DNA of 64,000 nt from the NCBI RefSeq assembly GCF_020623625.1, contig NC_060202.1, forward strand, positions 638,501 to 702,500. The letters run 5' to 3'. This DNA comes from Saccharomycodes ludwigii (Eukaryota; Ascomycota; Saccharomycetes; Saccharomycodales; Saccharomycodaceae). The notes beneath the pieces were generated by a model. It was given only the letters and a program-made list of their open reading frames with translations, was not told where the DNA came from and ran no database searches. Shown here piece after piece: positions 1-64,000 of this stretch; the first letter of the stretch is position 1, and every line of letters begins with the position of its first letter. A program made the position numbers and the translations under genes.

Positions 1-450
1 AGATATATTTAGTCTCCTTTTTAGAGTCCAAAAATTAAAAATAGCACATACAAGTGTGACATCATTCCATGACTCTTGCTATTCTTGTCCCCGTCCCCCT
101 CCCCCCATTTTCTGTTTTATTTAAACTTCTTATCCGCTTTTTACACAAAACCTTGATACGTACCATTAATTTTATTATTACTACAGCTATGACCACGAAA
201 TCGGCTTATTAAACGTATTTTCAAGATAAAATATGATTTTGTGGAAACTGCTACTATAGTTTATTTCCCGTCTTTTCACTCTATAATTACTGTACGCCTG
301 GCTCATTTTTAGACTCCGTTATTTTATATTTTTAATAGCATATTATGTTCCTCCAGACAACTACTTATCTCCGGTAAATGTTTTTTATGTAGTCCTAAGT
401 AAAAAAAAAAATATTGCATCGCACTTTTACGTAAGATTCCCCTTTTCCAC

Positions 451-474
451 GTTCGTGTTCGTGTTCGTGTTCGG
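451..474. repeat. Hexamer repeat GTTCGT, four units
   Basis: Four consecutive copies of GTTCGT, the last ending in GG, stand out as a comparatively GC-rich island in AT-rich spacer. Function is unknown. It lies in the gene-free candidate centromere flank. Confidence 0.8.
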
Positions 475-496
475 CTTTTAACTTCTAATTTCCAGT

Positions 497-541
<45 letters not shown>

Positions 542-542
<1 letters not shown>

Positions 543-583
543 AGATCACCTGTAATGTTAGAATATTTATAATGGGTGATCTA
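542..583. repeat. Inverted repeat with 9-bp arms
   Basis: TAGATCACC (542-550) is mirrored by GGTGATCTA (575-583) around a 24-bp AT-rich spacer. The left arm runs into ATCACCTG, one base away from the CDEI consensus RTCACRTG. A TA repeat (500-538) lies directly to the left. It may be a protein-binding dyad; no function is shown. Confidence 0.6.
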
Positions 584-1084
584 TATTCTTCGTAAAATAG
601 TACAACTGGCACAACCTAGCTTGTATATTATTTATACGAATCATTTGAATTATACGTAGAGATGATCGAAAGCAAAACATATAATAATAATAATAACATC
701 CGCGCATATCTTTAAGCAAGAGAATCTAAAAAAAAAAAAATTGCTTTACCACATTATAGTTACTAAAAACGTGAATTCTCTTCTCAATTCGTTGCGAAAA
801 TAATTGGCACTGAATCAAAACTTAATCAAGGCTATATTATATTTAAAAATATAAACAAAGTAACTGTGTAAGAAATAAATATGTAGGTGTATATCAAAAA
901 CTCATTTTCAAAAAATTGAACATAACAATTTATTCGCATTATTTCATTTCCAGATGTGATGAATCTTTTATTTTTATTACTATTTGAGTTATATAGTTAG
1001 ATAAAGCGTCCAGCTTACAACATATTAACATTTTTTGCTAACAAACTAAAGAAAACATTACCGCATGCTGACCAACTTGTTAAC

Positions 1085-1383
1085 TATTGGCAAAAAAAAA
1101 AAAATATATAAACGTACAGGCGTCTTTTTATTTGTTTATTTAATTATTTAATATATATATATATATATATATTCTTCGCTTTTAATCCTTGCACAACTTA
1201 TGTTTAACTCTCCTAGTTTTTATACTTACTCATGTAATAATACTGACTTCAGCAATAAATAAAATATAAATGAAGCTTCTATAAATAATCTACAAAAAAA
1301 ATAGTGTGTAGATTCATATTAACAGATATTTTACATAATATGAATAATTCTATTAAATAGTTAGATGAGTTATTTGTTTAAAA
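1085..1383 (+). mobile_element. Solo LTR, Ty5-like, old and degraded
   Basis: This region aligns along its length with the better preserved LTR at 1609-1852. It shares the 5' block with a GTAC-centred motif after an A-rich start, and the 3' block containing CATATTAACAG and a following ATG. It is longer than its relatives because of expanded A and TA runs. Ends are eroded and no clear target duplication remains. It is a fossil without internal coding region, among the oldest copies of the cluster. The boundaries are approximate. Confidence 0.7.
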
Positions 1384-1443
1384 TAATCAAATCACACGAG
1401 GTACAATAATTATGTAGAAAAACACCCATACGTTTCATACAGC
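1384..1443 (-). mobile_element. Possible LTR 5' fragment, Ty5-like
   Basis: Read on the minus strand this short stretch resembles the first ~45 bases of the LTRs nearby (GTATGGGTG motif followed by a T-rich run and CTA). It abuts the neighbouring LTR at its right and an older one at its left. It is probably the remnant of another copy cut off by later insertions. The match is short, so this is a weak call. Confidence 0.35.
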
Positions 1444-1449
1444 ATAACC

Positions 1450-1912
1450 TGTTGATCGAATAGCTGATGCAACATATCAAAAGTGTTATTCATATTATAT
1501 AATATACCTGTTAATATAAATATATTACCTTGGTCTCTTTCACCTATGTAGGAAGTCCTGCTATATAACTTAAATAATGTTGTGTTATATAACGAAGCAA
1601 GCATATGATGTTGAAAAAATAAATGTACGGGTGTGTATTTATTTTCTATCTGCCTGTTCATCATATGCATGGTTGCTTTCAGATATTATCTTGCCTTATA
1701 TAATACTACATTAATTAAGTTATACGTGATTTATATATAAGAAGTCCCTTTTACAAAAGCTAAAAGAGACTAAGGTGTATATTCATATTAACAGGTATAT
1801 TACATAATATGGATCATTCTGTTGATCGGTTAGATCAGCTATTCGCTCAACATATGATACACAGAAATAAAAAAAAAAAAAAAAAAACATCCGTACATTT
1901 ATCATCTCAATA
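1450..1912 (-). mobile_element. Solo LTR, Ty5-like, interrupted by a second LTR
   Basis: On the minus strand this is a full LTR of about 214 bp once the insert is left out. It is flanked by the 5-bp target duplication TAACC (1445-1449 and 1913-1917). A second LTR (1609-1852) sits inside it. The outer end at 1450 begins TGTTGA, the terminus typical of Ty1/copia elements of the Ty5 type. The intact duplication says that this is a genuine insertion event and that the internal part was lost by LTR-LTR recombination. It is older than the element nested in it. Confidence 0.88.
1609..1852 (+). mobile_element. Solo LTR, Ty5-like, nested, youngest copy
   Basis: This is a 244-bp LTR beginning TGTTGA and ending TCAACA, a perfect terminal inverted pair. 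It is flanked by the 5-bp target duplication TATGA (1604-1608 and 1853-1857), which lies inside the older minus-strand LTR. The family is Ty1/copia; termini, length and 5-bp duplication fit Ty5 best. An ATG at 1809 opens a short reading frame that runs to and through the LTR end, matching the known habit of Ty1/copia Gag to start inside the LTR. No internal region follows, so it is a solo LTR. Its intact ends and duplication suggest the most recent insertion in the cluster. Confidence 0.92.
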
Positions 1913-2198
1913 TAACCCACATTAAAAATCTTTAAGATAAACTTTTTATTTGTGTTCGCAAAATATTTATTATAAAATATATTATAAAACAGTAAATGTA
2001 ACTTGTTTTATTTTAATAAAAATTATTCTATATAGAATTTAAACAATTATTTTTAAATTTCATAAGTAACTATAATTTATTTATTATTATTAATTTAAAA
2101 TACTCTTTATTAATAATATTTTAAAATATTAAAAGTAGATATGCGAAAACAAAATCAGTGTTTATAACTATTATATAATAGAATATATTTATTTTTAT

Positions 2199-2441
2199 TG
2201 TTGAGGAAAATAAATACACACGCCGTACATTTATTATCTACCTTGTCTTTTCATCATATACTTCTTATTGCATAAATCTTATTTTTAATTATATAGAACA
2301 ACATTATTTAAGTTATAGGCAGGCTATCTAAAAGGTCTCTTAACTTAAGCAAAAACGACGATTGTATATATGCATATTAACAGGTACCTTTCGTAATATG
2401 AGAAATTCTATTGATCTGTTAGATGAGCTATTTGCGGAACA
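2199..2441 (+). mobile_element. Solo LTR, Ty5-like
   Basis: This 243-bp copy starts TGTTGA and aligns from end to end with the LTR at 1609-1852, including the TACATTTAT block near the 5' end and the CATATTAACAGGTA block followed by an ATG at the 3' end. The 3' terminus is somewhat eroded and no clear target duplication is visible. It is a solo LTR of intermediate age. Confidence 0.85.
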
Positions 2442-2526
2442 ATATATAGTTGAAAACACTAATTTTTATAAAAAATTCTTTATATTAAACATAAAGGCTT
2501 ATAACTATATCTATTTTCCCAATTAA

Positions 2527-2722
2527 ACTTGAACAAATAACTGCTCTAAGTATTCAATAGAATGGTTCATAGAATGTAATATATCCGTTAATATAAATTT
2601 TTACATTTTTTAGGGGTCATTTACTTTTTATATACTCTAAATAAATGGTGTTCCATACAAGTAAAATTAAGACTAAGAATGGGCAGATATGTAACACATA
2701 CCAGTAAAAAAAGAAAATAATC
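2527..2722 (-). mobile_element. Solo LTR relic, Ty5-like, old
   Basis: On the minus strand the 3' third matches the family well (ATATTAAC block, ATG, then a peptide frame like the other copies). The 5' part is only loosely alignable through an ATCTGCC block. No target duplication is seen. The right boundary is approximate. It is an old fossil with no internal region. Confidence 0.65.
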
Positions 2723-3452
2723 TTATCTCTTTTTTTTTCTTTAACATTTAATTGTTCTCTTTTGCTTTTACTTTCATTTTTCTAATAACATTCAATTTTA
2801 GTACAATATGGGTGATATGACTATTTATGCAATAAGATATAAAGCTAAAGTATAGGAATATATTGCTAGACACAGGACATGATCTTAAAACTCCAATTGA
2901 TTTTTCCAATTTATTATTCAATTAAAAAACAAAAAAAAAAATAAAAAAAAGTAAAAGTTTTTATTTTGTACAGTATTTTAAATAATTGTTTAATTTTTAT
3001 AGCTTTTTGCTGGCATTTAGTTTTAAAACGAAATTATGTACAACATAGATTATATTTTTTTTTTTTTATATGTCATTTATAAGTTTTATAGGTTTTACTT
3101 GATATTCTAAAAATAATATATGTTTATAGCAAGAAGTATATTACATATTACCAAGAAATTATTATTAGATGTATAGATTATGTTTTTGTTCGGGAATAAT
3201 TTTGCGCCCTTTTTTATTGATAAATATGGAAGAGACATAAAGTTATACTTTTTTTTTACCTTTTTTGTTTTTTTTTTTTTTTTTTTTTTTTTTCTTTCTT
3301 TCCCTTAGTGCAGTTTTACATTAAATTATAACTTTATATCTTTAAAAATTTTAAAAAGAAAATTTATTTGTATCTTTATAAAAAAGAAGATAGAAAAACA
3401 AGAAACGAAGAAAAAATATAAACCTTTGCAACTTTTGTTAATATTTATAAGG

Positions 3453-3977
3453 ATGGCTAAGATTAATTGTTTGGCAGATGTTTGCATGGTACCAGTATGT
3501 TGGAACAGATTTTTGATATCTTTTGGACCACATTTGCTTAAAAAAAAGAGGTAACACTCTAAAGCATTTAATATTATTACTAACTTTATTAGCGTATGTA
3601 TGTTTTCTAGTACTAGTAATAACAATTTAATTATCCTCCGTCTTATGTTGTTATTGTTTGTGTTAGAATGCATTTTTGTGATTATTTGTACACAGGTTGG
3701 TACTGGAAGTGCATCTATTTCAGACTATGTTGCTAAAATAGAAGCAAAGATACGTGAAAGTCCTTTGAAAAGTACTTTGCACAGTGCTGGGACCACGATT
3801 GAGGGACCATGGGATGAAGTCATGGGTCTAATTGGTGAATTACATGAATATGCGCATGGCAGCTTGGGATTAGTTAGGATTCACACTGATATTAGAGTTG
3901 GTACAAGAACCGACAAAGCTCAGACTGCGCAAGATAAAGTTAATGTTGTTTTAAAGAAAATCGCAGATCCTAAATAA
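3453..3977 (+). CDS. ECM15: Ecm15-like thiamine-binding-fold protein, two exons
   Basis: Exon 1 is 3453-3494 (14 codons) and exon 2 is 3696-3977, giving a 107-residue protein. The family member in S. cerevisiae has 104 residues. Ecm15 belongs to the small MTH1187/YkoF-like thiamine-binding-fold family; its cell role is poorly known, with a non-essential cell-wall phenotype. Exon 1 encodes [14 protein letters not shown], which is the family's conserved N-terminus and is missing from the longer single frame that opens at 3600. Exon 2 carries [23 protein letters not shown] and the [15 protein letters not shown] block. The intron (3495-3695, 201 bp) begins GTATGT, has TACTAAC at 3578-3584 and ends CACAG. 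The S. cerevisiae gene is intronless as far as I know. It is the CEN2-adjacent gene there and lies beside the LTR cluster here. Confidence 0.9.
3495..3695 (+). other. Spliceosomal intron of ECM15
   Basis: The donor GTATGT follows codon 14, the branch site TACTAAC is at 3578-3584 and the acceptor CAG ends at 3695. Removing it joins two parts that match the Ecm15 family without gap. Earlier AG dinucleotides (3591-3592, 3609-3610) would shift the frame, so homology picks the last acceptor. Confidence 0.88.
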
Positions 3978-4565
3978 TGATAGTTGTTCTTGTTTGATAT
4001 ATATACTATTGTGAATAATTAATATATTTTTTTACATATTTAAATGTAATTTTTTTTTTTGTCTTAGCTGGAAGAAAGGGTTGGATGTTTTATAGTAGCA
4101 CTTTTTAATTTACTTAATAATTCTATATGTTTTCTTTGAGTATCATTAGCTAGTACAGTGGTCATCAGGTCCACCTAACGTCAGAAACCGTTAGTTTAAT
4201 CAGACTACAATTTTATTGCTTTTATTTTTACTTTTAAAGAAGATGGGGTATTATTCACAAGCACAATGAAAAAGAGCAAATACTTAACCAACCTTCGTAG
4301 GATTTTCACCTTAAAACTTAACTTTGACTGTCCAAAACCTGAGCACATTATTCATTGTTTCAGGATTTTATTTTATTTTTTTTATTTTTATTTTTACTTT
4401 TATTTTATCCTTATTCTTTTTTAATATACAAATAATACAGAAAACTTAAAATTTAAAACTTAAAACTATGAAATATTATACTATACAATTACAATAAATA
4501 ATCCCTAAATAGTACTAATTATTAGAAAAGAGAGAAAAAAAAAATAGCATATTTTGCAGACTCCC
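3978..4565. other. Convergent 3' intergenic, ECM15 and HTB
   Basis: This AT-rich spacer lies between two gene ends. It holds one small stem-loop, CTAACG (4175-4180) pairing with CGTTAG (4189-4194) over an 8-base loop. No gene or RNA is recognised. Confidence 0.6.
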
Positions 4566-4940
4566 TTAAGATTGGGTAGAAGAAGAATATTTAGTAACAG
4601 ATCTAGTACCTTCAGAAACAGCATGCTTGGCTAATTCACCTGGCAAAATCAACCTAACAGCTGTTTGAATTTCTCTAGCAGAAATGGTAGACTTCTTGTT
4701 GTAAGCAGCTAATTTGGAAGCTTCAGTGGCGATTCTTTCAAAAATATCGTTGACAAAGGAATTTAAAATAGACATTGATTTTTGAGAGATACCAGTATCT
4801 GGGTGAGTTTGTTTTAAAACTTTGTAAATGTAAGAGGAGTAAGTTTCCTTTCTAACCTTGTGTCTCTTCTTGGATGGTTCAGAAGTAGAGGCAGTTTTCT
4901 TAGCTGGTGCTTTTGAGGCAGGTTTCTTAGAGGCAGACAT
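4566..4940 (-). CDS. HTB2: Histone H2B
   Basis: This is the core nucleosome histone that pairs with H2A. At 124 residues it is close to the yeast norm of 131. A basic lysine/alanine/proline tail (1-30) with acetylatable lysines is followed by the H2B histone fold from [19 protein letters not shown] (34-52) to the C-terminal helix. The C-terminus [18 protein letters not shown] carries the lysine that corresponds to yeast K123, the target of Rad6-Bre1 monoubiquitylation. It is divergently transcribed from HTA over a 924-bp shared promoter, as in S. cerevisiae HTA2-HTB2. The neighbours (ECM15, UTP20) make HTB2 (YBL002W) the positional match. In this window there is a single pair. Confidence 0.98.
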
Positions 4941-5864
4941 TTTTGTGCGTTAGTTGTTGTGTTAGTTTTATATATATAGATATAGATAGATATATGCTTT
5001 TTTTTTTTTTTTTTTATTTTTTATTTTTCCTTTCCCTTCTTTATTTTATATCAAATAGTACTAATGGTGAAACTGAGAACGTTGTTACAAAAAAAAAACC
5101 TATATCTTAACCAAGTTAAAATGTAGGACACCCTTTAGAATAGATTTATATAGTAATTAAGATAGGAGTAAGTAATGATAAAGACAATATTTATTTATTT
5201 ATTTTTTTTTAATTAATTTACTTTCTTATATATGGATATAATTTCTATGAAATCATTACTTGAATCGTTCAAATAGCTATAATTAATAATAACAAGCAAC
5301 TAAAATATTCTGATAGTTAATTGACGTGCGTGTGCGTGTTTTTTTTTTTATTTTATTTTATTTTATTTTATTTTTTTTTTTTTTTTTTGAATTAACAATT
5401 ACGCGTCACAATAGGTGTTCTGAAAGATACGCAGGATAAACGTTTTTATTTGGACGTTAACAACCTTTAATAGAGTACTTTTCAGAATGGACAATTTTTT
5501 TCATCACTAATCGAAAAAGTATGGGAATAAAGGGAGAAAAAAAAATAAAAAATAAAAAAGCTTTTTTTTTTTTTTGGTTAACGTGTCACATTTACATATA
5601 TTATCATCGATTATACGTATTTTGTGTCTGCGAATCTTTTGGATTAACATGTGAAATTCTCAGAACAACGCACCCTTGATTTAAAAGATGCCTAGAAAGA
5701 AAAAAAAAAAAAAAAAAGGAACAAATACACACCTAGACATATACACGCACACACATATATATATATAACTAGCTTTTCTTATCGTTTTGAAATTTGCAAC
5801 ATAAATAAAGAAAATTGAATAACGTACCTAAATAAATAGAAAAAAGAAGAAAAACAATATAAAG
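4941..5864. promoter_or_regulatory. Divergent histone promoter with repeated Spt10-type boxes
   Basis: Five related elements fit the histone UAS pattern (A/G)TTCC-N6-TTCNC, allowing small changes. They are GTTCTGAAAGATACGC (5417-5432, plus), and on the minus strand 5473-5488, 5630-5645, 5651-5666 and a shorter one at 5067-5080. The element at 5651-5666 reads GTTCTGAGAATTTCAC and the one at 5630-5645 reads AATCCAAAAGATTCGC. An MluI cell-cycle box ACGCGT lies at 5401-5406, and ACG(C/T)GTCACA occurs twice (5401, 5581). In S. cerevisiae such boxes bind Spt10 and drive S-phase histone expression. The assignment here is by pattern. Long T runs and TA repeats fill the rest. Confidence 0.65.
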
Positions 5865-6260
5865 ATGTCAGGCGGTAAAGGTGGTAAAGCAGGTTCTACA
5901 GCTAAAGCTTCTCAATCTAGATCAGCTAGAGCTGGTTTAACTTTCCCAGTTGGTAGAATTCATAGATTATTAAGAAAAGGTAATTATGCTCAAAGAATTG
6001 GTTCTGGTGCTCCAGTCTACTTGACTTCAGTTTTGGAGTATTTGACCGCCGAAATTTTAGAATTAGCTGGTAACGCTGCTAGAGATAACAAAAAAACAAG
6101 AATCATTCCTAGACATTTACAATTAGCCATTAGAAATGACGACGAGTTGAACAAATTGTTAGGTAATGTCACTATTGCTCAAGGTGGTGTTTTACCAAAT
6201 ATTCATCAAAACTTGTTACCAAAGAAATCCAAACCTTCTAAGGCCTCTCAAGAATTATAG
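5865..6260 (+). CDS. HTA2: Histone H2A
   Basis: This is the core histone partner of H2B, 131 residues. The N-terminal tail [10 protein letters not shown] is followed by the diagnostic [20 protein letters not shown] (43% basic/hydrophobic start of the histone fold), the acidic patch [20 protein letters not shown] and [22 protein letters not shown]. The last residues SQEL form the Mec1/Tel1 target (gamma-H2A serine 129 in yeast). It matches yeast H2A almost throughout, with no intron. It shares its promoter with HTB and faces RMD1 tail to tail. Confidence 0.98.
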
Positions 6261-6581
6261 AAGAAAAAAAAAGAAAAAGAAAAAAAAGGAAAAAAAAAAC
6301 AACAGTTTAGTATAGAATACATTTTTTTCATCTGAAAATTATTTTTAACTAAAAAATGTTTAGGGAAACATATCTATATGGTTGTTTGCATGTGTCTGTC
6401 CGTATCAGTTATATAATTTAAATGAGTATACTATTTGTGTTTTAGAATTAATTTTTATTTTTATTTTTTGTATAATAGTTTAAATTTTATCGAGCCCGTT
6501 GTCAAAAAACATATATATATATATATATAGGTGTGTGCTGTCATTACCCGTTTTATCATTATTTAAAACATAAGTATTCCC
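6261..6581. other. Convergent 3' intergenic, HTA and RMD1
   Basis: The spacer starts with an A/G-rich run directly after the HTA stop and has a TA repeat at 6511-6528. No gene is seen. Confidence 0.6.
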
Positions 6582-7886
6582 TTATAAATCTGCTATTATA
6601 TCAACAATTATATTTACCACGGATACCAACACTTCGACGCCGACCAAAACAATTACTATAAATTCCAAATATTCTTCATTACTATGGCCCAACTGCTCTT
6701 TTAACATCTGCAATAAATCGGAAATGACTTCCAATCTTTGGTTAAGTAGGCTTATTCTTTGATTTATTTCCAAGTAACCTCTTGTAGCTTGATAAATCGG
6801 TTCCAAATGTGGTTCTGCCCACATAAGTTCGGGCGAATCCATCACAGAACCATGCAAGTTAATGTTTATCCTCAAAATGAATAGCTCTCCAATACTTTTC
6901 ATAATTTCTTCCTTGGTCATTGATATTTTACCTACAGACGCGATTTGTTGAGGAATATCTTGCGTATCTTCAATAGTATTATCTACTAATTCCTCAAACA
7001 AAGATATTTTTACACTTTGGGCAATAGCATGTGAAATAGATAATTTTACTAGATAATTTGATCCATCTTTCAAAGTGATAAAATCGTTGTAAATTCTCGG
7101 CTGATAACTTTGCGTTATGTAATAATTAAATTCTTCAACCTGGACGTCTTCTTCAGCCAATTTCTCTCTCTCAAAGCTATCCAAATCGTTTAAAAATGCT
7201 TTCTCTTCACGTTCAGTGAACCCCCACATTACAATAACACCATATTCAAAGATAAATAAATCAGGCTGTTTATCACTAACAATGATCTCTCCGCCCTCGT
7301 CGTCCAATCGTATTATATCTTGGTGAACAAATCTCTTATCCGCTCTCCAATCTTTATATTTAAATGGAGTATATAAACATTCATCAAATAGTTTTGGACG
7401 CGTGTGGTACAATTTCTTACAATCTTTTAACCATTTGAGTAATTCTTTTATGTTGTAACTACTAGCAGTACAATATGCTGTGACTCTTGGTAACAAATGT
7501 CTTTGATTTTTTCCTAATTTCTCTGCGTCTCTTCTTGCATGTTTGTCTGTGATATGATTGACTTGTGAGTAAACATCTTTATCCTGGGATGTCAAAGCTT
7601 GGCCTTTAGTAGAACTGAATGGTTCTTCCGGTAATAATTTTAATTTCTGAGTTGTTCTTGAAGTTCTTTGTGGGCCCATTTTAGAAATATGCTTATTTGT
7701 TAGTTTTTTGTTATTTTTGTCATTTGGAGATTTTAATTTTGTTTCGTGTTCAGATATTGTATTATTTACGTACTTGGAAACAGTATTATTGGAAGAAACC
7801 GTAGCTTGTACGGTGCCATTATTTTTTAAAAGAGGCTCTTCTTCTTCTTCTTCTTCATCATGTTGACACGGTAGATTTGAACTCAT
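6582..7886 (-). CDS. RMD1: Rmd1-like DUF155 protein
   Basis: This 434-residue protein matches S. cerevisiae Rmd1 (430). Residues 1-130 are polar and low complexity, with an acidic EEEEEEE run near residue 12 and a conserved QRTSRTTQKLKLLPEEPF segment. The DUF155/RMND1 domain runs from about 135 (YCTASSYNIKELLKWL) to 400, including the typical FEYGVIVMWGFTEREEKAFL and AEPHLEPIYQATRGYLEINQRI blocks. A hydrophobic C-terminal segment (about 404-432) looks like a tail anchor. Family members in mitochondria support translation; yeast Rmd1 is cytosolic/membrane linked and was found through sporulation. The biochemical role is unknown. Its relative borders CEN4 in S. cerevisiae, which matters for the left end of the window. 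Confidence 0.9.
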   Translation of the reverse strand: MSSNLPCQHDEEEEEEEPLLKNNGTVQATVSSNNTVSKYVNNTISEHETKLKSPNDKNNKKLTNKHISKMGPQRTSRTTQKLKLLPEEPFSSTKGQALTSQDKDVYSQVNHITDKHARRDAEKLGKNQRHLLPRVTAYCTASSYNIKELLKWLKDCKKLYHTRPKLFDECLYTPFKYKDWRADKRFVHQDIIRLDDEGGEIIVSDKQPDLFIFEYGVIVMWGFTEREEKAFLNDLDSFEREKLAEEDVQVEEFNYYITQSYQPRIYNDFITLKDGSNYLVKLSISHAIAQSVKISLFEELVDNTIEDTQDIPQQIASVGKISMTKEEIMKSIGELFILRININLHGSVMDSPELMWAEPHLEPIYQATRGYLEINQRISLLNQRLEVISDLLQMLKEQLGHSNEEYLEFIVIVLVGVEVLVSVVNIIVDIIADL

Positions 7887-8467
7887 TGTGATTAAAGGTA
7901 AAAAGAAAACAAACCTTGTTACGATACTTTGGTTTTTTGTTTGTGGGATAATTTTGTATTGAAATTATTGTATCAAGGGTTGCATTTGTTTTTTTATTTT
8001 AACCGACAGAAATAAAATATTTAAAAAAATTTTGATTAGTTATTTTATTCTAGCAAAACAGAAAAAAAAAAAAAAAAAATTATAATTAAAATTTGAGTAA
8101 AAACATAGGTTATGAGAAGTGAGGGAGAACAGAGACATGCACATTTATATATTTAACCTCATATTTATTCATATGTAATGCGAAAAGGTTCTCATCTCAT
8201 ACGAAAATAAAAATGAAAATAAAAATAAAAATAAAAATAAAAATAAAAAAAACGGGAAAAAAAAAAAGGAAAAAAGGAAAAAAGAAAAAAGCTTAAAACA
8301 AATCAATGGTTGTAATGCTTAACACCAAGGCGTTATTTTTGCTACAAAACTTTTTTATGCTCTTAGCAACATCAAATTGCTCTATACTTTGCAAACAAGC
8401 CATAATAACCTAAGAAAAAAAAAAAAAAACAAAAAGAATACAAAAACTTTGTGTACAAGTATCAACT
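7887..8467. promoter_or_regulatory. Divergent promoter region RMD1/NHP10
   Basis: This 581-bp AT-rich region has an A18 run (8060-8077) and six to seven AAAAAT units (8214-8250). No specific factor site is recognised. Confidence 0.5.
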
Positions 8468-9274
8468 ATGACAATGAGTCTATCTTTAGAAGTGAAAGAT
8501 CAGCCAAGAAAAAAACGAGAGGAAAAACAACAACAAACTGGTAACAATCCTAACGGAGAAACCAACAAGGATTTGAAAGATAAAATTATAAAGCTACAGG
8601 AAAGTAACGAAGTATTAGCTTTAACAGTACAACGAACAAGATTATCTGTTAGAAGACTTCGTTTTCAGTATGCGTCCCTATTGGAACGTTTGCAAGACAG
8701 AATTGACAGAGATCCAATTTTAAGTTGCGAGGAACCTCTACCAACGCTGCAAAATTTCAAAGAACAACTAAAAAAGGCCCAATTCCCAAATATGCAAAAT
8801 GGAGCCAACGGGACCACTGGGACCACTAATCGTATTAGTCTGTATAGCAAAAGAAAACTAGCTAGGGCTAAAAGAGACCCCAATATGCCTAAAAGGCCAA
8901 CCAATGCTTATTTATTTTTTTGTGAAATGAACAAGGAAAAATTGAGAGAAAAATATGGGGCAACAAGTGATATGTCCAAATGTTTAACTGATGCCTGGAA
9001 AAGCTTGGACGAGGAGGCTAGAAAACCCTATTATGATATGTACAATGAAGATAAAAAGAGATACCAGAAGGCAATGTCGATTTACATGGCGAACAAAGAA
9101 AACAGTGAGAATGTAAAAGGTGGTGACCATAAAGAAGAAAAAATAACACAGACAACAAAAACCGAACCTATGGACTCAAATTTTACCGATAACACTGTAA
9201 GTCTAAACGGAAAAGGTATAGAAGAAGATGGTGATATAGAAATGAATGACGATGAGGAAGAAGCAGAAGCAGAA

Positions 9275-9309
<35 letters not shown>

Positions 9310-9751
9310 AGAGGAGGAGGAGGAAGAAGAAGAGGCAGAGGAAGAAGAGGCAGAGGAAGAAGAGGCAGAGGAAGAAGAGGCAGAGGAAGAAGAGGCAGAG
9401 GAAGAAGAGGCAGATGAAAAAGTGGAAGAAGAGGGGGGTGATGACACTGGTACCGATGTTGAAACAAGACCAGAAAACGGAAGCAGTATCGGTGACAACG
9501 AAAAAGAGAAAAAAGAAGAAGAAGAAGAAGAAGAAGGAGAAAAAGAGAAAAATAATGATAATATCAATGATAAAGGCGATATGGAAGGACAACGTGAAGA
9601 AGATAATATTGGAGTGAAAGAAAAGGTGGATATTATTCGACAAGACATTAAAGGTACTACTAAAGGTGAAGAAGAGGAAGAGCATAAGGAGGAAAAAAAG
9701 CAAGACAAAACTTCAAATGAAATTATTGAAGAAGAAGAAAAAAAAGGATAA
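8468..9751 (+). CDS. NHP10: Nhp10-like HMG-box subunit of INO80, with long acidic tail
   Basis: Nhp10 is a DNA-binding subunit of the INO80 chromatin remodeller. Residues 35-105 form a predicted coiled coil/helical module (KIIKLQESNEVLALTVQRTRL). An HMG box follows at about 137-207 (PNMPKRPTNAYLFFCEMNKE, then KSLDEEARKPYYDMYNEDKK). From about 255 on the protein is almost only Glu, Asp, Lys and Gly, with a pure 15-bp tandem repeat coding EEEEA. At 427 residues it is twice the S. cerevisiae protein (203), and the excess is this acidic tail. The position next to RMD1 and UTP20 fits YDL002C. The identification of the first half is good; the tail length may vary between strains. Confidence 0.9.
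9326..9415 (+). repeat. 15-bp tandem repeat in NHP10 (six units)
   Basis: The unit GAAGAAGAGGCAGAG is repeated six times in frame, coding (EEEAE)n. It follows a purer GAA/GAG run from about 9274. The units are nearly identical, which suggests recent expansion by slippage. Confidence 0.95.
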
Positions 9752-10076
9752 TGTAAAAGAATACGTGATTTAAAAAAAAAAGATTAAAAAATCAGCCAAT
9801 TTCAACTGGAGTTTAAAATTAGTCCGTAATTAACAATATAGAATCAAACAATTAAACAAATAGCGGAACATATTGAAACATTAAAAACGTATTAAACCAA
9901 TGACTTAGGAAGATATAACATTATTGGCATTTATACATGTATAAATTTTATGTTTTACCTATTTCTTTATATATTGAAAATATTTTTAATTTATTGTAAG
10001 TATCAACTAATATATACACTTCTTATAATGATTTTTTTTTAAAAAGAAAAAGAGAAAAAAAAAAAAAAAAATTTTT
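9752..10076. other. Convergent 3' intergenic, NHP10 and UTP20
   Basis: AT-rich spacer between two gene ends. An A18 run lies at 10054-10071. Nothing else is seen. Confidence 0.6.
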
Positions 10077-13000
10077 TTAAACCCTCCTTTTTTTCCTATA
10101 ATAACCATTTTCATCTTTAACATGCTTTCTTTTTTCCCTTGACCTTTGATGCTTTCTTAATTTTTTATTTGCAGCGATATCCGGTGCAGTAACGGCCAAA
10201 ACAGCTTTCTTACCTCTTCTTTGTTGTCTTCTTTCAATAACTTCCTGCTTCACATTAGCATAGGAAGCAGAAAATGCTGCAACTGTTATTTTGCCCTCCA
10301 AAAATTGCAAACATTCCTTACTCAAGGTTTGGAGTTCCTCATCTTTTTCATCAATAACAGCAGGTCTTTCCAAGTACATAAATAGTGCCATAATGATTTT
10401 TTCCGAATATTTAGTAACAACGGCAGCATCTAAAATTTGTATCATTAAAGCAAGCAACTGGATCATAGATTTTTTGGCCACAAACGCATCAACTAATAAG
10501 TGCTGTTCACTTCTGATAATATGAGAGGCCTTGGTGAGTGCAAACTCAATACAATCACTATACTTCTCAGCAACAGGGCTATTTCCCACGTCTTCCTTTG
10601 GAGGATCCACGTATTTAGTATCTTCTGTCTTCCATTTCATAAGTAGTTTGACTAATGTTTTGACGGACACTTCTGCTAATGCCTCACTCACAGCTGGTGC
10701 GCCCAATTGTCTAAATATTTTATAGGCAATAGTTTGGAGCTCATAATCGGAAAAAATGGTACCAAAGTTTTCCAAGTTATCAACTAGCCAATTTACCAAT
10801 CTGGAGGCAGAAACTCTAACCCAAGGATGTGGATACAATAAGCAATCAATAACATTGGTCCAAATTAGATGATAGTTTTCCGTATACACAGCAGCATCTT
10901 TGGTAACATAGATAGAAAAAATACTTAAAGCCACATAAAGCAAGGACCAGGAATTTTCAGATCCCACTCCTGAGTTTTCAATCACAGATTTAACACGGCT
11001 CTCGGCTAACTTATTCAGTTCCTTATTGAAACCCAACCCAATAGATGTAAGATAAATTTTATATATTCTTAGACCAAAACCCAAAAACTCTTCTCTGGAA
11101 GACTGCTTCAACCAAGCGATAATATATTTCTCAATTGTTGCAGCTTTCTTGGGACCAACTTTCTTTAATAGAGCAGAAATTACAGTGGTTGCCATTTCTC
11201 TACATTTTGGTGAGTCATCATTAACAGCAACATTAGCCAAAGAAACAAAAAATGAGGAAGACAAGCTATCTAATAGATCTTCGTTGGCCTTATTTAAAAT
11301 TAAACCGATCAACTCCATAACAGATTGTTTACCGGCTGGTGAAGGATATTCCAAATTACTAACCAAAAATTTAAATTTTTTCTCCAAACGACCCCTACTC
11401 TGATCATATTCTACCAAAAACTGATAAAATACACTTCTGGAAACATCTCTTATTTCTTCAGAATGATTTGCAACCATAATCTCAGAAACGGTATCCATAA
11501 CATCGTACAATTCAGGTAACATCACATGCTTGGCAACTAGAGCTTTCAAAAAATTAAAAGCCAAGCCTTGTTTGTTGGGCTCGTTAAAATCAGGTAACAA
11601 TCTAGTCAAAACATAACTTAGTGCTGTGTTTTTTAACTGAATATCCTTATAACGAATAAAGGCAGATAAATATTTCAACCCAATCTGGCACAGCTCACTG
11701 GATGTTGATGGCGAGTCCTTTATGATAGTTAATACTTTCCTGGCACATGTCTTAAAAATAGGCTCAGAGTTTTCAGAAAACTCTATTTTAACTAAAACCA
11801 TAAAAACACGTAAAGCACTAATGACAACGCCCTCATCTTCTGATTCTATGGCCTCTCTTAAAAGAGGCATGAAACCCTCTAGATAGGACATGTTTACCAA
11901 ATTGGAATGTCTTGTTAGTGCAGTTCTCAACAAATCCAAGGAAAATTTCTGCAAAACTGCAACATACAAAGAGGATTCTTGTTCCACACTATCCCTTTTG
12001 GTTCGCAAGTTCACCAAAAAGAATTCCTCCTCCGCACTTATTTCTTTCTTACTATTTCTGTTTCTCTCTTCTAATGTTCTACCATTGCTACCTTCTCTGT
12101 AGATTTCGTAACACAATTTCAAAACGCTGGTGCTAGATGACTCACTATTGTGGTTCAAGCCCAATGCGTATCTTCTTAATAGTTCATCCAACTTGCGTTG
12201 TGTTTTCAAAGAAATACTCTCCATCAATAAAGCCTTTATCGGAATAAGCAAAGAACCAAAATTACGTAAACTTATATTAGTAGCAACCAACTCACCAGTA
12301 TCAAAACTTTTGTTGTGTTTGACCTCTTTCATCTTAGACGTATAACCCTCTGCATCCTTTTCTCGTCCGGCAGATCCAAAAATGTCCTCCATGATAATAT
12401 TAACAACTAAGCCTGCACAGTCATCCATGTCACCGTGACCCAAAATGTCTTTCAAAGAAACCAAAACCGAATGAACAGTAAAACTTAAAACATGAATTTG
12501 AGAACCACGAGTCAAAGCACCCTTTAATTCTTTGACAATAAATGACAAATACTTTTGTCCCAGGATAACAGAGATTTGGCTCAAGTTTTTCCGGACCGCG
12601 TCCCTTAATTCTTCAGATCTGCTACGTAGTACTTGACAGATACTAGTCAAAATACCTGGCAAAAGCTTTGAAATACGATCCTCATCCAAACCCAAAATCA
12701 AATTCACCAAAACCTCTGATAGTGGAATCCGTGCTACAATCGTTTCATCATCTCTTTTAGCCAATATTTTAGAGATATCCACATACAGTTCATTCTCAAT
12801 AAAAGAATCGACTTCAATCTCCTTTCTTGGGAAATTTCTAATGCATGGCAAATCAGAAGCATCATATCTAATATTAAATAAGGTGCTTTTCAAAGAAGCA
12901 GACACTTGAACCAATAAAAGACAAACTTCTTTCAAGTATTGGTAGTCCAATTTCAACATTGATTTGTATCTTCTAAATAAAGCCTTGTATTGATTCCAAC

Positions 13001-16000
13001 TTACGAAATTAGACAATTTTCCTATGGTCAATATAGTTTCGTTGTAAATGTTTCTGTACTTTTCGTCCTCACAGAAAACGTAGTTTTCAATCATCGGGAT
13101 CAAATAATGCGCTATGGAATTATCTCTTAAAGCGCTAGCAAACTCTCGCAATCGCTTAATTGCTCTTTGTCTACGATGCAGTTGAACATGACTGACGTTA
13201 AAGAAAAAGTCAGCCTCTTGATCACCTTCTATCAATAAAACTTTCATGTCATTGAGCTCTGTGAAAACTCTAGAATTTGATACAATGTAAGACACAGCAG
13301 ATATGTATTCGTTCCTAATGTCTTCGTTTTTCCTTCTTAGCCCCGTTCTTAAATGCGGTAGTACGACATCTTTCATCAGAGAAATGGCTTCAGAGGGATC
13401 TGTATCCTTTGTGTTTAGATATCTTGTAAAAGAATTCACAACAGCAGTGGCATTGGTTCTAATGGCCAATTCTTCAGAATCATTCATGAAAAACAAAGAG
13501 ATATACAAAATAGGTAACCATTCCAATTCACTGAAATGTTCATATTCGACTTCAATAATCTCCTTGAAAGCCGGCAATCTTCTTTCAAAATCATATCCTT
13601 GCATTTTGTTGGTTGTAAAAGCATTCAAATCAGAAATTAATCTGGAAACATTACCAAATTGAGCAAACTTGTTCCCAATACTGTCAAAAACACAACATAA
13701 CCCAATCCTAATATCTTTGTCAACATAAACTCTCAACAATGAGGATAAGCTCTTGTACACAGGCTCGACTTCTTCCCAACTAGCATCGAAATCACAAATA
13801 ATAGTTGACAATGATTTCAAAAGTTTAACCAGCTCCTTAGAAGCAACATTTTTGTAATGCTCGCCCAACACTTCCGTGAGAGAATCTACCAATAATTTTC
13901 TGGCTTCATTGTCCTGAATATAACCTGCATTGGTAACACTAAACAACAGCTCAACAGCTGTCGACACAAGTTCTTTTGATGAAAAGTCCCTAAAAACGTG
14001 TGGCAACTTTTGTAAGGACGTGGAAACGGTCAATGCAACCAAATCAACATATTGTTCATCTTCGCTAGGAGTCAAAATTAAGGAATTCACAAACTTCAAG
14101 ATAACAACTATAACAGATTCTTTTGCCTTTGGGTTTAACAAAATTTTCATCAAAGCTTTTGCACACGAAAAATCTTCAAAATATAAGAAACTGTACATAC
14201 TTTTTTTAGCGGCCCAAGATGTAATAATCTTCAATAGAGCAGAAGGTTGTTGTAGATTTTCCTCATCAAAGTTAGGCAACCTAGGATTAATAACAAGACT
14301 AAAAAAATCTTGTTGGTTTTTTGACCAATCCAAAGAATCAGCATAATGCTTAAATAATTGATAGAAACATCTCATGGCTTGCTGTCTAACATTGGATGCA
14401 ACCTTATTAATATTATCTTCTTGTAGTCCCTTGCTTAAGATATAAGTTGCAGCGGCACAGGAAAAAATCAACGGTTGGATAACAGTTTCCATAGCAGCTG
14501 GAAATTTTGAGCCCAAAATAGGAAATAATGCATTGACAATAGAAATAAAACCAACCATTCTTCTTAATGACAAGGAACTCACATCTTCTTCGGTTAGTGC
14601 ATAATTTTCAAAGTATTCAACAAAATTTAATTTTTCAGTACCCAACCTTAAAAAATCAATGATATAGCTTTCCTTAAAATTTGGTAGAGCTGTTAGAATA
14701 GCAACTTTTCTACTCTTCTTAATACCACTGGTGATGGGAGTTTGAGCACGTCCAAAAAAGATTCTTAAAACCAATGGCATGATCACCACATCATCTCCAT
14801 CCTCAATAATTCTTTCTTCGCCAGCAGACAAAAACTTGGTGAGCTCATCTTTGAATAACGTATCATCCAACAAGTTGTTCAAATGATCTTGGTATTTTAA
14901 AACAACCTTATTTTTATACGCAAAAATACCAGCTAGTGCCAACTTTTGTACCTCTAAACTCCTGCTCCCTAATAGGGTACATAGCCTTTGATGTATCTCC
15001 TCAGATTTGTAAATGCTCTTAATATTTTTAAAGCTTGCAAATAGTTTCAACAATAAATTTCTATCTGAATCGGTCCAATTAGCAGCAGAAACACTCTTTT
15101 CAGTTTGAAAGCCAAAGATATCCTCACTTTCTTTATTATTGAAAAAAAATGGCACAATCTGCTTTGAATTGCGCTCAGCTAGACCTGGGAATAACAACAA
15201 AACCTTTAATGCTTGGTTTCTGATCAGTTGAGGATATTCAAAGTTACCTCTTCTTTCTTTCAACAACTCGATTATTGATCGGCCTTCATTAGAATAAAGT
15301 TCAAAAACTGTATCTGCCGATTCAATAGCATCGTCCAATCTTTTGACACTCACTGTCCACCAATTTTCTCTAACCTCATCGTTCATTGGTTCATCGTCGT
15401 TGCAATTAGTATAGTAGTCCAAAGTATACGGCTCATCTAAAGTCTTTAGCAGTCTTAGACATAGTGACCAAACCAGGCTTTCGTCCCTGGTATAAATATC
15501 TGGCAATATTTCATATATGCCGTCCCAAATAGGAGAAAATCTAACAGTCAATAACCCAAACAAATACTTGAAGAAAATACTGGAAAACATGTCATTTGGG
15601 TCGCTTTTAGCAAAATCTCCACCCAGCCCTCTAAGTCTAAAAGTTAAATCACGCGCATTTTGTAAAGTTTGTGGAATTTCCTCCATGATAAGTAGACTTT
15701 TAATAAAATTAGGAATCTCATTACTGTAATTCGCAATTTCAAGCATTTTGATAATCAATTTTAGTGTTTCGTATCTTAGTTTTGGGTTCGGTAACACCAA
15801 ATTTTCAGTGAGCTCATAAACAATACGGTAGTTGTCTCTTTTAAAAAAAATTGCCAAGTCTTCATGGCGAATAACGTTAAGAAATGTTACAATATTGTTA
15901 AACCCTTCAATAAAGTATCTGCTGGTTTTGATTTGGGTTTTCGATGTCATTAATTTGTCAAAAATGGAGATAAAAGCCGTATAGTGTTCTTTTGAAATGG

Positions 16001-17585
16001 TTTTGAAAGCACTTAAATATGTACCCAACACATCATTACCAAACTCGCTTGTTTCCGCATTTGAAATCTGTTCTATGAATCCTAACAATACTTCTTGGTC
16101 AGGTTTGTCACAGTATTGGATTATTTTTACCATCACGTATGCATCCAACAAACTTTCATCGTCAAACTTGGAAATGTTTTTGATCACTGCATAGGCATGT
16201 TTCTCAAGAGCTACTGGCATTATTAAATTCAGTTTGGAACATAACTCTTCGTCTTCCTCTATATCATACAAAAACAATGCTATTTTTTTCACGTTATCTG
16301 CCCAATGGTTCCTTATAAATTTTTGAAAGTATTTTACACCACTGAACGAAAAAGTTCTTTCTTTGGAAGTCTTCAAACAAAGCTTGAAAAAATAAACAAA
16401 CTGATTGGAATAACATTCCAAGTAGAAATCAAACATCCTTTTATGGAAATAAGTCAAGGTTTTAACGTCACAATTACGTAACACAACAGCAAACAAAAAT
16501 GCACAGTTTTCTGGTAATATGCTGTGACGGGCGCTGGCTTCTCTTGTTTTTAAAACTTGTTCTATAACTGCAACAATTGCTGACCAATCAGATATTTTCC
16601 TACCGCTTTCAGCAAATACGAGGGTATTCATTATTTTAACAATTTTATCCAAATCCTGGTTTTCACCTGTTTCCAAATACTCAGAAATCTTTTTCAAGAT
16701 CAAGTCATAAACACCAACAACATTTTCTGAGGACCCATGTCTCAATATATCAATCAAAATATCACAAAGAAATGAATCGACCACCTTATTATTGAAGGAC
16801 AAAACTTTATCTAGTAACACACCCAATATGATGCTTGTCTTAGAATGCAAAGTGTCTCTGGTGCTTTTCAATGCTTCTTCAAGTAAAGTCTCCAATCCGT
16901 CATATAGATTGCTGTCCTCAGTTTCAATTAGCTTTTCAAATACATATGATAAAAATGTTGAAAGATTCTTAGCCTTTGTTTTTCTGATTAAAAATGACAA
17001 AGCTTCAGCGGAAAACCTGGATAAATACTCTTTTTTGTGGGCAAGTAACGGGAAAAGTAAGTTGAATGTGGGAACCAAGTCTTGTGTTAAAACTCTCGAC
17101 AAGTATTTAAAAATATATGCTAAGCAGTTAAATCCCCATTCAAACACATTTGATGATTCAAAATTTATTGCGTCATCCAACATCGAAATTAGAGATTTAA
17201 TGGCATCGTTGTAGAAAACAGTGAAATCTGGGCCTAAATCATGACAAAATTGTGCTAACAAATCTAATAAAGGTTGTAAAGATCTTTCATTATGATAATC
17301 TATGTGTCTTTTTAATGATTCAAAAATTTCTTTTTGATGAAATAAAATCTGGGGTAAAGTTTGTATTTTGTTTTCTATTTCTTGAACAAACTCTTGATAA
17401 TCACCACTCATATTAACATCTCTCCAATGATCAAAAGAGGCTAAAAAATGTGAAGTTTCAATGTAATCATGAACTCTTTTTTCCAAGTTTTTAGCAGGTT
17501 CAATTTTCAAGTCATCAATTCTATCTTTGAAAGAACTGTATCTATATTTGTTGGAACCTTTGGTGGTGACTTTTTGTTTAGCCAT
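10077..17585 (-). CDS. UTP20: Utp20, SSU processome HEAT-repeat protein
   Basis: This 2502-residue protein equals the length of S. cerevisiae Utp20 (2493). It is a component of the small-subunit processome in the nucleolus, needed for 18S rRNA maturation. It is an almost wholly helical HEAT/ARM-type solenoid. The conserved start MAKQKVTTKGSNKYRYSSFKDRIDDLKIEP and the very basic C-terminus (RRQQRRGKKAVLA, then KKLRKHQRSREKRKHVKDEN) match the family. The frame is open over 7.5 kb without intron or shift. It lies between NHP10 and MCD1; in S. cerevisiae UTP20 (YBL004W) is on the other duplicated track, so its position between YDL002 and YDL003 relatives shows the ancestral order. Confidence 0.97.
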   Translation of the reverse strand: MAKQKVTTKGSNKYRYSSFKDRIDDLKIEPAKNLEKRVHDYIETSHFLASFDHWRDVNMSGDYQEFVQEIENKIQTLPQILFHQKEIFESLKRHIDYHNERSLQPLLDLLAQFCHDLGPDFTVFYNDAIKSLISMLDDAINFESSNVFEWGFNCLAYIFKYLSRVLTQDLVPTFNLLFPLLAHKKEYLSRFSAEALSFLIRKTKAKNLSTFLSYVFEKLIETEDSNLYDGLETLLEEALKSTRDTLHSKTSIILGVLLDKVLSFNNKVVDSFLCDILIDILRHGSSENVVGVYDLILKKISEYLETGENQDLDKIVKIMNTLVFAESGRKISDWSAIVAVIEQVLKTREASARHSILPENCAFLFAVVLRNCDVKTLTYFHKRMFDFYLECYSNQFVYFFKLCLKTSKERTFSFSGVKYFQKFIRNHWADNVKKIALFLYDIEEDEELCSKLNLIMPVALEKHAYAVIKNISKFDDESLLDAYVMVKIIQYCDKPDQEVLLGFIEQISNAETSEFGNDVLGTYLSAFKTISKEHYTAFISIFDKLMTSKTQIKTSRYFIEGFNNIVTFLNVIRHEDLAIFFKRDNYRIVYELTENLVLPNPKLRYETLKLIIKMLEIANYSNEIPNFIKSLLIMEEIPQTLQNARDLTFRLRGLGGDFAKSDPNDMFSSIFFKYLFGLLTVRFSPIWDGIYEILPDIYTRDESLVWSLCLRLLKTLDEPYTLDYYTNCNDDEPMNDEVRENWWTVSVKRLDDAIESADTVFELYSNEGRSIIELLKERRGNFEYPQLIRNQALKVLLLFPGLAERNSKQIVPFFFNNKESEDIFGFQTEKSVSAANWTDSDRNLLLKLFASFKNIKSIYKSEEIHQRLCTLLGSRSLEVQKLALAGIFAYKNKVVLKYQDHLNNLLDDTLFKDELTKFLSAGEERIIEDGDDVVIMPLVLRIFFGRAQTPITSGIKKSRKVAILTALPNFKESYIIDFLRLGTEKLNFVEYFENYALTEEDVSSLSLRRMVGFISIVNALFPILGSKFPAAMETVIQPLIFSCAAATYILSKGLQEDNINKVASNVRQQAMRCFYQLFKHYADSLDWSKNQQDFFSLVINPRLPNFDEENLQQPSALLKIITSWAAKKSMYSFLYFEDFSCAKALMKILLNPKAKESVIVVILKFVNSLILTPSEDEQYVDLVALTVSTSLQKLPHVFRDFSSKELVSTAVELLFSVTNAGYIQDNEARKLLVDSLTEVLGEHYKNVASKELVKLLKSLSTIICDFDASWEEVEPVYKSLSSLLRVYVDKDIRIGLCCVFDSIGNKFAQFGNVSRLISDLNAFTTNKMQGYDFERRLPAFKEIIEVEYEHFSELEWLPILYISLFFMNDSEELAIRTNATAVVNSFTRYLNTKDTDPSEAISLMKDVVLPHLRTGLRRKNEDIRNEYISAVSYIVSNSRVFTELNDMKVLLIEGDQEADFFFNVSHVQLHRRQRAIKRLREFASALRDNSIAHYLIPMIENYVFCEDEKYRNIYNETILTIGKLSNFVSWNQYKALFRRYKSMLKLDYQYLKEVCLLLVQVSASLKSTLFNIRYDASDLPCIRNFPRKEIEVDSFIENELYVDISKILAKRDDETIVARIPLSEVLVNLILGLDEDRISKLLPGILTSICQVLRSRSEELRDAVRKNLSQISVILGQKYLSFIVKELKGALTRGSQIHVLSFTVHSVLVSLKDILGHGDMDDCAGLVVNIIMEDIFGSAGREKDAEGYTSKMKEVKHNKSFDTGELVATNISLRNFGSLLIPIKALLMESISLKTQRKLDELLRRYALGLNHNSESSSTSVLKLCYEIYREGSNGRTLEERNRNSKKEISAEEEFFLVNLRTKRDSVEQESSLYVAVLQKFSLDLLRTALTRHSNLVNMSYLEGFMPLLREAIESEDEGVVISALRVFMVLVKIEFSENSEPIFKTCARKVLTIIKDSPSTSSELCQIGLKYLSAFIRYKDIQLKNTALSYVLTRLLPDFNEPNKQGLAFNFLKALVAKHVMLPELYDVMDTVSEIMVANHSEEIRDVSRSVFYQFLVEYDQSRGRLEKKFKFLVSNLEYPSPAGKQSVMELIGLILNKANEDLLDSLSSSFFVSLANVAVNDDSPKCREMATTVISALLKKVGPKKAATIEKYIIAWLKQSSREEFLGFGLRIYKIYLTSIGLGFNKELNKLAESRVKSVIENSGVGSENSWSLLYVALSIFSIYVTKDAAVYTENYHLIWTNVIDCLLYPHPWVRVSASRLVNWLVDNLENFGTIFSDYELQTIAYKIFRQLGAPAVSEALAEVSVKTLVKLLMKWKTEDTKYVDPPKEDVGNSPVAEKYSDCIEFALTKASHIIRSEQHLLVDAFVAKKSMIQLLALMIQILDAAVVTKYSEKIIMALFMYLERPAVIDEKDEELQTLSKECLQFLEGKITVAAFSASYANVKQEVIERRQQRRGKKAVLAVTAPDIAANKKLRKHQRSREKRKHVKDENGYYRKKRRV

Positions 17586-18143
17586 TATGAATTAATCGTT
17601 TGCTGTTCTTGCTGCTATATTTTCGAATGTAATTATTAGCTTTTGTTTTTCTTACCTTTCATGAAAGTTTTATATGAAACAGAGCTTAGAGGAAAAAAAA
17701 AACTTGGAAGGTACTCAAAAAAAAAAAAAAAAAAAAGAAACGACAAAGTAAAAAAAGTAAAAAAAGGAAAGAAAAAAAAAAAGAAAAAAAGAGAAAAAGG
17801 AAAAACATTTTTTTTTTTTTTTTTCCTTTTTTTGTTCTGTCGTTTCTTTTTTTTTTTTTTTTTTTCATTTTTTATTCATTTTTTATTTATTCTCCCTTCA
17901 GATAGATAGATAAATAGACAATATACACATGTTTTTAAGCTCTAGCTATGAACAAAAAATAAAAAAAAATTATGAAACTAGTAATATATACATATCTCAA
18001 AAACTTGTATAAAAATAGTTCGTTCTCCTCCCCCATCATATTTTTCACAAAAAATAAACAAAATTTTAAATAAACAAAAGTCCTAATCATCTATATATAC
18101 ACATATGTAAAAAGTCTATTAAACAAAGTCATTTCTTGGATAA
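17586..18143. promoter_or_regulatory. UTP20 upstream region with large A/T inverted repeat
   Basis: The interval is bounded by the UTP20 start and the MCD1 stop. It holds an inverted repeat: A20 followed by GAAACGACA (17717-17745) and its complement TGTCGTTTC followed by T19 (17838-17865). The arms are 28 bp and perfect, and the 92-bp spacer is itself A-rich in the left half and T-rich in the right. This can fold back on itself. Whether it matters for UTP20 expression is unknown. Confidence 0.75.
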
Positions 18144-18292
18144 TTAAGCTGGAATAAATTTTTCATACAAGGCGGCATTGCCTGATATACTTATTGGGCC
18201 AAACGGGTCTTCTTGTTTCAGTTCAACACAACCAGCACTTGCCAAGGATAACATTTGAAAAAATGTTTTACTCACTTCTGATTTATTTAATT

Positions 18293-18325
<33 letters not shown>

Positions 18326-19952
18326 CTTTTTCTTCTTTTTCTTTCTCATTGTGTGCTTGTAATGGTTGACTTATTTCCAAGAATTCAGTAAAGGTTAATG
18401 AGTTGGTGTCCATAAGCTTATCTCTCAAAATAGTTGCTAATTCTACTGTAGATTTAGATACCATTTCGCCATTTTTTTGCATCACTTTTTGTGTCTGCGA
18501 CGATTCTGACCCACCCGTTTCAGTCCCCTCGCCGTCATCGTTATCTATACCCGTGCCAAGTTCATCGTGAGTAATATCCCCACGATGGTCGCTTTCACCA
18601 TCATCTAAATTTAAAGAAATATCGAAATCTGGAGCAGAAACATTGGCATAGTCGTGTTCGTATTCTGGTGAAGGCGGTGCGTCATATATTGATACATTTT
18701 CATTAGAAACTTGGTGATCCCCATCAATTTTTTGCCTTTTAATTGCTTGATAAGAAACCAGATTCATGAAAACAACGTCAGGTAAGTAGGCCGCACTTTG
18801 TTCAAGCAACTTCTCAATGTTTCTCTTTGTAGATTTAGGTTGATCGCCCCTTTTTTGTGGCGAGGTTGGTGGTGTTTCTAATACAGTATTGTCCCTGCCA
18901 AGCTCTTCCTCATTATTTCTTCCCCGCATTTCAATATCATCATCTTCCAGAACAAGCTTGGTATTTTTTAAGGCAGAGTTTTTAACAGGTCTGTTTCTAT
19001 GTGGATTGTCAACACGATCTTTCCCGTCATCTTCGATCTCATCATTTAACCCCAAATCCATATCCAAAAATGGGTTCTCGGCTATGTCCACCTCGCCTTG
19101 TTCAAGAGGTCTACCGACCTCCATCGATTGATCTTGCTCGTCTGTAATTATTTCCCCGTTTGTTTCTGAGCCACGTGGTGTATTGGGGACATCTTGATCC
19201 ATATCTTCGTTCCCATTATTGCCAGAAATTTCAAAGTCTAAATCAAAACCACCATCTGATCTCAATTCATCGTCATCATAGCTATTTTTATCATTTCTGT
19301 CTTTAATAATATTGACGTTCAAATCACCTCTAGCAAATTCCAAAGATTCGTCAAAATCATCCAGATCATCCATTTCCATCATCATAGTATTATGTCTATT
19401 ATTGTGCATGCTTTGGTTCATAGAACCTATGCTCCTTAAAGCCGAAGGTGCAGACGCTTCCGCACCCTGTATATCTCTTCGAGGGTTTCTACTGTTATGC
19501 AGAATATCAATAGGCAACTCTTGGTTGTCTAGAAAGCTTAGGGGCTCTTGATAAAATAATTCACCTTCGGTGACAGTATCCTGTAAAATTAAATTGGTAA
19601 CATTGGAAACCATTGTTTGTCCTGCCGGTGTAGTTACATGGAAAGCATTTGATCTAAAGGCGCTTTTCAATTTAATTAGCGTTTCTGAAATGTCATTTAG
19701 TAGATATTTTGTTTTATTAGAATATATACGAACAACACCGTACAGCAATTGGCCGGAAACTCGTAAGCCTATCGTTTCAATCGGTGTTTCTTCGGCAGAA
19801 GCATTGGTAGTTGACGTGGCAATGCGTGCGATTTCTTTTGTTGAGGATATAATATCTGTTTGTAACGATTGAGTTCTATTTATTTTTTTATCTAAATTAG
19901 CTGCAATCCAAATTTGGGCCAAAGTCAAATTAGATGAAAGGATGGAAGTCAT
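18144..19952 (-). CDS. MCD1: Cohesin kleisin Mcd1/Scc1
   Basis: Mcd1 is the kleisin that closes the Smc1-Smc3 ring, 602 residues (566 in S. cerevisiae). The N-terminal Rad21/Rec8 domain (about 1-105) has LTLAQIWIAANLDKKINRTQ and the SGQLLYGVVRIYSNKTKYLL block that contacts Smc3. The C-terminal winged helix (about 530-602), TFFQMLSLASAGCVELKQED, binds Smc1. The acidic middle holds two separase-type sites of the form S-x-E-x-x-R: SLEFAR (203-208) and SMEVGR (276-281), the same number as in S. cerevisiae. A Glu run (about 541-552) precedes the C-domain. It is collinear with YDL003W. Cell-cycle promoter boxes were not found. Confidence 0.96.
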
Positions 19953-20743
19953 TATTGAAATTTTTTTTTTTTTTTTCTTTTTTTCGTACTTGTTGAGATG
20001 TTATTCCTTTATAAACACAATAAGGTCTCAGAGAGGCAACCGAGGATCTTAGTTAGATTAAAGAGCAAAAATGTAAAGAAATGTAAAAAAAAAAAAAAAA
20101 AAAATTTAAAAGTGAAGAACCTAGTTAATGTAAGAATAATTCAAAAAGTAGAAGACAAAATCTTATACATATATATATATATATACCTAGTCTTCCACAT
20201 GAACTTTTAAAAACATTTTTTGAAAAAAAAAAAAAAGTGTAGTGTTTTGGTAGCAAGAAACTTAATTAACTGTTTGCTTTTTCTTTATTATCAATGTACC
20301 GAGCAAGGTATATTAAGGAAAAAAAAAAACAAAATAATAAACACGTAAATATTCATATTTCGTGTCGCGTTTTAAATATAAACAATTCAATCTCAATGTT
20401 TATTTATTCCTTGAAATATTTTGGCGTTTTATTTTCTTTCACTACAAAATAGCTCGAAATCGGACTTCGGATAATACAGATGTATATTTAACCGGAACCG
20501 AATTTTTTTTTTTTTTTTTTTTTTTTAAATACATTTTAGGTTTTTTAATTATTTTAGGTTTTTTAATTATTTTTTAGAAGGTGGCAAATACAAAAAAAAA
20601 AAAAAAAACAAAAAAAAAAAGTGAAAACATAGGACAATAACAAGCTCAAAAGTTATTCACATTTCAAAAATAATAAAATTGAGAAAAAGAAAGAAAAAAA
20701 AAACTTCATATACTAAAAACAAAGGTAAAATCAAAAACAAATC
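19953..20743. promoter_or_regulatory. Divergent promoter region MCD1/RPT2
   Basis: This 791-bp region has several A/T runs (20085-20104, 20503-20526) and a duplicated segment TTAGGTTTTTTAATTATTTT (starting near 20536 and 20555). It contains the PACE box listed separately. ATP16, MED2 and PTC1, which lie between MCD1 and RPT2 in S. cerevisiae, are absent. Confidence 0.6.
20580..20588 (+). promoter_or_regulatory. PACE box (Rpn4 site) of RPT2
   Basis: GGTGGCAAA is the exact proteasome-associated control element bound by Rpn4 in yeasts. It lies 156 bp upstream of the RPT2 start codon, the usual distance. It predicts that RPT2 is induced with the other proteasome genes under proteasome stress. 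Confidence 0.88.
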
Positions 20744-22066
20744 ATGGGTCAAAGCGCATCTAATCCAAACAGAAAAGGTAAGAAAGGTAAAAACCAAAAA
20801 CCTAAATATGAACCACCAGAACAGTATAGATCTCATAGAGCGGCAAGAAGAAGAAGAAATGGCGGTAACATCAGCGGTACCGAAAAATTGCCAAATGTGT
20901 ATCCTACCACACGTTGCAGACTAAAATTGTTGCGGATGGAAAGAATAAAGGATCATTTGTTATTGGAAGAAGAATTTGTTACGAATGCTGAAATTTTGAA
21001 ACCGTTTGAAAAAAAACAAGAAGAAGAAAAGAAGCAACTAGAGGAAATTCGTGGTTCCCCGCTAAGCATTGGCACTTTGGAAGAAATGATAGACGATGAT
21101 CATGCCATTATCACAAACCCAACTACGGCCGATTATTATGTTTCTATTTTGTCATTTGTTGACAAAGATTTGTTAGAACCTGGCTGTTCAGTTTTATTGC
21201 ATCACAAAACGATGTCTATTGTTGGTGTTTTACAAGACGATGCTGACCCAATGGTGGCAGCTTTGAAGATAGATAAATCACCAACCGAGTCTTACAGCGA
21301 CATTGGTGGATTAGAAGCCCAAATTCAGGAAATAAAGGAGGCAGTTGAATTACCTTTAACCCATCCTGAACTATACGAAGAAATGGGTATCAAACCGCCA
21401 AAGGGTGTTATATTATATGGTGCGCCTGGTACTGGTAAGACTTTGCTTGCTAAAGCTGTAGCTAATCAAACATCAGCAACCTTCTTGAGAATTGTTGGTT
21501 CAGAATTGATCCAAAAGTATTTGGGTGATGGTCCCCGTTTATGTAGACAAATTTTTAAAGTGGCAGCTGAAAATGCACCAAGCATAGTATTTATAGATGA
21601 GATCGATGCTATTGGTACCAAAAGGTATGAATCTAATAGTGGTGGTGAAAGAGAAATTCAAAGAACAATGTTGGAGTTGTTAAACCAATTGGATGGATTT
21701 GACGATAGAGGGGATGTCAAAGTCATTATGGCCACAAACAAGATAGAAAGTTTGGATCCGGCTTTGATTAGACCGGGAAGAATTGACCGTAAAATTTTAT
21801 TTGAAAATCCAGATTTGGCCACAAAAAGAAAGATTTTAGGCATTCACACTTCCAAAATGAGCTTGAGTGAAGATGTTAAACTAGATACTTTAGTTACCTC
21901 AAAGGATGACTTGTCAGGTGCAGATATTAAAGCCATGTGTACAGAGGCTGGTCTATTGGCATTGAGAGAAAGAAGAATGCAAGTCACAGCAGAGGATTTT
22001 AAACAAGCCAAAGAACGTGTTTTGAAAAATAAAGTGGAGGAAAATTTGGAGAGCTTATATTTGTGA
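20744..22066 (+). CDS. RPT2: 26S proteasome ATPase Rpt2
   Basis: Rpt2 is one of six AAA ATPases of the proteasome base and opens the 20S gate. At 440 residues it is nearly identical to the S. cerevisiae protein (437). It starts MGQSASNP, a fit to the N-myristoylation signal that Rpt2 carries. The basic tail (10-40) is followed by a coiled coil (about 70-105), an OB domain, and the AAA module with Walker A GAPGTGKT (226-233), Walker B IVFIDEID (281-288), and [13 protein letters not shown]-type arginine fingers (about 338-350). The C-terminal LYL is the HbYX motif that docks into the 20S ring. Its strand is opposite to that predicted from the YDL block, so a local inversion has occurred. Confidence 0.98.
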
Positions 22067-23176
22067 TCTCTGGTATTTATTTATGAGTATTTAACTTTTT
22101 CTTTTTTTCTTTCCTTTTTTTTTTAAAAAAAAAAAAAATTAACTAAATAAATAAATAACTTATATGTATAAATTTAATTATATCTATTATGCTATTAACT
22201 CATCAGCTCTATTCGGGTTTTAAATATTTATGTTTATATTCTTGAAAAAATAAATTTGCAAGTGCTTTGTTTTTCCCTATTGAATTAGTATACATCCTGT
22301 GCTTGATTATTTTCGTTCTCATCTTTACTATCTATAATAACATTTAATTAGGACTATATAATTAATATAAATGGCCTCATTACATAAGCTGTGGAGACTA
22401 AGGCGTAGATTTATATTGACAGGTATACTACATAATATGAATAATTCTATCAACCCACTAGACCAGCCATTTGCTTAATACATATTAATTTCATATTATT
22501 TTGCTATGAAAAAGAGACAAATTGAAGTCTTTGTTTTGAACACAAAATATCTGTTAATATGATGAAAACTGCGAATTTTTTTTTTTTTCTTTTTTGTTTT
22601 TTTCCCGCACCAAGTTACTTTGTTGAAGTAGTGCACGGTTTATGGATTCACTTGTAGAGGTGTCGCGGTTCTTCCATCATTCATTCATCTCCCCCCCCCC
22701 CTTCTGGCTCTTATATAAAACACTACTATCTATATGTATTTTGTGTGTCACACAACTTTCCTTTAGAGAGTATAATTAAGCTAATAGTTGATATTGTATA
22801 CTATGTAAAATGCAACTTAAAATCACGATGTAATTTTTTTTTTTTGTACCATATTATATTAGTTACCGTTTTAAAAAAGAGACAAAAATAAAAAATAAAA
22901 TAAAAATAAAAAATAAAATTAAAATGAGAAAATAAGATCAAAGCGTATATCCATAATTACTTCAGTAATTCTCTAGTAAAAGACAGAGAAGGGGATTAAA
23001 AACTACAAATTAGATTAAAAGTATTAATTAGAATTTTATTGCAGCAATAATAATATTATATATGTATCTAAGCAAAAAAAAAAAAAAAAAGGAATAAAAT
23101 AAAAGAAATAGAATAAAAGAAATAATATATATATATATGTTAAAGCTTGGCTGTGTTAAAGATTATTTTTTTTGTC

Positions 23177-23201
<25 letters not shown>
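22067..23201. other. Intergenic between RPT2 and the MNN cluster
   Basis: This 1135-bp region holds no gene. It contains the solo LTR at 22240-22480, an 11-base C run (22691-22701) and several A/T runs. An 18-base stretch at about 22543-22560 matches the LTR family's CATATTAACAG block on the minus strand and could be another tiny relic. Conserved gene order ends here. Confidence 0.6.
22240..22480 (+). mobile_element. Solo LTR relic, Ty5-like, at a synteny break
   Basis: 241 bp aligns over its whole length with the LTR cluster at 1085-2722: the A-rich 5' start, GAGACTAAGGCG block, TATTGACAGGTATAC block and the ATG-led 3' part. The flanking 5-mers TATAT and CATAT differ at one place and may be the target duplication. 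It has no internal region. It is an old insertion, placed 174 bp beyond the RPT2 stop. Confidence 0.8.
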
Positions 23202-23207
<6 letters not shown>

Positions 23208-25310
23208 GTTACCTTTGATAGCGTCAATATGGGACTCCTGCAAATATTTTAGTCTATCCTTGATGTATGTACACATTTTATCGTATTTTTCAGTATTAAC
23301 CACAGGTTCTAGGTATTTGAACTTTAATAAAATACCATATTTATTATCACTATCCTTAGGAGGATCACCACATAGAATTTTGGCATAATTTCTATATATC
23401 TCCAATTCTAAATCATGTTTTTGTAAAATTTCAGTTCTCCTATAAGTTCTAACATGCTTGCCAGAATAAATTAAATCTTGTTGTTCACTTAAAAGCAATG
23501 GATCAAATTTAGGATGGTTAGAATGGACAAACAACACGTCAATGTTTGGCTTTCCGGCTACGTCAAAGTATTCTTCATAGAAGCTTTGAATATGGCCTTT
23601 GTAATTAGGATCTGGCTTCATTTCCGTACTGACGGCTGTTGCGCCGTATTTTTTTAAAATAGACTCTTGGGCAAGTTTGTATCTAGCATAATCTTGAACC
23701 ATGTCATACTGTAGCATAGCAACACCTCTGAAACCAGATTCATCAGGCGCATGAAAACCATCAACTTTGATCATTGATTTAACCTGGTAAAATGGATATT
23801 TATAATAGTTAGCGGCAGCCAAAAATGTTTCTTTGTCACCTTCACCTTGCGATTTTTGTGTGAAAATAGGGTAATACCAGCTTGGTCCATTAACGTTATA
23901 ATACAAGGATAACAAAGTTGTGGCTAGTTGATCAACCTTATTAATCATTAACTGACCACTTTCAGTTGATGGATCCGGAATAGTACCTTCCAAGTCATGT
24001 AACGGCACGTCCTTATTATCAGAACCTGTATCTTGATAAACCCAAGGTGGCGTTATATCATCAATGCAATTCCTAACTCTTTTGTTTAAGTTGATATCAA
24101 TATCGGCAATGTCGTAATACAATGGCGTAGTAGATCTTCTCCAGAAATCCGGCCACACAACCAAACCGGTAGATTTATAGGGCTCTTTATCAAATATATC
24201 ATCTAGCGATTTTAGGGGTAAGTTGTCAGCATCTAGCAACAATAAGTTGGCAAAACTGGAGGCACTAATAGCCAAGGATTTGAATTGATAACCTTTGAAT
24301 TCAAAAGAATCGATGATGTCCTGTGGTAGGAAATCACGGAAATAAATGCACTTGGCATTTAAATTGCTCTCGATATATTGGCAAAAATCATCATCACCTT
24401 CGTCACTGTGAGGTATTAAAACTTCAACTGGTAAAGTGGTTCCTGTATTCCGTAACGTTTCAATTAGTGTGTAGGCTAATAGGGAAAATTTACCGCCACC
24501 AACAGTCACAATACCATTGCCTTGATAAGCCTGTTTACCCAGGACCACACCGCTAATACTATTGACAAAGGCTGCATGTTTTTCTTTCAAGTCGTTTAAA
24601 GTCTCTTCTGGTATTATTAAACAGTTTCTCAACGAATCGTAGCTTAACGTTTCCCAATTTTCAAAGTTATCATAGCCAACATCACCACGTAGCGGACAGT
24701 TGTCATGATATTTTCTGTCTAATTTACCAGCAGGAGAGTATTTAGTGATGCTTTCGAATATCTTACGATAAAAGTCATGCAATAGTTTAGTTCTAGTTTC
24801 AGTATCCAATAAATTTTGTTCACCGGTCCCTTTGTCTCCCTTAGTGGAATCCGTAGCAATATCAGCCGCCAATTTAACACTATTATCCAGTGGGACATGC
24901 TGTAACTCTTCTGGTGCGATTCTCAAATGAGATGCCGCTGCACCATTTTCATCGTTGTTCTTTAATAATGAATCTTCTTCCTCATCATCTAACAATTTGT
25001 TTCTATAATTGCTGACGTAATCTGACAATGTTTGTTGGTAAGCTAGAGGTTCGTTTTTACCCTGGTCATCTGTTTTATAATAGTTGTTACTGATATAATC
25101 AATTGGATTGAAGTTTAATATATCATTAAAATCAAAACCCAGCATTAGGTTATTGTTGCTATTCTGGACGTTTACACCAGTACTATTATCGTTTTGTATG
25201 GTAAAATTGTTTAGGACTGCATTTACAATGAAGAATACGATGGAGATGATCAACCCAAAAATCACGAGTTTTTTAAAAGTTCTTCTATAAAATGGACGTA
25301 ATAATAGCAT
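23202..25310 (-). CDS. MNN2/MNN5-type alpha-1,2-mannosyltransferase, copy A
   Basis: This is a type II Golgi membrane enzyme that adds alpha-1,2-mannose branches to the outer chain of N-glycans. It has 702 residues (Mnn2 and Mnn5 are near 590). A short cytosolic tail RPFYRRTFKK is followed by a membrane anchor (about 14-33), a stem with poor conservation to about 170, and the catalytic domain. The nucleotide-sugar/Mn2+ motif DAD is at 360-362 within LLLLDADN, and WPDFWRR at 386-392. GGGKFS at 271-276 and GEGDKETF (about 475) are family blocks. It is divergent from copy B across an 857-bp promoter. Copy C at 47846-49810 is its closest relative in the window. MNN2 (YBR015C) is a candidate by chromosome II linkage with YPK3 and CDS1. 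Confidence 0.9.
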
Positions 25311-25507
25311 GCTCTTTGGGTATTGGGCTGTTATTATTATATTTCTGTTGATGGTTTGCTTAACAAGCTTTTTGTTTTAAAAAAAAAAAATTTTTTTTTT
25401 TTTTCCTTTGATTCAGAGGGAAATGATGGTGAGAAATATAAAGAGGACGAAAATAGAAAATAAAAAGTTAAAATGGAAACATCAAAAACCCATCAACCGG
25501 TACTTGA

Positions 25508-25539
<32 letters not shown>

Positions 25540-26167
25540 ACGTAGAAAAAAAGACGAAGAGAAAGCAAAGACCGAACAAAGAAAAGACCGAACAAAAAGC
25601 GAGCAAAGAACAAGAAAAAAAAAAAGCAAAAGAAGGCTTATTTTTTTTTTTTTTTTCTCTTTTTTTCACTAAAAATAAAACTATTTTTAAAATTGTAAAT
25701 GCTATTTTCCGCATTGGTTACTAATAATATATCAGCTATGCGTGGATGTCTAAGGAGTAGGTGAGAATGGGCGAAAGAAAAACTAATAAATTTTTTTTTT
25801 TTTTTTCCCTTTTATCACATCTTTTTATTAAATTTGTCAAAAAATCAAAATAAAATAAAATAAAAAAAAAAAAAAAAAACACAATGTTATTTCTCATTAC
25901 TTTTCTTTTTTTACTCCTTTAATTCTTTATCTTCTATCCCAAGCTTTCTCTTTCCCTCTTTTTTTTCTCTTGGATTTTGTTAAAAAAGTTACCTTGTCAG
26001 ATGGTCTATCTCATTTGAAGATCAAAAAAAAAAGAAATTTACTCCACTCCTAGAATATTTATTTGCTTATTTACCTGTCACTGACCTACAAAATTCAAAA
26101 GAAGTGGTCTTAAAAATACATTCCAAAATATCCAGTTTCTCTTTAATAAAACCCCAAAAAAAAAAAA
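25311..26167. promoter_or_regulatory. Divergent promoter between two mannosyltransferase genes
   Basis: The region contains T27 (25508-25534), A and T runs at 25381-25404 and 25640-25656, and a direct repeat of AAAGACCGAACAAA about 18 bp apart (25568 and 25586). No known factor site is recognised. Confidence 0.5.
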
Positions 26168-28531
26168 ATGAGAAACATTTTACAGTTGTTCAGGAGACAG
26201 ATCAACAAACTAGCAAATAATAGCAGATTTGCTATCAGCAATAAAAGAAAAATATGGTACACCGGTACAATTACCATTTTACTGATACTAATCATTACGT
26301 TGATCCTGCTTCCCTTAACCAATTCTACAACTATTAATACAAAAAACTACACTGGCACCCAGTTATTAAATAATAACCATCACACTGAACATACCAATGA
26401 AAACCTTTCTACTGGAAGTGAAGATGATGAGTTGTTAGCCAATCTACCCGAAGGTTATAGTATCAAACCAATTTCCGAAACATCAACCGCTGCTGAGACA
26501 ACAATCGACAACGAATCCGGTGGCTACGTTAGCAAATTTCAGCCTGGCTTAGAAGACGTCGGAACCACCGACGATACTATTAACGGTGGGGGTACTATCA
26601 AGAAAGTTGAAATTAGAACCACTTTCCCTGCAGAAGTCAAAAAGTTTATAATAGAGATTTTCGAAAATATTAGGGATTATTCTCCATCTTCTTCATTCAA
26701 AGTGGAAATGGATAACTCCAATCCTAACTGTAAAGTTAAGGATGTTTCCTTCCATGATTATGAAAGCGTGAATAAGTTTCTAACCAAGGAAGTTTTGTCC
26801 AAAGGTTGCTTAAAGCCAATATCAACAAAAGACCTGGGTGTGTTGCAAACATTGCATGGAAATCTTAAAAAAATTATCAAAGATTACTTGCTAAAAAAAT
26901 ACAAGCTTTTAGTTGAAGATAAAGTTATTACGTATAACAAATTGGATAATACTGAATCGGGTATTGTTATTATGGCTGGTGGTAAATATTCCTTGACAGC
27001 TTTGGGTGTCTTAAAGTCTATTAGGGAAAACTCAGGTTTGAAAACTAGAAACTCTGTTCCTGTGGAGATTTTTTTCCCGCCAGATATTGACGATGACCAA
27101 GCCATCAAATTTTGTACGGAAATTATTCCAAAAGTTGACAATACTGGATTGACTTCGTGTACTTTAATGTCTAGACTATTGCCAGAATCTGAGGATCCAA
27201 CCAAGACCATCAAAAACATACAGGGATACCAATACAAGGCGATGTCCATACTATTTTCCAAATTCCAAAAAGTGTTATTTTTAGACGCAGATAATTATGT
27301 TGTGAACCCAATAGATGGATGGTTTAATAATATAATTTTTGAGAGAAGCGGGTTGATCTTGTGGCCTGATTTTTGGCGTAGGGTTCATCATCCATGGTTC
27401 TACACCATAACCGGCCTAAATGTTGATGAAAACAGGAGGGTCAGGTTCGCCAGTGACCATCTAATTTCTCCAGAAATATTGAAAAATCTAGACGGCCCTG
27501 TCCCATATCACGATTACAGTGGTACTATACCTGATTTATCTAGCGAATCTGGCCAATTGTTAATCGATAAGAATATGCATATGGACACTTTGATATTAAG
27601 TCTTTATTACAATATTAATGGTCCGAACGTTTTCTATCCCCTATTAGGACAAGGAGGTGCGGGTCAAGGTGATAAAGATACATTTGCTGCAGCAGCCTTT
27701 AATTTTCACGGTCTAAACAAGATGTATCAAGTTCGTGGCACTCCTAGAGCTATTGGGTACCACTGTGATAAGAACGAAGTGTCTATTGAGGACTTGAAGA
27801 ATAGCGCAGGGCTGGGTGAGGGCGCTTGGTCTTTTAGAGGAGTGGGTATTTTACAATCAGATTTTACTGAAGACTATAAGATCGAACAAGCTACCAAGAT
27901 GGCTATTCAAGGTGGATTAAGGGATGCATTGAGGAGGTATCTAGAAGATTGGGGTAACAAGCATAACGATGAATTACCTGGGCCTAAAGGCGGCAAAGAG
28001 TGGTGGGCTGCTTTGGAGTCGAAGGATAAAGTCAAACAAGAATTTTATAAGTCAGTGTCAAAGAATTATAGCTTAAAAGACTTCCTTATAGAATACGATT
28101 TATCTCCAAAAGTGTTTGTTCATTCTAATTTGCCCAAATTAAATCCATTAGAAATGGGTTTCCAAGAAGATATGGTCTATAACGGCAAGAAATTCAAAGG
28201 TAGAGAGGGTTTTACTAAATCACCAATGGCTAAATTTACCGGGCATTTTAGAATGTATGAACTTGAACAGATGAAGAGTATGACTAATTATGATTTGGAA
28301 TTAGCTACATTCAAATTGTACAACGATGTCTTGTGCACAGAAGATGAAAAAATAAACGATGTTACTGGTACCCCTGAATTAGCGTTGTGGAAAATCCCTT
28401 ATTTATATGATAAGTTCACTAATGACGAGGAATTGAAAGAGGGCAATTTTGGACCAGATAAGATGTGTTTATACATTAAAGACAGATATACTTATTTGAA
28501 AAAGAGTACATGGGAGTCTAGTAGATACTAG
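26168..28531 (+). CDS. MNN2/MNN5-type mannosyltransferase, divergent copy B
   Basis: A 787-residue type II membrane protein. The cytosolic tail is long and basic (1-30), the anchor lies at about 31-50, and the acidic/threonine-rich stem reaches about 145. The catalytic part has GGKYSL (271-276), LFLDADNYV with DAD at 373-375, and WPDFWRR (399-405). It differs from copies A and C by insertions: one of about 50 residues rich in charge around 590-640 and another before the C-terminus. It may be a functionally distinct branch enzyme. It could equally be orthologous to MNN5 or to a non-S. cerevisiae member; a tree is needed to tell. Confidence 0.88.
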   Translation: MRNILQLFRRQINKLANNSRFAISNKRKIWYTGTITILLILIITLILLPLTNSTTINTKNYTGTQLLNNNHHTEHTNENLSTGSEDDELLANLPEGYSIKPISETSTAAETTIDNESGGYVSKFQPGLEDVGTTDDTINGGGTIKKVEIRTTFPAEVKKFIIEIFENIRDYSPSSSFKVEMDNSNPNCKVKDVSFHDYESVNKFLTKEVLSKGCLKPISTKDLGVLQTLHGNLKKIIKDYLLKKYKLLVEDKVITYNKLDNTESGIVIMAGGKYSLTALGVLKSIRENSGLKTRNSVPVEIFFPPDIDDDQAIKFCTEIIPKVDNTGLTSCTLMSRLLPESEDPTKTIKNIQGYQYKAMSILFSKFQKVLFLDADNYVVNPIDGWFNNIIFERSGLILWPDFWRRVHHPWFYTITGLNVDENRRVRFASDHLISPEILKNLDGPVPYHDYSGTIPDLSSESGQLLIDKNMHMDTLILSLYYNINGPNVFYPLLGQGGAGQGDKDTFAAAAFNFHGLNKMYQVRGTPRAIGYHCDKNEVSIEDLKNSAGLGEGAWSFRGVGILQSDFTEDYKIEQATKMAIQGGLRDALRRYLEDWGNKHNDELPGPKGGKEWWAALESKDKVKQEFYKSVSKNYSLKDFLIEYDLSPKVFVHSNLPKLNPLEMGFQEDMVYNGKKFKGREGFTKSPMAKFTGHFRMYELEQMKSMTNYDLELATFKLYNDVLCTEDEKINDVTGTPELALWKIPYLYDKFTNDEELKEGNFGPDKMCLYIKDRYTYLKKSTWESSRY

Positions 28532-28877
28532 AAGGCTTGAGAATGTGGATTTTCTTTGTGGCCTGTTTTAAAAGAGAAAGTAGCATTGTGTTTATGATTT
28601 AGGTCATATTCTAGTTAACTAAAGTGCGAGAAAGCATACCAATTTAATTATTTCATATAATTTAAGTAATTTTTGGAGTTCTTATGTAAAAGGCTTGTGT
28701 TGTGTGGGATAATATTACGACTAATTGATTTTTTTTTTTCTTTTTTTTTTCTGTTTTGATCTCTGTTTTGATCTCAGTACGGCACTCCGGGTTCTTTATT
28801 AGTCGGTTTTTTATGAACCGGCAATTCCTTTCATATGTAGTTTAAATAATGCTTCTTCAGAATAAAAATCATCAAAT

Positions 28878-28950
28878 GGGCAAATGGCGCAGTTGGTAGC
28901 GCGCTACCCTTGCAAGGTAGAGGTCATCGGTTCGACTCCGGTTTTGTCCA
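28878..28950 (+). tRNA. tRNA-Ala(UGC)
   Basis: The 73-nt sequence folds as a cloverleaf. The acceptor stem GGGCAAA pairs with TTTGTCC, with discriminator A. The anticodon stem CTACC/GGTAG encloses CTTGCAA with anticodon TGC. The B box GGTTCGACTCC is at 28929-28939. It agrees with S. cerevisiae tRNA-Ala(UGC) at nearly all positions. There is no intron. It reads GCA and, by wobble, GCG alanine codons. Confidence 0.97.
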
Positions 28951-28963
28951 AACAGTTTGAGTA

Positions 28964-28979
28964 TTTTATTTTTTTTTTT
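28964..28979 (+). terminator. Pol III terminator of tRNA-Ala
   Basis: T4 followed by A and T10+ starts 13 bp after the mature 3' end, the usual RNA polymerase III stop signal. Confidence 0.85.
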
Positions 28980-29316
28980 ATTTTAGCGCGTGGTATGGTT
29001 TTAGATTACTATTTTTGTATGTATCTTTTATAGGACTCTACAAAAATACGGGAAAGGAATGAAAATAAAGACCCCCTCCCCCTCCCCTCTCTCTTTGCAA
29101 GCAATTGAATCAATAAAAAGATAAAAATCAAGTCCAATTCATACTCGTGTTTTAACTTTTCTTTTTGCCTAATTATACATCCAAGATGTGTTCATCAGCG
29201 CAATGGACATTCTGTGCATATCATACAATCACATGAGACTCTCTTTTTATATACAAATACACATACATATATATATATATTCACAACCATACAAGATATT
29301 AATTCCTTTTCTGCAT

Positions 29317-31152
29317 TTAAAAGTAGCGTTCCAAATAACTGGAACTTGCCACATAACTAAATCCCTTAAAAACAGTATTATTGTTGTTAGTATTGTTGCA
29401 ACCGATTGGTGCGACACCAGTATCAGGTGCGGTTATATCACTATCTAATCTTTGGTTTGTAAATTCCTCGTCAAAATTCTCAGCTAATGACCAATCATTA
29501 ATAATAGGAACAATAGGCCCATTAGAAGATTGTTGTAATGAGCCATCTTCCATATTTTTCCAATTGATTTTTCTGAAAACGAAATGTTGCTGGAAACCAG
29601 TTGTTTTACTGGGAGACGACTTCTTGCTCCTATTTCTCTTCCTGTTACCACTGTTACTATTGCCATTGTTATTATTATTGGGGATAGTTTTCCAATATTT
29701 GTCAACGTTCCATCTCTTGTTAACATCCTTTTTTAATAATGCACCCAGCAAGTCTTTCATACCCTCACTCAAATAAAATGGCAATTTTACCTGTTTTTCC
29801 TTTAATATTTTGTTCAATATCACTTTGTGGTTTACTCCTACATAAGGCGGTTTTCCACATATCATATCGTAGACAATACAACCCAGTGAATACCAATCGC
29901 ATAATCTGGTATAAGGAATCCCCTGTAGAATTTCTGGTGCTGCATATTCAGGTGTGCCTATTATAGAATGCAGAGTCTCTACGTCATCTTCTTCGTTGAC
30001 GCTACTGTTATTACCGTCTTCATTTGTTTTCTGTTTGCTTAATCCAAAATCGGTTAAAACTAAATGCCCTCTCTCGTTTAGCAAACAATTCTCCGGTTTT
30101 AAATCCCGATAAACAATGCCTTTGGAATGAAGAAATTTCAGTGCTAAACTAATTTCAGCAGCATAAAACGCTGCTGCGTCCTCTTCTAATTTACCCAAGT
30201 TCTTTAGATGATAAAATAGCTCCCCTCCAGGAATATATTGCAATAACAGATACAACTTGTTGTTATCATGAAACGAGTAGAAAAGCTTCACTATATGAGG
30301 ATGTTCTAAGCTGGATAAGATCGAACGTTCAGCAAAAGTTCTTTCTAATCTTTTCTGTAGTGCTCCTTCATTGTCAATATTGTCTTTTTGCTTTTGACTA
30401 CCCTCAGCTTCGTCAGGGATTAATATGATTTCTGCTTTTTTCAATTGTTTCATGGCATATAATTTATTGTTATAATGATCCCTGACTAATAGGACTTTCC
30501 CATAAGCGCCTTTCCCCAAAACTCTTAAAGGTTGGAAGTCTGTTAATTTTCTTTTGATGTGTTTGTGTTTGTGTCCTATTTTGTCGTCAGCAATAGTATG
30601 ATCATCATCATCATTGTCGTCGTCGTTGTCGTCGTCGTCTTCTTCAAAGACGTTCTCATTCATATAACAACTGTTGTCTTTAATGCTATTTTCCATTAAT
30701 AAAATTCTTGTTGTGTTTGGTGGTGTATTTATAGATAATTTAGATAACATGGATGATCTTCTTCTGCTTCTTGAACCTATTGGTATCGCCTTTAATTCAT
30801 TTCTTTTGAAGCTATTGTTATTTTCACTATAGGTATCAGTAACGTTTAATGTAGTGCTCTTGGTGTCCGCAATGTTAATGCCATGAGCAGCAGTATGTAT
30901 TGGTTCAATGGAAGATGTTGCTTGGTGTGTTATGATAATAGGTGTTGTTCTTGTTGTAGGCAATGCAGTTGGGTTTAAACTCATTAAGTTTTTATGCTGG
31001 ACTCCGATTGCAAAATCATTATTTGATTGATATTCAATATGATATTCTTGTTTTTTTTGTTGTATGATGGTACTTTGTTCATCCTGTAAAATGGCACAAT
31101 TTCCATCAACAGTCAGTTGACTAAACTCTTCATCTAAAGAAAAAATGCTCAT
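29317..31152 (-). CDS. YPK3: AGC-family protein kinase, Ypk3-like
   Basis: This 611-residue Ser/Thr kinase of the S6K/AGC type fits Ypk3, which phosphorylates ribosomal protein Rps6 under TORC1 control. I use the ATG at 31152; the frame extends further upstream only through a TTG-led poly-A tract. An N-terminal low-complexity half with an Asp-rich run (about 171-184) precedes the kinase domain: GKGAYGKV (213-220), catalytic K235, YRDLKPEN (348-355), DFG (368-370), T-loop GTPEYAAPE with T400. The C-terminal hydrophobic motif FKGFSYV (595-601), with Ser599 as TORC target position, is followed by only 10 residues. Adjacent CDS1 matches the YBR028C-YBR029C order of S. cerevisiae. Confidence 0.88.
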   Translation of the reverse strand: MSIFSLDEEFSQLTVDGNCAILQDEQSTIIQQKKQEYHIEYQSNNDFAIGVQHKNLMSLNPTALPTTRTTPIIITHQATSSIEPIHTAAHGINIADTKSTTLNVTDTYSENNNSFKRNELKAIPIGSRSRRRSSMLSKLSINTPPNTTRILLMENSIKDNSCYMNENVFEEDDDDNDDDNDDDDHTIADDKIGHKHKHIKRKLTDFQPLRVLGKGAYGKVLLVRDHYNNKLYAMKQLKKAEIILIPDEAEGSQKQKDNIDNEGALQKRLERTFAERSILSSLEHPHIVKLFYSFHDNNKLYLLLQYIPGGELFYHLKNLGKLEEDAAAFYAAEISLALKFLHSKGIVYRDLKPENCLLNERGHLVLTDFGLSKQKTNEDGNNSSVNEEDDVETLHSIIGTPEYAAPEILQGIPYTRLCDWYSLGCIVYDMICGKPPYVGVNHKVILNKILKEKQVKLPFYLSEGMKDLLGALLKKDVNKRWNVDKYWKTIPNNNNNGNSNSGNRKRNRSKKSSPSKTTGFQQHFVFRKINWKNMEDGSLQQSSNGPIVPIINDWSLAENFDEEFTNQRLDSDITAPDTGVAPIGCNNTNNNNTVFKGFSYVASSSYLERYF

Positions 31153-31172
31153 TTTTGGCTTCTGGCTCAAAC

Positions 31173-31203
<31 letters not shown>

Positions 31204-31257
31204 CTTCCAAAAGTTTCTTCCGGGGTTGAACAAAGTGGTTTGGTTTTGAAAATGTTC

Positions 31258-31290
<33 letters not shown>

Positions 31291-31754
31291 GTCTGTGTTT
31301 TATAACGGTATTTTATTCGCTATGAAAAAAAAAAAAAAAAAAAAATCTCACGTGTGTAAAACTTCATACCATTTAAATTTTATTAATTTCTTTTAATTTT
31401 AATTTTAAAATTTAATTTTAAATTTTTTTTTTTCAGTCAAAAATATAAGCTAATTAGAACCAAAAAACTTTCCAATTATGACACATAATAACTCAAGTGT
31501 CTCCTCGGTTAAAAATATTGAGGCCTAAAATACAACTGTATAAAGAAAATCTTGAAACAGCCCTAACGACTTACAACACACCCATGAAGTAAAAACAGAA
31601 TATCTTGATATATGTATACATTTATATATATATATATATTATTTGAAACCAATAAAATCTAAAACATAAAAATCGCCAAAAAAAAAATTTTTTTATTTTA
31701 ATCAATAACGCTCTAAAAACTCAATGATAATAATATGTCACAATAATACGCATT
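31153..31754. promoter_or_regulatory. YPK3 upstream region
   Basis: This 602-bp region lies between the CDS1 stop and the YPK3 start. It has A21 and T25 runs facing each other (31325-31345 and 31266-31290) and a TA repeat (31623-31640). No specific site is recognised. Confidence 0.5.
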
Positions 31755-33128
31755 TTAAGAATATAGTTTCGATATTTTCTCATATGTCTCTAAAGAAATA
31801 ACATTATTGGTCAATAATATCTTGTTTAATTCGAAAATTAATTGTATAATTTCTTTCTCATCAAAATTAGAAATAATAGTGGATAAAACTGTGCCTACGG
31901 TAATCCTATTTTCGCTAATAAAAGTTTCGTAGTATAAATTCATAAATGAACCCATCATAAATTGACAATCGACTCTATCAGTGATACCACCATGACCAGG
32001 AATGGAATGCCCAAAATCCTTAACCTTAAATGCTCTCTTCAACCCAGAAGCGAAAAACCCACCAAATGGAGCAAAAAGAGATGCAAAAGTTGCTAAATTG
32101 ATAGCATGGAAATATATTGGTTTTATGGTGATACTTTCAATCCCAATCTTCGCAAATATTATTGGTGGTAATCTATATTTTTGTGGCAAAAAAACAGGGT
32201 TAACCTCACAGGTTAATGGAGTGAAAAAGTTTGTTTTGATATCGTCAGTCACTGGACAAGTCATATAACTGTAACTAGATAAAATTCTGGTTAGAATAAT
32301 AGAGGCTAGCATGGTGAAAAACCAAGCACCCATAAAACCTTCCAATGTCTTTTTTGGTGAAATAGCAATCAACTTTGTGCGACCAAAAGTGATGCCGCAC
32401 AAATAAGCAAAAATGTCATTAACAATAACTAATCCACAAGGCATTAAAAACCAAAATAATCCGTTCAAAACATTCTTAATTATTAGATGCGCTTGGAAAA
32501 CAACCAATACTAAAACCATGTGGGTGGCACATAGAGACGCGAATTGAAATTTCAAAAATCCCTTTTTCAAACTAGAAACAAACATAACAAACCCCAAAAC
32601 GTACAAACAATAACAGATAAATATATGGTTTATTGCAATGAAATTCAAAAATTTATAATTTATAAAGTAATATCTGAAATATTTAAATAAAGATTGCCCA
32701 TCCAAATAATAAATTGTTGTAAAAAGGAAGTACCAATTCAAAGTCCTTGTCAAAGGTAACTTTTTCTCCCTAGAAGATATATGAGTAACATGGATACACT
32801 CCTTAAAAGTAGTTATTTGACAAAAGAAAATTAAAATAAGACACCAGATATGACCAGAGGCTAAAATAACAAAAAATCCGATAATCATTATCAAAGTCCA
32901 AACGGTACGAACTATAAAAGTAGACAGTTTTTTAGAATGCGTTGGATCAGCTAGTTCTGTATTTCCTTGTTTTGGGGTAGGTCTAGAAAGTGCAGAAGAA
33001 TTAGCTGAATCAATTGTATTCAACTGTTCAGAAGATAAAGCATTTTTTTCTCTGGATATTAAACGTTCATTTTCTCCTGCTTTTTTAATAGCAGTAGAAG
33101 TAGCATTAGTATGTTTCTTCGATGGCAT
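31755..33128 (-). CDS. CDS1: Phosphatidate cytidylyltransferase (CDP-DAG synthase)
   Basis: Cds1 makes CDP-diacylglycerol from phosphatidic acid and CTP in the ER, the branch point to PI, PS and cardiolipin. The 457 residues equal the S. cerevisiae length (457). A polar N-terminus (1-68) is followed by about eight hydrophobic segments. The family signature is complete at 361-387, SGLKRAFKVKDFGHSIPGHG then GITDRVD, with the Mg2+-binding aspartates. CGITFGRTKLIAISPKKTLEGFMG (244-267) is a further conserved block. Tandem with YPK3, as in S. cerevisiae (YBR028C, YBR029C). Confidence 0.97.
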   Translation of the reverse strand: MPSKKHTNATSTAIKKAGENERLISREKNALSSEQLNTIDSANSSALSRPTPKQGNTELADPTHSKKLSTFIVRTVWTLIMIIGFFVILASGHIWCLILIFFCQITTFKECIHVTHISSREKKLPLTRTLNWYFLFTTIYYLDGQSLFKYFRYYFINYKFLNFIAINHIFICYCLYVLGFVMFVSSLKKGFLKFQFASLCATHMVLVLVVFQAHLIIKNVLNGLFWFLMPCGLVIVNDIFAYLCGITFGRTKLIAISPKKTLEGFMGAWFFTMLASIILTRILSSYSYMTCPVTDDIKTNFFTPLTCEVNPVFLPQKYRLPPIIFAKIGIESITIKPIYFHAINLATFASLFAPFGGFFASGLKRAFKVKDFGHSIPGHGGITDRVDCQFMMGSFMNLYYETFISENRITVGTVLSTIISNFDEKEIIQLIFELNKILLTNNVISLETYEKISKLYS

Positions 33129-33866
33129 ATTATTAATAATATTATTAATGGTAATAGGTGTATTTTGATATAAATGTGTCTATAGTGAGGCAGGTGTATA
33201 ATAGCAATTTAATATTTACAGTTTTCCTTTCTTTCTTTCTTTCTTTTTTTTTTTTTTTCTTTTTTTTATTTTTTTTTGGTCTCAATAATAGCAAATGATA
33301 ATAAAAATGAGCTGGAATAATTATTGTAGAAAGGAAGGGAAAGGAGGAGGAAGATGCGTATATTCTTTATGTATTTTGTTGATGTTGAGTGATTAATAAA
33401 AGCTACTGATAAATATACATATATACTCTTGTCTTATGAAAAAGAGTGTCTTGAAAGAAGTAAGAGAGTCTTGGAATGATTTTAAACTCCCTTTATTGTT
33501 ACAAGGAAAGGGTAAATATTTGGAAAAGTAACAGGAAAAATTGGAAAAGAAAGGAAAAAAAAAAAAAAATGAGAGTGGGTTGAGAAGAGAACAAGGTCAT
33601 AGAAACTTGGAAAATTCATTATAAAAAAAAAAAAAAAAAAAAAACGTATATATATATTAAATTCTTATACAAAATTTTCATAGAAAACAACGCAGATCTA
33701 TATATATATATTGCAAGAGTTTTACCCGAATACAAACCTATCCAATGATATTTCATTTTCACATGCAAGCATTAATAAAAATTCTAACTAGCCTACCACC
33801 ATCAAGCACATGCCTTGTATTGCTCAAGACGAGTAGTCAAAGGATATTATTAGCAAATACATAATA
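33129..33866. promoter_or_regulatory. CDS1 upstream region
   Basis: This 738-bp region separates the CDS1 start from the PRP9 stop. It holds T/C-rich runs (33227-33280) and an A22 run (33623-33644). I see no inositol-responsive UASINO (CATGTGAAAT) element. Confidence 0.5.
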
Positions 33867-35621
33867 TCATTTCTTCTTCAATAAAGATGAAGCAGGTATG
33901 ACATTCCCATTCTTATCCTCCACCTCAATAACCCATTTATTATCAACATCGCCTGTAACATTCTTGTAACCATTGGCAGATTTAGTAGTAGTAGTAGTAG
34001 CAGCAGCAGCAGCAGCAGCGGCAACCCCAGTCCCAGAATTTTCAAGCTCTTCCTTCAAATGTTTGACTTCTTTAATAGTAGAGATACCTTTAAAAACAAT
34101 CGGATTTGAAGAAACACCTAAGCATTTTAATCCAAATATATGTTTTGGTTCTGAGAAATGCTTATTATAATTTTTATACCCCCTATATTGAACATTCCCG
34201 CAAATCTCGCATGGATATTCCACATCCAATTTTTGCAATTTATATAGCCACTTAGGAATAGGCAATCCATCAGTCCCCAATGGCATGTTGTATAGATTCA
34301 ACAACTTTTGGTCCTCCTCATCTTCGCTATTACTGCTGTCGTTATCATTATTAAAGCTTGCTCTAAAAAGCTTTTTTTGCAGTGTCTCGTCTCGCTTGTC
34401 TTGTTTATATTCTTCTGGTGTATAAATGGGCTCATCGTACTCCTTGGTTAATTTTTGTAACTCTTTGCTTCTCTCTTTCGCAGTAAATGCCAATTTACGT
34501 TCATGAAAGCTTTTTGTCCGGTTTATAACATCATTCAACAATTTTGAACAAATCCAATGCAATTTGTACTCTGATTTTAAAAATTCCCCTTTATTTTTAT
34601 AATTTTCCAAATGCTCCGTATCATCCAAATGCTTTACATAATTCTTCTCATCGTTTTTGAAAAATTTATCGCAGCATATACAAAAAATTTGTTCCTCTTC
34701 GTTTTGAGTGGTGCGTCCAGTGGAAGAAACCTTATGCTTGATTCCTGCACTTATTATGTGTGGAAAAGACTTGTTAACAACATCAGATTCAAAGATATCA
34801 TAATCTATTAATGGGTATATTTTTCTAAAATCACACGTTAGTTTATTTGTCAATTTTACAATAAAATCCTTGTACTTTTCAGAATCTCTATTAATTTTTG
34901 ATTCAAATAAATACGCAAAATCAGTGGCTTCAAACAATTCCAAGGTAGCAACAAAAAATTCCAAAAAAGTTACAGAAGCATCTTCCATGACGTTTAACCA
35001 GTCATTATAAAAACTATCCAAATTTAAAAAGTCTCCATAGTGTTCATCTCTAGTAAAGATTTTATTCAAATTTAAATCCATAGCTTTTAATGATAGTAAT
35101 GATGTATTATTCTTACTTCTATTAAAATGATTAGTGGGGAACATTTTATATTCTCTGTTAAAATCATCACCATTATCACTAGGGTCATGTTTGTCATATG
35201 TAGAATTGATCGACTTTAACAACAAATCAAATTTATCCAAGTCTAATTCATCTGTATTTTCTTCAATACTATAATTTTTTTGAACTTCCTTCTTAAGATC
35301 AGTCTCATTGGCAGTATCTTCAATTTCATTACACAATTGCAATACCCTTTTTAAAAAATCATTGATCTCATGTTGTTGGATTAAAGTTTGCTTTCTTTTC
35401 CTTATTCTTCTTTTCCATTTGTATATTCTATTTGAACTAATATTTTCTTTGGCAATCAACGATTTCAAACGGATATTATTACAACCAGCAATTTTCAAAT
35501 ATTCTTGATAGTTAGCATAGAAAACTTGTGGGTTCCTTTGGATCCTTTCAGTTATATTCTTTTCAATAACTTCGAGTTCTTCATATTTAAGTCTTTGTTT
35601 TTCCAGCTGATCTGTACTCAT
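33867..35621 (-). CDS. PRP9: Splicing factor Prp9 (SF3a60)
   Basis: Prp9 is a subunit of SF3a in the U2 snRNP, required for prespliceosome formation. It has 584 residues (530 in S. cerevisiae). The N-terminal helical part (1-110) starts with KQRLKYEELEVIEKNITERI. A first C2H2-like finger lies at 312-337 (IFCICCDKFFKND, then KHLDDTEH) and the conserved matrin-type C2H2 finger at 468-494 (EYPCEICGNVQYRGYKNYNKHF). A short Ala8-Thr5 run (533-545) near the C-terminus is an added low-complexity piece. It is tandem with DBP10 as YDL030W-YDL031W. The ECM15 intron in this window shows that the spliceosome has work here. Confidence 0.94.
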   Translation of the reverse strand: MSTDQLEKQRLKYEELEVIEKNITERIQRNPQVFYANYQEYLKIAGCNNIRLKSLIAKENISSNRIYKWKRRIRKRKQTLIQQHEINDFLKRVLQLCNEIEDTANETDLKKEVQKNYSIEENTDELDLDKFDLLLKSINSTYDKHDPSDNGDDFNREYKMFPTNHFNRSKNNTSLLSLKAMDLNLNKIFTRDEHYGDFLNLDSFYNDWLNVMEDASVTFLEFFVATLELFEATDFAYLFESKINRDSEKYKDFIVKLTNKLTCDFRKIYPLIDYDIFESDVVNKSFPHIISAGIKHKVSSTGRTTQNEEEQIFCICCDKFFKNDEKNYVKHLDDTEHLENYKNKGEFLKSEYKLHWICSKLLNDVINRTKSFHERKLAFTAKERSKELQKLTKEYDEPIYTPEEYKQDKRDETLQKKLFRASFNNDNDSSNSEDEEDQKLLNLYNMPLGTDGLPIPKWLYKLQKLDVEYPCEICGNVQYRGYKNYNKHFSEPKHIFGLKCLGVSSNPIVFKGISTIKEVKHLKEELENSGTGVAAAAAAAATTTTTKSANGYKNVTGDVDNKWVIEVEDKNGNVIPASSLLKKK

Positions 35622-36059
35622 TAGTTTTTAATTTTTATTTTTATTTTTTACCTTCTCCCTTTTCTTTATTTTCCTCTAGTTCTCTCTTGGATAAAATGTT
35701 ATGTTAAAGTAAAGATGGTCCTATCTAATTCATTCAATTTATTGATACTTTAAAAAAAAGAACGTGATAAAAATAAAGTATCGATGCTTTTTTTTTTTTT
35801 TTTTTGAAAGTTAATATCACACGCTCCTCTGTAAATGGCCTTGATGTGTGAGCGTAATCCCCGTATAAAGTGATGTAAAACAGATAGTTGAGGTGATCAG
35901 TAGAAATATTTATGGTGAGTAATGTAGATGATGTTGTTATGTAAAAAATATAATTAGTGATAAGTTAAATGAAAAATACAAAAAAATTAAAAAAAGGGTC
36001 ATTAGTATCACTGTTACCATACAAATTGGTAACGATCCAAATATATTGGTTTATCTTTA
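35622..36059. promoter_or_regulatory. PRP9 upstream region and DBP10 3' end
   Basis: AT-rich 438-bp spacer with a T17 run (35788-35804). No further element is seen. Confidence 0.5.
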
Positions 36060-39034
36060 CTAAAATTTCCTTCTTTTACTAGGACGAGCATTTTTGGCAT
36101 GTTTATTCTCTTTAATAGTTCTTTCTTTTCTTATTTGTTCGGTACTCTTCAACTCAGACTTAGATCCAGCAGTATTGTAGCCTTTAACATTAATACCACT
36201 TTCCAACGCTTTATTCACCTTCTTCTTTTGTTTTTCATAATCATCTCTATATTTATCCGGTAACTTTGGTGCTTTCAATTGCTTATGTACAAACCTGCCA
36301 TTCCTTCCAACATTACCATCAGTTCCCGCAGATTTTGGATTCCTCAATAAATTAGTTGGAATCGAACTCTCCTTAGCACCAACCCTTAATGGACCAATCT
36401 TTCTATGTTTAGACCATTCTTCAAATTTACCACTTCTAAAACTGGCAGGCAATTTTTGTCCGCTTTCTCCAATAATGTATTTTTTATTATCAACACCTTG
36501 GGCATTAACATATTTTTTTCTTTTCTTATCCCAGGTAAGCTTTACCGCCTGCTTATGTACTTGCACCTTATCGTCACCATTCAAATCAAATGTAGCACCA
36601 GCCGCGTCATTGGTGAAGCCAGATGTCAAGGATAATTGTTTGTCTTGAATGTTAGAAACTGGTGCATAGTGACTGATAAAAAAGTTCGGATCTCTATAAG
36701 TCTTTTTGCCCTTATGGGTATGGGTTGATTCGCCTAAGACATCGTCAGCATCCTCAAAATTCGCCTTTAGTATCTCTTCTGGAACAGTGTAACCAGAAAC
36801 CAAATCTGTATCGTCATCTCCTTGTCCATTCTTAGTAGCTAATACTTCTTCTTCCAAATTATGCCTTAATCCAGCTAATCTTTCCTTTTCAATCAACAAT
36901 CTTCTTTCTTTGGCTTTGGCTTGTATTGGTGCTAAGGTCTTTCTTCTCCTTTGCATTAAAATAGCAATACCATCTTCTGGACTTTTCCCAATTTCAAAGA
37001 CAGTTTCTTTATGACGTCTATTTTGTAATTTGGACAAAAATTCCAATTTTTCCTTTTCTGCATTTTTACCAAATTTCAAATTTTGTTCATCCCATCCACC
37101 ATGCATCACTTCCTTAGATCTTTTAACAGATTCAGCACTTGCGGTTTGTCTTGTTCTCGAGTACAATCTTTCAGCTTTTAGTGCAGTTTTTTTCAAAATC
37201 TGTAAATCAAAATTAGAATCCATCAGGTTCTTATATAAATCCCCCATACTTTCTATATCCAGACGAGGACATGTACCCAATACTATCCTATTTGTGTACG
37301 AAATTTTTGGTGGAACAAAGGCATCCTCTTCTTTGCCCTCAGAAACCCATTTGTTTTTTAAAAGTTCCACAGCAGATTCATACATTGGTGTTAACAAAAT
37401 CTTCTTGCCCAAAAACAATTCTAGATCTAACAAATACGGTAGTTCGTTTTCAGAAACAATTGAATAGGCCCAGCCTCTGTTACCAGCTCTTGCAGTTCTA
37501 CCCACACGATGAATAAAAATTTTGGAGGATGATGGCAACGAATAATTAATAACATTAGCTAAAATTGGAATATCGATACCTCTTGCAGCAACATCGGTAA
37601 CAACCAAGATAGACGTTAAACCACAACGAAAATTATACAACTGTTGTTTACGAGCATGTTGATCTAAAGTACCATAGGTATAAGAACACAAAAATCCACA
37701 GTCTTTCAATAGTTGTGTTATATATTCAACGTGATGACGGGTTGGAACAAAGATGATTGTGGATTTTTCAGATGGTAATTCATTAGCACTGGGCATTTTA
37801 ACTTTTTTAAAATGCTTCCTTTTATTCCTGCGATTGTTGTTACTTTCCTCATCACTAGCACTATCGTCATCCCCAATCGTTTTTTTGAAATTCAAAATTT
37901 CTTCAGTTGTGGCTATTGGGATTTTAATAACCTCTTGTAGTATAAATAGCAAATTAGCCTCCCTCTCATCATTTTTACTCGTCAAGAATAACATCTCCAA
38001 ATGTTCGCTGATTTTTGTTTCTGTGTCCAATCTAACTAGCACTGGATTGCTTAACCCAGCTTTTGCAAAATCAACCAATGAACTGGGTAACGTGGCACTG
38101 AATAATAACGTTTGTCTTTGTGGTGGCAAAGCATATAATAACTCATTTAGCTGTTCTTGAAATCCCATCTCAAATAATCTGTCAGCTTCATCAAAAACAA
38201 TGTATTCAACTGTTTTAAGATCCAATTTCATTTCAACTTTCAAGTGCAAAAAACGGCCCGGAGTAGCAATAACTACATCAGGATTAGACATCATCATTCC
38301 AAATTGATCTTCTAAAGAATCACCACCAGTAAGCAAAGTACTACGTAAATCAGTGCCTTTACTAAACTCTTTGAAAACTTTAAAAGTTTGCAAGGCTAAT
38401 TCTCTGGAGGGAGATAAAATGACTGCCCTAATACCAATTTTTGCTGAATGTGTCTTCAGTTTTTCAATCATAGGTAAGATAAAAGCAGCAGTTTTACCAG
38501 AACCAGTACGTGCCATACCAACCAAATCTCTACTTTGTAAGATTAGTGGGATAGTTTTTCTTTGGATTGGCGTTGGCTGACGGAAACCCTTTTTCGAAAT
38601 ATTTATCAAAAGCTTCTTAGATAAACCAAAACTGGCAAATGAGCCCTTTTTGGCCTTTTTATTGGTAGCATTAGCCTGATTATTAGCAATGTTTAAACTG
38701 AAATAATCATTTATATCATCGTCGCCGTTGTCTCCTTCTTCTTTTCCCTTATTAGTGTCTTTGTTTGAAACTTCTAGAGCTGGGAATGATAGAATATCCC
38801 GTTGTGAATTTTTTTTTTCTCTCGAGTTTTTTCAGTAATCCTGGAATTAGATTCCTTGTCTTGATAATCAATGATGTCCTGATAATCGCCTTCATCATAT
38901 GAACTAACAGAACCTTCACTATCGCTTGAAGAAGCGTTATTTAGTGTGATACTGTTCGCAATATCGAAACCATCTTCTGAATCACTATCTTCTCGATGCG
39001 AGTCTCTAAAAACTCTTTTTTTAGTTACACTCAT
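36060..39034 (-). CDS. DBP10: DEAD-box RNA helicase Dbp10, frame broken at one homopolymer
   Basis: Dbp10 is a nucleolar helicase for 60S ribosome assembly. Reading from the ATG at 39034, the acidic N-terminus (SDSEDGFDIANSITLN) matches the family. A T10 run on the plus strand (38809-38818) puts the rest one base out of frame: the frame after it continues KNSQRDILSFPALEVSNKD and then the helicase core, as in the S. cerevisiae protein. Together about 990 residues result (995 in yeast). The core holds RKTIPLILQSRDLVGMARTG, GSGKT, DEAD, SAT and HRVGRTARAG. The C-terminus KRRKF is conserved. The gene is essential in yeast, so a sequencing or assembly slip is the likeliest cause; a real shift or slippage is possible. 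Confidence 0.92.
38809..38818 (-). other. Homopolymer site of the DBP10 frame break
   Basis: A10 (minus strand) separates the two frames of DBP10. Eleven (or eight) A's would keep one frame. Both sides match Dbp10 right up to the run. Confidence 0.85.
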
Positions 39035-39276
39035 TGATTGATTGATTGATTGATTGATTTTTTTTTTTGGTCTTTTTTTTTTTTTTTTTTTTTCTTACCA
39101 AAATATATTAAAGTTATTTTAAGTTAAATAAATTGACAAATATTTTTATAAAAATAAAAGATTCTTGGTGATATATATATTTTTTTTTTTTTATTCAAAA
39201 TTTGTCATAATAAAATTAAAAAGAAACGTTCATTCTTTTATCCGATGCCTTTGAAGTCCATCAGTGATCCAGCTCG

Positions 39277-39324
<48 letters not shown>

Positions 39325-39371
39325 ACTTTCAGATTTAAAAAAATTTTTTTAAATTACCGATTATCCTAACA
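39035..39371. promoter_or_regulatory. Divergent promoter DBP10/SLM3
   Basis: This 337-bp region starts with a TGAT tetranucleotide repeat (39034-39060) that forms the DBP10 5' leader right up to its ATG. It has T runs (39075-39094, 39307-39324) and a TA repeat (39279-39308). Confidence 0.6.
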
Positions 39372-40787
39372 ATGAAAAATAATTTGAAAAAAAATTATTG
39401 TCTTAATGTCTTAATATGCCTTAAGGGAACTTACTTTAAAATGAACAAAAAAAAAGCAATGGAAAATCTATTCCAAAAGTTTATCAGCATATCTAAGACC
39501 AGAATAAAATCCTCGATTTTGTCCTATTCTCCCTTTCTTTCTCTGAAGCAATTTTTACCGTCGAATAAGAATGCTAATATAATAATAGCAATGTCATCAG
39601 GAGTAGATTCCTCGGTCTGCGCAGCTCTTTTTGCCAAATCTGGTATATATAAAAATGTTAAAGGGATATACATGCAAAATTGGGGTCAAGACTCTGAACC
39701 TGAACTACTAATAAACGATCATAATAGACCATGTTATGAAAAAGATTGGAAGGATGTGATGAAAGTGGCCGATTTTTTGCAAATACCGGTGGAAAAAGTT
39801 AATTTCTCCAATGATTATTGGCTTGATGTTTTTGAACCAATGATAGAAAACTACGAATTAGGATTAACACCAAACCCAGATATTGGATGTAATAGATACA
39901 TTAAGTTTGGTAAATTAATTGATTATTTGGATAATAAGTACAAAGATGAACCATACTATTTGGTAACTGGCCATTATGCAAGAGTGTTAGAAAGCAGCAG
40001 TAACGGTAATAAGTATGATTTATATCGAGGATATTACAGGAAAAAAGATCAAAGTTATTATTTATCACAAATTAATGGGTCTATTTTATCTAAATTAATA
40101 TTGCCTATAGGACACCTAACTAAACCAGAGGTTAGGGAATGGGCTAATCTAATGAATTTGCCAACTGCAAACAAGCCAGACTCTCAAGGTATCTGTTTTG
40201 TAAATAATTCTCAATCGAAGGGAAATTTTTCCAAATTTTTAGAATCCTATATATCAGATTCGAAATCCAAAAAATCTAACGGTGGTAATATAATAACAAT
40301 AGATCCTGAAACTGGTGCAAAGAAAGTATGGGGACAGCATAATGGGTTGTGGTCATATACTATTGGACAAAAAATAAATCATATATCATTGCCACAAGGT
40401 GATCCAAAATATAAAGGACAATGGTTTGTTGGTAAGAAACTGAAAAACACAAATGAAATTGTTATAGTTAAAGGTAGGAATAATCCTTCGTTGTTTCATA
40501 ATATCGTTAAAGTTAAAGATTTCGAATTTATTCACAAACATAGCAATTTTGCCGACTTTTTATCAACTTATTCTATTGACAATTTAAATATACAATATAG
40601 GTCATTACAAACGCCAAATATTAAAATTGAAAATCTTAAATTGTTAGAGTCGGTTGATTCTAATAATAAACAAGATACAGTTATCGAAGTAACATTGAAA
40701 GATAAGCAAAGGGCTATGGTACCTGGTCAATACTGTTGTATATACGAAAACGATAAAGTTATTGGTAGCGGCATCATTACAGAATGA
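39372..40787 (+). CDS. SLM3: Mitochondrial tRNA 2-thiouridylase Slm3/Mtu1
   Basis: Slm3 thiolates the wobble uridine of mitochondrial tRNAs for Lys, Glu and Gln. It has 471 residues (417 in S. cerevisiae); the extra length is N-terminal. The first 65 residues are basic and free of acidic residues after Met24/Met30, fitting a mitochondrial presequence; ATGs at codons 24 and 30 are alternative starts. The PP-loop SGVDSS is at 76-81, the catalytic cysteines at C173 (NPDIGCN) and C275 (GICFV). The C-terminal barrel ends with GQYCCIYENDKVIGSG. It is divergent from DBP10 as in YDL031W/YDL033C. Confidence 0.95.
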   Translation: MKNNLKKNYCLNVLICLKGTYFKMNKKKAMENLFQKFISISKTRIKSSILSYSPFLSLKQFLPSNKNANIIIAMSSGVDSSVCAALFAKSGIYKNVKGIYMQNWGQDSEPELLINDHNRPCYEKDWKDVMKVADFLQIPVEKVNFSNDYWLDVFEPMIENYELGLTPNPDIGCNRYIKFGKLIDYLDNKYKDEPYYLVTGHYARVLESSSNGNKYDLYRGYYRKKDQSYYLSQINGSILSKLILPIGHLTKPEVREWANLMNLPTANKPDSQGICFVNNSQSKGNFSKFLESYISDSKSKKSNGGNIITIDPETGAKKVWGQHNGLWSYTIGQKINHISLPQGDPKYKGQWFVGKKLKNTNEIVIVKGRNNPSLFHNIVKVKDFEFIHKHSNFADFLSTYSIDNLNIQYRSLQTPNIKIENLKLLESVDSNNKQDTVIEVTLKDKQRAMVPGQYCCIYENDKVIGSGIITE

Positions 40788-41356
40788 TGTTGTAGTTGTT
40801 GTGGCATGAAAATAAATGAAAATAAATGACAGTATATGTACATATATTATTGTTATTAATAGCAGTAGTAATAATAGTTTTATCAAAGCAATTATAAATA
40901 ATTAATCATTTATGGAACTAATTTGACTTTTAACAAAAAAAAAAAAAAACTTAATGTGATACGACGAGTTGAAGTTTCTACTGACGTTGTTTATTTTGCA
41001 AATTTTTGTATTTATCGCGGTTTTTACAGATATGCGAACGTGGGCGGGAAATGATGGAATTAATACACATTTGCATTTTTTTGTCTTTTTTTTTTTTTTA
41101 ATTTTTTTTAAATTTTTTAAATTTTTTATAAAAATGCAAGCTATAAAATGAAAGGGTGCGGTAACAAAAACACTAAAAATTAAAAATTACTATGCATATG
41201 ATATAATTACCACTTAGCAATATAAATATCACATATCAAAAACAGTAGCTAATAACATTATAATGATTACACTTGCACCAAACTAAAATATAAATTTTCT
41301 AAGTACTAATCGTAATAACAGTAATAATAACAGTAATAATAACAGTAATAATAACA

Positions 41357-41412
<56 letters not shown>

Positions 41413-41423
41413 ATTGTATAAAT
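40788..41423. promoter_or_regulatory. GPR1 upstream region with GTAATAATAACA repeats
   Basis: This 636-bp spacer follows SLM3. Its last 100 bp are a repeat: three to four 12-bp units GTAATAATAACA and then (AAT)n, 41312-41410, ending 14 bp before the GPR1 start codon. A long A/T patch lies at 41085-41132. Confidence 0.7.
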
Positions 41424-43826
41424 ATGAACCTACCATGTTACCGAAAATATCCAATATCAAAAAGATTAGAAACGACAACTGTTAACCAAGCACTTGAAAT
41501 ACCGGGTTTATTTTCAACCTTTACAGCTCCAACTTTGAAAAAACTAAGAATTTGTTCAATATCTTCATCATCAGCCTCTATATTGGCAGGCATAATAGCA
41601 ATTTATTTCTATACAAATATAGATAAAAGGAAAATAGTTTTCAGGCATCAATTTATTTTTTTTGTGTTGATTTTCGACATAATAAAGGCCATAGCACTCT
41701 GCATTTATCCAATAGTCATCCTTATACAAAATGATCTATATCATACAACAAGCTTTTTCGATATAGTTGGATGGTTTACCGCCTTTGCTATTGAGGGAGC
41801 AGATCTTGCTATATTGGCATTTGCCATACATTTTGCCATTTTAATTTTTAACCCACATTTAAAATGGGTAAATTTTAAAACCAAAAATTTGGAAGGTGGG
41901 CTATACAGAGTTAGATATTTTGTTTATTTAGCCTCTTTTGTTATACCCGCCACTTTGGCAAGTTTGGCATTTATCGATTATAACAAACCTAATCAACGGG
42001 TTATCAGCGCTAATCAGGATATCATCTTAGACAACAATAATTATAATTTTAGGCTAACTAATAGCAGTAGAACTGGCGGGTACAAACCATTTAGCACTAG
42101 GTGTTATTTGCCGCCATGGCCATATTGGTATAGATTAGTTTTAAGCTGGGGTCCCAGATATTTTATCATGGTGTCGATCTTAGGAATATATTTAGGAATT
42201 TATGTAAAAGTTTTAAGAGAAAGTCAGAAGATCAATCGTCTATTCATTAAAATCTACAAAAACAAAGAAGAAGAAAAAGAAGAAGAAGTAGAAAAAAATA
42301 TACCGCACACATTCTCTGCAGTTATGAATAATAATTCTTTAACTTTGATTAAAAAATTATATTTTTTATTGTATTTATTTCTAGATAGACTTGGATTGGT
42401 TTTTTTATTAGATAAGTTGAAAACCTCCGTGCTGTTCTCCTCAAAAGCAGAATATTACCCACAGTTTGAAGATCAGGGGCTTATAAATAATAATGCTAGT
42501 CCAATAACTTCGCCGATAGATGATAACAATGATCATGCATATGTGACAGATCCAAAAAGGAAAACGCATTCTAACAACAATAACAATGATGGCAACAATT
42601 TTAGCGAGAATAGTGGTAACAATCATAGTAATAATGTTGTTATTAATACTACTAGTACTAATATTCAAAACTTAAAATCAGATTTTAATGAGGAAATATA
42701 TATCAAATGTAAGAAAAAGACGGAACTAATTAAAAAACAAATCAGTATGATATTTATCTATCCATTATCATATTTTTTACTTTGGATTTTCCCACTTATT
42801 CTTGATGCTACCCAATATCACATAGAAGAGGAAAGGGGCCCCATTATTTGGTTGAATTATATAACAACATTCGCCTATCCATTTAATGCAGTGTTGGATA
42901 CTTTGGTTTTCTTATTTAGAGAAAAACCATGGTTAAACACGTGGAATATTATTGAACGTGAAAAATTGAGGCAAAAGTATTTTATTAATGGAGAAATTGG
43001 TGATTTAGAAGCCGCGAAATTATGTAGAAATACAAAGTTGGGTGAACGAGGCTGGTATTATAGAGGCTCACTAAGAAATAAAACGTGTTGGAAGCATCAA
43101 AGTAGTCTTATTAAGAGAGGGTGTTGGTATATTTATAGATTTGTTAGGGGAACGATATCTATTAATTATGATTATTTCGATAATTGCAATGATGAAAAAT
43201 ATTGGTTTAATTATTACCACGGGTGTGATGAGGCATCTTCTTCATTGACAAGTTTGTTATCATTTTCAACCATTATGCCAGCCCCTGTTGACAACAGTAA
43301 CAATAATAATAACAACAATAATAATAATAATAATAATAATAATGACAATAATATAGAAAAATACACATATAATAATAGAGAAACCTTTACTGGTGATGTT
43401 GATGTTAGTTGGTATTGGAAACTATACCATTTATTACCGTTAAAACATGGGGTTGATTTAGATGAATTGAATAGAGAAATGATTTTAGAGAATAAAAAAA
43501 AGGACTATAGTATTCCTGGGATGGATAATTTTTTATCACTGGCTAATAACTATCGTTTTGATTGTGAGTGTACTGATAATTCTGGTGAAAAAGAGAAATT
43601 ACCTCTGAAGAATAATAATAAAAAGGAAGATAGTGATGATGATGACAATGGTGACAATAATACACGTGCTGATGGCAATAACAATCCAAAAAGCGTATCA
43701 AAAATAGATAAAGAAGACCATTTCCACAATGAGGAGAAAGATGGTGTTTATAATAATAACAACAACCATGGCACTAATTTTTCCAATACATCTATGGATT
43801 TGTTAGATTTTTTAAATAACTCATAA
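41424..43826 (+). CDS. GPR1: Glucose/sucrose-sensing receptor Gpr1 (Git3 family)
   Basis: Gpr1 is the plasma-membrane receptor that couples sugar to Gpa2 and cAMP-PKA signalling. It has 800 residues (961 in S. cerevisiae). Membrane segments are at about 45-64, 74-98, 113-143, 163-185, 234-262, 440-462 and 474-498. The Git3 N-terminal part ends near 262; a third cytosolic loop of about 175 residues (263-437) is Asn/Asp rich with an EEEKEEEVEK run; the Git3 C-terminal part covers the last two segments. The C-tail (500-800) holds long Asn runs (about 626-641) typical for Gpr1. The order SLM3-GPR1 is that of YDL033C-YDL035C. Confidence 0.93.
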   Translation: MNLPCYRKYPISKRLETTTVNQALEIPGLFSTFTAPTLKKLRICSISSSSASILAGIIAIYFYTNIDKRKIVFRHQFIFFVLIFDIIKAIALCIYPIVILIQNDLYHTTSFFDIVGWFTAFAIEGADLAILAFAIHFAILIFNPHLKWVNFKTKNLEGGLYRVRYFVYLASFVIPATLASLAFIDYNKPNQRVISANQDIILDNNNYNFRLTNSSRTGGYKPFSTRCYLPPWPYWYRLVLSWGPRYFIMVSILGIYLGIYVKVLRESQKINRLFIKIYKNKEEEKEEEVEKNIPHTFSAVMNNNSLTLIKKLYFLLYLFLDRLGLVFLLDKLKTSVLFSSKAEYYPQFEDQGLINNNASPITSPIDDNNDHAYVTDPKRKTHSNNNNNDGNNFSENSGNNHSNNVVINTTSTNIQNLKSDFNEEIYIKCKKKTELIKKQISMIFIYPLSYFLLWIFPLILDATQYHIEEERGPIIWLNYITTFAYPFNAVLDTLVFLFREKPWLNTWNIIEREKLRQKYFINGEIGDLEAAKLCRNTKLGERGWYYRGSLRNKTCWKHQSSLIKRGCWYIYRFVRGTISINYDYFDNCNDEKYWFNYYHGCDEASSSLTSLLSFSTIMPAPVDNSNNNNNNNNNNNNNNNDNNIEKYTYNNRETFTGDVDVSWYWKLYHLLPLKHGVDLDELNREMILENKKKDYSIPGMDNFLSLANNYRFDCECTDNSGEKEKLPLKNNNKKEDSDDDDNGDNNTRADGNNNPKSVSKIDKEDHFHNEEKDGVYNNNNNHGTNFSNTSMDLLDFLNNS

Positions 43827-44455
43827 ATTTTGTAAAATTTCCTGTTATTCCGTTGGAAATAGAAGAAGGTGACTATGATATAACCCCGTACTAATATATA
43901 TACATATATATATATATATTCTCTGTTTTCCTCTTTGTGTTGGGACAATTTGTTTCCGTGGATATTACTTGGCGGAGGAAACGTGTTAGTATCTTGAGAT
44001 GAATTTTTATTATTAATGGCTCTTTCGCCCATGAAGCTGAACTGATGTTTTTATTGTTATTACTTTTATATGTATCTTATGTTGTGTCATATATATAACT
44101 AACAGGTATAAGTTATATATAAAGTTTGAATTTATTGATAGAATAACATCCTTTCTGTACAATTTTGGAGACTAGTCGTTTATACACTCTTAAGTTCCTC
44201 AAGTGATCAAATTCATTGATTCGTTTTTATCGCATTGTTAAAGTCATATTGAGCGATGATAATATTGGAATATATTATCATGTGTTGTTAAGAGTATTTA
44301 TTTAATTGTGACATTTGAATACGATTTATAGATATAATACATTTTTTACGAAGAGCGTATATTCCAAGACTTTGAGTATAAAATAATGTTCAGATTTAAA
44401 AGCAATTCCATAGTTAAAATGCTCATTTTTGAAGTAAAAAAAAATTTTTTTTGAT

Positions 44456-44499
<44 letters not shown>

Positions 44500-44576
44500 C
44501 TCCAATCAACTCGTCAACATAATGAAAAACAAAAGCTAATCAAACATAGTAAAAAATTAAAAAAAGGAAAAACAAC
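43827..44576. promoter_or_regulatory. MDM20 upstream region with a 41-base T run
   Basis: This 750-bp region between GPR1 and MDM20 holds T41 (44459-44499), the longest homopolymer of the window, 78 bp before the MDM20 start. A (TA) stretch is at 43893-43918. Confidence 0.7.
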
Positions 44577-46994
44577 ATGAACACTCAAGTTCAACAAGTC
44601 CTGAATATATTGCAAAATGATAATGCATCTTATAAACAGGCTATAACCATAACTAATCAATTGGTGGTCAAATTTCCCTCAGTAACTTTATACAAGGTGT
44701 TAAATCAATATAGTAAATATAAACAATCCCCAAATAAATATTTGGCACCATCCTCCAAAAATATTGATGCTTTAAGACAACTAATTGATAAGACTGTTCC
44801 TAATGATTCTTTATCGTTGGAATGGTTGTACAAATTATTAACTGAACTATGGAATTTTGACGAAAGTTTAAAAATCTACGATAATGCGATGTTTAAATAT
44901 AGAAATTACCAAACCAGTTATGATTGGTTTTTAAAATCTTTGAAAGTAGGGGATCTATTAAACTGTTATAAATCGACCAAACTAATGTTTAATTTTGTGG
45001 GAAACCGTGATAATGATACGAGCGAATTCCGTAGGTTATGTTTTTGGAATGCTGTTTTTGCGATCATGCATTATAAAAACGTCTCAAAATTCGGTGATAG
45101 CACCGCTAAATTGGAGAAACTTAAAGTGGATCTTTTACAAAACGAGGTTTTAATCCGTTTGGAATCTAAAAAGCCATTTGTTAATGATCAAGAGCGTATT
45201 GTTTATTGCCAACTTTGTGAAATTTTAGGGCAAGAAGTTACCATTGTTGATGAATTGTATCCATTATTAGTGAAACAAAACGGCAACCTAGACTTGTATT
45301 TAAAAAATATAATTATTAACTGCAATACGGATTTAAGCAAAGCCTGGGAAATCTGTACCAAATTATTAGAAAATTTAAATGATTACTTAATTTTGCAAAA
45401 GCTTATAGATGTAGGTTATAAAATGGGCAAACAAAAGCAAGACGTTTTGGATCATTTAAACAGTTATGAAAGTTTTAACAAGAGCCGTAACTTTATGTTA
45501 ATTAAATTTGAGTTAGATAGATTATACTCAGTTGGTGAGGGAAGTATTGTGACTGCTGAGCATCTAGAAGAGTATGTTTTGTCATATTATAACAAGCCAT
45601 GTTTTTGTATTGATTTACAAAATATATACCGTGATGCTTCCCCAGCTATTAGCTCAGAAGTTTTAATTGGCAAAATTACAAAGATAGTTGGTGATAAGGG
45701 CATTTCTTCTGATATTTATCAATATAACTTATACGAGTTGGATAGCAAAACTTATAACCAAAAATTGTTGAGTAATTATCCAGAATATGTAGTTGCTAAA
45801 GTTAGACGTAAAATTATGGAAGCGTCTTCTGACATTTCTTTGGATACACGTATAGTTTTAGAGTGTTGTTATATGTTGGAACAGCAAATTAAAGTTACGC
45901 CAAACGAATATGAATTGCATTTGTGGTTGTGTGCGTTGTACTCCCAAATGGGATTTTCCAATGTGGCACAAGATCATTATTATCGCTGTTTAAAAATTAA
46001 AAACATTCAAGTTGATATTTTGGATCATATATTGCACAGTAGATATTCCACTATAACCGCGGTAAAGACAAATGTTAGTACTGGCATGGATAATGTTTAC
46101 ACGAGTATGGAAAGATTACCTAGATTTATCGAAGTTGGTTTGGAAAGGGAGAGCTACAGCAAAATTAATGGTATGTATGAATTATATGCTAGGTTGCAGT
46201 TAAGTTTCACCCGGTTGTACAAATTAGTTGACCAGTTGATTATTTCAAGAACTTTTAATGATCCTAAATTAAGAAAGGAATTAAGTGGCAAATTATTGGC
46301 CTTGTTAGAATTTAATTATCATTACAAGTGTACCGTGGGAGAAAACCATAGATTAAGATTATCCGATAATAGAGATCTAAAAATTTTTGGATGTGATAAC
46401 GTTACTAAAATCTGGTTGAGTTCTAATTCGTACATGAATATTAATGAGACTTGGCTATTTTCCATGATTGTTAAAGAACTAATGATTCAAGATTTTGCAG
46501 AAAATTCCAACAGCAATTTGAAATATATTGAATACTTTGTTAAGAATTGCGATGTTGATACCGCATTCACCAAAGTGGAGGATTGGTCGTTTAACATAAT
46601 CAAAAAATTATATAAAGGTGAGTGTGCTGATAACGTATTGGGTCTATTGGAAGAGTATGAGGGGTTTTTCGTGGACAAATATGGCAATAACTACGGTTGG
46701 TTGATTCCACATACTTATGGTGTGGTTATGAATTTGTTTAAAACTTTGGATGGTATCAAAAGAGTTGGTAGTTTAGTGGCTGCTAACAATTTTAGTCTTA
46801 GAAAGTATATTAAGGAACAATTGAATAAATTAAGGACTAAATATTGTCCAACTATTTTCCAGGATCATTATAAATCCAATATTGAAAAAATTTTGTCAGG
46901 TGCTGATGGTGCCATTGTAGGATTTGATGATGAGTTTAAATCGATGATATTAGATAATATAAATAAAATGTACAAGAACCATAAAAATTTGTAA
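44577..46994 (+). CDS. MDM20: NatB auxiliary subunit Mdm20
   Basis: Mdm20 (Naa25) is the TPR-like ribosome anchor of the NatB N-terminal acetyltransferase, which acetylates proteins starting Met-Asp/Glu/Asn/Gln, including actin and tropomyosin. The 805 residues are close to yeast (796). The protein is all-helical. Segments that agree with yeast Mdm20 are KYKQSPNKY (about 43-51), YDWFLKSLK, NLYLKN-type 'DLYLKNIII', LDHILHSRYSTI (about 482-493), RESYSKINGMYELYARLQ and LRLSDNRDL. Catalytic partner Nat3 is not in the window. In S. cerevisiae it is YOL076W, next to ATP19 (YOL077W-A), which here is 17 kb to the right. Confidence 0.92.
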   Translation: MNTQVQQVLNILQNDNASYKQAITITNQLVVKFPSVTLYKVLNQYSKYKQSPNKYLAPSSKNIDALRQLIDKTVPNDSLSLEWLYKLLTELWNFDESLKIYDNAMFKYRNYQTSYDWFLKSLKVGDLLNCYKSTKLMFNFVGNRDNDTSEFRRLCFWNAVFAIMHYKNVSKFGDSTAKLEKLKVDLLQNEVLIRLESKKPFVNDQERIVYCQLCEILGQEVTIVDELYPLLVKQNGNLDLYLKNIIINCNTDLSKAWEICTKLLENLNDYLILQKLIDVGYKMGKQKQDVLDHLNSYESFNKSRNFMLIKFELDRLYSVGEGSIVTAEHLEEYVLSYYNKPCFCIDLQNIYRDASPAISSEVLIGKITKIVGDKGISSDIYQYNLYELDSKTYNQKLLSNYPEYVVAKVRRKIMEASSDISLDTRIVLECCYMLEQQIKVTPNEYELHLWLCALYSQMGFSNVAQDHYYRCLKIKNIQVDILDHILHSRYSTITAVKTNVSTGMDNVYTSMERLPRFIEVGLERESYSKINGMYELYARLQLSFTRLYKLVDQLIISRTFNDPKLRKELSGKLLALLEFNYHYKCTVGENHRLRLSDNRDLKIFGCDNVTKIWLSSNSYMNINETWLFSMIVKELMIQDFAENSNSNLKYIEYFVKNCDVDTAFTKVEDWSFNIIKKLYKGECADNVLGLLEEYEGFFVDKYGNNYGWLIPHTYGVVMNLFKTLDGIKRVGSLVAANNFSLRKYIKEQLNKLRTKYCPTIFQDHYKSNIEKILSGADGAIVGFDDEFKSMILDNINKMYKNHKNL

Positions 46995-47845
46995 ATAATA
47001 TCTGGAAAGAGGGGAAAAGAGGAGGAATTTATCAATAAAGTGACAAACATAGTGATATATATATATATATATATTTAGAAGTTTTACAAATTAGTGATTA
47101 GAAAAGATTTTATTTTTATTTTTATTTTTATTTTTGTTTTTATTTTTATTTTTATTTTTATTTTTATTTTTATTTTTAGTTAATACTATTTCTGACACCG
47201 GTGTGGTTAAAAGTAGAGCTGAAAGGGATTAAAAGTACACAAGTTGAGGCAGTTCTAGAAGGAAGAGTAATAGTTATGTTGTTTGAGGTTTAGCAAATAG
47301 CACGTGTTAGTTATCCCGCGTGAGAAAGAACATTAAGAGCTTTTCTTGACGCGATGAAAAAAGAACGATAATTTGGTAAAAGGGGCTTTGTTTTTGTATT
47401 ATGACCAGAATTATCAAAACATTGTAATAATAATAATAATCTGGTGTTTTCTTAACGGGATCTCGGAGAAAATGGAAAATAGCAATACAAAAAAAAAAAA
47501 AAACACGAAAAAAACACGAAAAAAAAAGTCTTAATTTTTTTACCTTGTTTTATATTTTATCAAGATTTCACCTAAAGTCAACTCATTAAAATGCTCGAAA
47601 AAGTAAAACATAAATTAAAAAAAAAAAAAAAAAAAAAAAAGGATCATATGTTTATATCATCAATTAAATTATTTATATCTGTTGTTTAGCTTATTTGCAA
47701 AATATTTTTTTTTCCCTCCTTCTTTCTTCCTTTTTTCCAATTCATTCTCTTTTTTTATTTTAATTTATATAAATCGCAAAAGCATACCACAAATTAAAAA
47801 TCCCACTATTTCATAAATTTATTGCTCAAGTTACACATACCAACA
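46995..47845. promoter_or_regulatory. Intergenic MDM20 to mannosyltransferase C, with TTTTTA repeat
   Basis: The region carries about eleven TTTTTA units (47108-47178), a TA repeat (47054-47072) and A runs (47489-47502, 47616-47640). CACGTG-like CACGTGTTAG occurs at 47301. No gene is seen. Confidence 0.6.
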
Positions 47846-49810
47846 ATGTCAGTAATCGGGTTTCGCAACATAAAAGCATTGATATTTCGAATAATAATAA
47901 TATGGTGTTTATTCTATACACTATATTACACAATACACATAATAATGAGATTTGAAGAAGGTGGTACTCCCAGTCAATCATCACAATTCGAAGAATATAA
48001 AAATTCGCTACTAAATTGGTATAAAGATACAACAAGCAATGATGCTGTTGTTTATGAAGAACTGGCAGGCAATGCTGGATCTACCACCATATATGCCAAT
48101 AAACTATCTGACAAAACACATGCTTTTTTTGAAAACGTCATCGACTTAGTCGTACAATATGGGCCACACGGCTCGACCTTTCGTAAATACAACTCTGAAT
48201 GTAATTTTAAAAAAGATATAGGCTACAGACCAGAACATTACCACGATTGGGACCAACTAAGCTTCTACAATCTATCTAATTGTTTAAAAATGTCGGGTAA
48301 AGATAAGGAAATGTTAAAAGACGCACACTTAGAATATACAAATGCACTAACTAAACTAAGATTACCGGAAACTACATATAATGGCGGCAATGGAATTGTT
48401 ATTGTTGGTGGTGGTAAATTCTCTGTGTTGGCTTTGAATTTAATTATTAATTTGAGAAAAACTGGAACGAAAATATTGCCTGTAGAGGTACTAATACCGC
48501 CAAAAAGTTCATCAGCATCCTCCCATGAAAACCAAGACAAAGATTTTTGCGAAAGTTTATTGTTACACCATAAGGAATTCAATGCCAAATGTATTTATTT
48601 TGATAAAATTTTTTCTCGTGATTTAATAGAGAAGAATAAAATTGAATTTAAGGGCTACCAATATAAAAGTATAGCTATTTTGGCATCGAGCTTTTCTAAT
48701 TTGTTGCTATTAGATGCAGATAATACACCAATAAAATCGTTAGACCATGTCTTTGACAGTAAAATCTTTCAGGACACGGGGTTAATCATGTGGCCCGATT
48801 TCTGGAGAAGAACCACCTCTCCAGATTATTATTACATAGCCGATATCGAAATAAATATAAATAAAAGAGTAAGAAACTGTTTAGACAATCTAACCCCCGT
48901 GGAAGTATATAGCGATAGCACTGCTGAGAATAAAAATGTTCCATATCATGACTTCCTAAACACCATACCTGATCCATCAACCGAGTCGGGCCAATTGATG
49001 ATCAATAAATTGGTCCATCTACCTACAATATTGTTGTCCTTTTATTATAACGTATATGGCCCATCATGGTATTATCCACTTTTTTCACAAGGGCGCTCAG
49101 GCGAAGGTGACAAGGAAACATTTATAGCAGCTGCCCATTTTTATAATTTACCATATTATCAGGTCAAGACCATGATTGACACTGATGGATATCATAAACA
49201 CGATGGCAGTGGGTATAGAAGTGTTGCGTTGTATCAACATGATTTTATTCAGGATTATGAATTGTATAAATTGGCCAAAAAAGATATAGAAAAAAAATAT
49301 GGTAAAAGGGGTAACGGTGCGGTCAAATTTGATCCAAACTATTCTTTTGAAAACTTCTACAACAAATATTTCCATAACGAGAAAGTGCAAGGTGGAGATT
49401 CCGGTACTAATACGGACAAGAAGGATATAGATGTCATGTTTATCCACTGCAATTTACCTAAATTTGATCCCTATGAATTATATAGCAATAAAGAATTTCA
49501 AGACTTGCAAAAAGATCAAGATGATAATACTTTCAACAAAAATAGTCAACTACAATTCCGTATTTTTGAAAAATTGGATAAATTAAATAATTTTGACATA
49601 GAACTGGAAATATTTGATAATTACAATAAATACTTATGTGATCCACAGCATCTGATACAATTTGATTATTTGACCAAAAAGTTAAAGTATGGTGATCAGG
49701 AAGATGGTGATATTACCACTAGTTCCACTAGAAATGGTGATCTGGAGTGGTTAAAAATGTGTAAATACATCAAAAATAGATTATTGTTTTTGAAAAACAC
49801 ACCTATATAA
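47846..49810 (+). CDS. MNN2/MNN5-type alpha-1,2-mannosyltransferase, copy C
   Basis: I place the start at the ATG at 47846 (context AACAATG); the frame is open a little further but begins with TTG. The protein has 654 residues. The membrane anchor is at about 11-34, a short stem follows, and the catalytic domain has VGGGKFSVLAL (about 187-197), LLLLDADN with DAD at 290-292, WPDFWRR (316-322), DPSTESGQLMINKLV and GEGDKETF. It resembles copy A (23202-25310) over the entire catalytic domain and lacks the insertions of copy B. The role is alpha-1,2-mannose branching of N-glycan outer chains in the Golgi. Confidence 0.9.
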   Translation: MSVIGFRNIKALIFRIIIIWCLFYTLYYTIHIIMRFEEGGTPSQSSQFEEYKNSLLNWYKDTTSNDAVVYEELAGNAGSTTIYANKLSDKTHAFFENVIDLVVQYGPHGSTFRKYNSECNFKKDIGYRPEHYHDWDQLSFYNLSNCLKMSGKDKEMLKDAHLEYTNALTKLRLPETTYNGGNGIVIVGGGKFSVLALNLIINLRKTGTKILPVEVLIPPKSSSASSHENQDKDFCESLLLHHKEFNAKCIYFDKIFSRDLIEKNKIEFKGYQYKSIAILASSFSNLLLLDADNTPIKSLDHVFDSKIFQDTGLIMWPDFWRRTTSPDYYYIADIEININKRVRNCLDNLTPVEVYSDSTAENKNVPYHDFLNTIPDPSTESGQLMINKLVHLPTILLSFYYNVYGPSWYYPLFSQGRSGEGDKETFIAAAHFYNLPYYQVKTMIDTDGYHKHDGSGYRSVALYQHDFIQDYELYKLAKKDIEKKYGKRGNGAVKFDPNYSFENFYNKYFHNEKVQGGDSGTNTDKKDIDVMFIHCNLPKFDPYELYSNKEFQDLQKDQDDNTFNKNSQLQFRIFEKLDKLNNFDIELEIFDNYNKYLCDPQHLIQFDYLTKKLKYGDQEDGDITTSSTRNGDLEWLKMCKYIKNRLLFLKNTPI

Positions 49811-50275
49811 TAAATAGCATATATTACCCCTTAGTATAAGTTAGCATATTATAATAATACCAACACTAGGGGGAAAAAACGAAGAGAGCAAGGTGTGGGC
49901 CAGTAACCGAAAACTTTGGCAAAAATTATGTCATGTTATTTCCATATTGTTCTTGCTTTTTATATCAACACAGAGTTTTTTATGAACAGTAAAACTTAAA
50001 AATTCATTTCTGGATCAGTAAAGCTAATGAAACCACAACCTATAGTTCCAGAAATTCCCGGAGGTAAAAGTTCCATTGTTCTTATAAGGGACGCGGGAAG
50101 AGGAGATGTGAAAAAAAAAAGACACAAAAAAAAGGTTTTTAAAAAAATTTTTTTTTTTTTTTTTAAATCCATAACTAATAATAAAATTTATATATACTCA
50201 TATATATAACACGCATATATACAAAAAGAGAAAAAAAAGGAAAATTTAAACTATAAAAAAAAATAAACATTCCAA
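49811..50275. other. Convergent 3' intergenic, mannosyltransferase C and GPD
   Basis: AT-rich spacer with a mixed A/T patch (50105-50164). No gene is seen. Confidence 0.6.
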
Positions 50276-51586
50276 TCATTCTTGATCAATGCCCTCCAAA
50301 TCTTCAATCATTTTGGGTAAATCCCTCATGTTCTTACCACCGTAGACTATTTGGTAAACAGCTTCAAACAATGGGAATTCATCTATTTTACCATCATGCT
50401 CTAACCATTCATGAACTTCTTTACAAGTAATAATACCTTGAGCTGATTGACCGTTTAATAACTCCTTTTCAGACTCTTCAGCACTCTTACCAGTCTTAGC
50501 CATATAAGAAGCCACCCTGACGTTTCTTCCACCAGCACAGGTTGTGATCAAATCGGCAACACCAGCAGACTCTCCGTAGTAAGTTTCAACCTCACTATCT
50601 GGGAAATATAATTTACCAAACTTGATAATTTCACCCAACCCAACTCTTTGAATGGCAGAGGAAGCATTATCACCCCAGCCTAAACCTTTGACAAATCCGC
50701 AGCCAAGAGCAACTACATTCTTTAAAGCACCAGCAACAGAAACACCAGCTACATCCTCGACAACATTAACATGGAAGTAAGGTCTATGGAATAAAGCCTT
50801 TAGTACTGCGTGGTCTACATCTTTACCTTCACCTTGGAAATCAGATGGAATACGATAAGCAACGGTGGTTTCAGACCATTTTTCTTTTGCAACCTCAGGA
50901 GCTAGATTAGCACCGGATAAGGCACCACATGCAATATGTAAATTATCGGTAACATAAGAGCTCATTAAACAAACCCCCTTGACTTTATCAATATGGAACC
51001 CTTTCAAACATGAAATAGCTCTTGCTCTGGGTTTTATGTGACCCTTCATTTGAGTAATTAATCTTGGTAAAAACTGATGAGGAATATTAAAAATTATAAT
51101 GTCGGCATCATGAACGGTATCTATTAGATCTGGGTCAGCTACCAAGTTGTCAGGTAAAGTTATATTTGGTAAGTATTTAACGTTTTGGTGCTTGGTATTT
51201 ATAATATGAGTTAGATTTTCTCCGTTAATCTTTTCTTCAAATACCCACATCTTGACTTGTTCATGGAACAATTGAGGTCTTAGTGTAGTATTTTCAGAGA
51301 CAACTTTAGCTATAGTAGTACCCCAATTACCAGAACCAATGACACAGACTCTGAATGGTGGAACGGTATCTGAAGCAGCGGTAGTAGAAGATGAGACTAT
51401 TTGAGAAACTTGATTTAATCTATCGGCCATTTTTCCCTTAGTATTGTAGTATTTGCTATTTAATATGTTTGTTTTTGTGAATTGATGATAAAATTGTCTT
51501 CCAGTATTATAATACTTTAACAATGATAGTGATGATAATAAACTTGATTTGTTTTTTGGGATTTTTAGTGTTTGATAAAGGAACAT
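50276..51586 (-). CDS. GPD1: NAD-dependent glycerol-3-phosphate dehydrogenase
   Basis: It reduces dihydroxyacetone phosphate to glycerol 3-phosphate, the key step for glycerol as osmolyte and redox sink. It has 436 residues from the first ATG (Gpd1 391, Gpd2 440). Residues 1-52 are basic and rich in Ser, Tyr and Leu without acidic residues, like the mitochondrial presequence of Gpd2. Met53 (MADRLNQ, 51430) has the strong context AAAAATGG and gives a 384-residue Gpd1-like form. GSGNWGTTIAK (84-94) is the NAD site. KNVVALGCGFVKG and ESAGVADLITTCAGGRN are substrate blocks. It is a single ancestor-type gene for GPD1/GPD2. A STRE-type CCCCT (51669-51673) and TATATA (51681-51686) lie upstream. Confidence 0.95.
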   Translation of the reverse strand: MFLYQTLKIPKNKSSLLSSLSLLKYYNTGRQFYHQFTKTNILNSKYYNTKGKMADRLNQVSQIVSSSTTAASDTVPPFRVCVIGSGNWGTTIAKVVSENTTLRPQLFHEQVKMWVFEEKINGENLTHIINTKHQNVKYLPNITLPDNLVADPDLIDTVHDADIIIFNIPHQFLPRLITQMKGHIKPRARAISCLKGFHIDKVKGVCLMSSYVTDNLHIACGALSGANLAPEVAKEKWSETTVAYRIPSDFQGEGKDVDHAVLKALFHRPYFHVNVVEDVAGVSVAGALKNVVALGCGFVKGLGWGDNASSAIQRVGLGEIIKFGKLYFPDSEVETYYGESAGVADLITTCAGGRNVRVASYMAKTGKSAEESEKELLNGQSAQGIITCKEVHEWLEHDGKIDEFPLFEAVYQIVYGGKNMRDLPKMIEDLEGIDQE

Positions 51587-53934
51587 AACGGATAGATTAA
51601 AGGGATAGAACCAGAAAGATTAAGAAGAAAAAACTATGAATCAAAATTTTAAGGTTTTACAACAAGCTCCCCTTGCTCCTTATATACAACAATTTTGAAT
51701 AAAAAAATAAAAAGAAAATAAAAAATAAAAAATAAAAAAAAGAGGGAGATAAAAAAGTTGAGTGTAAAACTAATAATGTTAAAAAAATTGAAGATTACGA
51801 GTTTACTGATAATGAAAAGAAGGAGCGGTAAGATTAACAGAAAAAAAAATAGTCATAAAATTAAGGACAAATGTAAGAAGTGAGTTTGTGTTTTATTTTT
51901 TTTTGTATTCTCCAAAATGAAAAGATCATTCATAGTGCAATTTACAACAACAACAACAACAACAACAACAAAAGAACAAATACTAAGTGTGAACTTCCAT
52001 TTCAAGTGGCAAAGTCCTATAATTTTTTATTGGGTCTACGATATTATTGTCCTTTTTATTACTACAAATTTTAAATTTAGAGTGTTTTTTCTTTTTTTTC
52101 TTTTTCTTTTTCTTTTTCTTTCTCGCATTTTAATTTTATTTTTAATTTTAATATGTAACAGCTAATAATAATAAGAAGTTTTGTCTTATTTTTCTTCAGA
52201 AAATGTCGCAATAGAATGTGTTCATTGTTTACTGCTACTACTACTACTATTTTCTTTCCATTTGTCCTGTATTTCCCCTCAAAAACTAGCTGCTGCCTTG
52301 CTCCTCGTGCGCGTGTCCTATACACGAATATATAATAACGTAATTACTACTGGCAGTTCTATTGGCAGTGTAATTAAATTGGTCACTAAATACTCAAAAA
52401 AGTAAAAAAAAAAACATTTTTTTAATTTTCCGATTTTTTCCTTTCGAGAAAGAAAAAAAAAGAAAAAAAAAGAAAAACAAAAGAAAAGAGTAATAATATT
52501 TTTAGGAAGGTCAAAAATATATTCTGAAAAAAAAAAAGAAAAAAAAGGAAAAAAAAAAAAAAACGGACAAAGGGATTAATGGATCAAGATGCGATAACAG
52601 CACTTTTACTATTTCTTGGTGGACTACATCATATACCTAAGCCATGTTTCCATACAAGTTTCAACTTTTTTATTATTATTTAGAAATAAATCAGAAAAGA
52701 AGTTGTCGTATTTACGTCTTATAAAAATAGTTACTTATTATTACCGCCCGTATTTTTTTTTTCTCTCTCATCGCCTTTAATTATTTTTTCTGCTTTTTTT
52801 TTCTGCTTTTTTTTCTGCTTTTTTTTTTTGATGACATTGAGATATTTTTTGTAGCAGTTGATAAAAAACTAACCGTTATAAAAAAAAAAAAAGAAAGAAA
52901 AAAAAAAAAAAAAAACAAAATGCTATTGGTCATCGACGGTTATTAATTTTCTTTTTTCTTTTTTCTTTTTTTCTTTTTTTCTTTTTTTTGTCATTGTATA
53001 TACACAAGAAGTCATTATTGCTAATCAAAGGCATAACAATCGAACGACACAAGAAGGAAAAAAAAAGAAGTCTTGAAAGACAAGAAGCTTATATGCTGCG
53101 ATGAGTTTATCTTCTTCTCTTCTTATTATTTAGGTATATTACTTTTTTTAGTCATACGTTTATATTCTGGCCCCACTATTTACGTTCTTTTTTTATGTAT
53201 CCATCACGAATTTAGCATTATCAGTAAAGTAACATTTATGTACATAATAATGATATTAATGTTGAGTATTGTATATATGTATATATATATATAATTTTTA
53301 CTATTTCACTCCTCACTTCGAAAGTTACAGGTATAAAAAGCGGATACGGCAAAACAAAACAAAACAAGCTAATTACTGTCAATGGATTGGTCTAAATAAC
53401 TCAATTGATTGTTCTGGCATCAAAACAAACGAAAGAAAAGGGCATTTATTTCCTATTTTTTTTTTCTTTTTAATATCATGTACAATAGTATAAAAATATT
53501 AAAAATATAATTTTTTTTTTATTTAGCTAACCCACATTTTAGGATCCGTTTTATGAAAATCATGAAATTCAACTTGCTTATATTGCGCACAAAAAAACCT
53601 ACATCATAAAGTCATATTTGAACTGTTGTTTTATTCTTATTTTCCTTTTCTAGAATGCTTAAGGTTTTATATTTATTTTGTCTGGTTCTACTAATAAACT
53701 TTTAAAGTTTTTACAAAAAAGATACACTATCAGTTAGTCACTACTGTTGATAATTCTAAATTTGTTAACATAGCAAGATCACTAGAAACACAACCCCTAA
53801 AAAAATGAATTATAAGTATATTTTTAACATGTTATATCTACTTGCGGGTTTTGAGATTGTTGAGGCTAAGCGCTAAAAGTGGAGAGTTTATCCTTGTAAA
53901 AGGGGAGACTTTGATGAGGGGAAGGATGCTAAAC

Positions 53935-53967
<33 letters not shown>

Positions 53968-54819
53968 TACGAAAAAAATTGTATGAGAGTTCAATTTTCA
54001 AAGAGTTGATTAGTTATAGTTTATTGCTAGTAACATTAACATGTCGATGACATTTGTTTGGGTTGTAAGATAGAAATTCCAATGAAATTAGAGCATTTTC
54101 CACGTAACACTATTAATTACTGTTAGGAATGGAATTAAAGCACAAACACGTGCAGAAGGAGAAAGGAGAAAGGGAAAAAAGAGAAAGAAAAAGAAAAAGA
54201 AAATATTTGCCGGATAATAAGGAATTTAGCAGATTACATTTAATATATATTATATAAGGCAACGCTGCTTGTTATCCCTTTCTTCTTCCTTACTCCTTTC
54301 TCATTATCTATGCTAGTTTCTAATATTTATTCAAACATGTAAAGCAGTTGACCTCTTCAGTTGACCCCTTTTTAAAAGAGCCAATATTTTTTTTTTTTTT
54401 GTTTTATGTTACCATGGCATTAAAAAAAATTGTAATTAAATAAATAAACAAATAAATAACAATTAATTAATTACTTTGTACGACAGATATAATAACAATT
54501 ACAGTAAAATATCACTTGATTAAATTTTTTTTTTTCTTCTTTTCTTTTTTTTTCCCGCTAACTTCCCTATATTTCTTTCCTCCCTCCCCATTTTTTATTT
54601 GTTCATAGTTTGAGGTAGAGGTATTAAATAACAACAGTGAAATAACTTTCACGTTTTTTAAGCTATATAAGAAAGAAAGAAAAACCAACCGATTTTATCT
54701 AAGCTTATCTACCATCACTTTAGAAGGGGAAAAAAAAAAAGGGGACGAAAAAAAATTATATATATATTAGTAGAGTTGTACTAGATAGCATACAGTTAGA
54801 ACTTATATAACTATATTAT
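51587..54819. other. 3.2-kb gene-free gap between GPD and MAM3
   Basis: No frame here resembles a protein and no tRNA fold is seen. The region is shared upstream sequence of two divergent genes. It holds repeated A/T and TTTTTTC runs (52081-52123, 52440-52560, 52789-52825, 52951-52990), an ACA repeat (51944-51970), TA repeats (53279-53293, 53935-53960) and G-poor spacer. It is the largest unexplained gap apart from the left end. Confidence 0.7.
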
Positions 54820-57072
54820 ATGCCGCCGAAACATATCATAGAAAGTATCAGAAATCCTCGTCGTAGTGGTTTCAAAAATAAACAACATGATACGATCCAC
54901 CAATTAAACAAAAGTGCTGCCCCTATTATTGCAACTACCACAAGTAATTATATCCACTACCGTAGATTGATTACAATTTTATTTACATGTTTGTTACCAT
55001 TGTTTTCAAATGCATTACCATTGTCTCCATCTAGAGCTGCAAATACTGTCATCATCACAGATGGCGGAAGTGAGGTTCATCATGTGCCTACCGAAGAGCA
55101 ATTCATCACCTATGTTGTAATCTCTATAACTCTAGTTTTATTGGGTGGTGTATTTGCAGGGTTGACTTTGGGTTTAATGGGCCAAGATGAAGTCTATTTG
55201 AGAGTTATTCAAAATAGTGGTACTTTAAAGGAACAAAAATTAGCTACAAAAGTATTGGACTTGATGGAGAAGGGGAAACATTGGGTATTGGTAACATTGC
55301 TATTGTCTAATGTTATAACTAATGAGTCCTTGCCTATTGTTCTTGATAGATGTTTGGGTGGTGGATGGCAAGCAGTTGTTGGTAGTACTGTTTCCATTGT
55401 TTTATTTGGTGAAATTATACCACAAAGTATTTGTGTCAGATATGGTTTGGAGGTTGGTGCATTTTTCACTCCTTTTGTGTTAGCATTAATGTACATCATG
55501 TATCCGATTGCCTATCCTATTGCTTTATTACTGGACAAGATTCTAGGTGAAAATCATGGCACAATGTACAAGAAGTCAGGTTTGAAAACGTTGGTCACTT
55601 TACACCAAACTATGGGTGTTGACAGATTAACGCATGACGAAGTTACCATTATTTCTGCCGTTTTGGATCTAAAAGAGAAAAAAGTTTCTGAGATTATGAC
55701 CCCAATTGAAAACGTTTTTACGATGAGTGCCGATCGCGTGTTGGATGAAAAAACAGTTCAAGAAATATTGAATGCTGGGTTCAGCAGAATTCCTATATAT
55801 TTGCCTAATGAACCCAGTAACTTTATTGGTATGTTGTTGGTTCGTGTCTTAATTTCTTATGACCCAGAGGATTGTTTACCTGTTTCATCCTTCCCCTTAG
55901 CCACTTTGCCTGAAACTTCTCCAACAACGTCTTGTTTAAATATTTTAAATTATTTCCAAGAAGGTAAATCTCACATGTGTATAGTTAGTGATACTCCTGG
56001 TATGAGCACTGGGGCTCTGGGTGTGTTAACTTTGGAAGATGTTATTGAAGAATTGATTGGTGAAGAGATTGTTGATGAATCTGATGTTTTTGTAGATATT
56101 CACCAGCGCATTATGAGAGAGCACCCTGGTCCATTCAGCAGACGTCACATGACTGCATATTTCCATTCCCTATATAACTCACATAAGAAACATGACAGCG
56201 TCTCCGGCAACGATAACGAACACTATTATTCTGACGGTGAGATGGATGATGGGACTGACTACGGTTCAGATGGATATGAAATACCAAGGGAAAATGTGCC
56301 GTTGTTAATGACACCCAAGGTATCAAATGCCGGTGAAACGAAAGATGCTTTGTCGGATAAAAAGAACAAGAATACTATTCAACCATCCAATTTAGCTAGT
56401 GATCCTTTGAAGGTGGCAAATCCATTTGTTACAATTAAGAAACAGCCGCGTGAATTATTGACCAACGGTAAAAATACATCAGTAAATAATAGCAATTCTA
56501 ATCTACCTGAACCTTATAAGAGGAATATTAATGATTTAATATTAAGTTCCACTGTGGCTGCTAGTGCACACAACGCTCTGAAAACATACCTTAAAAATAA
56601 TGTTGGTAATGGCGCAGAAAGTACCAATGGGCAGAAAAATGGTGGTCAGAACGAGGATAATAGAAATAATGGCAATAATAGCACTAATAATAATGATACT
56701 GTAAACTACTCGCCACGAGTTACCACTACTGTACAAATTCCTGTTGAGCGTAAAGTTGAAGACGCTGGTAGCGGTAATATGAGTACCACCTATAAAAGTA
56801 ATATAATTTCTTCTTCTTATAAGCCCGCAGATAATGGGATTGTGGAAAGTGTTGTTCAAGTCAAGGGTGTTTCCAAAACCGTGATTAAACCTGCAGAAAA
56901 TTGGGAAAATGTGCATAGTTCTGTGTCTAATGCCTCATCAAATTCTTCAAACTCCAAAACAATAATGAATGGTAATACTAGTATAAGATCCAACTCAAAT
57001 AGTGACTATAACAATGGGAATAGTAATTTTATCGGTAAGACAAGAAATAAGAACAATGCTGATAATAATTAG
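54820..57072 (+). CDS. MAM3: Mam3, CNNM/CorC-type vacuolar membrane protein
   Basis: Mam3 is a DUF21-CBS membrane protein related to CNNM/ancient conserved domain proteins; in yeast it affects manganese tolerance, probably at the vacuole. It has 750 residues (706 in yeast). A hydrophobic segment at 50-66 is the likely signal/anchor, followed by the DUF21 domain (about 92-270) with LTLGLMGQDEVYLRVIQNSG and LLLSNVITNESLPIVLD and FGEIIPQSICVRYGL. Two CBS motifs follow (about 285-415: VSEIMTPIENVFTM, GVLTLEDVIEELIGEEIVDE). The C-terminal 320 residues are Ser/Asn rich and unstructured. Position beside GPD and PRS5 agrees with YOL059W-YOL060C-YOL061W. Confidence 0.94.
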   Translation: MPPKHIIESIRNPRRSGFKNKQHDTIHQLNKSAAPIIATTTSNYIHYRRLITILFTCLLPLFSNALPLSPSRAANTVIITDGGSEVHHVPTEEQFITYVVISITLVLLGGVFAGLTLGLMGQDEVYLRVIQNSGTLKEQKLATKVLDLMEKGKHWVLVTLLLSNVITNESLPIVLDRCLGGGWQAVVGSTVSIVLFGEIIPQSICVRYGLEVGAFFTPFVLALMYIMYPIAYPIALLLDKILGENHGTMYKKSGLKTLVTLHQTMGVDRLTHDEVTIISAVLDLKEKKVSEIMTPIENVFTMSADRVLDEKTVQEILNAGFSRIPIYLPNEPSNFIGMLLVRVLISYDPEDCLPVSSFPLATLPETSPTTSCLNILNYFQEGKSHMCIVSDTPGMSTGALGVLTLEDVIEELIGEEIVDESDVFVDIHQRIMREHPGPFSRRHMTAYFHSLYNSHKKHDSVSGNDNEHYYSDGEMDDGTDYGSDGYEIPRENVPLLMTPKVSNAGETKDALSDKKNKNTIQPSNLASDPLKVANPFVTIKKQPRELLTNGKNTSVNNSNSNLPEPYKRNINDLILSSTVAASAHNALKTYLKNNVGNGAESTNGQKNGGQNEDNRNNGNNSTNNNDTVNYSPRVTTTVQIPVERKVEDAGSGNMSTTYKSNIISSSYKPADNGIVESVVQVKGVSKTVIKPAENWENVHSSVSNASSNSSNSKTIMNGNTSIRSNSNSDYNNGNSNFIGKTRNKNNADNN

Positions 57073-57207
57073 AGGGTCTGGGCCCTTTTTCTCGTCCAAG
57101 TTAAGGGATCTATAGCTGATTAAATATGATTGTTTTTGTTTAATTTTTTTTTTTTTTGTTTCCCTTAGTTGTTCTTTATGTTTATTTGTTTGTTACAGTT
57201 TTACCTC

Positions 57208-57241
<34 letters not shown>

Positions 57242-57599
57242 TTACTGTTATCTTATTCTATGTGAATAACTGTATAGTATTGATATTCTATATTTTGATT
57301 AGTCAATTTGTCTATTATTAGAATTTTTTTTTTTTTTCCTTTTTTTTGTCCTCCTGATAATTTCCTTTTAAATTGCGTCATTTTGATTTTTTTTTTTTAA
57401 AAGTGACGTGATCTATGATAAGAAAGCGACTTTTGTTTAAACCATTGTTTATCTTTATATAAGAAGAGAAAGTAAGTTTGTCCTATTATATTACATAAGA
57501 ATCATAGAGACAAATAGCTTGGCAGAAAAAGAAAAATAAAAGGGACATAAAAAACATATAGTTTTAAAATTAACAAGTACTTCTTTATTCCCTCATACC

Positions 57600-57630
<31 letters not shown>

Positions 57631-57846
57631 GCAATTTTTGATATTAATTGAAAAAGCATCAGGCTTTGGTACCGATTTTTGTTAAAGCACCAGCTTTAAA
57701 AGTTAGTCCCCAGTATGATGAAATCCAAATTTGTCTTTTTCGTGATTTTGAAATGTATTTTAAGTTAAAATTACCGTTAATGTTAAATATTATATCTATT
57801 GACTAAAGCTTTTTTTTTCCAGTCAGTGAAAACATAAACAGTTTAA

Positions 57847-57881
<35 letters not shown>

Positions 57882-58628
57882 GACAAAGGCTACTTTCTGA
57901 GGGACAGGGACAGGGACAGGGGGGGGTGTAAATAACATATTAAATATTGACCATCTTGTTGCCCTACTTTCACGTGCTTAAGGATATCTGCACAAGATAT
58001 TATTAATTTGGAAACTACGTTCAAATTTCGAAATATATGGATAAATAAAAATACAAACAAAAACAATTATTTGTTTATTTTTGGTTTTAAAACATGAAGT
58101 TTTTAATTTGATCAAAGTTCAATGCATTAAAAGTAATAATTGACATATAAAAAGAAACAATAATTTTTTGTAATTAAATACCATTTGCAATAGAATCAAA
58201 TACTTAGAACAAGCGTAGTACGAGCTTTAGAAAAAAAAAAAAAAAATTATTAGTTGACTTGTTTAAAAATTTCTTCCGAAATGAACGCATAATGTCCGAA
58301 AAAAAAAGGGAAATGGAAGAATTATGGTGAAAACATCTTATGATACAATCTACTACGTTGTATGGTTTATCTCCGACTATTTCCTAATTAACGTAATTAG
58401 TATTGTAATTATTAATTTTTTTTTTTGAAGGGGATGACTAATATGCCCAATAAACCCATTAGATAACAGCAACAATAATAACACCATTATTATTACTATT
58501 ATTATTTATAAGAAGTGTTAAACAATTATTTCTATTTCAAATCAAAAGCCAATTATTAAAACACTGCTTACACCAAAGAAAAAAGAAAAAAAAAAAAAAA
58601 ACAAAAAAAAAAAAAAAAACAAGGAATA
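57073..58628. other. Intergenic MAM3 to kinase gene, with G-quadruplex motif
   Basis: This 1556-bp interval has no gene. It contains an ATT repeat (57214-57240), A28 (57600-57627), T28 (57851-57878), the G-rich element at 57901-57926 and paired A runs (58588-58620) just before the kinase start. CACGTG occurs at 57971-57977 as CACGTGC. Confidence 0.7.
57901..57926 (+). other. G-quadruplex-forming motif
   Basis: Three units of GGGACA run directly into G8, so four G3+ runs are separated by ACA loops of three. This is a canonical G4 pattern and is rare in so AT-rich a sequence. It follows T28 by 22 bp. Confidence 0.85.
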
Positions 58629-60827
58629 ATGGGCAATTCTACAAAACAACAAGAGCAGCATAAAATTCCCCTTGGAAACAAAATTTCCTTTTTAAATAAA
58701 AACATCCCAGTTATTAACAACAGCAATAATAACCATCAAAGTTTTCACATGGCACATAACTTTCACAATCCATTAAACTATATACACAATCTCCATATCA
58801 GTGACAATAATGATAGAGAACATTCAATAGATATTTCTCCACGGTCGTTATCAAATGCCGCTACCAATAGTCTAATTACCATGAATGATCAGCAAGCCCC
58901 AAATAAACCAGCTGAACCAAAAGAAAATGCAAAAACAGAGGGTGAGCCGATGGAAAATGATAGTAATAATATATTATCTAGTTTGCCTTCACCACAAGGA
59001 ATGTCTGGCCGTAATCCATTAATAGAAAATGATGAATTGAAATATAAATTCAATTATAAAGGATATCATATGCACCCAATTGAATATTTACAAAAGAAAT
59101 TAGAACATGAATCTTTATTACTGAAGCAAAAATCACTATCATCTATTAATTCTTCTTCTCCTTCTTTTTCCTCTTCCTCCTTTTCCCTTTTGCATAACAG
59201 CAACAACACCGATCATAATAATGAAAGTAATAATGATAACCGTAGTTTATTAAACTCGACTTCATTGAGTTCAAACGACAGAATTAGTAGCCCTTTGTCA
59301 AACAATAATAATAATAATAATAACAACAACAACAACAACAACACACTTTTTGGGCGCTTAACTCCTTCAAACAGTATTTCGAACGTTCTTAGTTCTAATA
59401 CTACAAATAGCGAACAATCCCCCTTATCTGCGACAGTTTCACCAAATGGTGAAGAATATCTTAATCGTAATCATCACCAGCATCATCACCAGCATCATCA
59501 CCATCACCAACACCAGCACCATCATCACAATGAGTTAAATAATGTAAATTATGGAAGTGGTGCAGGTAAATTGAAAAGGTTTTTCAAGAAAATACACGAA
59601 AATCATCAAAATATCATCAAAGGTTCACTATATAAAAGCAAATCAAGTCTATCATCAGCTTCTACAAATGATTCTTCAAGGAGTGATAGTACTAAAAATT
59701 ACACGAAGGCAAAGACGACGCCCAAAAACGGAACATCTTCAGAATTAGTAGAAAAATATGGGATACCAGGCAGATTGTTGGGCGAAGGTGCCTCAGGATC
59801 AGTTAATATTATTGAATCCAAATCAAGGGTAGATGGGAATGGTAATAAAATTTTGTATGCAATGAAGAAATTCAGGCCAAAGACCACGCAAACAGAGTCA
59901 ACAGCATCATATTGTAGGAAAGTTACCAGTGAGTTTTGCATTGGATTTATATTGCATCAGCAGAATATCATTGAAACATTTGACATTTTCCAAGAAGGAC
60001 CAGAAACTTTTTACGTGGTTATGGAATATTGTCCCTATGATTTTTTCACTTTAGTAATGAGTGGATTGATGACCAAGTACGAAATAGCATGCTATTTTAA
60101 GCAAATATGCAATGGTGTTTATTATTTACACTCAATAGGGTTGGCTCATAGAGATTTAAAATTAGACAATTGCGTGGTTACTAATCAGGGGATTTTAAAA
60201 TTAATTGATTTTGGCAGTGCCGTTATTTTCCAATATCCATATGAAAACGAAATCGTTAAAGCCCATGGTGTCATGGGCAGTGATCCGTATTTGGCACCAG
60301 AAGTATTACCTCAAAGGAAAAAGGGGGCTATTGGTGGTGGAAATATTGGCACTTCTTCCAGTTATAACAACAGTAAAACCATTGCTGGTTACGATCCAAG
60401 ACTTGTTGATGTTTGGTCAATCGCCATAATATACTGTTGTATGTATTTGAAGAGATTTCCTTGGAAAGCACCCAACGAGGAGGAAATAACTGCCTTTAGA
60501 TTATTTTGTGCGAAACCTGATTCTCCGGACGATAATAACAAGGGACCTAATAGGTTACTAAAATTGTTACCTAGAAATTCTAGAAAATTAATTGGTGAAA
60601 TGCTAGTTATTGATGTTGATAAAAGGATCTTAATGGATGGAGTAATACGAGATAAATGGTTTAAACATATTGAATTTTGTAAAATTGATGAAAAAACCAA
60701 ACTTTTAATTAGTATACCAGAAAACCATAAACATCATTTAATAACAGAGGATGAATTAAAGGAATTGAATAAAAGAAAAGCTGAAATGAAAAAAAGAGAG
60801 GAGCAGGAACAGAAGCAACAAAATTGA
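58629..60827 (+). CDS. RTK1: Ser/Thr kinase of the Rtk1/Hrk1 (NPR1-HAL) family
   Basis: It belongs to the fungal kinase group of Npr1, Hal4/5, Ptk2, Hrk1 and Rtk1, which tune membrane transporters. It has 732 residues. The first 370 are Ser/Asn/His rich (Asn run 225-238, His/Gln run 281-300). The kinase domain (about 379-681) has GEGASGSV (385-392), K413 (AMKKF), HRDLKLDN (507-514), DFGSA (527-531) and YLAPEVL (554-560). The EYCPYDFFTLVMSGLMT segment is typical of Hrk1/Rtk1. A Gly/Ser insertion (about 562-586) follows APE. RTK1 is YDL025C near GPD1 (YDL022W) in S. cerevisiae, which supports Rtk1; Hrk1 is the alternative. Confidence 0.82.
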   Translation: MGNSTKQQEQHKIPLGNKISFLNKNIPVINNSNNNHQSFHMAHNFHNPLNYIHNLHISDNNDREHSIDISPRSLSNAATNSLITMNDQQAPNKPAEPKENAKTEGEPMENDSNNILSSLPSPQGMSGRNPLIENDELKYKFNYKGYHMHPIEYLQKKLEHESLLLKQKSLSSINSSSPSFSSSSFSLLHNSNNTDHNNESNNDNRSLLNSTSLSSNDRISSPLSNNNNNNNNNNNNNNTLFGRLTPSNSISNVLSSNTTNSEQSPLSATVSPNGEEYLNRNHHQHHHQHHHHHQHQHHHHNELNNVNYGSGAGKLKRFFKKIHENHQNIIKGSLYKSKSSLSSASTNDSSRSDSTKNYTKAKTTPKNGTSSELVEKYGIPGRLLGEGASGSVNIIESKSRVDGNGNKILYAMKKFRPKTTQTESTASYCRKVTSEFCIGFILHQQNIIETFDIFQEGPETFYVVMEYCPYDFFTLVMSGLMTKYEIACYFKQICNGVYYLHSIGLAHRDLKLDNCVVTNQGILKLIDFGSAVIFQYPYENEIVKAHGVMGSDPYLAPEVLPQRKKGAIGGGNIGTSSSYNNSKTIAGYDPRLVDVWSIAIIYCCMYLKRFPWKAPNEEEITAFRLFCAKPDSPDDNNKGPNRLLKLLPRNSRKLIGEMLVIDVDKRILMDGVIRDKWFKHIEFCKIDEKTKLLISIPENHKHHLITEDELKELNKRKAEMKKREEQEQKQQN

Positions 60828-61082
60828 CAGTAGAAACTACAAGATTTTAGAGAAAAATTGGTAGTATGTTTGAATTGTTGGAAAAAAAAAAAAAAAAGAA
60901 AAAAAAAAAATTACAGACATTTTTAAATATATACATATACATATATATTACTTTTCTCTTTTTTGACAAACTGGTGATACCAGGAGCAAATATAACTAGA
61001 TAGAAAACACATAAATATCAAACAAAGACATTTTAATTGATAAAAGGAAGGATACCCAATAAAAACATTTCCTTTTCTTTTC

Positions 61083-62393
61083 TTACCAACCACGCTCAAA
61101 CAACATACTAATACTTTCACCATTATGAATTCTTCTAATAGCTTCACCTAAAACTTTACTAACATCCAAAACTTCCATTCTATCTGAACCTAAAAATTTC
61201 AAACTTAGTTCTTGTGGAACGGTATTGGTGACAACAATTTTATCAATTCCACTCTGTTTAATACGACTTAATGCGTCTCCACTAAAAATACCGTGTGTCA
61301 TAATCGCGATAACTTTGGTAGCACCTTGGTCTTTTAACAATTTGGCTGCTCTGGTTATAGTGTATGAAGTATCCACCAAATCATCAACCAAAACACATAC
61401 TTTATCTCTGACATCGCCAACCAACATAGTAGTTGCAACATATTTATTATTAGAATTATTTACGTGAGTGGAAGACGGAACTGGATCAGCACTATTGCTC
61501 GATAATGATGCGCGGGGTGGTCCCTTGGTTAATTGACATCTCCTCTCTTTATGGATCATGGCGAATGATAATTCCAAAGCATCTGCTATCTTGGCAGCTC
61601 TTTTAGCACCACCAGCATCAGGGCTGACAATTACACAATCAAGATAATTTGGTATTTCATGTAAAATATAATTTTGAATCAATGGTTTACAATACAAATT
61701 ATCAACTGGTATATCAAAAAAACCTTGAAATTGGGGATCATGCAAATCCATTGTAATCACATGATCAGCCCCGGCGGTAGTCAACAAGTCTGCGATCAAA
61801 GTCCCATTTTGGGAAACCCATAATTTATACCCTGCATTAGACAAATTGAAATGAGTTTCTGAACTGGTTGGATATTTACTATTATTTCCATTTTCATTAA
61901 CGACTGGAATACGGGAACTATTATACTTTATTAAGGCGGGTCTAGTTTGGTTGAACTCGGCACTTGAGGTAGCAACAGAACTTGGTGCATGTGTGGTAAT
62001 AATAGAAGCGGGAATAGGAGCATCTGGTTGGTTATCAAACTTATAATTTTCCACCGGTTTCGAGATTAATGGAGCACCTTTAGCGGTGTATGGAATATCA
62101 GGTTGTCTACTGTAACAAAAATATGGCATAACAGCAGTGACTCTGTTGGCACTGGCAGTTTTGCAAGCATTAATTAATATCAGTAATTGAATGAAGTTAT
62201 CATTTACATGACCACAGCCTGATTGGATAACATATACGTCCTTCTCACGAACAGTTTCATCTATTTGAATGGACGTTTCACCATTTGAAAATTTCCCTAG
62301 TTTAACTTGGCTTGGCTTTATAGAAAGGTTTTCACATATTTTTTCAACAAGTTTCGGGTGTGAGCCACCTGCAAAGACGACGATATCACTCAT
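61083..62393 (-). CDS. PRS5: Ribose-phosphate pyrophosphokinase subunit Prs5
   Basis: Prs5 is one of five yeast PRPP synthase subunits; PRPP feeds purine, pyrimidine, His, Trp and NAD synthesis. It has 436 residues (496 in yeast). The fold is split by two insertions known for Prs5: residues about 97-190 and 290-320 have no match in bacterial enzymes. The core holds [41 protein letters not shown] (257-266) and the PRPP loop [13 protein letters not shown] (334-346). The C-terminus [12 protein letters not shown] agrees with Prs5. The neighbour MAM3/GPD order fits YOL061W. The insertions are shorter than in S. cerevisiae. Confidence 0.95.
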
Positions 62394-63194
62394 AAGTTTG
62401 TAAGTTTTTTATTGCAGTATATAGGTAATTTTTTTTATCTTTTTTTTATCTTTATCTTTTCCCTCTTTGTATTATTATTTTAAAATTTAGTTGGTTACTT
62501 GAGCCGTGGAGGGGTAAATATTAATTTCGTGACCATTCCACTAATAATAAATTTTTTTTCTTTTGTTTTGGACAATAATTATCATTATGCAACACTATGT
62601 AAATCATTGTCGATATTAATTTCCTAATACCCTGCGTAATTTAAATACCATTATAAAAAAGAAACGTGTATTTTGAGTGTGTTTGTCCGTAATATGATCC
62701 GAAGATTTGTGTACATGGATAACGGACAACAAAGCTTAACGATACTAAAAATATAAATCTGCTTTTTTTTATTTTTTTTTTTTTATTTTTTTTTTTTTTA
62801 TTTTTGTATGGCCCAGTTTGGTAAATAAAACCAACCAATCAAATGTCAGAATAAATGGCACATAGGGGGATAATTAACAGTAGCATTGGACTGTTACTAA
62901 TAATAAAATGTAAATCATATAAAGAAAAAAAAAAAATAAATTAATGATCAAGTAAAGAACAGACGTAAATAAAAAAGTAACAACAAAATGGTTCTTCTTG
63001 GTGTTCAGTAAGATTAATTATTCAGTAATAAATTCTCTTGCATTTTCTTTTCCCTTGACGAAATATAAGATGCAGTTTGTCGATATTATTTCTTGTGTAA
63101 AATCTAAACGCCTGCTTCTAGCTCACTTTTGCGGGCGCAGTCTTTCAACTGGTTTGTTTTTGCTGCTTTTTCATCAAATTATTTTTAAACCACG

Positions 63195-63230
<36 letters not shown>

Positions 63231-63521
63231 TTTCTGCTTTATTTTTTTGTCTTTTTCAATTGGAAATCTTCATCTTTAGCATGAGTTGCTATTTACCTTA
63301 GTTTACGCATTGCAATGTGCTTCTCCTTGTATTTCATTTGTGCCAATCATTTTTTTTTGTTTATCTCGATTCTTACACTAGTTTAAATTGAATCATTTCA
63401 AATTATCGTTACACAACCAAATTAATAGTTCTAATACAAATATACAAATATATATATATATATATATACATACATATAAATATAAGTTAATATTCATATA
63501 AGATATATATAAGGAAAGGTG

Positions 63522-63552
<31 letters not shown>
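62394..63552. promoter_or_regulatory. Divergent promoter region PRS5/ATP19
   Basis: This 1159-bp spacer has A30 followed by T7 (63197-63233), T/A runs (62764-62803), a TA repeat (63450-63467) and an ATA repeat (63522-63545) just before ATP19. Two CCAATCA boxes lie at 62835-62841 and 63343-63349; the second is about 204 bp before ATP19. Confidence 0.55.
63343..63349 (+). promoter_or_regulatory. CCAAT box, possible Hap2/3/4/5 site for ATP19
   Basis: CCAATCA fits the TNATTGG core of the yeast Hap complex, which turns on respiratory genes. A position 204 bp before an ATP-synthase gene is suitable, but a seven-base match is weak evidence. Confidence 0.4.
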
Positions 63553-63553
<1 letters not shown>

Positions 63554-63762
63554 TGGCTGGCGGTTATACAATTCTAGGTAAACATATTCCTTCTCATCAA
63601 TTAGCTTTAACTACTTTTGGATTAGTTTCTCTATTGGTTATTCCAAACCCATTTAAATCAACTAAATTACCAGAACCATCCATTAATGCTTCCAATAAAG
63701 AAGAAGAAGCTTTTGTTAAGAGCTACATCAAGTCTAAAAACGAGGCTATCCAAAAGAAATAA
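63553..63762 (+). CDS. ATP19: ATP synthase subunit k
   Basis: Atp19 is a small Fo-associated subunit of the mitochondrial ATP synthase, linked to dimer formation. It has 69 residues (68 in S. cerevisiae). MAGGYTILGKHIPSHQLALT is followed by one membrane segment (about 16-31) and the conserved PNPFKS (32-37); the tail is charged. It has no cleavable presequence. It has no intron. Confidence 0.93.
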
Positions 63763-63837
63763 TACAGTATTAATTTGTCGTTACTACTAGTACTTTTATA
63801 TTTATTTAGAACAACACTTATATATAAACACATAAAC

Positions 63838-63874
<37 letters not shown>

Positions 63875-64000
63875 CGTATATATTGAATGGATGCTATAAT
63901 TTTTCTACTTTTTGAAGTGATGGAGCATATTTTTTTTTTTTTTTTTCTCTTTCTCTTGTTTAATTTAAACTAATATTATACATATACTATTCTTTCTAAA
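63763..64000. other. Right end of the window, no gene seen
   Basis: ATP19 3' spacer with a CA/TA repeat (63833-63876) and a T17 run. Nothing coding is seen. Confidence 0.6.

What the first reader, a model, noticed from the sequence alone, without database searches (positions are those of the whole stretch)
1..3452. Gene-free LTR pile at the place of the ancestral centromere
ECM15 and RMD1 are the genes beside CEN2 and CEN4 in S. cerevisiae. Both lie here within 8 kb, beside a gene-free, AT-rich stretch packed with at least five nested Ty5-like LTRs. In a lineage without the genome duplication the ancestral centromere should fall exactly here. No standard CDEI-CDEII-CDEIII point centromere is obvious, so the centromere could be of another type, perhaps built on LTR sequence. 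I recall reports linking Ty5-type elements with centromeres in this yeast order but cannot check them here. The seen parts are LTRs and gene order; the centromere is inference.
Basis: partly seen in the sequence, partly recalled or inferred. Interest (0 to 1): 0.88.

Follow-up and report, generated by a model that had tools for sequence, protein, structure and literature searches.

The report
Twin-box yeast centromere ringed by retrotransposons
The gene-free stretch holds what looks like this chromosome's centromere: a short element of two matching DNA boxes facing each other across about 180 bases of nearly pure A and T, with a counterpart on each of the seven chromosomes, hemmed in by retrotransposon scars that come close to it but do not break it.

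Summary
Window 1-3452 is gene-free and carries five Ty5-type LTRs (one nested), against one clear and one doubtful in the other 60 kb. The held genome fits Saccharomycodes ludwigii (inferred). LTR searches place the family at one cluster on each of C2-C7 plus five stray sites; C1's faded copies appeared only by local comparison. Each of the seven clusters holds one compact element: two inverted copies of a 21-bp box (majority TGCGAACACAAATTTTGTGTT) around 175-187 bp of 90-93% AT; here 1940-2162. The exact pair pattern occurs at six places genome-wide, one each on C2-C7 (reversed control 0); C1's copy, one base off, lies between RRP6 and PHO80. Recognised neighbours are genes beside S. cerevisiae centromeres (mostly recalled). 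Cep3 and Ndc10 are encoded. So the place is right, but the centromere looks sequence-defined, not LTR-built: six of seven elements are no more LTR-like than shuffles (C4 borderline), and none contains LTR matches. Putative point centromeres in this species and Ty5-centromere links are published; the paper most likely to overlap could not be read. Twin-box anatomy and box-like sequences beside two of five stray insertions may be new. No binding or segregation data.

The parts
1940..1960 (-). left 21-bp box (hexamer TTCGCA at 1955-1960)
   Evidence: one of 14 arms sharing the box; rank 2 among 21-mers in 87 kb of held C3 DNA with a matrix from the other six chromosomes
1961..2141 (.). AT-rich core (CDEII-like), 181 bp, 91.7% AT
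2142..2162 (+). right 21-bp box TGCGAAAACAAAATCAGTGTT
   Evidence: rank 1 in the same scan; only window match with up to 3 mismatches, 0.10 expected
1940..2162 (.). whole twin-box element: candidate point centromere of this chromosome
   Evidence: only TTCGCA-N165-195-TGCGAA pair in the window, 0.07 expected, 7 of 100 shuffles have one; counterparts on the other six chromosomes
1150..1385 (+). old Ty5-type LTR
1450..1913 (-). Ty5-type LTR split by the next one; its 5' end lies 42 bp from the left hexamer
1609..1852 (+). solo LTR with TGTTGA...TCAACA ends and TATGA target duplication (1604-1608, 1853-1857)
   Evidence: sequence; 92% to the best copies elsewhere
2199..2441 (+). Ty5-type LTR; 5' end 52 bp from the right hexamer
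2529..2746 (-). degraded Ty5-type LTR
3452..3977 (+). ECM15-like gene (Thiamine_BP), probably with one intron
   Evidence: for the domain in 3600-3977; first part and intron inferred from sequence; name recalled
4566..7886 (.). histone H2B (-), histone H2A (+), DUF155/RMD1-like (-)
   Evidence: their place beside CEN2/CEN4 of S. cerevisiae is recalled

Best explanation
Window 1940-2162 is the sequence-defined (point-type) centromere of this chromosome. Two inverted 21-bp boxes are bound by the CBF3 complex (Cep3 zinc cluster and Ndc10). The 181-bp AT-rich stretch between them carries the Cse4 nucleosome on which the kinetochore forms. Ty5-type retrotransposons integrate beside this complex, leaving LTRs that begin 42 bp or more outside the hexamers; insertions that would break the element are absent, because bound protein shields it or because they are lethal. 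Shown here: the element, a counterpart on each of the seven chromosomes, the LTR ring, the Cep3 and Ndc10 genes. Inferred: Cse4 on the core, CBF3 on the boxes, and integration steered by the centromere complex.
For: GTTCGCA-N165-195-TGCGAANNNAAA: 7 matches at 6 places in 12.5 Mb, one place each on C2-C7; reversed-pattern control 0. The C1 element has one changed base in a hexamer and lies between RRP6 and PHO80. Leave-one-chromosome-out: 13 of 14 arms rank first or second in the held 7-87 kb of their own chromosome, the other third. With the full matrix the arms score 19.3-28.5 and no other site in 158 kb exceeds 15.3. Spacing 175-187 bp, AT 90.0-93.4% against 70-80% in 200-bp flanks. Neighbours: trehalase and RanBP1 (C3), DOM34 and CDC10 (C4), dynamin/VPS1-like (C5, one side), BTB/ankyrin, TRAP-alpha and RRM genes (C7), RRP6 and PHO80 (C1), HAT_KAT11 (C6, one side). 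Cep3 with zinc cluster, and Ndc10. LTR bases inside elements 0 of 7, with 20-81% in 600-bp flanks.
Against: No binding, Hi-C or segregation data. In S. cerevisiae the CCG side of CDEIII points away from the AT-rich part (recalled); here the CGC side points toward it, and CDEI/CDEIII matches at the element are missing, so CBF3 binding to these boxes is an assumption. In the leave-one-out scan the C1 right arm (14.5) is outscored by a non-centromeric site on C1 (16.4). C2's neighbours were named only by eye, C6's left neighbour has no Pfam match and its right neighbour no solved relative. The element was found inside LTR clusters, so the two signals are not independent in discovery; no unbiased motif discovery was run. 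Box matches with up to 2 mismatches are mostly chance (23 against 20 for the reversed control).
Confidence: 0.85

Rival explanations
1. The centromere is LTR-made or LTR-derived: the LTR cluster itself, or an LTR worn down into the twin-box element, recruits Cse4 (the co-option hypothesis for point centromeres).
For: LTRs of one family lie within 200 bp of 13 of 14 element sides; the element (217-229 bp) is close to the LTR (about 244 bp) in length; Haase et al. propose an LTR origin (seen only as cited in PMC12711049 and PMC12925627).
Against: Element-LTR scores do not exceed dinucleotide shuffles in 6 of 7 elements (18-39 of 40 shuffles reach them; C4: 3 of 40). LTR copy, orientation and number differ between centromeres while the boxes are constant. 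An ancient LTR origin could be beyond detection.
Confidence: 0.1
2. Epigenetic small regional centromere in gene-free DNA, with LTRs and boxes as passengers.
For: Gene-free gap of about 3.9 kb; H. menglaensis centromeres, in the same order, look featureless (PMC12711049 section 10).
Against: A pair of boxes at 175-187 bp spacing on 7 of 7 chromosomes is not expected of a passenger; Cep3 and Ndc10 are retained.
Confidence: 0.05
3. The twin-box element is another conserved feature near the centromere (a replication origin or Ty5 landing platform), with the kinetochore seated next to it.
For: LTR ends crowd around it, and arm-like boxes lie beside two of five stray Ty5-type insertions.
Against: It has a counterpart on each chromosome in the LTR clusters at centromere-gene sites. 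The one other candidate tested, the string at window 3181, is not shared; but no unbiased search for a second shared feature was made.
Confidence: 0.05

Closest known systems
S. cerevisiae-type point centromere (CDEI-CDEII-CDEIII, CBF3)
   Same: short, sequence-defined, AT-rich middle, one per chromosome, ancestral gene neighbourhood, Cep3 and Ndc10 encoded
   Different: no CDEI at the element and no CDEIII match above chance; both ends carry the same box in inverted orientation; middle about twice as long as the roughly 80 bp of S. cerevisiae (recalled)
Hanseniaspora uvarum centromere-associated motif (CAM; proto-point centromere)
   Same: same order; a 21-bp motif with dyad character and CGCA; ancestral locations (PMC12711049)
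   Different: that motif holds two AACGCA 5 nt apart; here a 21-bp box with a single TTCGCA occurs twice, about 181 bp apart
Ty5-type clusters at centromeres of Cyberlindnera sargentensis, Wickerhamomyces canadensis and W. anomalus
   Same: Ty5-type elements and LTRs at centromeres; as in W. anomalus, a sequence motif distinct from the LTRs (passages)
   Different: box sequence and twin arrangement; another taxonomic order
Putative point centromeres of Saccharomycodes ludwigii (Papaioannou et al. 2021, PMC8567612)
   Same: probably the same loci: matching genome size and chromosome number, located by synteny and DNA motif on all chromosomes (passages)
   Different: their motif is in a supplementary figure that could not be read; a term search of the main text found no 'CDE', 'LTR', 'Ty5' or 'retrotransposon'
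Naumovozyma unconventional point centromeres
   Same: point architecture with changed CDE sequences (passages)
   Different: different motifs and origin as described there

Membership tests
Point centromere (general) | one short conserved element per chromosome | tested here: met
   7 of 7 chromosomes; uniqueness on C1 rests on the 21-bp box search
Point centromere (general) | AT-rich core of near-constant length | tested here: met
   175-187 bp, 90.0-93.4% AT
Point centromere (general) | located at ancestral centromere gene neighbourhood | tested here: met
   C1, C3, C4 and C7 by domain or solved-structure names on both sides; C5 and C6 on one side only; C2 by eye only. DOM34 at Anc_CEN1 and ECM15 at Anc_CEN3 are from PMC12711049; the other S. 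cerevisiae positions are recalled
Point centromere (general) | CBF3 subunits encoded | tested here: met
   Cep3 E 6.4e-93 with Zn_clus; Ndc10 E 2.2e-48. Ctf13 not tested
Point centromere (general) | Cse4 nucleosome on the element | not testable with these tools
   needs ChIP
Conventional CDEI-CDEII-CDEIII centromere | CDEI RTCACRTG at one end | tested here: not met
   0 of 7 elements with 80-bp flanks, best 2 mismatches or more; one exact CDEI in the C6 gap, about 6 kb from its element
Conventional CDEI-CDEII-CDEIII centromere | CDEIII consensus at the other end | tested here: not met
   best matches in the gaps have 4-6 mismatches; 34 of 60 shuffles of the C3 gap reach 4 or fewer (consensus recalled)
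H. uvarum CAM | two AACGCA as an inverted repeat 5 nt apart | tested here: not met
   each of the 14 boxes holds one TTCGCA-type hexamer; the gaps were not searched for the CAM itself
Ty5 family (the flanking LTRs) | PBS complementary to initiator tRNA-Met anticodon stem | tested here: met
   14-base complement in four Ty5 copies and in a tRNA-Met(CAT) gene; that this tRNA is the initiator was not tested
Ty5 family (the flanking LTRs) | Ty5-type Gag and copia-type reverse transcriptase | tested here: met
   PF17241, PF07727 on pieces of the C1 copy
LTR-derived centromere | element similar to LTR | tested here: not met
   no excess over shuffles in 6 of 7; C4 borderline; ancient origin not excluded

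The most novel reading that the evidence does not exclude
The 21-bp box is the docking signal for Ty5-type integration as well as for the kinetochore: the box-binding complex (CBF3) tethers the Ty5 integrase, so insertions land some 40-100 bp outside a box. Even a single decayed box far from any centromere can draw an insertion, as at C1:2239670 (83 bp from a recent Ty5) and window 22535 (56 bp from a stray LTR). Retrotransposon and centromere would then be linked by a shared protein rather than by descent of one from the other.
Probability: 0.3. Interest if true: 0.82.

Novelty: new variant of a known kind. Interest (0 to 1): 0.62.

Why it matters
Saccharomycodales is the order next to the S. 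cerevisiae order, so its centromeres bear on how point centromeres arose. A symmetric twin-box centromere in a genome with Cep3 and Ndc10, without a recognisable CDEI or CDEIII, is a possible intermediate or alternative form. LTRs that surround but do not resemble the element favour 'retrotransposons are drawn to centromeres' over 'centromeres are made of retrotransposons' in this species, and the stray-box pattern offers a direct test of how the drawing works.

Tried and rejected
A CDEIII-like string at window 3181 was my first candidate; its 26 bases occur once in the genome and nothing like it is shared by the other clusters, so it was dropped. The C1 LTRs at 2,234-2,240 kb were first taken for a centromere cluster; they belong to a Ty5-sized insertion about 40 kb from the C1 element. 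The HAT1 region (C1:1313 kb) was checked as a C1 centromere site: reading the hexamer fragments by eye, no pair in 13.45 kb. L029, a stray LTR site on C1, has none either.

Results against the stray-box idea: 3 of 5 stray LTR sites have no box nearby. Of 16 non-centromeric box matches with up to 2 mismatches, 1 has a clear LTR within 150 bp; in the other 15, two weak LTR-like hits lie 190 and 263 bp away. The link was noticed after the fact, the two boxes lack the CG of the hexamer and face opposite ways relative to the insertion, and the random placements were drawn from a small pool of held DNA. Haase et al. (10.1038/s41586-025-10092-0) was not held, so overlap with it cannot be judged. Gordon et al. 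2011 (PMC3141009) was looked at for flanking-gene names; its text held none of the five gene names asked for.
Full report
What was checked first. The window is C3:638501-702500 of a held genome of 12,500,424 bases in 8 contigs. Genome size, seven chromosome-sized contigs (792 kb to 3.08 Mb) and the window's low GC fit Saccharomycodes ludwigii NBRC 1722 (12.5 Mb, 7 chromosomal scaffolds, 30.9% GC; PMC8567612, passages seen). The name is inference; no tool states it. The described features are present: no ATG ORF of 100 aa or more wholly inside 1-3452, low GC, and five Ty5-type LTRs, one with clean ends and a 5-bp target duplication inserted in an older one. LTR-matching sequence covers 1235 of the first 3452 bases and 305 of the remaining 60,548.

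The neighbourhood. To the right come genes with domains of ECM15, H2B, H2A, RMD1, NHP10 and, further on, MCD1. To the left, outside the window, come neutral trehalase and a RanBP1 gene. These surround CEN2 and CEN4 in S. cerevisiae (recalled). The centromere of an unduplicated relative should lie between trehalase and ECM15, a gap of about 3.9 kb.

The LTR family over the genome. A search with one LTR gave 28 matches. They fall in one cluster each on C2 (496-503 kb), C3 (this window), C4 (820-824 kb), C5 (703 kb), C6 (601-607 kb) and C7 (404 kb), plus five stray sites: a Ty5-sized insertion at C1:2,234-2,240 kb, C1:1,502 kb, C2:514 kb, C3:660 kb and C3:1,808 kb. Two further LTR queries (19 and 24 matches) added no site. 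The tool scores only best candidates, so these are lower bounds; C1's faded centromeric LTRs were found only by local comparison.

The shared element. A scan of the gaps for the first candidate string failed but drew the eye to a recurrent TTCGCA. Listing such hexamers in C2-C7 showed a pair TTCGCA...TGCGAA at nearly constant spacing in all six. The pattern GTTCGCA-N165-195-TGCGAANNNAAA matches at six places in the genome, exactly these (seven matches, C6 on both strands), with none for the reversed control. The looser TTCGCA-N165-195-TGCGAA adds one stray place, C2:434297; its control has three places. A search for the right box with up to 2 mismatches gave 23 matches against 20 for the reversed control, so such matches are mostly chance; but all five with 0-1 mismatch lie in the clusters, and one with 2 pointed to C1:2,194,405. 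There the seventh element lies between RRP6 (E 8.7e-188) and PHO80 (E 5.5e-69), with one changed base in its right hexamer. The middle parts are 175-187 bp and 90.0-93.4% AT; the 200-bp flanks are 70-80% AT.

The boxes. Reading each arm from inside outward, 13 of 14 begin TGCGAA and one TGCGAC; the majority over 21 positions is TGCGAACACAAATTTTGTGTT, nearly a dyad AACACAAA-TTTGTGTT behind TGCG. With a matrix from the other six chromosomes, 13 of 14 arms rank first or second in the held DNA of their chromosome (7-87 kb); C1's right arm ranks third, behind the non-centromeric site C1:2239670. In 84 kb of C3 the element pair scores 37.9, the next unrelated pair 11.9. No exact CDEI occurs in any element with 80-bp flanks (one lies in the C6 gap, about 6 kb away) and no CDEIII match beats shuffles. 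The best CDEIII-like site in the C3 gap happens to overlap the right box with 4 mismatches, which is chance level; I claim no homology. No unbiased motif discovery was run.

Proteins. The genome encodes Cep3 with its zinc cluster (E 6.4e-93; aligned to CBF3 subunit B, E 6.2e-76) and Ndc10 (E 2.2e-48, Ndc10_N too; CBF3 subunit A, E 5.1e-68). A second, weaker NDC10_II match at C2:1812367 was not studied, and Ctf13 was not looked for. CBF3 binds CDEIII in S. cerevisiae (PMC12711049, passage), which supports a sequence-defined mechanism here.

Other neighbourhoods. C4: DOM34 and CDC10 on the two sides, Rer1 beyond. C5: dynamin/VPS1-like on one side. C6: HAT_KAT11 (E 7.4e-8) on one side, no Pfam match on the other and no solved relative. 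C7: BTB/ankyrin and TRAP-alpha on one side, RRM on the other. C2: read by eye only. Their places beside S. cerevisiae centromeres are mostly recalled.

LTRs and the element. LTR matches fill 20-81% of the 600-bp flanks but 0 bases of 7 elements. An LTR lies within 200 bp of 13 of 14 sides (none found on C6's left); the nearest are 42, 43, 48, 50, 52 and 64 bp from a hexamer, and in these six cases the LTR's own end faces the element; the others are 72-200 bp away. Ty5-sized copies on C1 and C6 have LTR pairs identical over 244 bp and 5-bp target duplications, so the family moved recently; the C6 copy starts 43 bp from the right hexamer. Their middles were not held, so whether they are intact was not tested. 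Elements do not resemble LTRs beyond shuffles in 6 of 7; C4 is borderline. The simplest reading is that Ty5 is drawn to the centromere and the centromere excludes it.

Stray insertions. Two of five stray sites have an arm-like box close by: 83 bp from the C1 Ty5 (score 15.2) and 56 bp from the LTR at window 22242-22478 (13.5). In 50,000 random placements in held DNA, away from elements and those two sites, none reached 13.5 (highest 13.0), though the pool is small. Both boxes lack the CG of the centromeric hexamer, their orientation relative to the insertion differs, three stray sites have nothing, and the reverse test is weak (1 of 16). I hold this as a lead.

What is known. Papaioannou et al. 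2021 state that synteny and motif analysis gave putative point centromeres on all S. ludwigii chromosomes (passages; supplementary figure not available). Hession et al. 2025 (PMC12711049; section 10 and passages) describe the H. uvarum 21-bp motif, Ty5-type clusters in other yeasts and conserved locations, and cite Haase et al. for an LTR-origin hypothesis. Helsen et al. 2025 (PMC12925627; passages) mention proto-point centromeres in Saccharomycodaceae. Haase et al. could not be read. Searches listed 6 of 6, 20 of 69, 20 of 160 and 3 of 3 papers; in those listings I saw no other title on S. ludwigii centromere structure, but most listed papers were not opened (PMC2694357, which holds both terms, among them). 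This does not show that the twin-box anatomy is unpublished.

Verdict. A centromere very probably lies here (about 0.93 by my judgement), at window 1940-2162. It looks like a sequence-defined centromere of an unconventional, symmetric form, not an LTR-built one.

Noticed in passing
window 22242-22478 and 22535-22555: Stray Ty5-type LTR (about 70% identity) 20 kb from the element, with an arm-like box TTTGAACACAAAATATCTGTT 56 bp beyond its end.
   Followed up: partly
C1:2234307-2239690 (L006, L009): Ty5-sized insertion with identical LTRs and a GAAAA target duplication, 40 kb from the C1 element, with an arm-like box 83 bp beyond its 3' end. Its middle was not held.
   Followed up: partly
C1:1306775-1320227 (L042, L039, L041): The HAT1 neighbourhood (S. 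cerevisiae CEN16 side, recalled) shows no twin-box element: a possible lost ancestral centromere, in line with seven chromosomes instead of eight.
   Followed up: partly
C2:1812367-1812696: Second, weaker NDC10_II match (E 1.7e-8) in a 1091-aa frame besides the main Ndc10 gene.
   Followed up: no
window 3452-3977: ECM15-like gene stays at the trehalase side of the ancestral site here, whereas it is reported near CEN2 in Hanseniaspora (PMC12711049, passage).
   Followed up: no
C5:706175-707251 (L035): A transporter-like reading frame spread over several frames beside the C5 element: possible pseudogene (by eye).
   Followed up: no
window 23202-28531: Two neighbouring genes of the Mannosyl_trans3 family in opposite orientation.
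   Followed up: no
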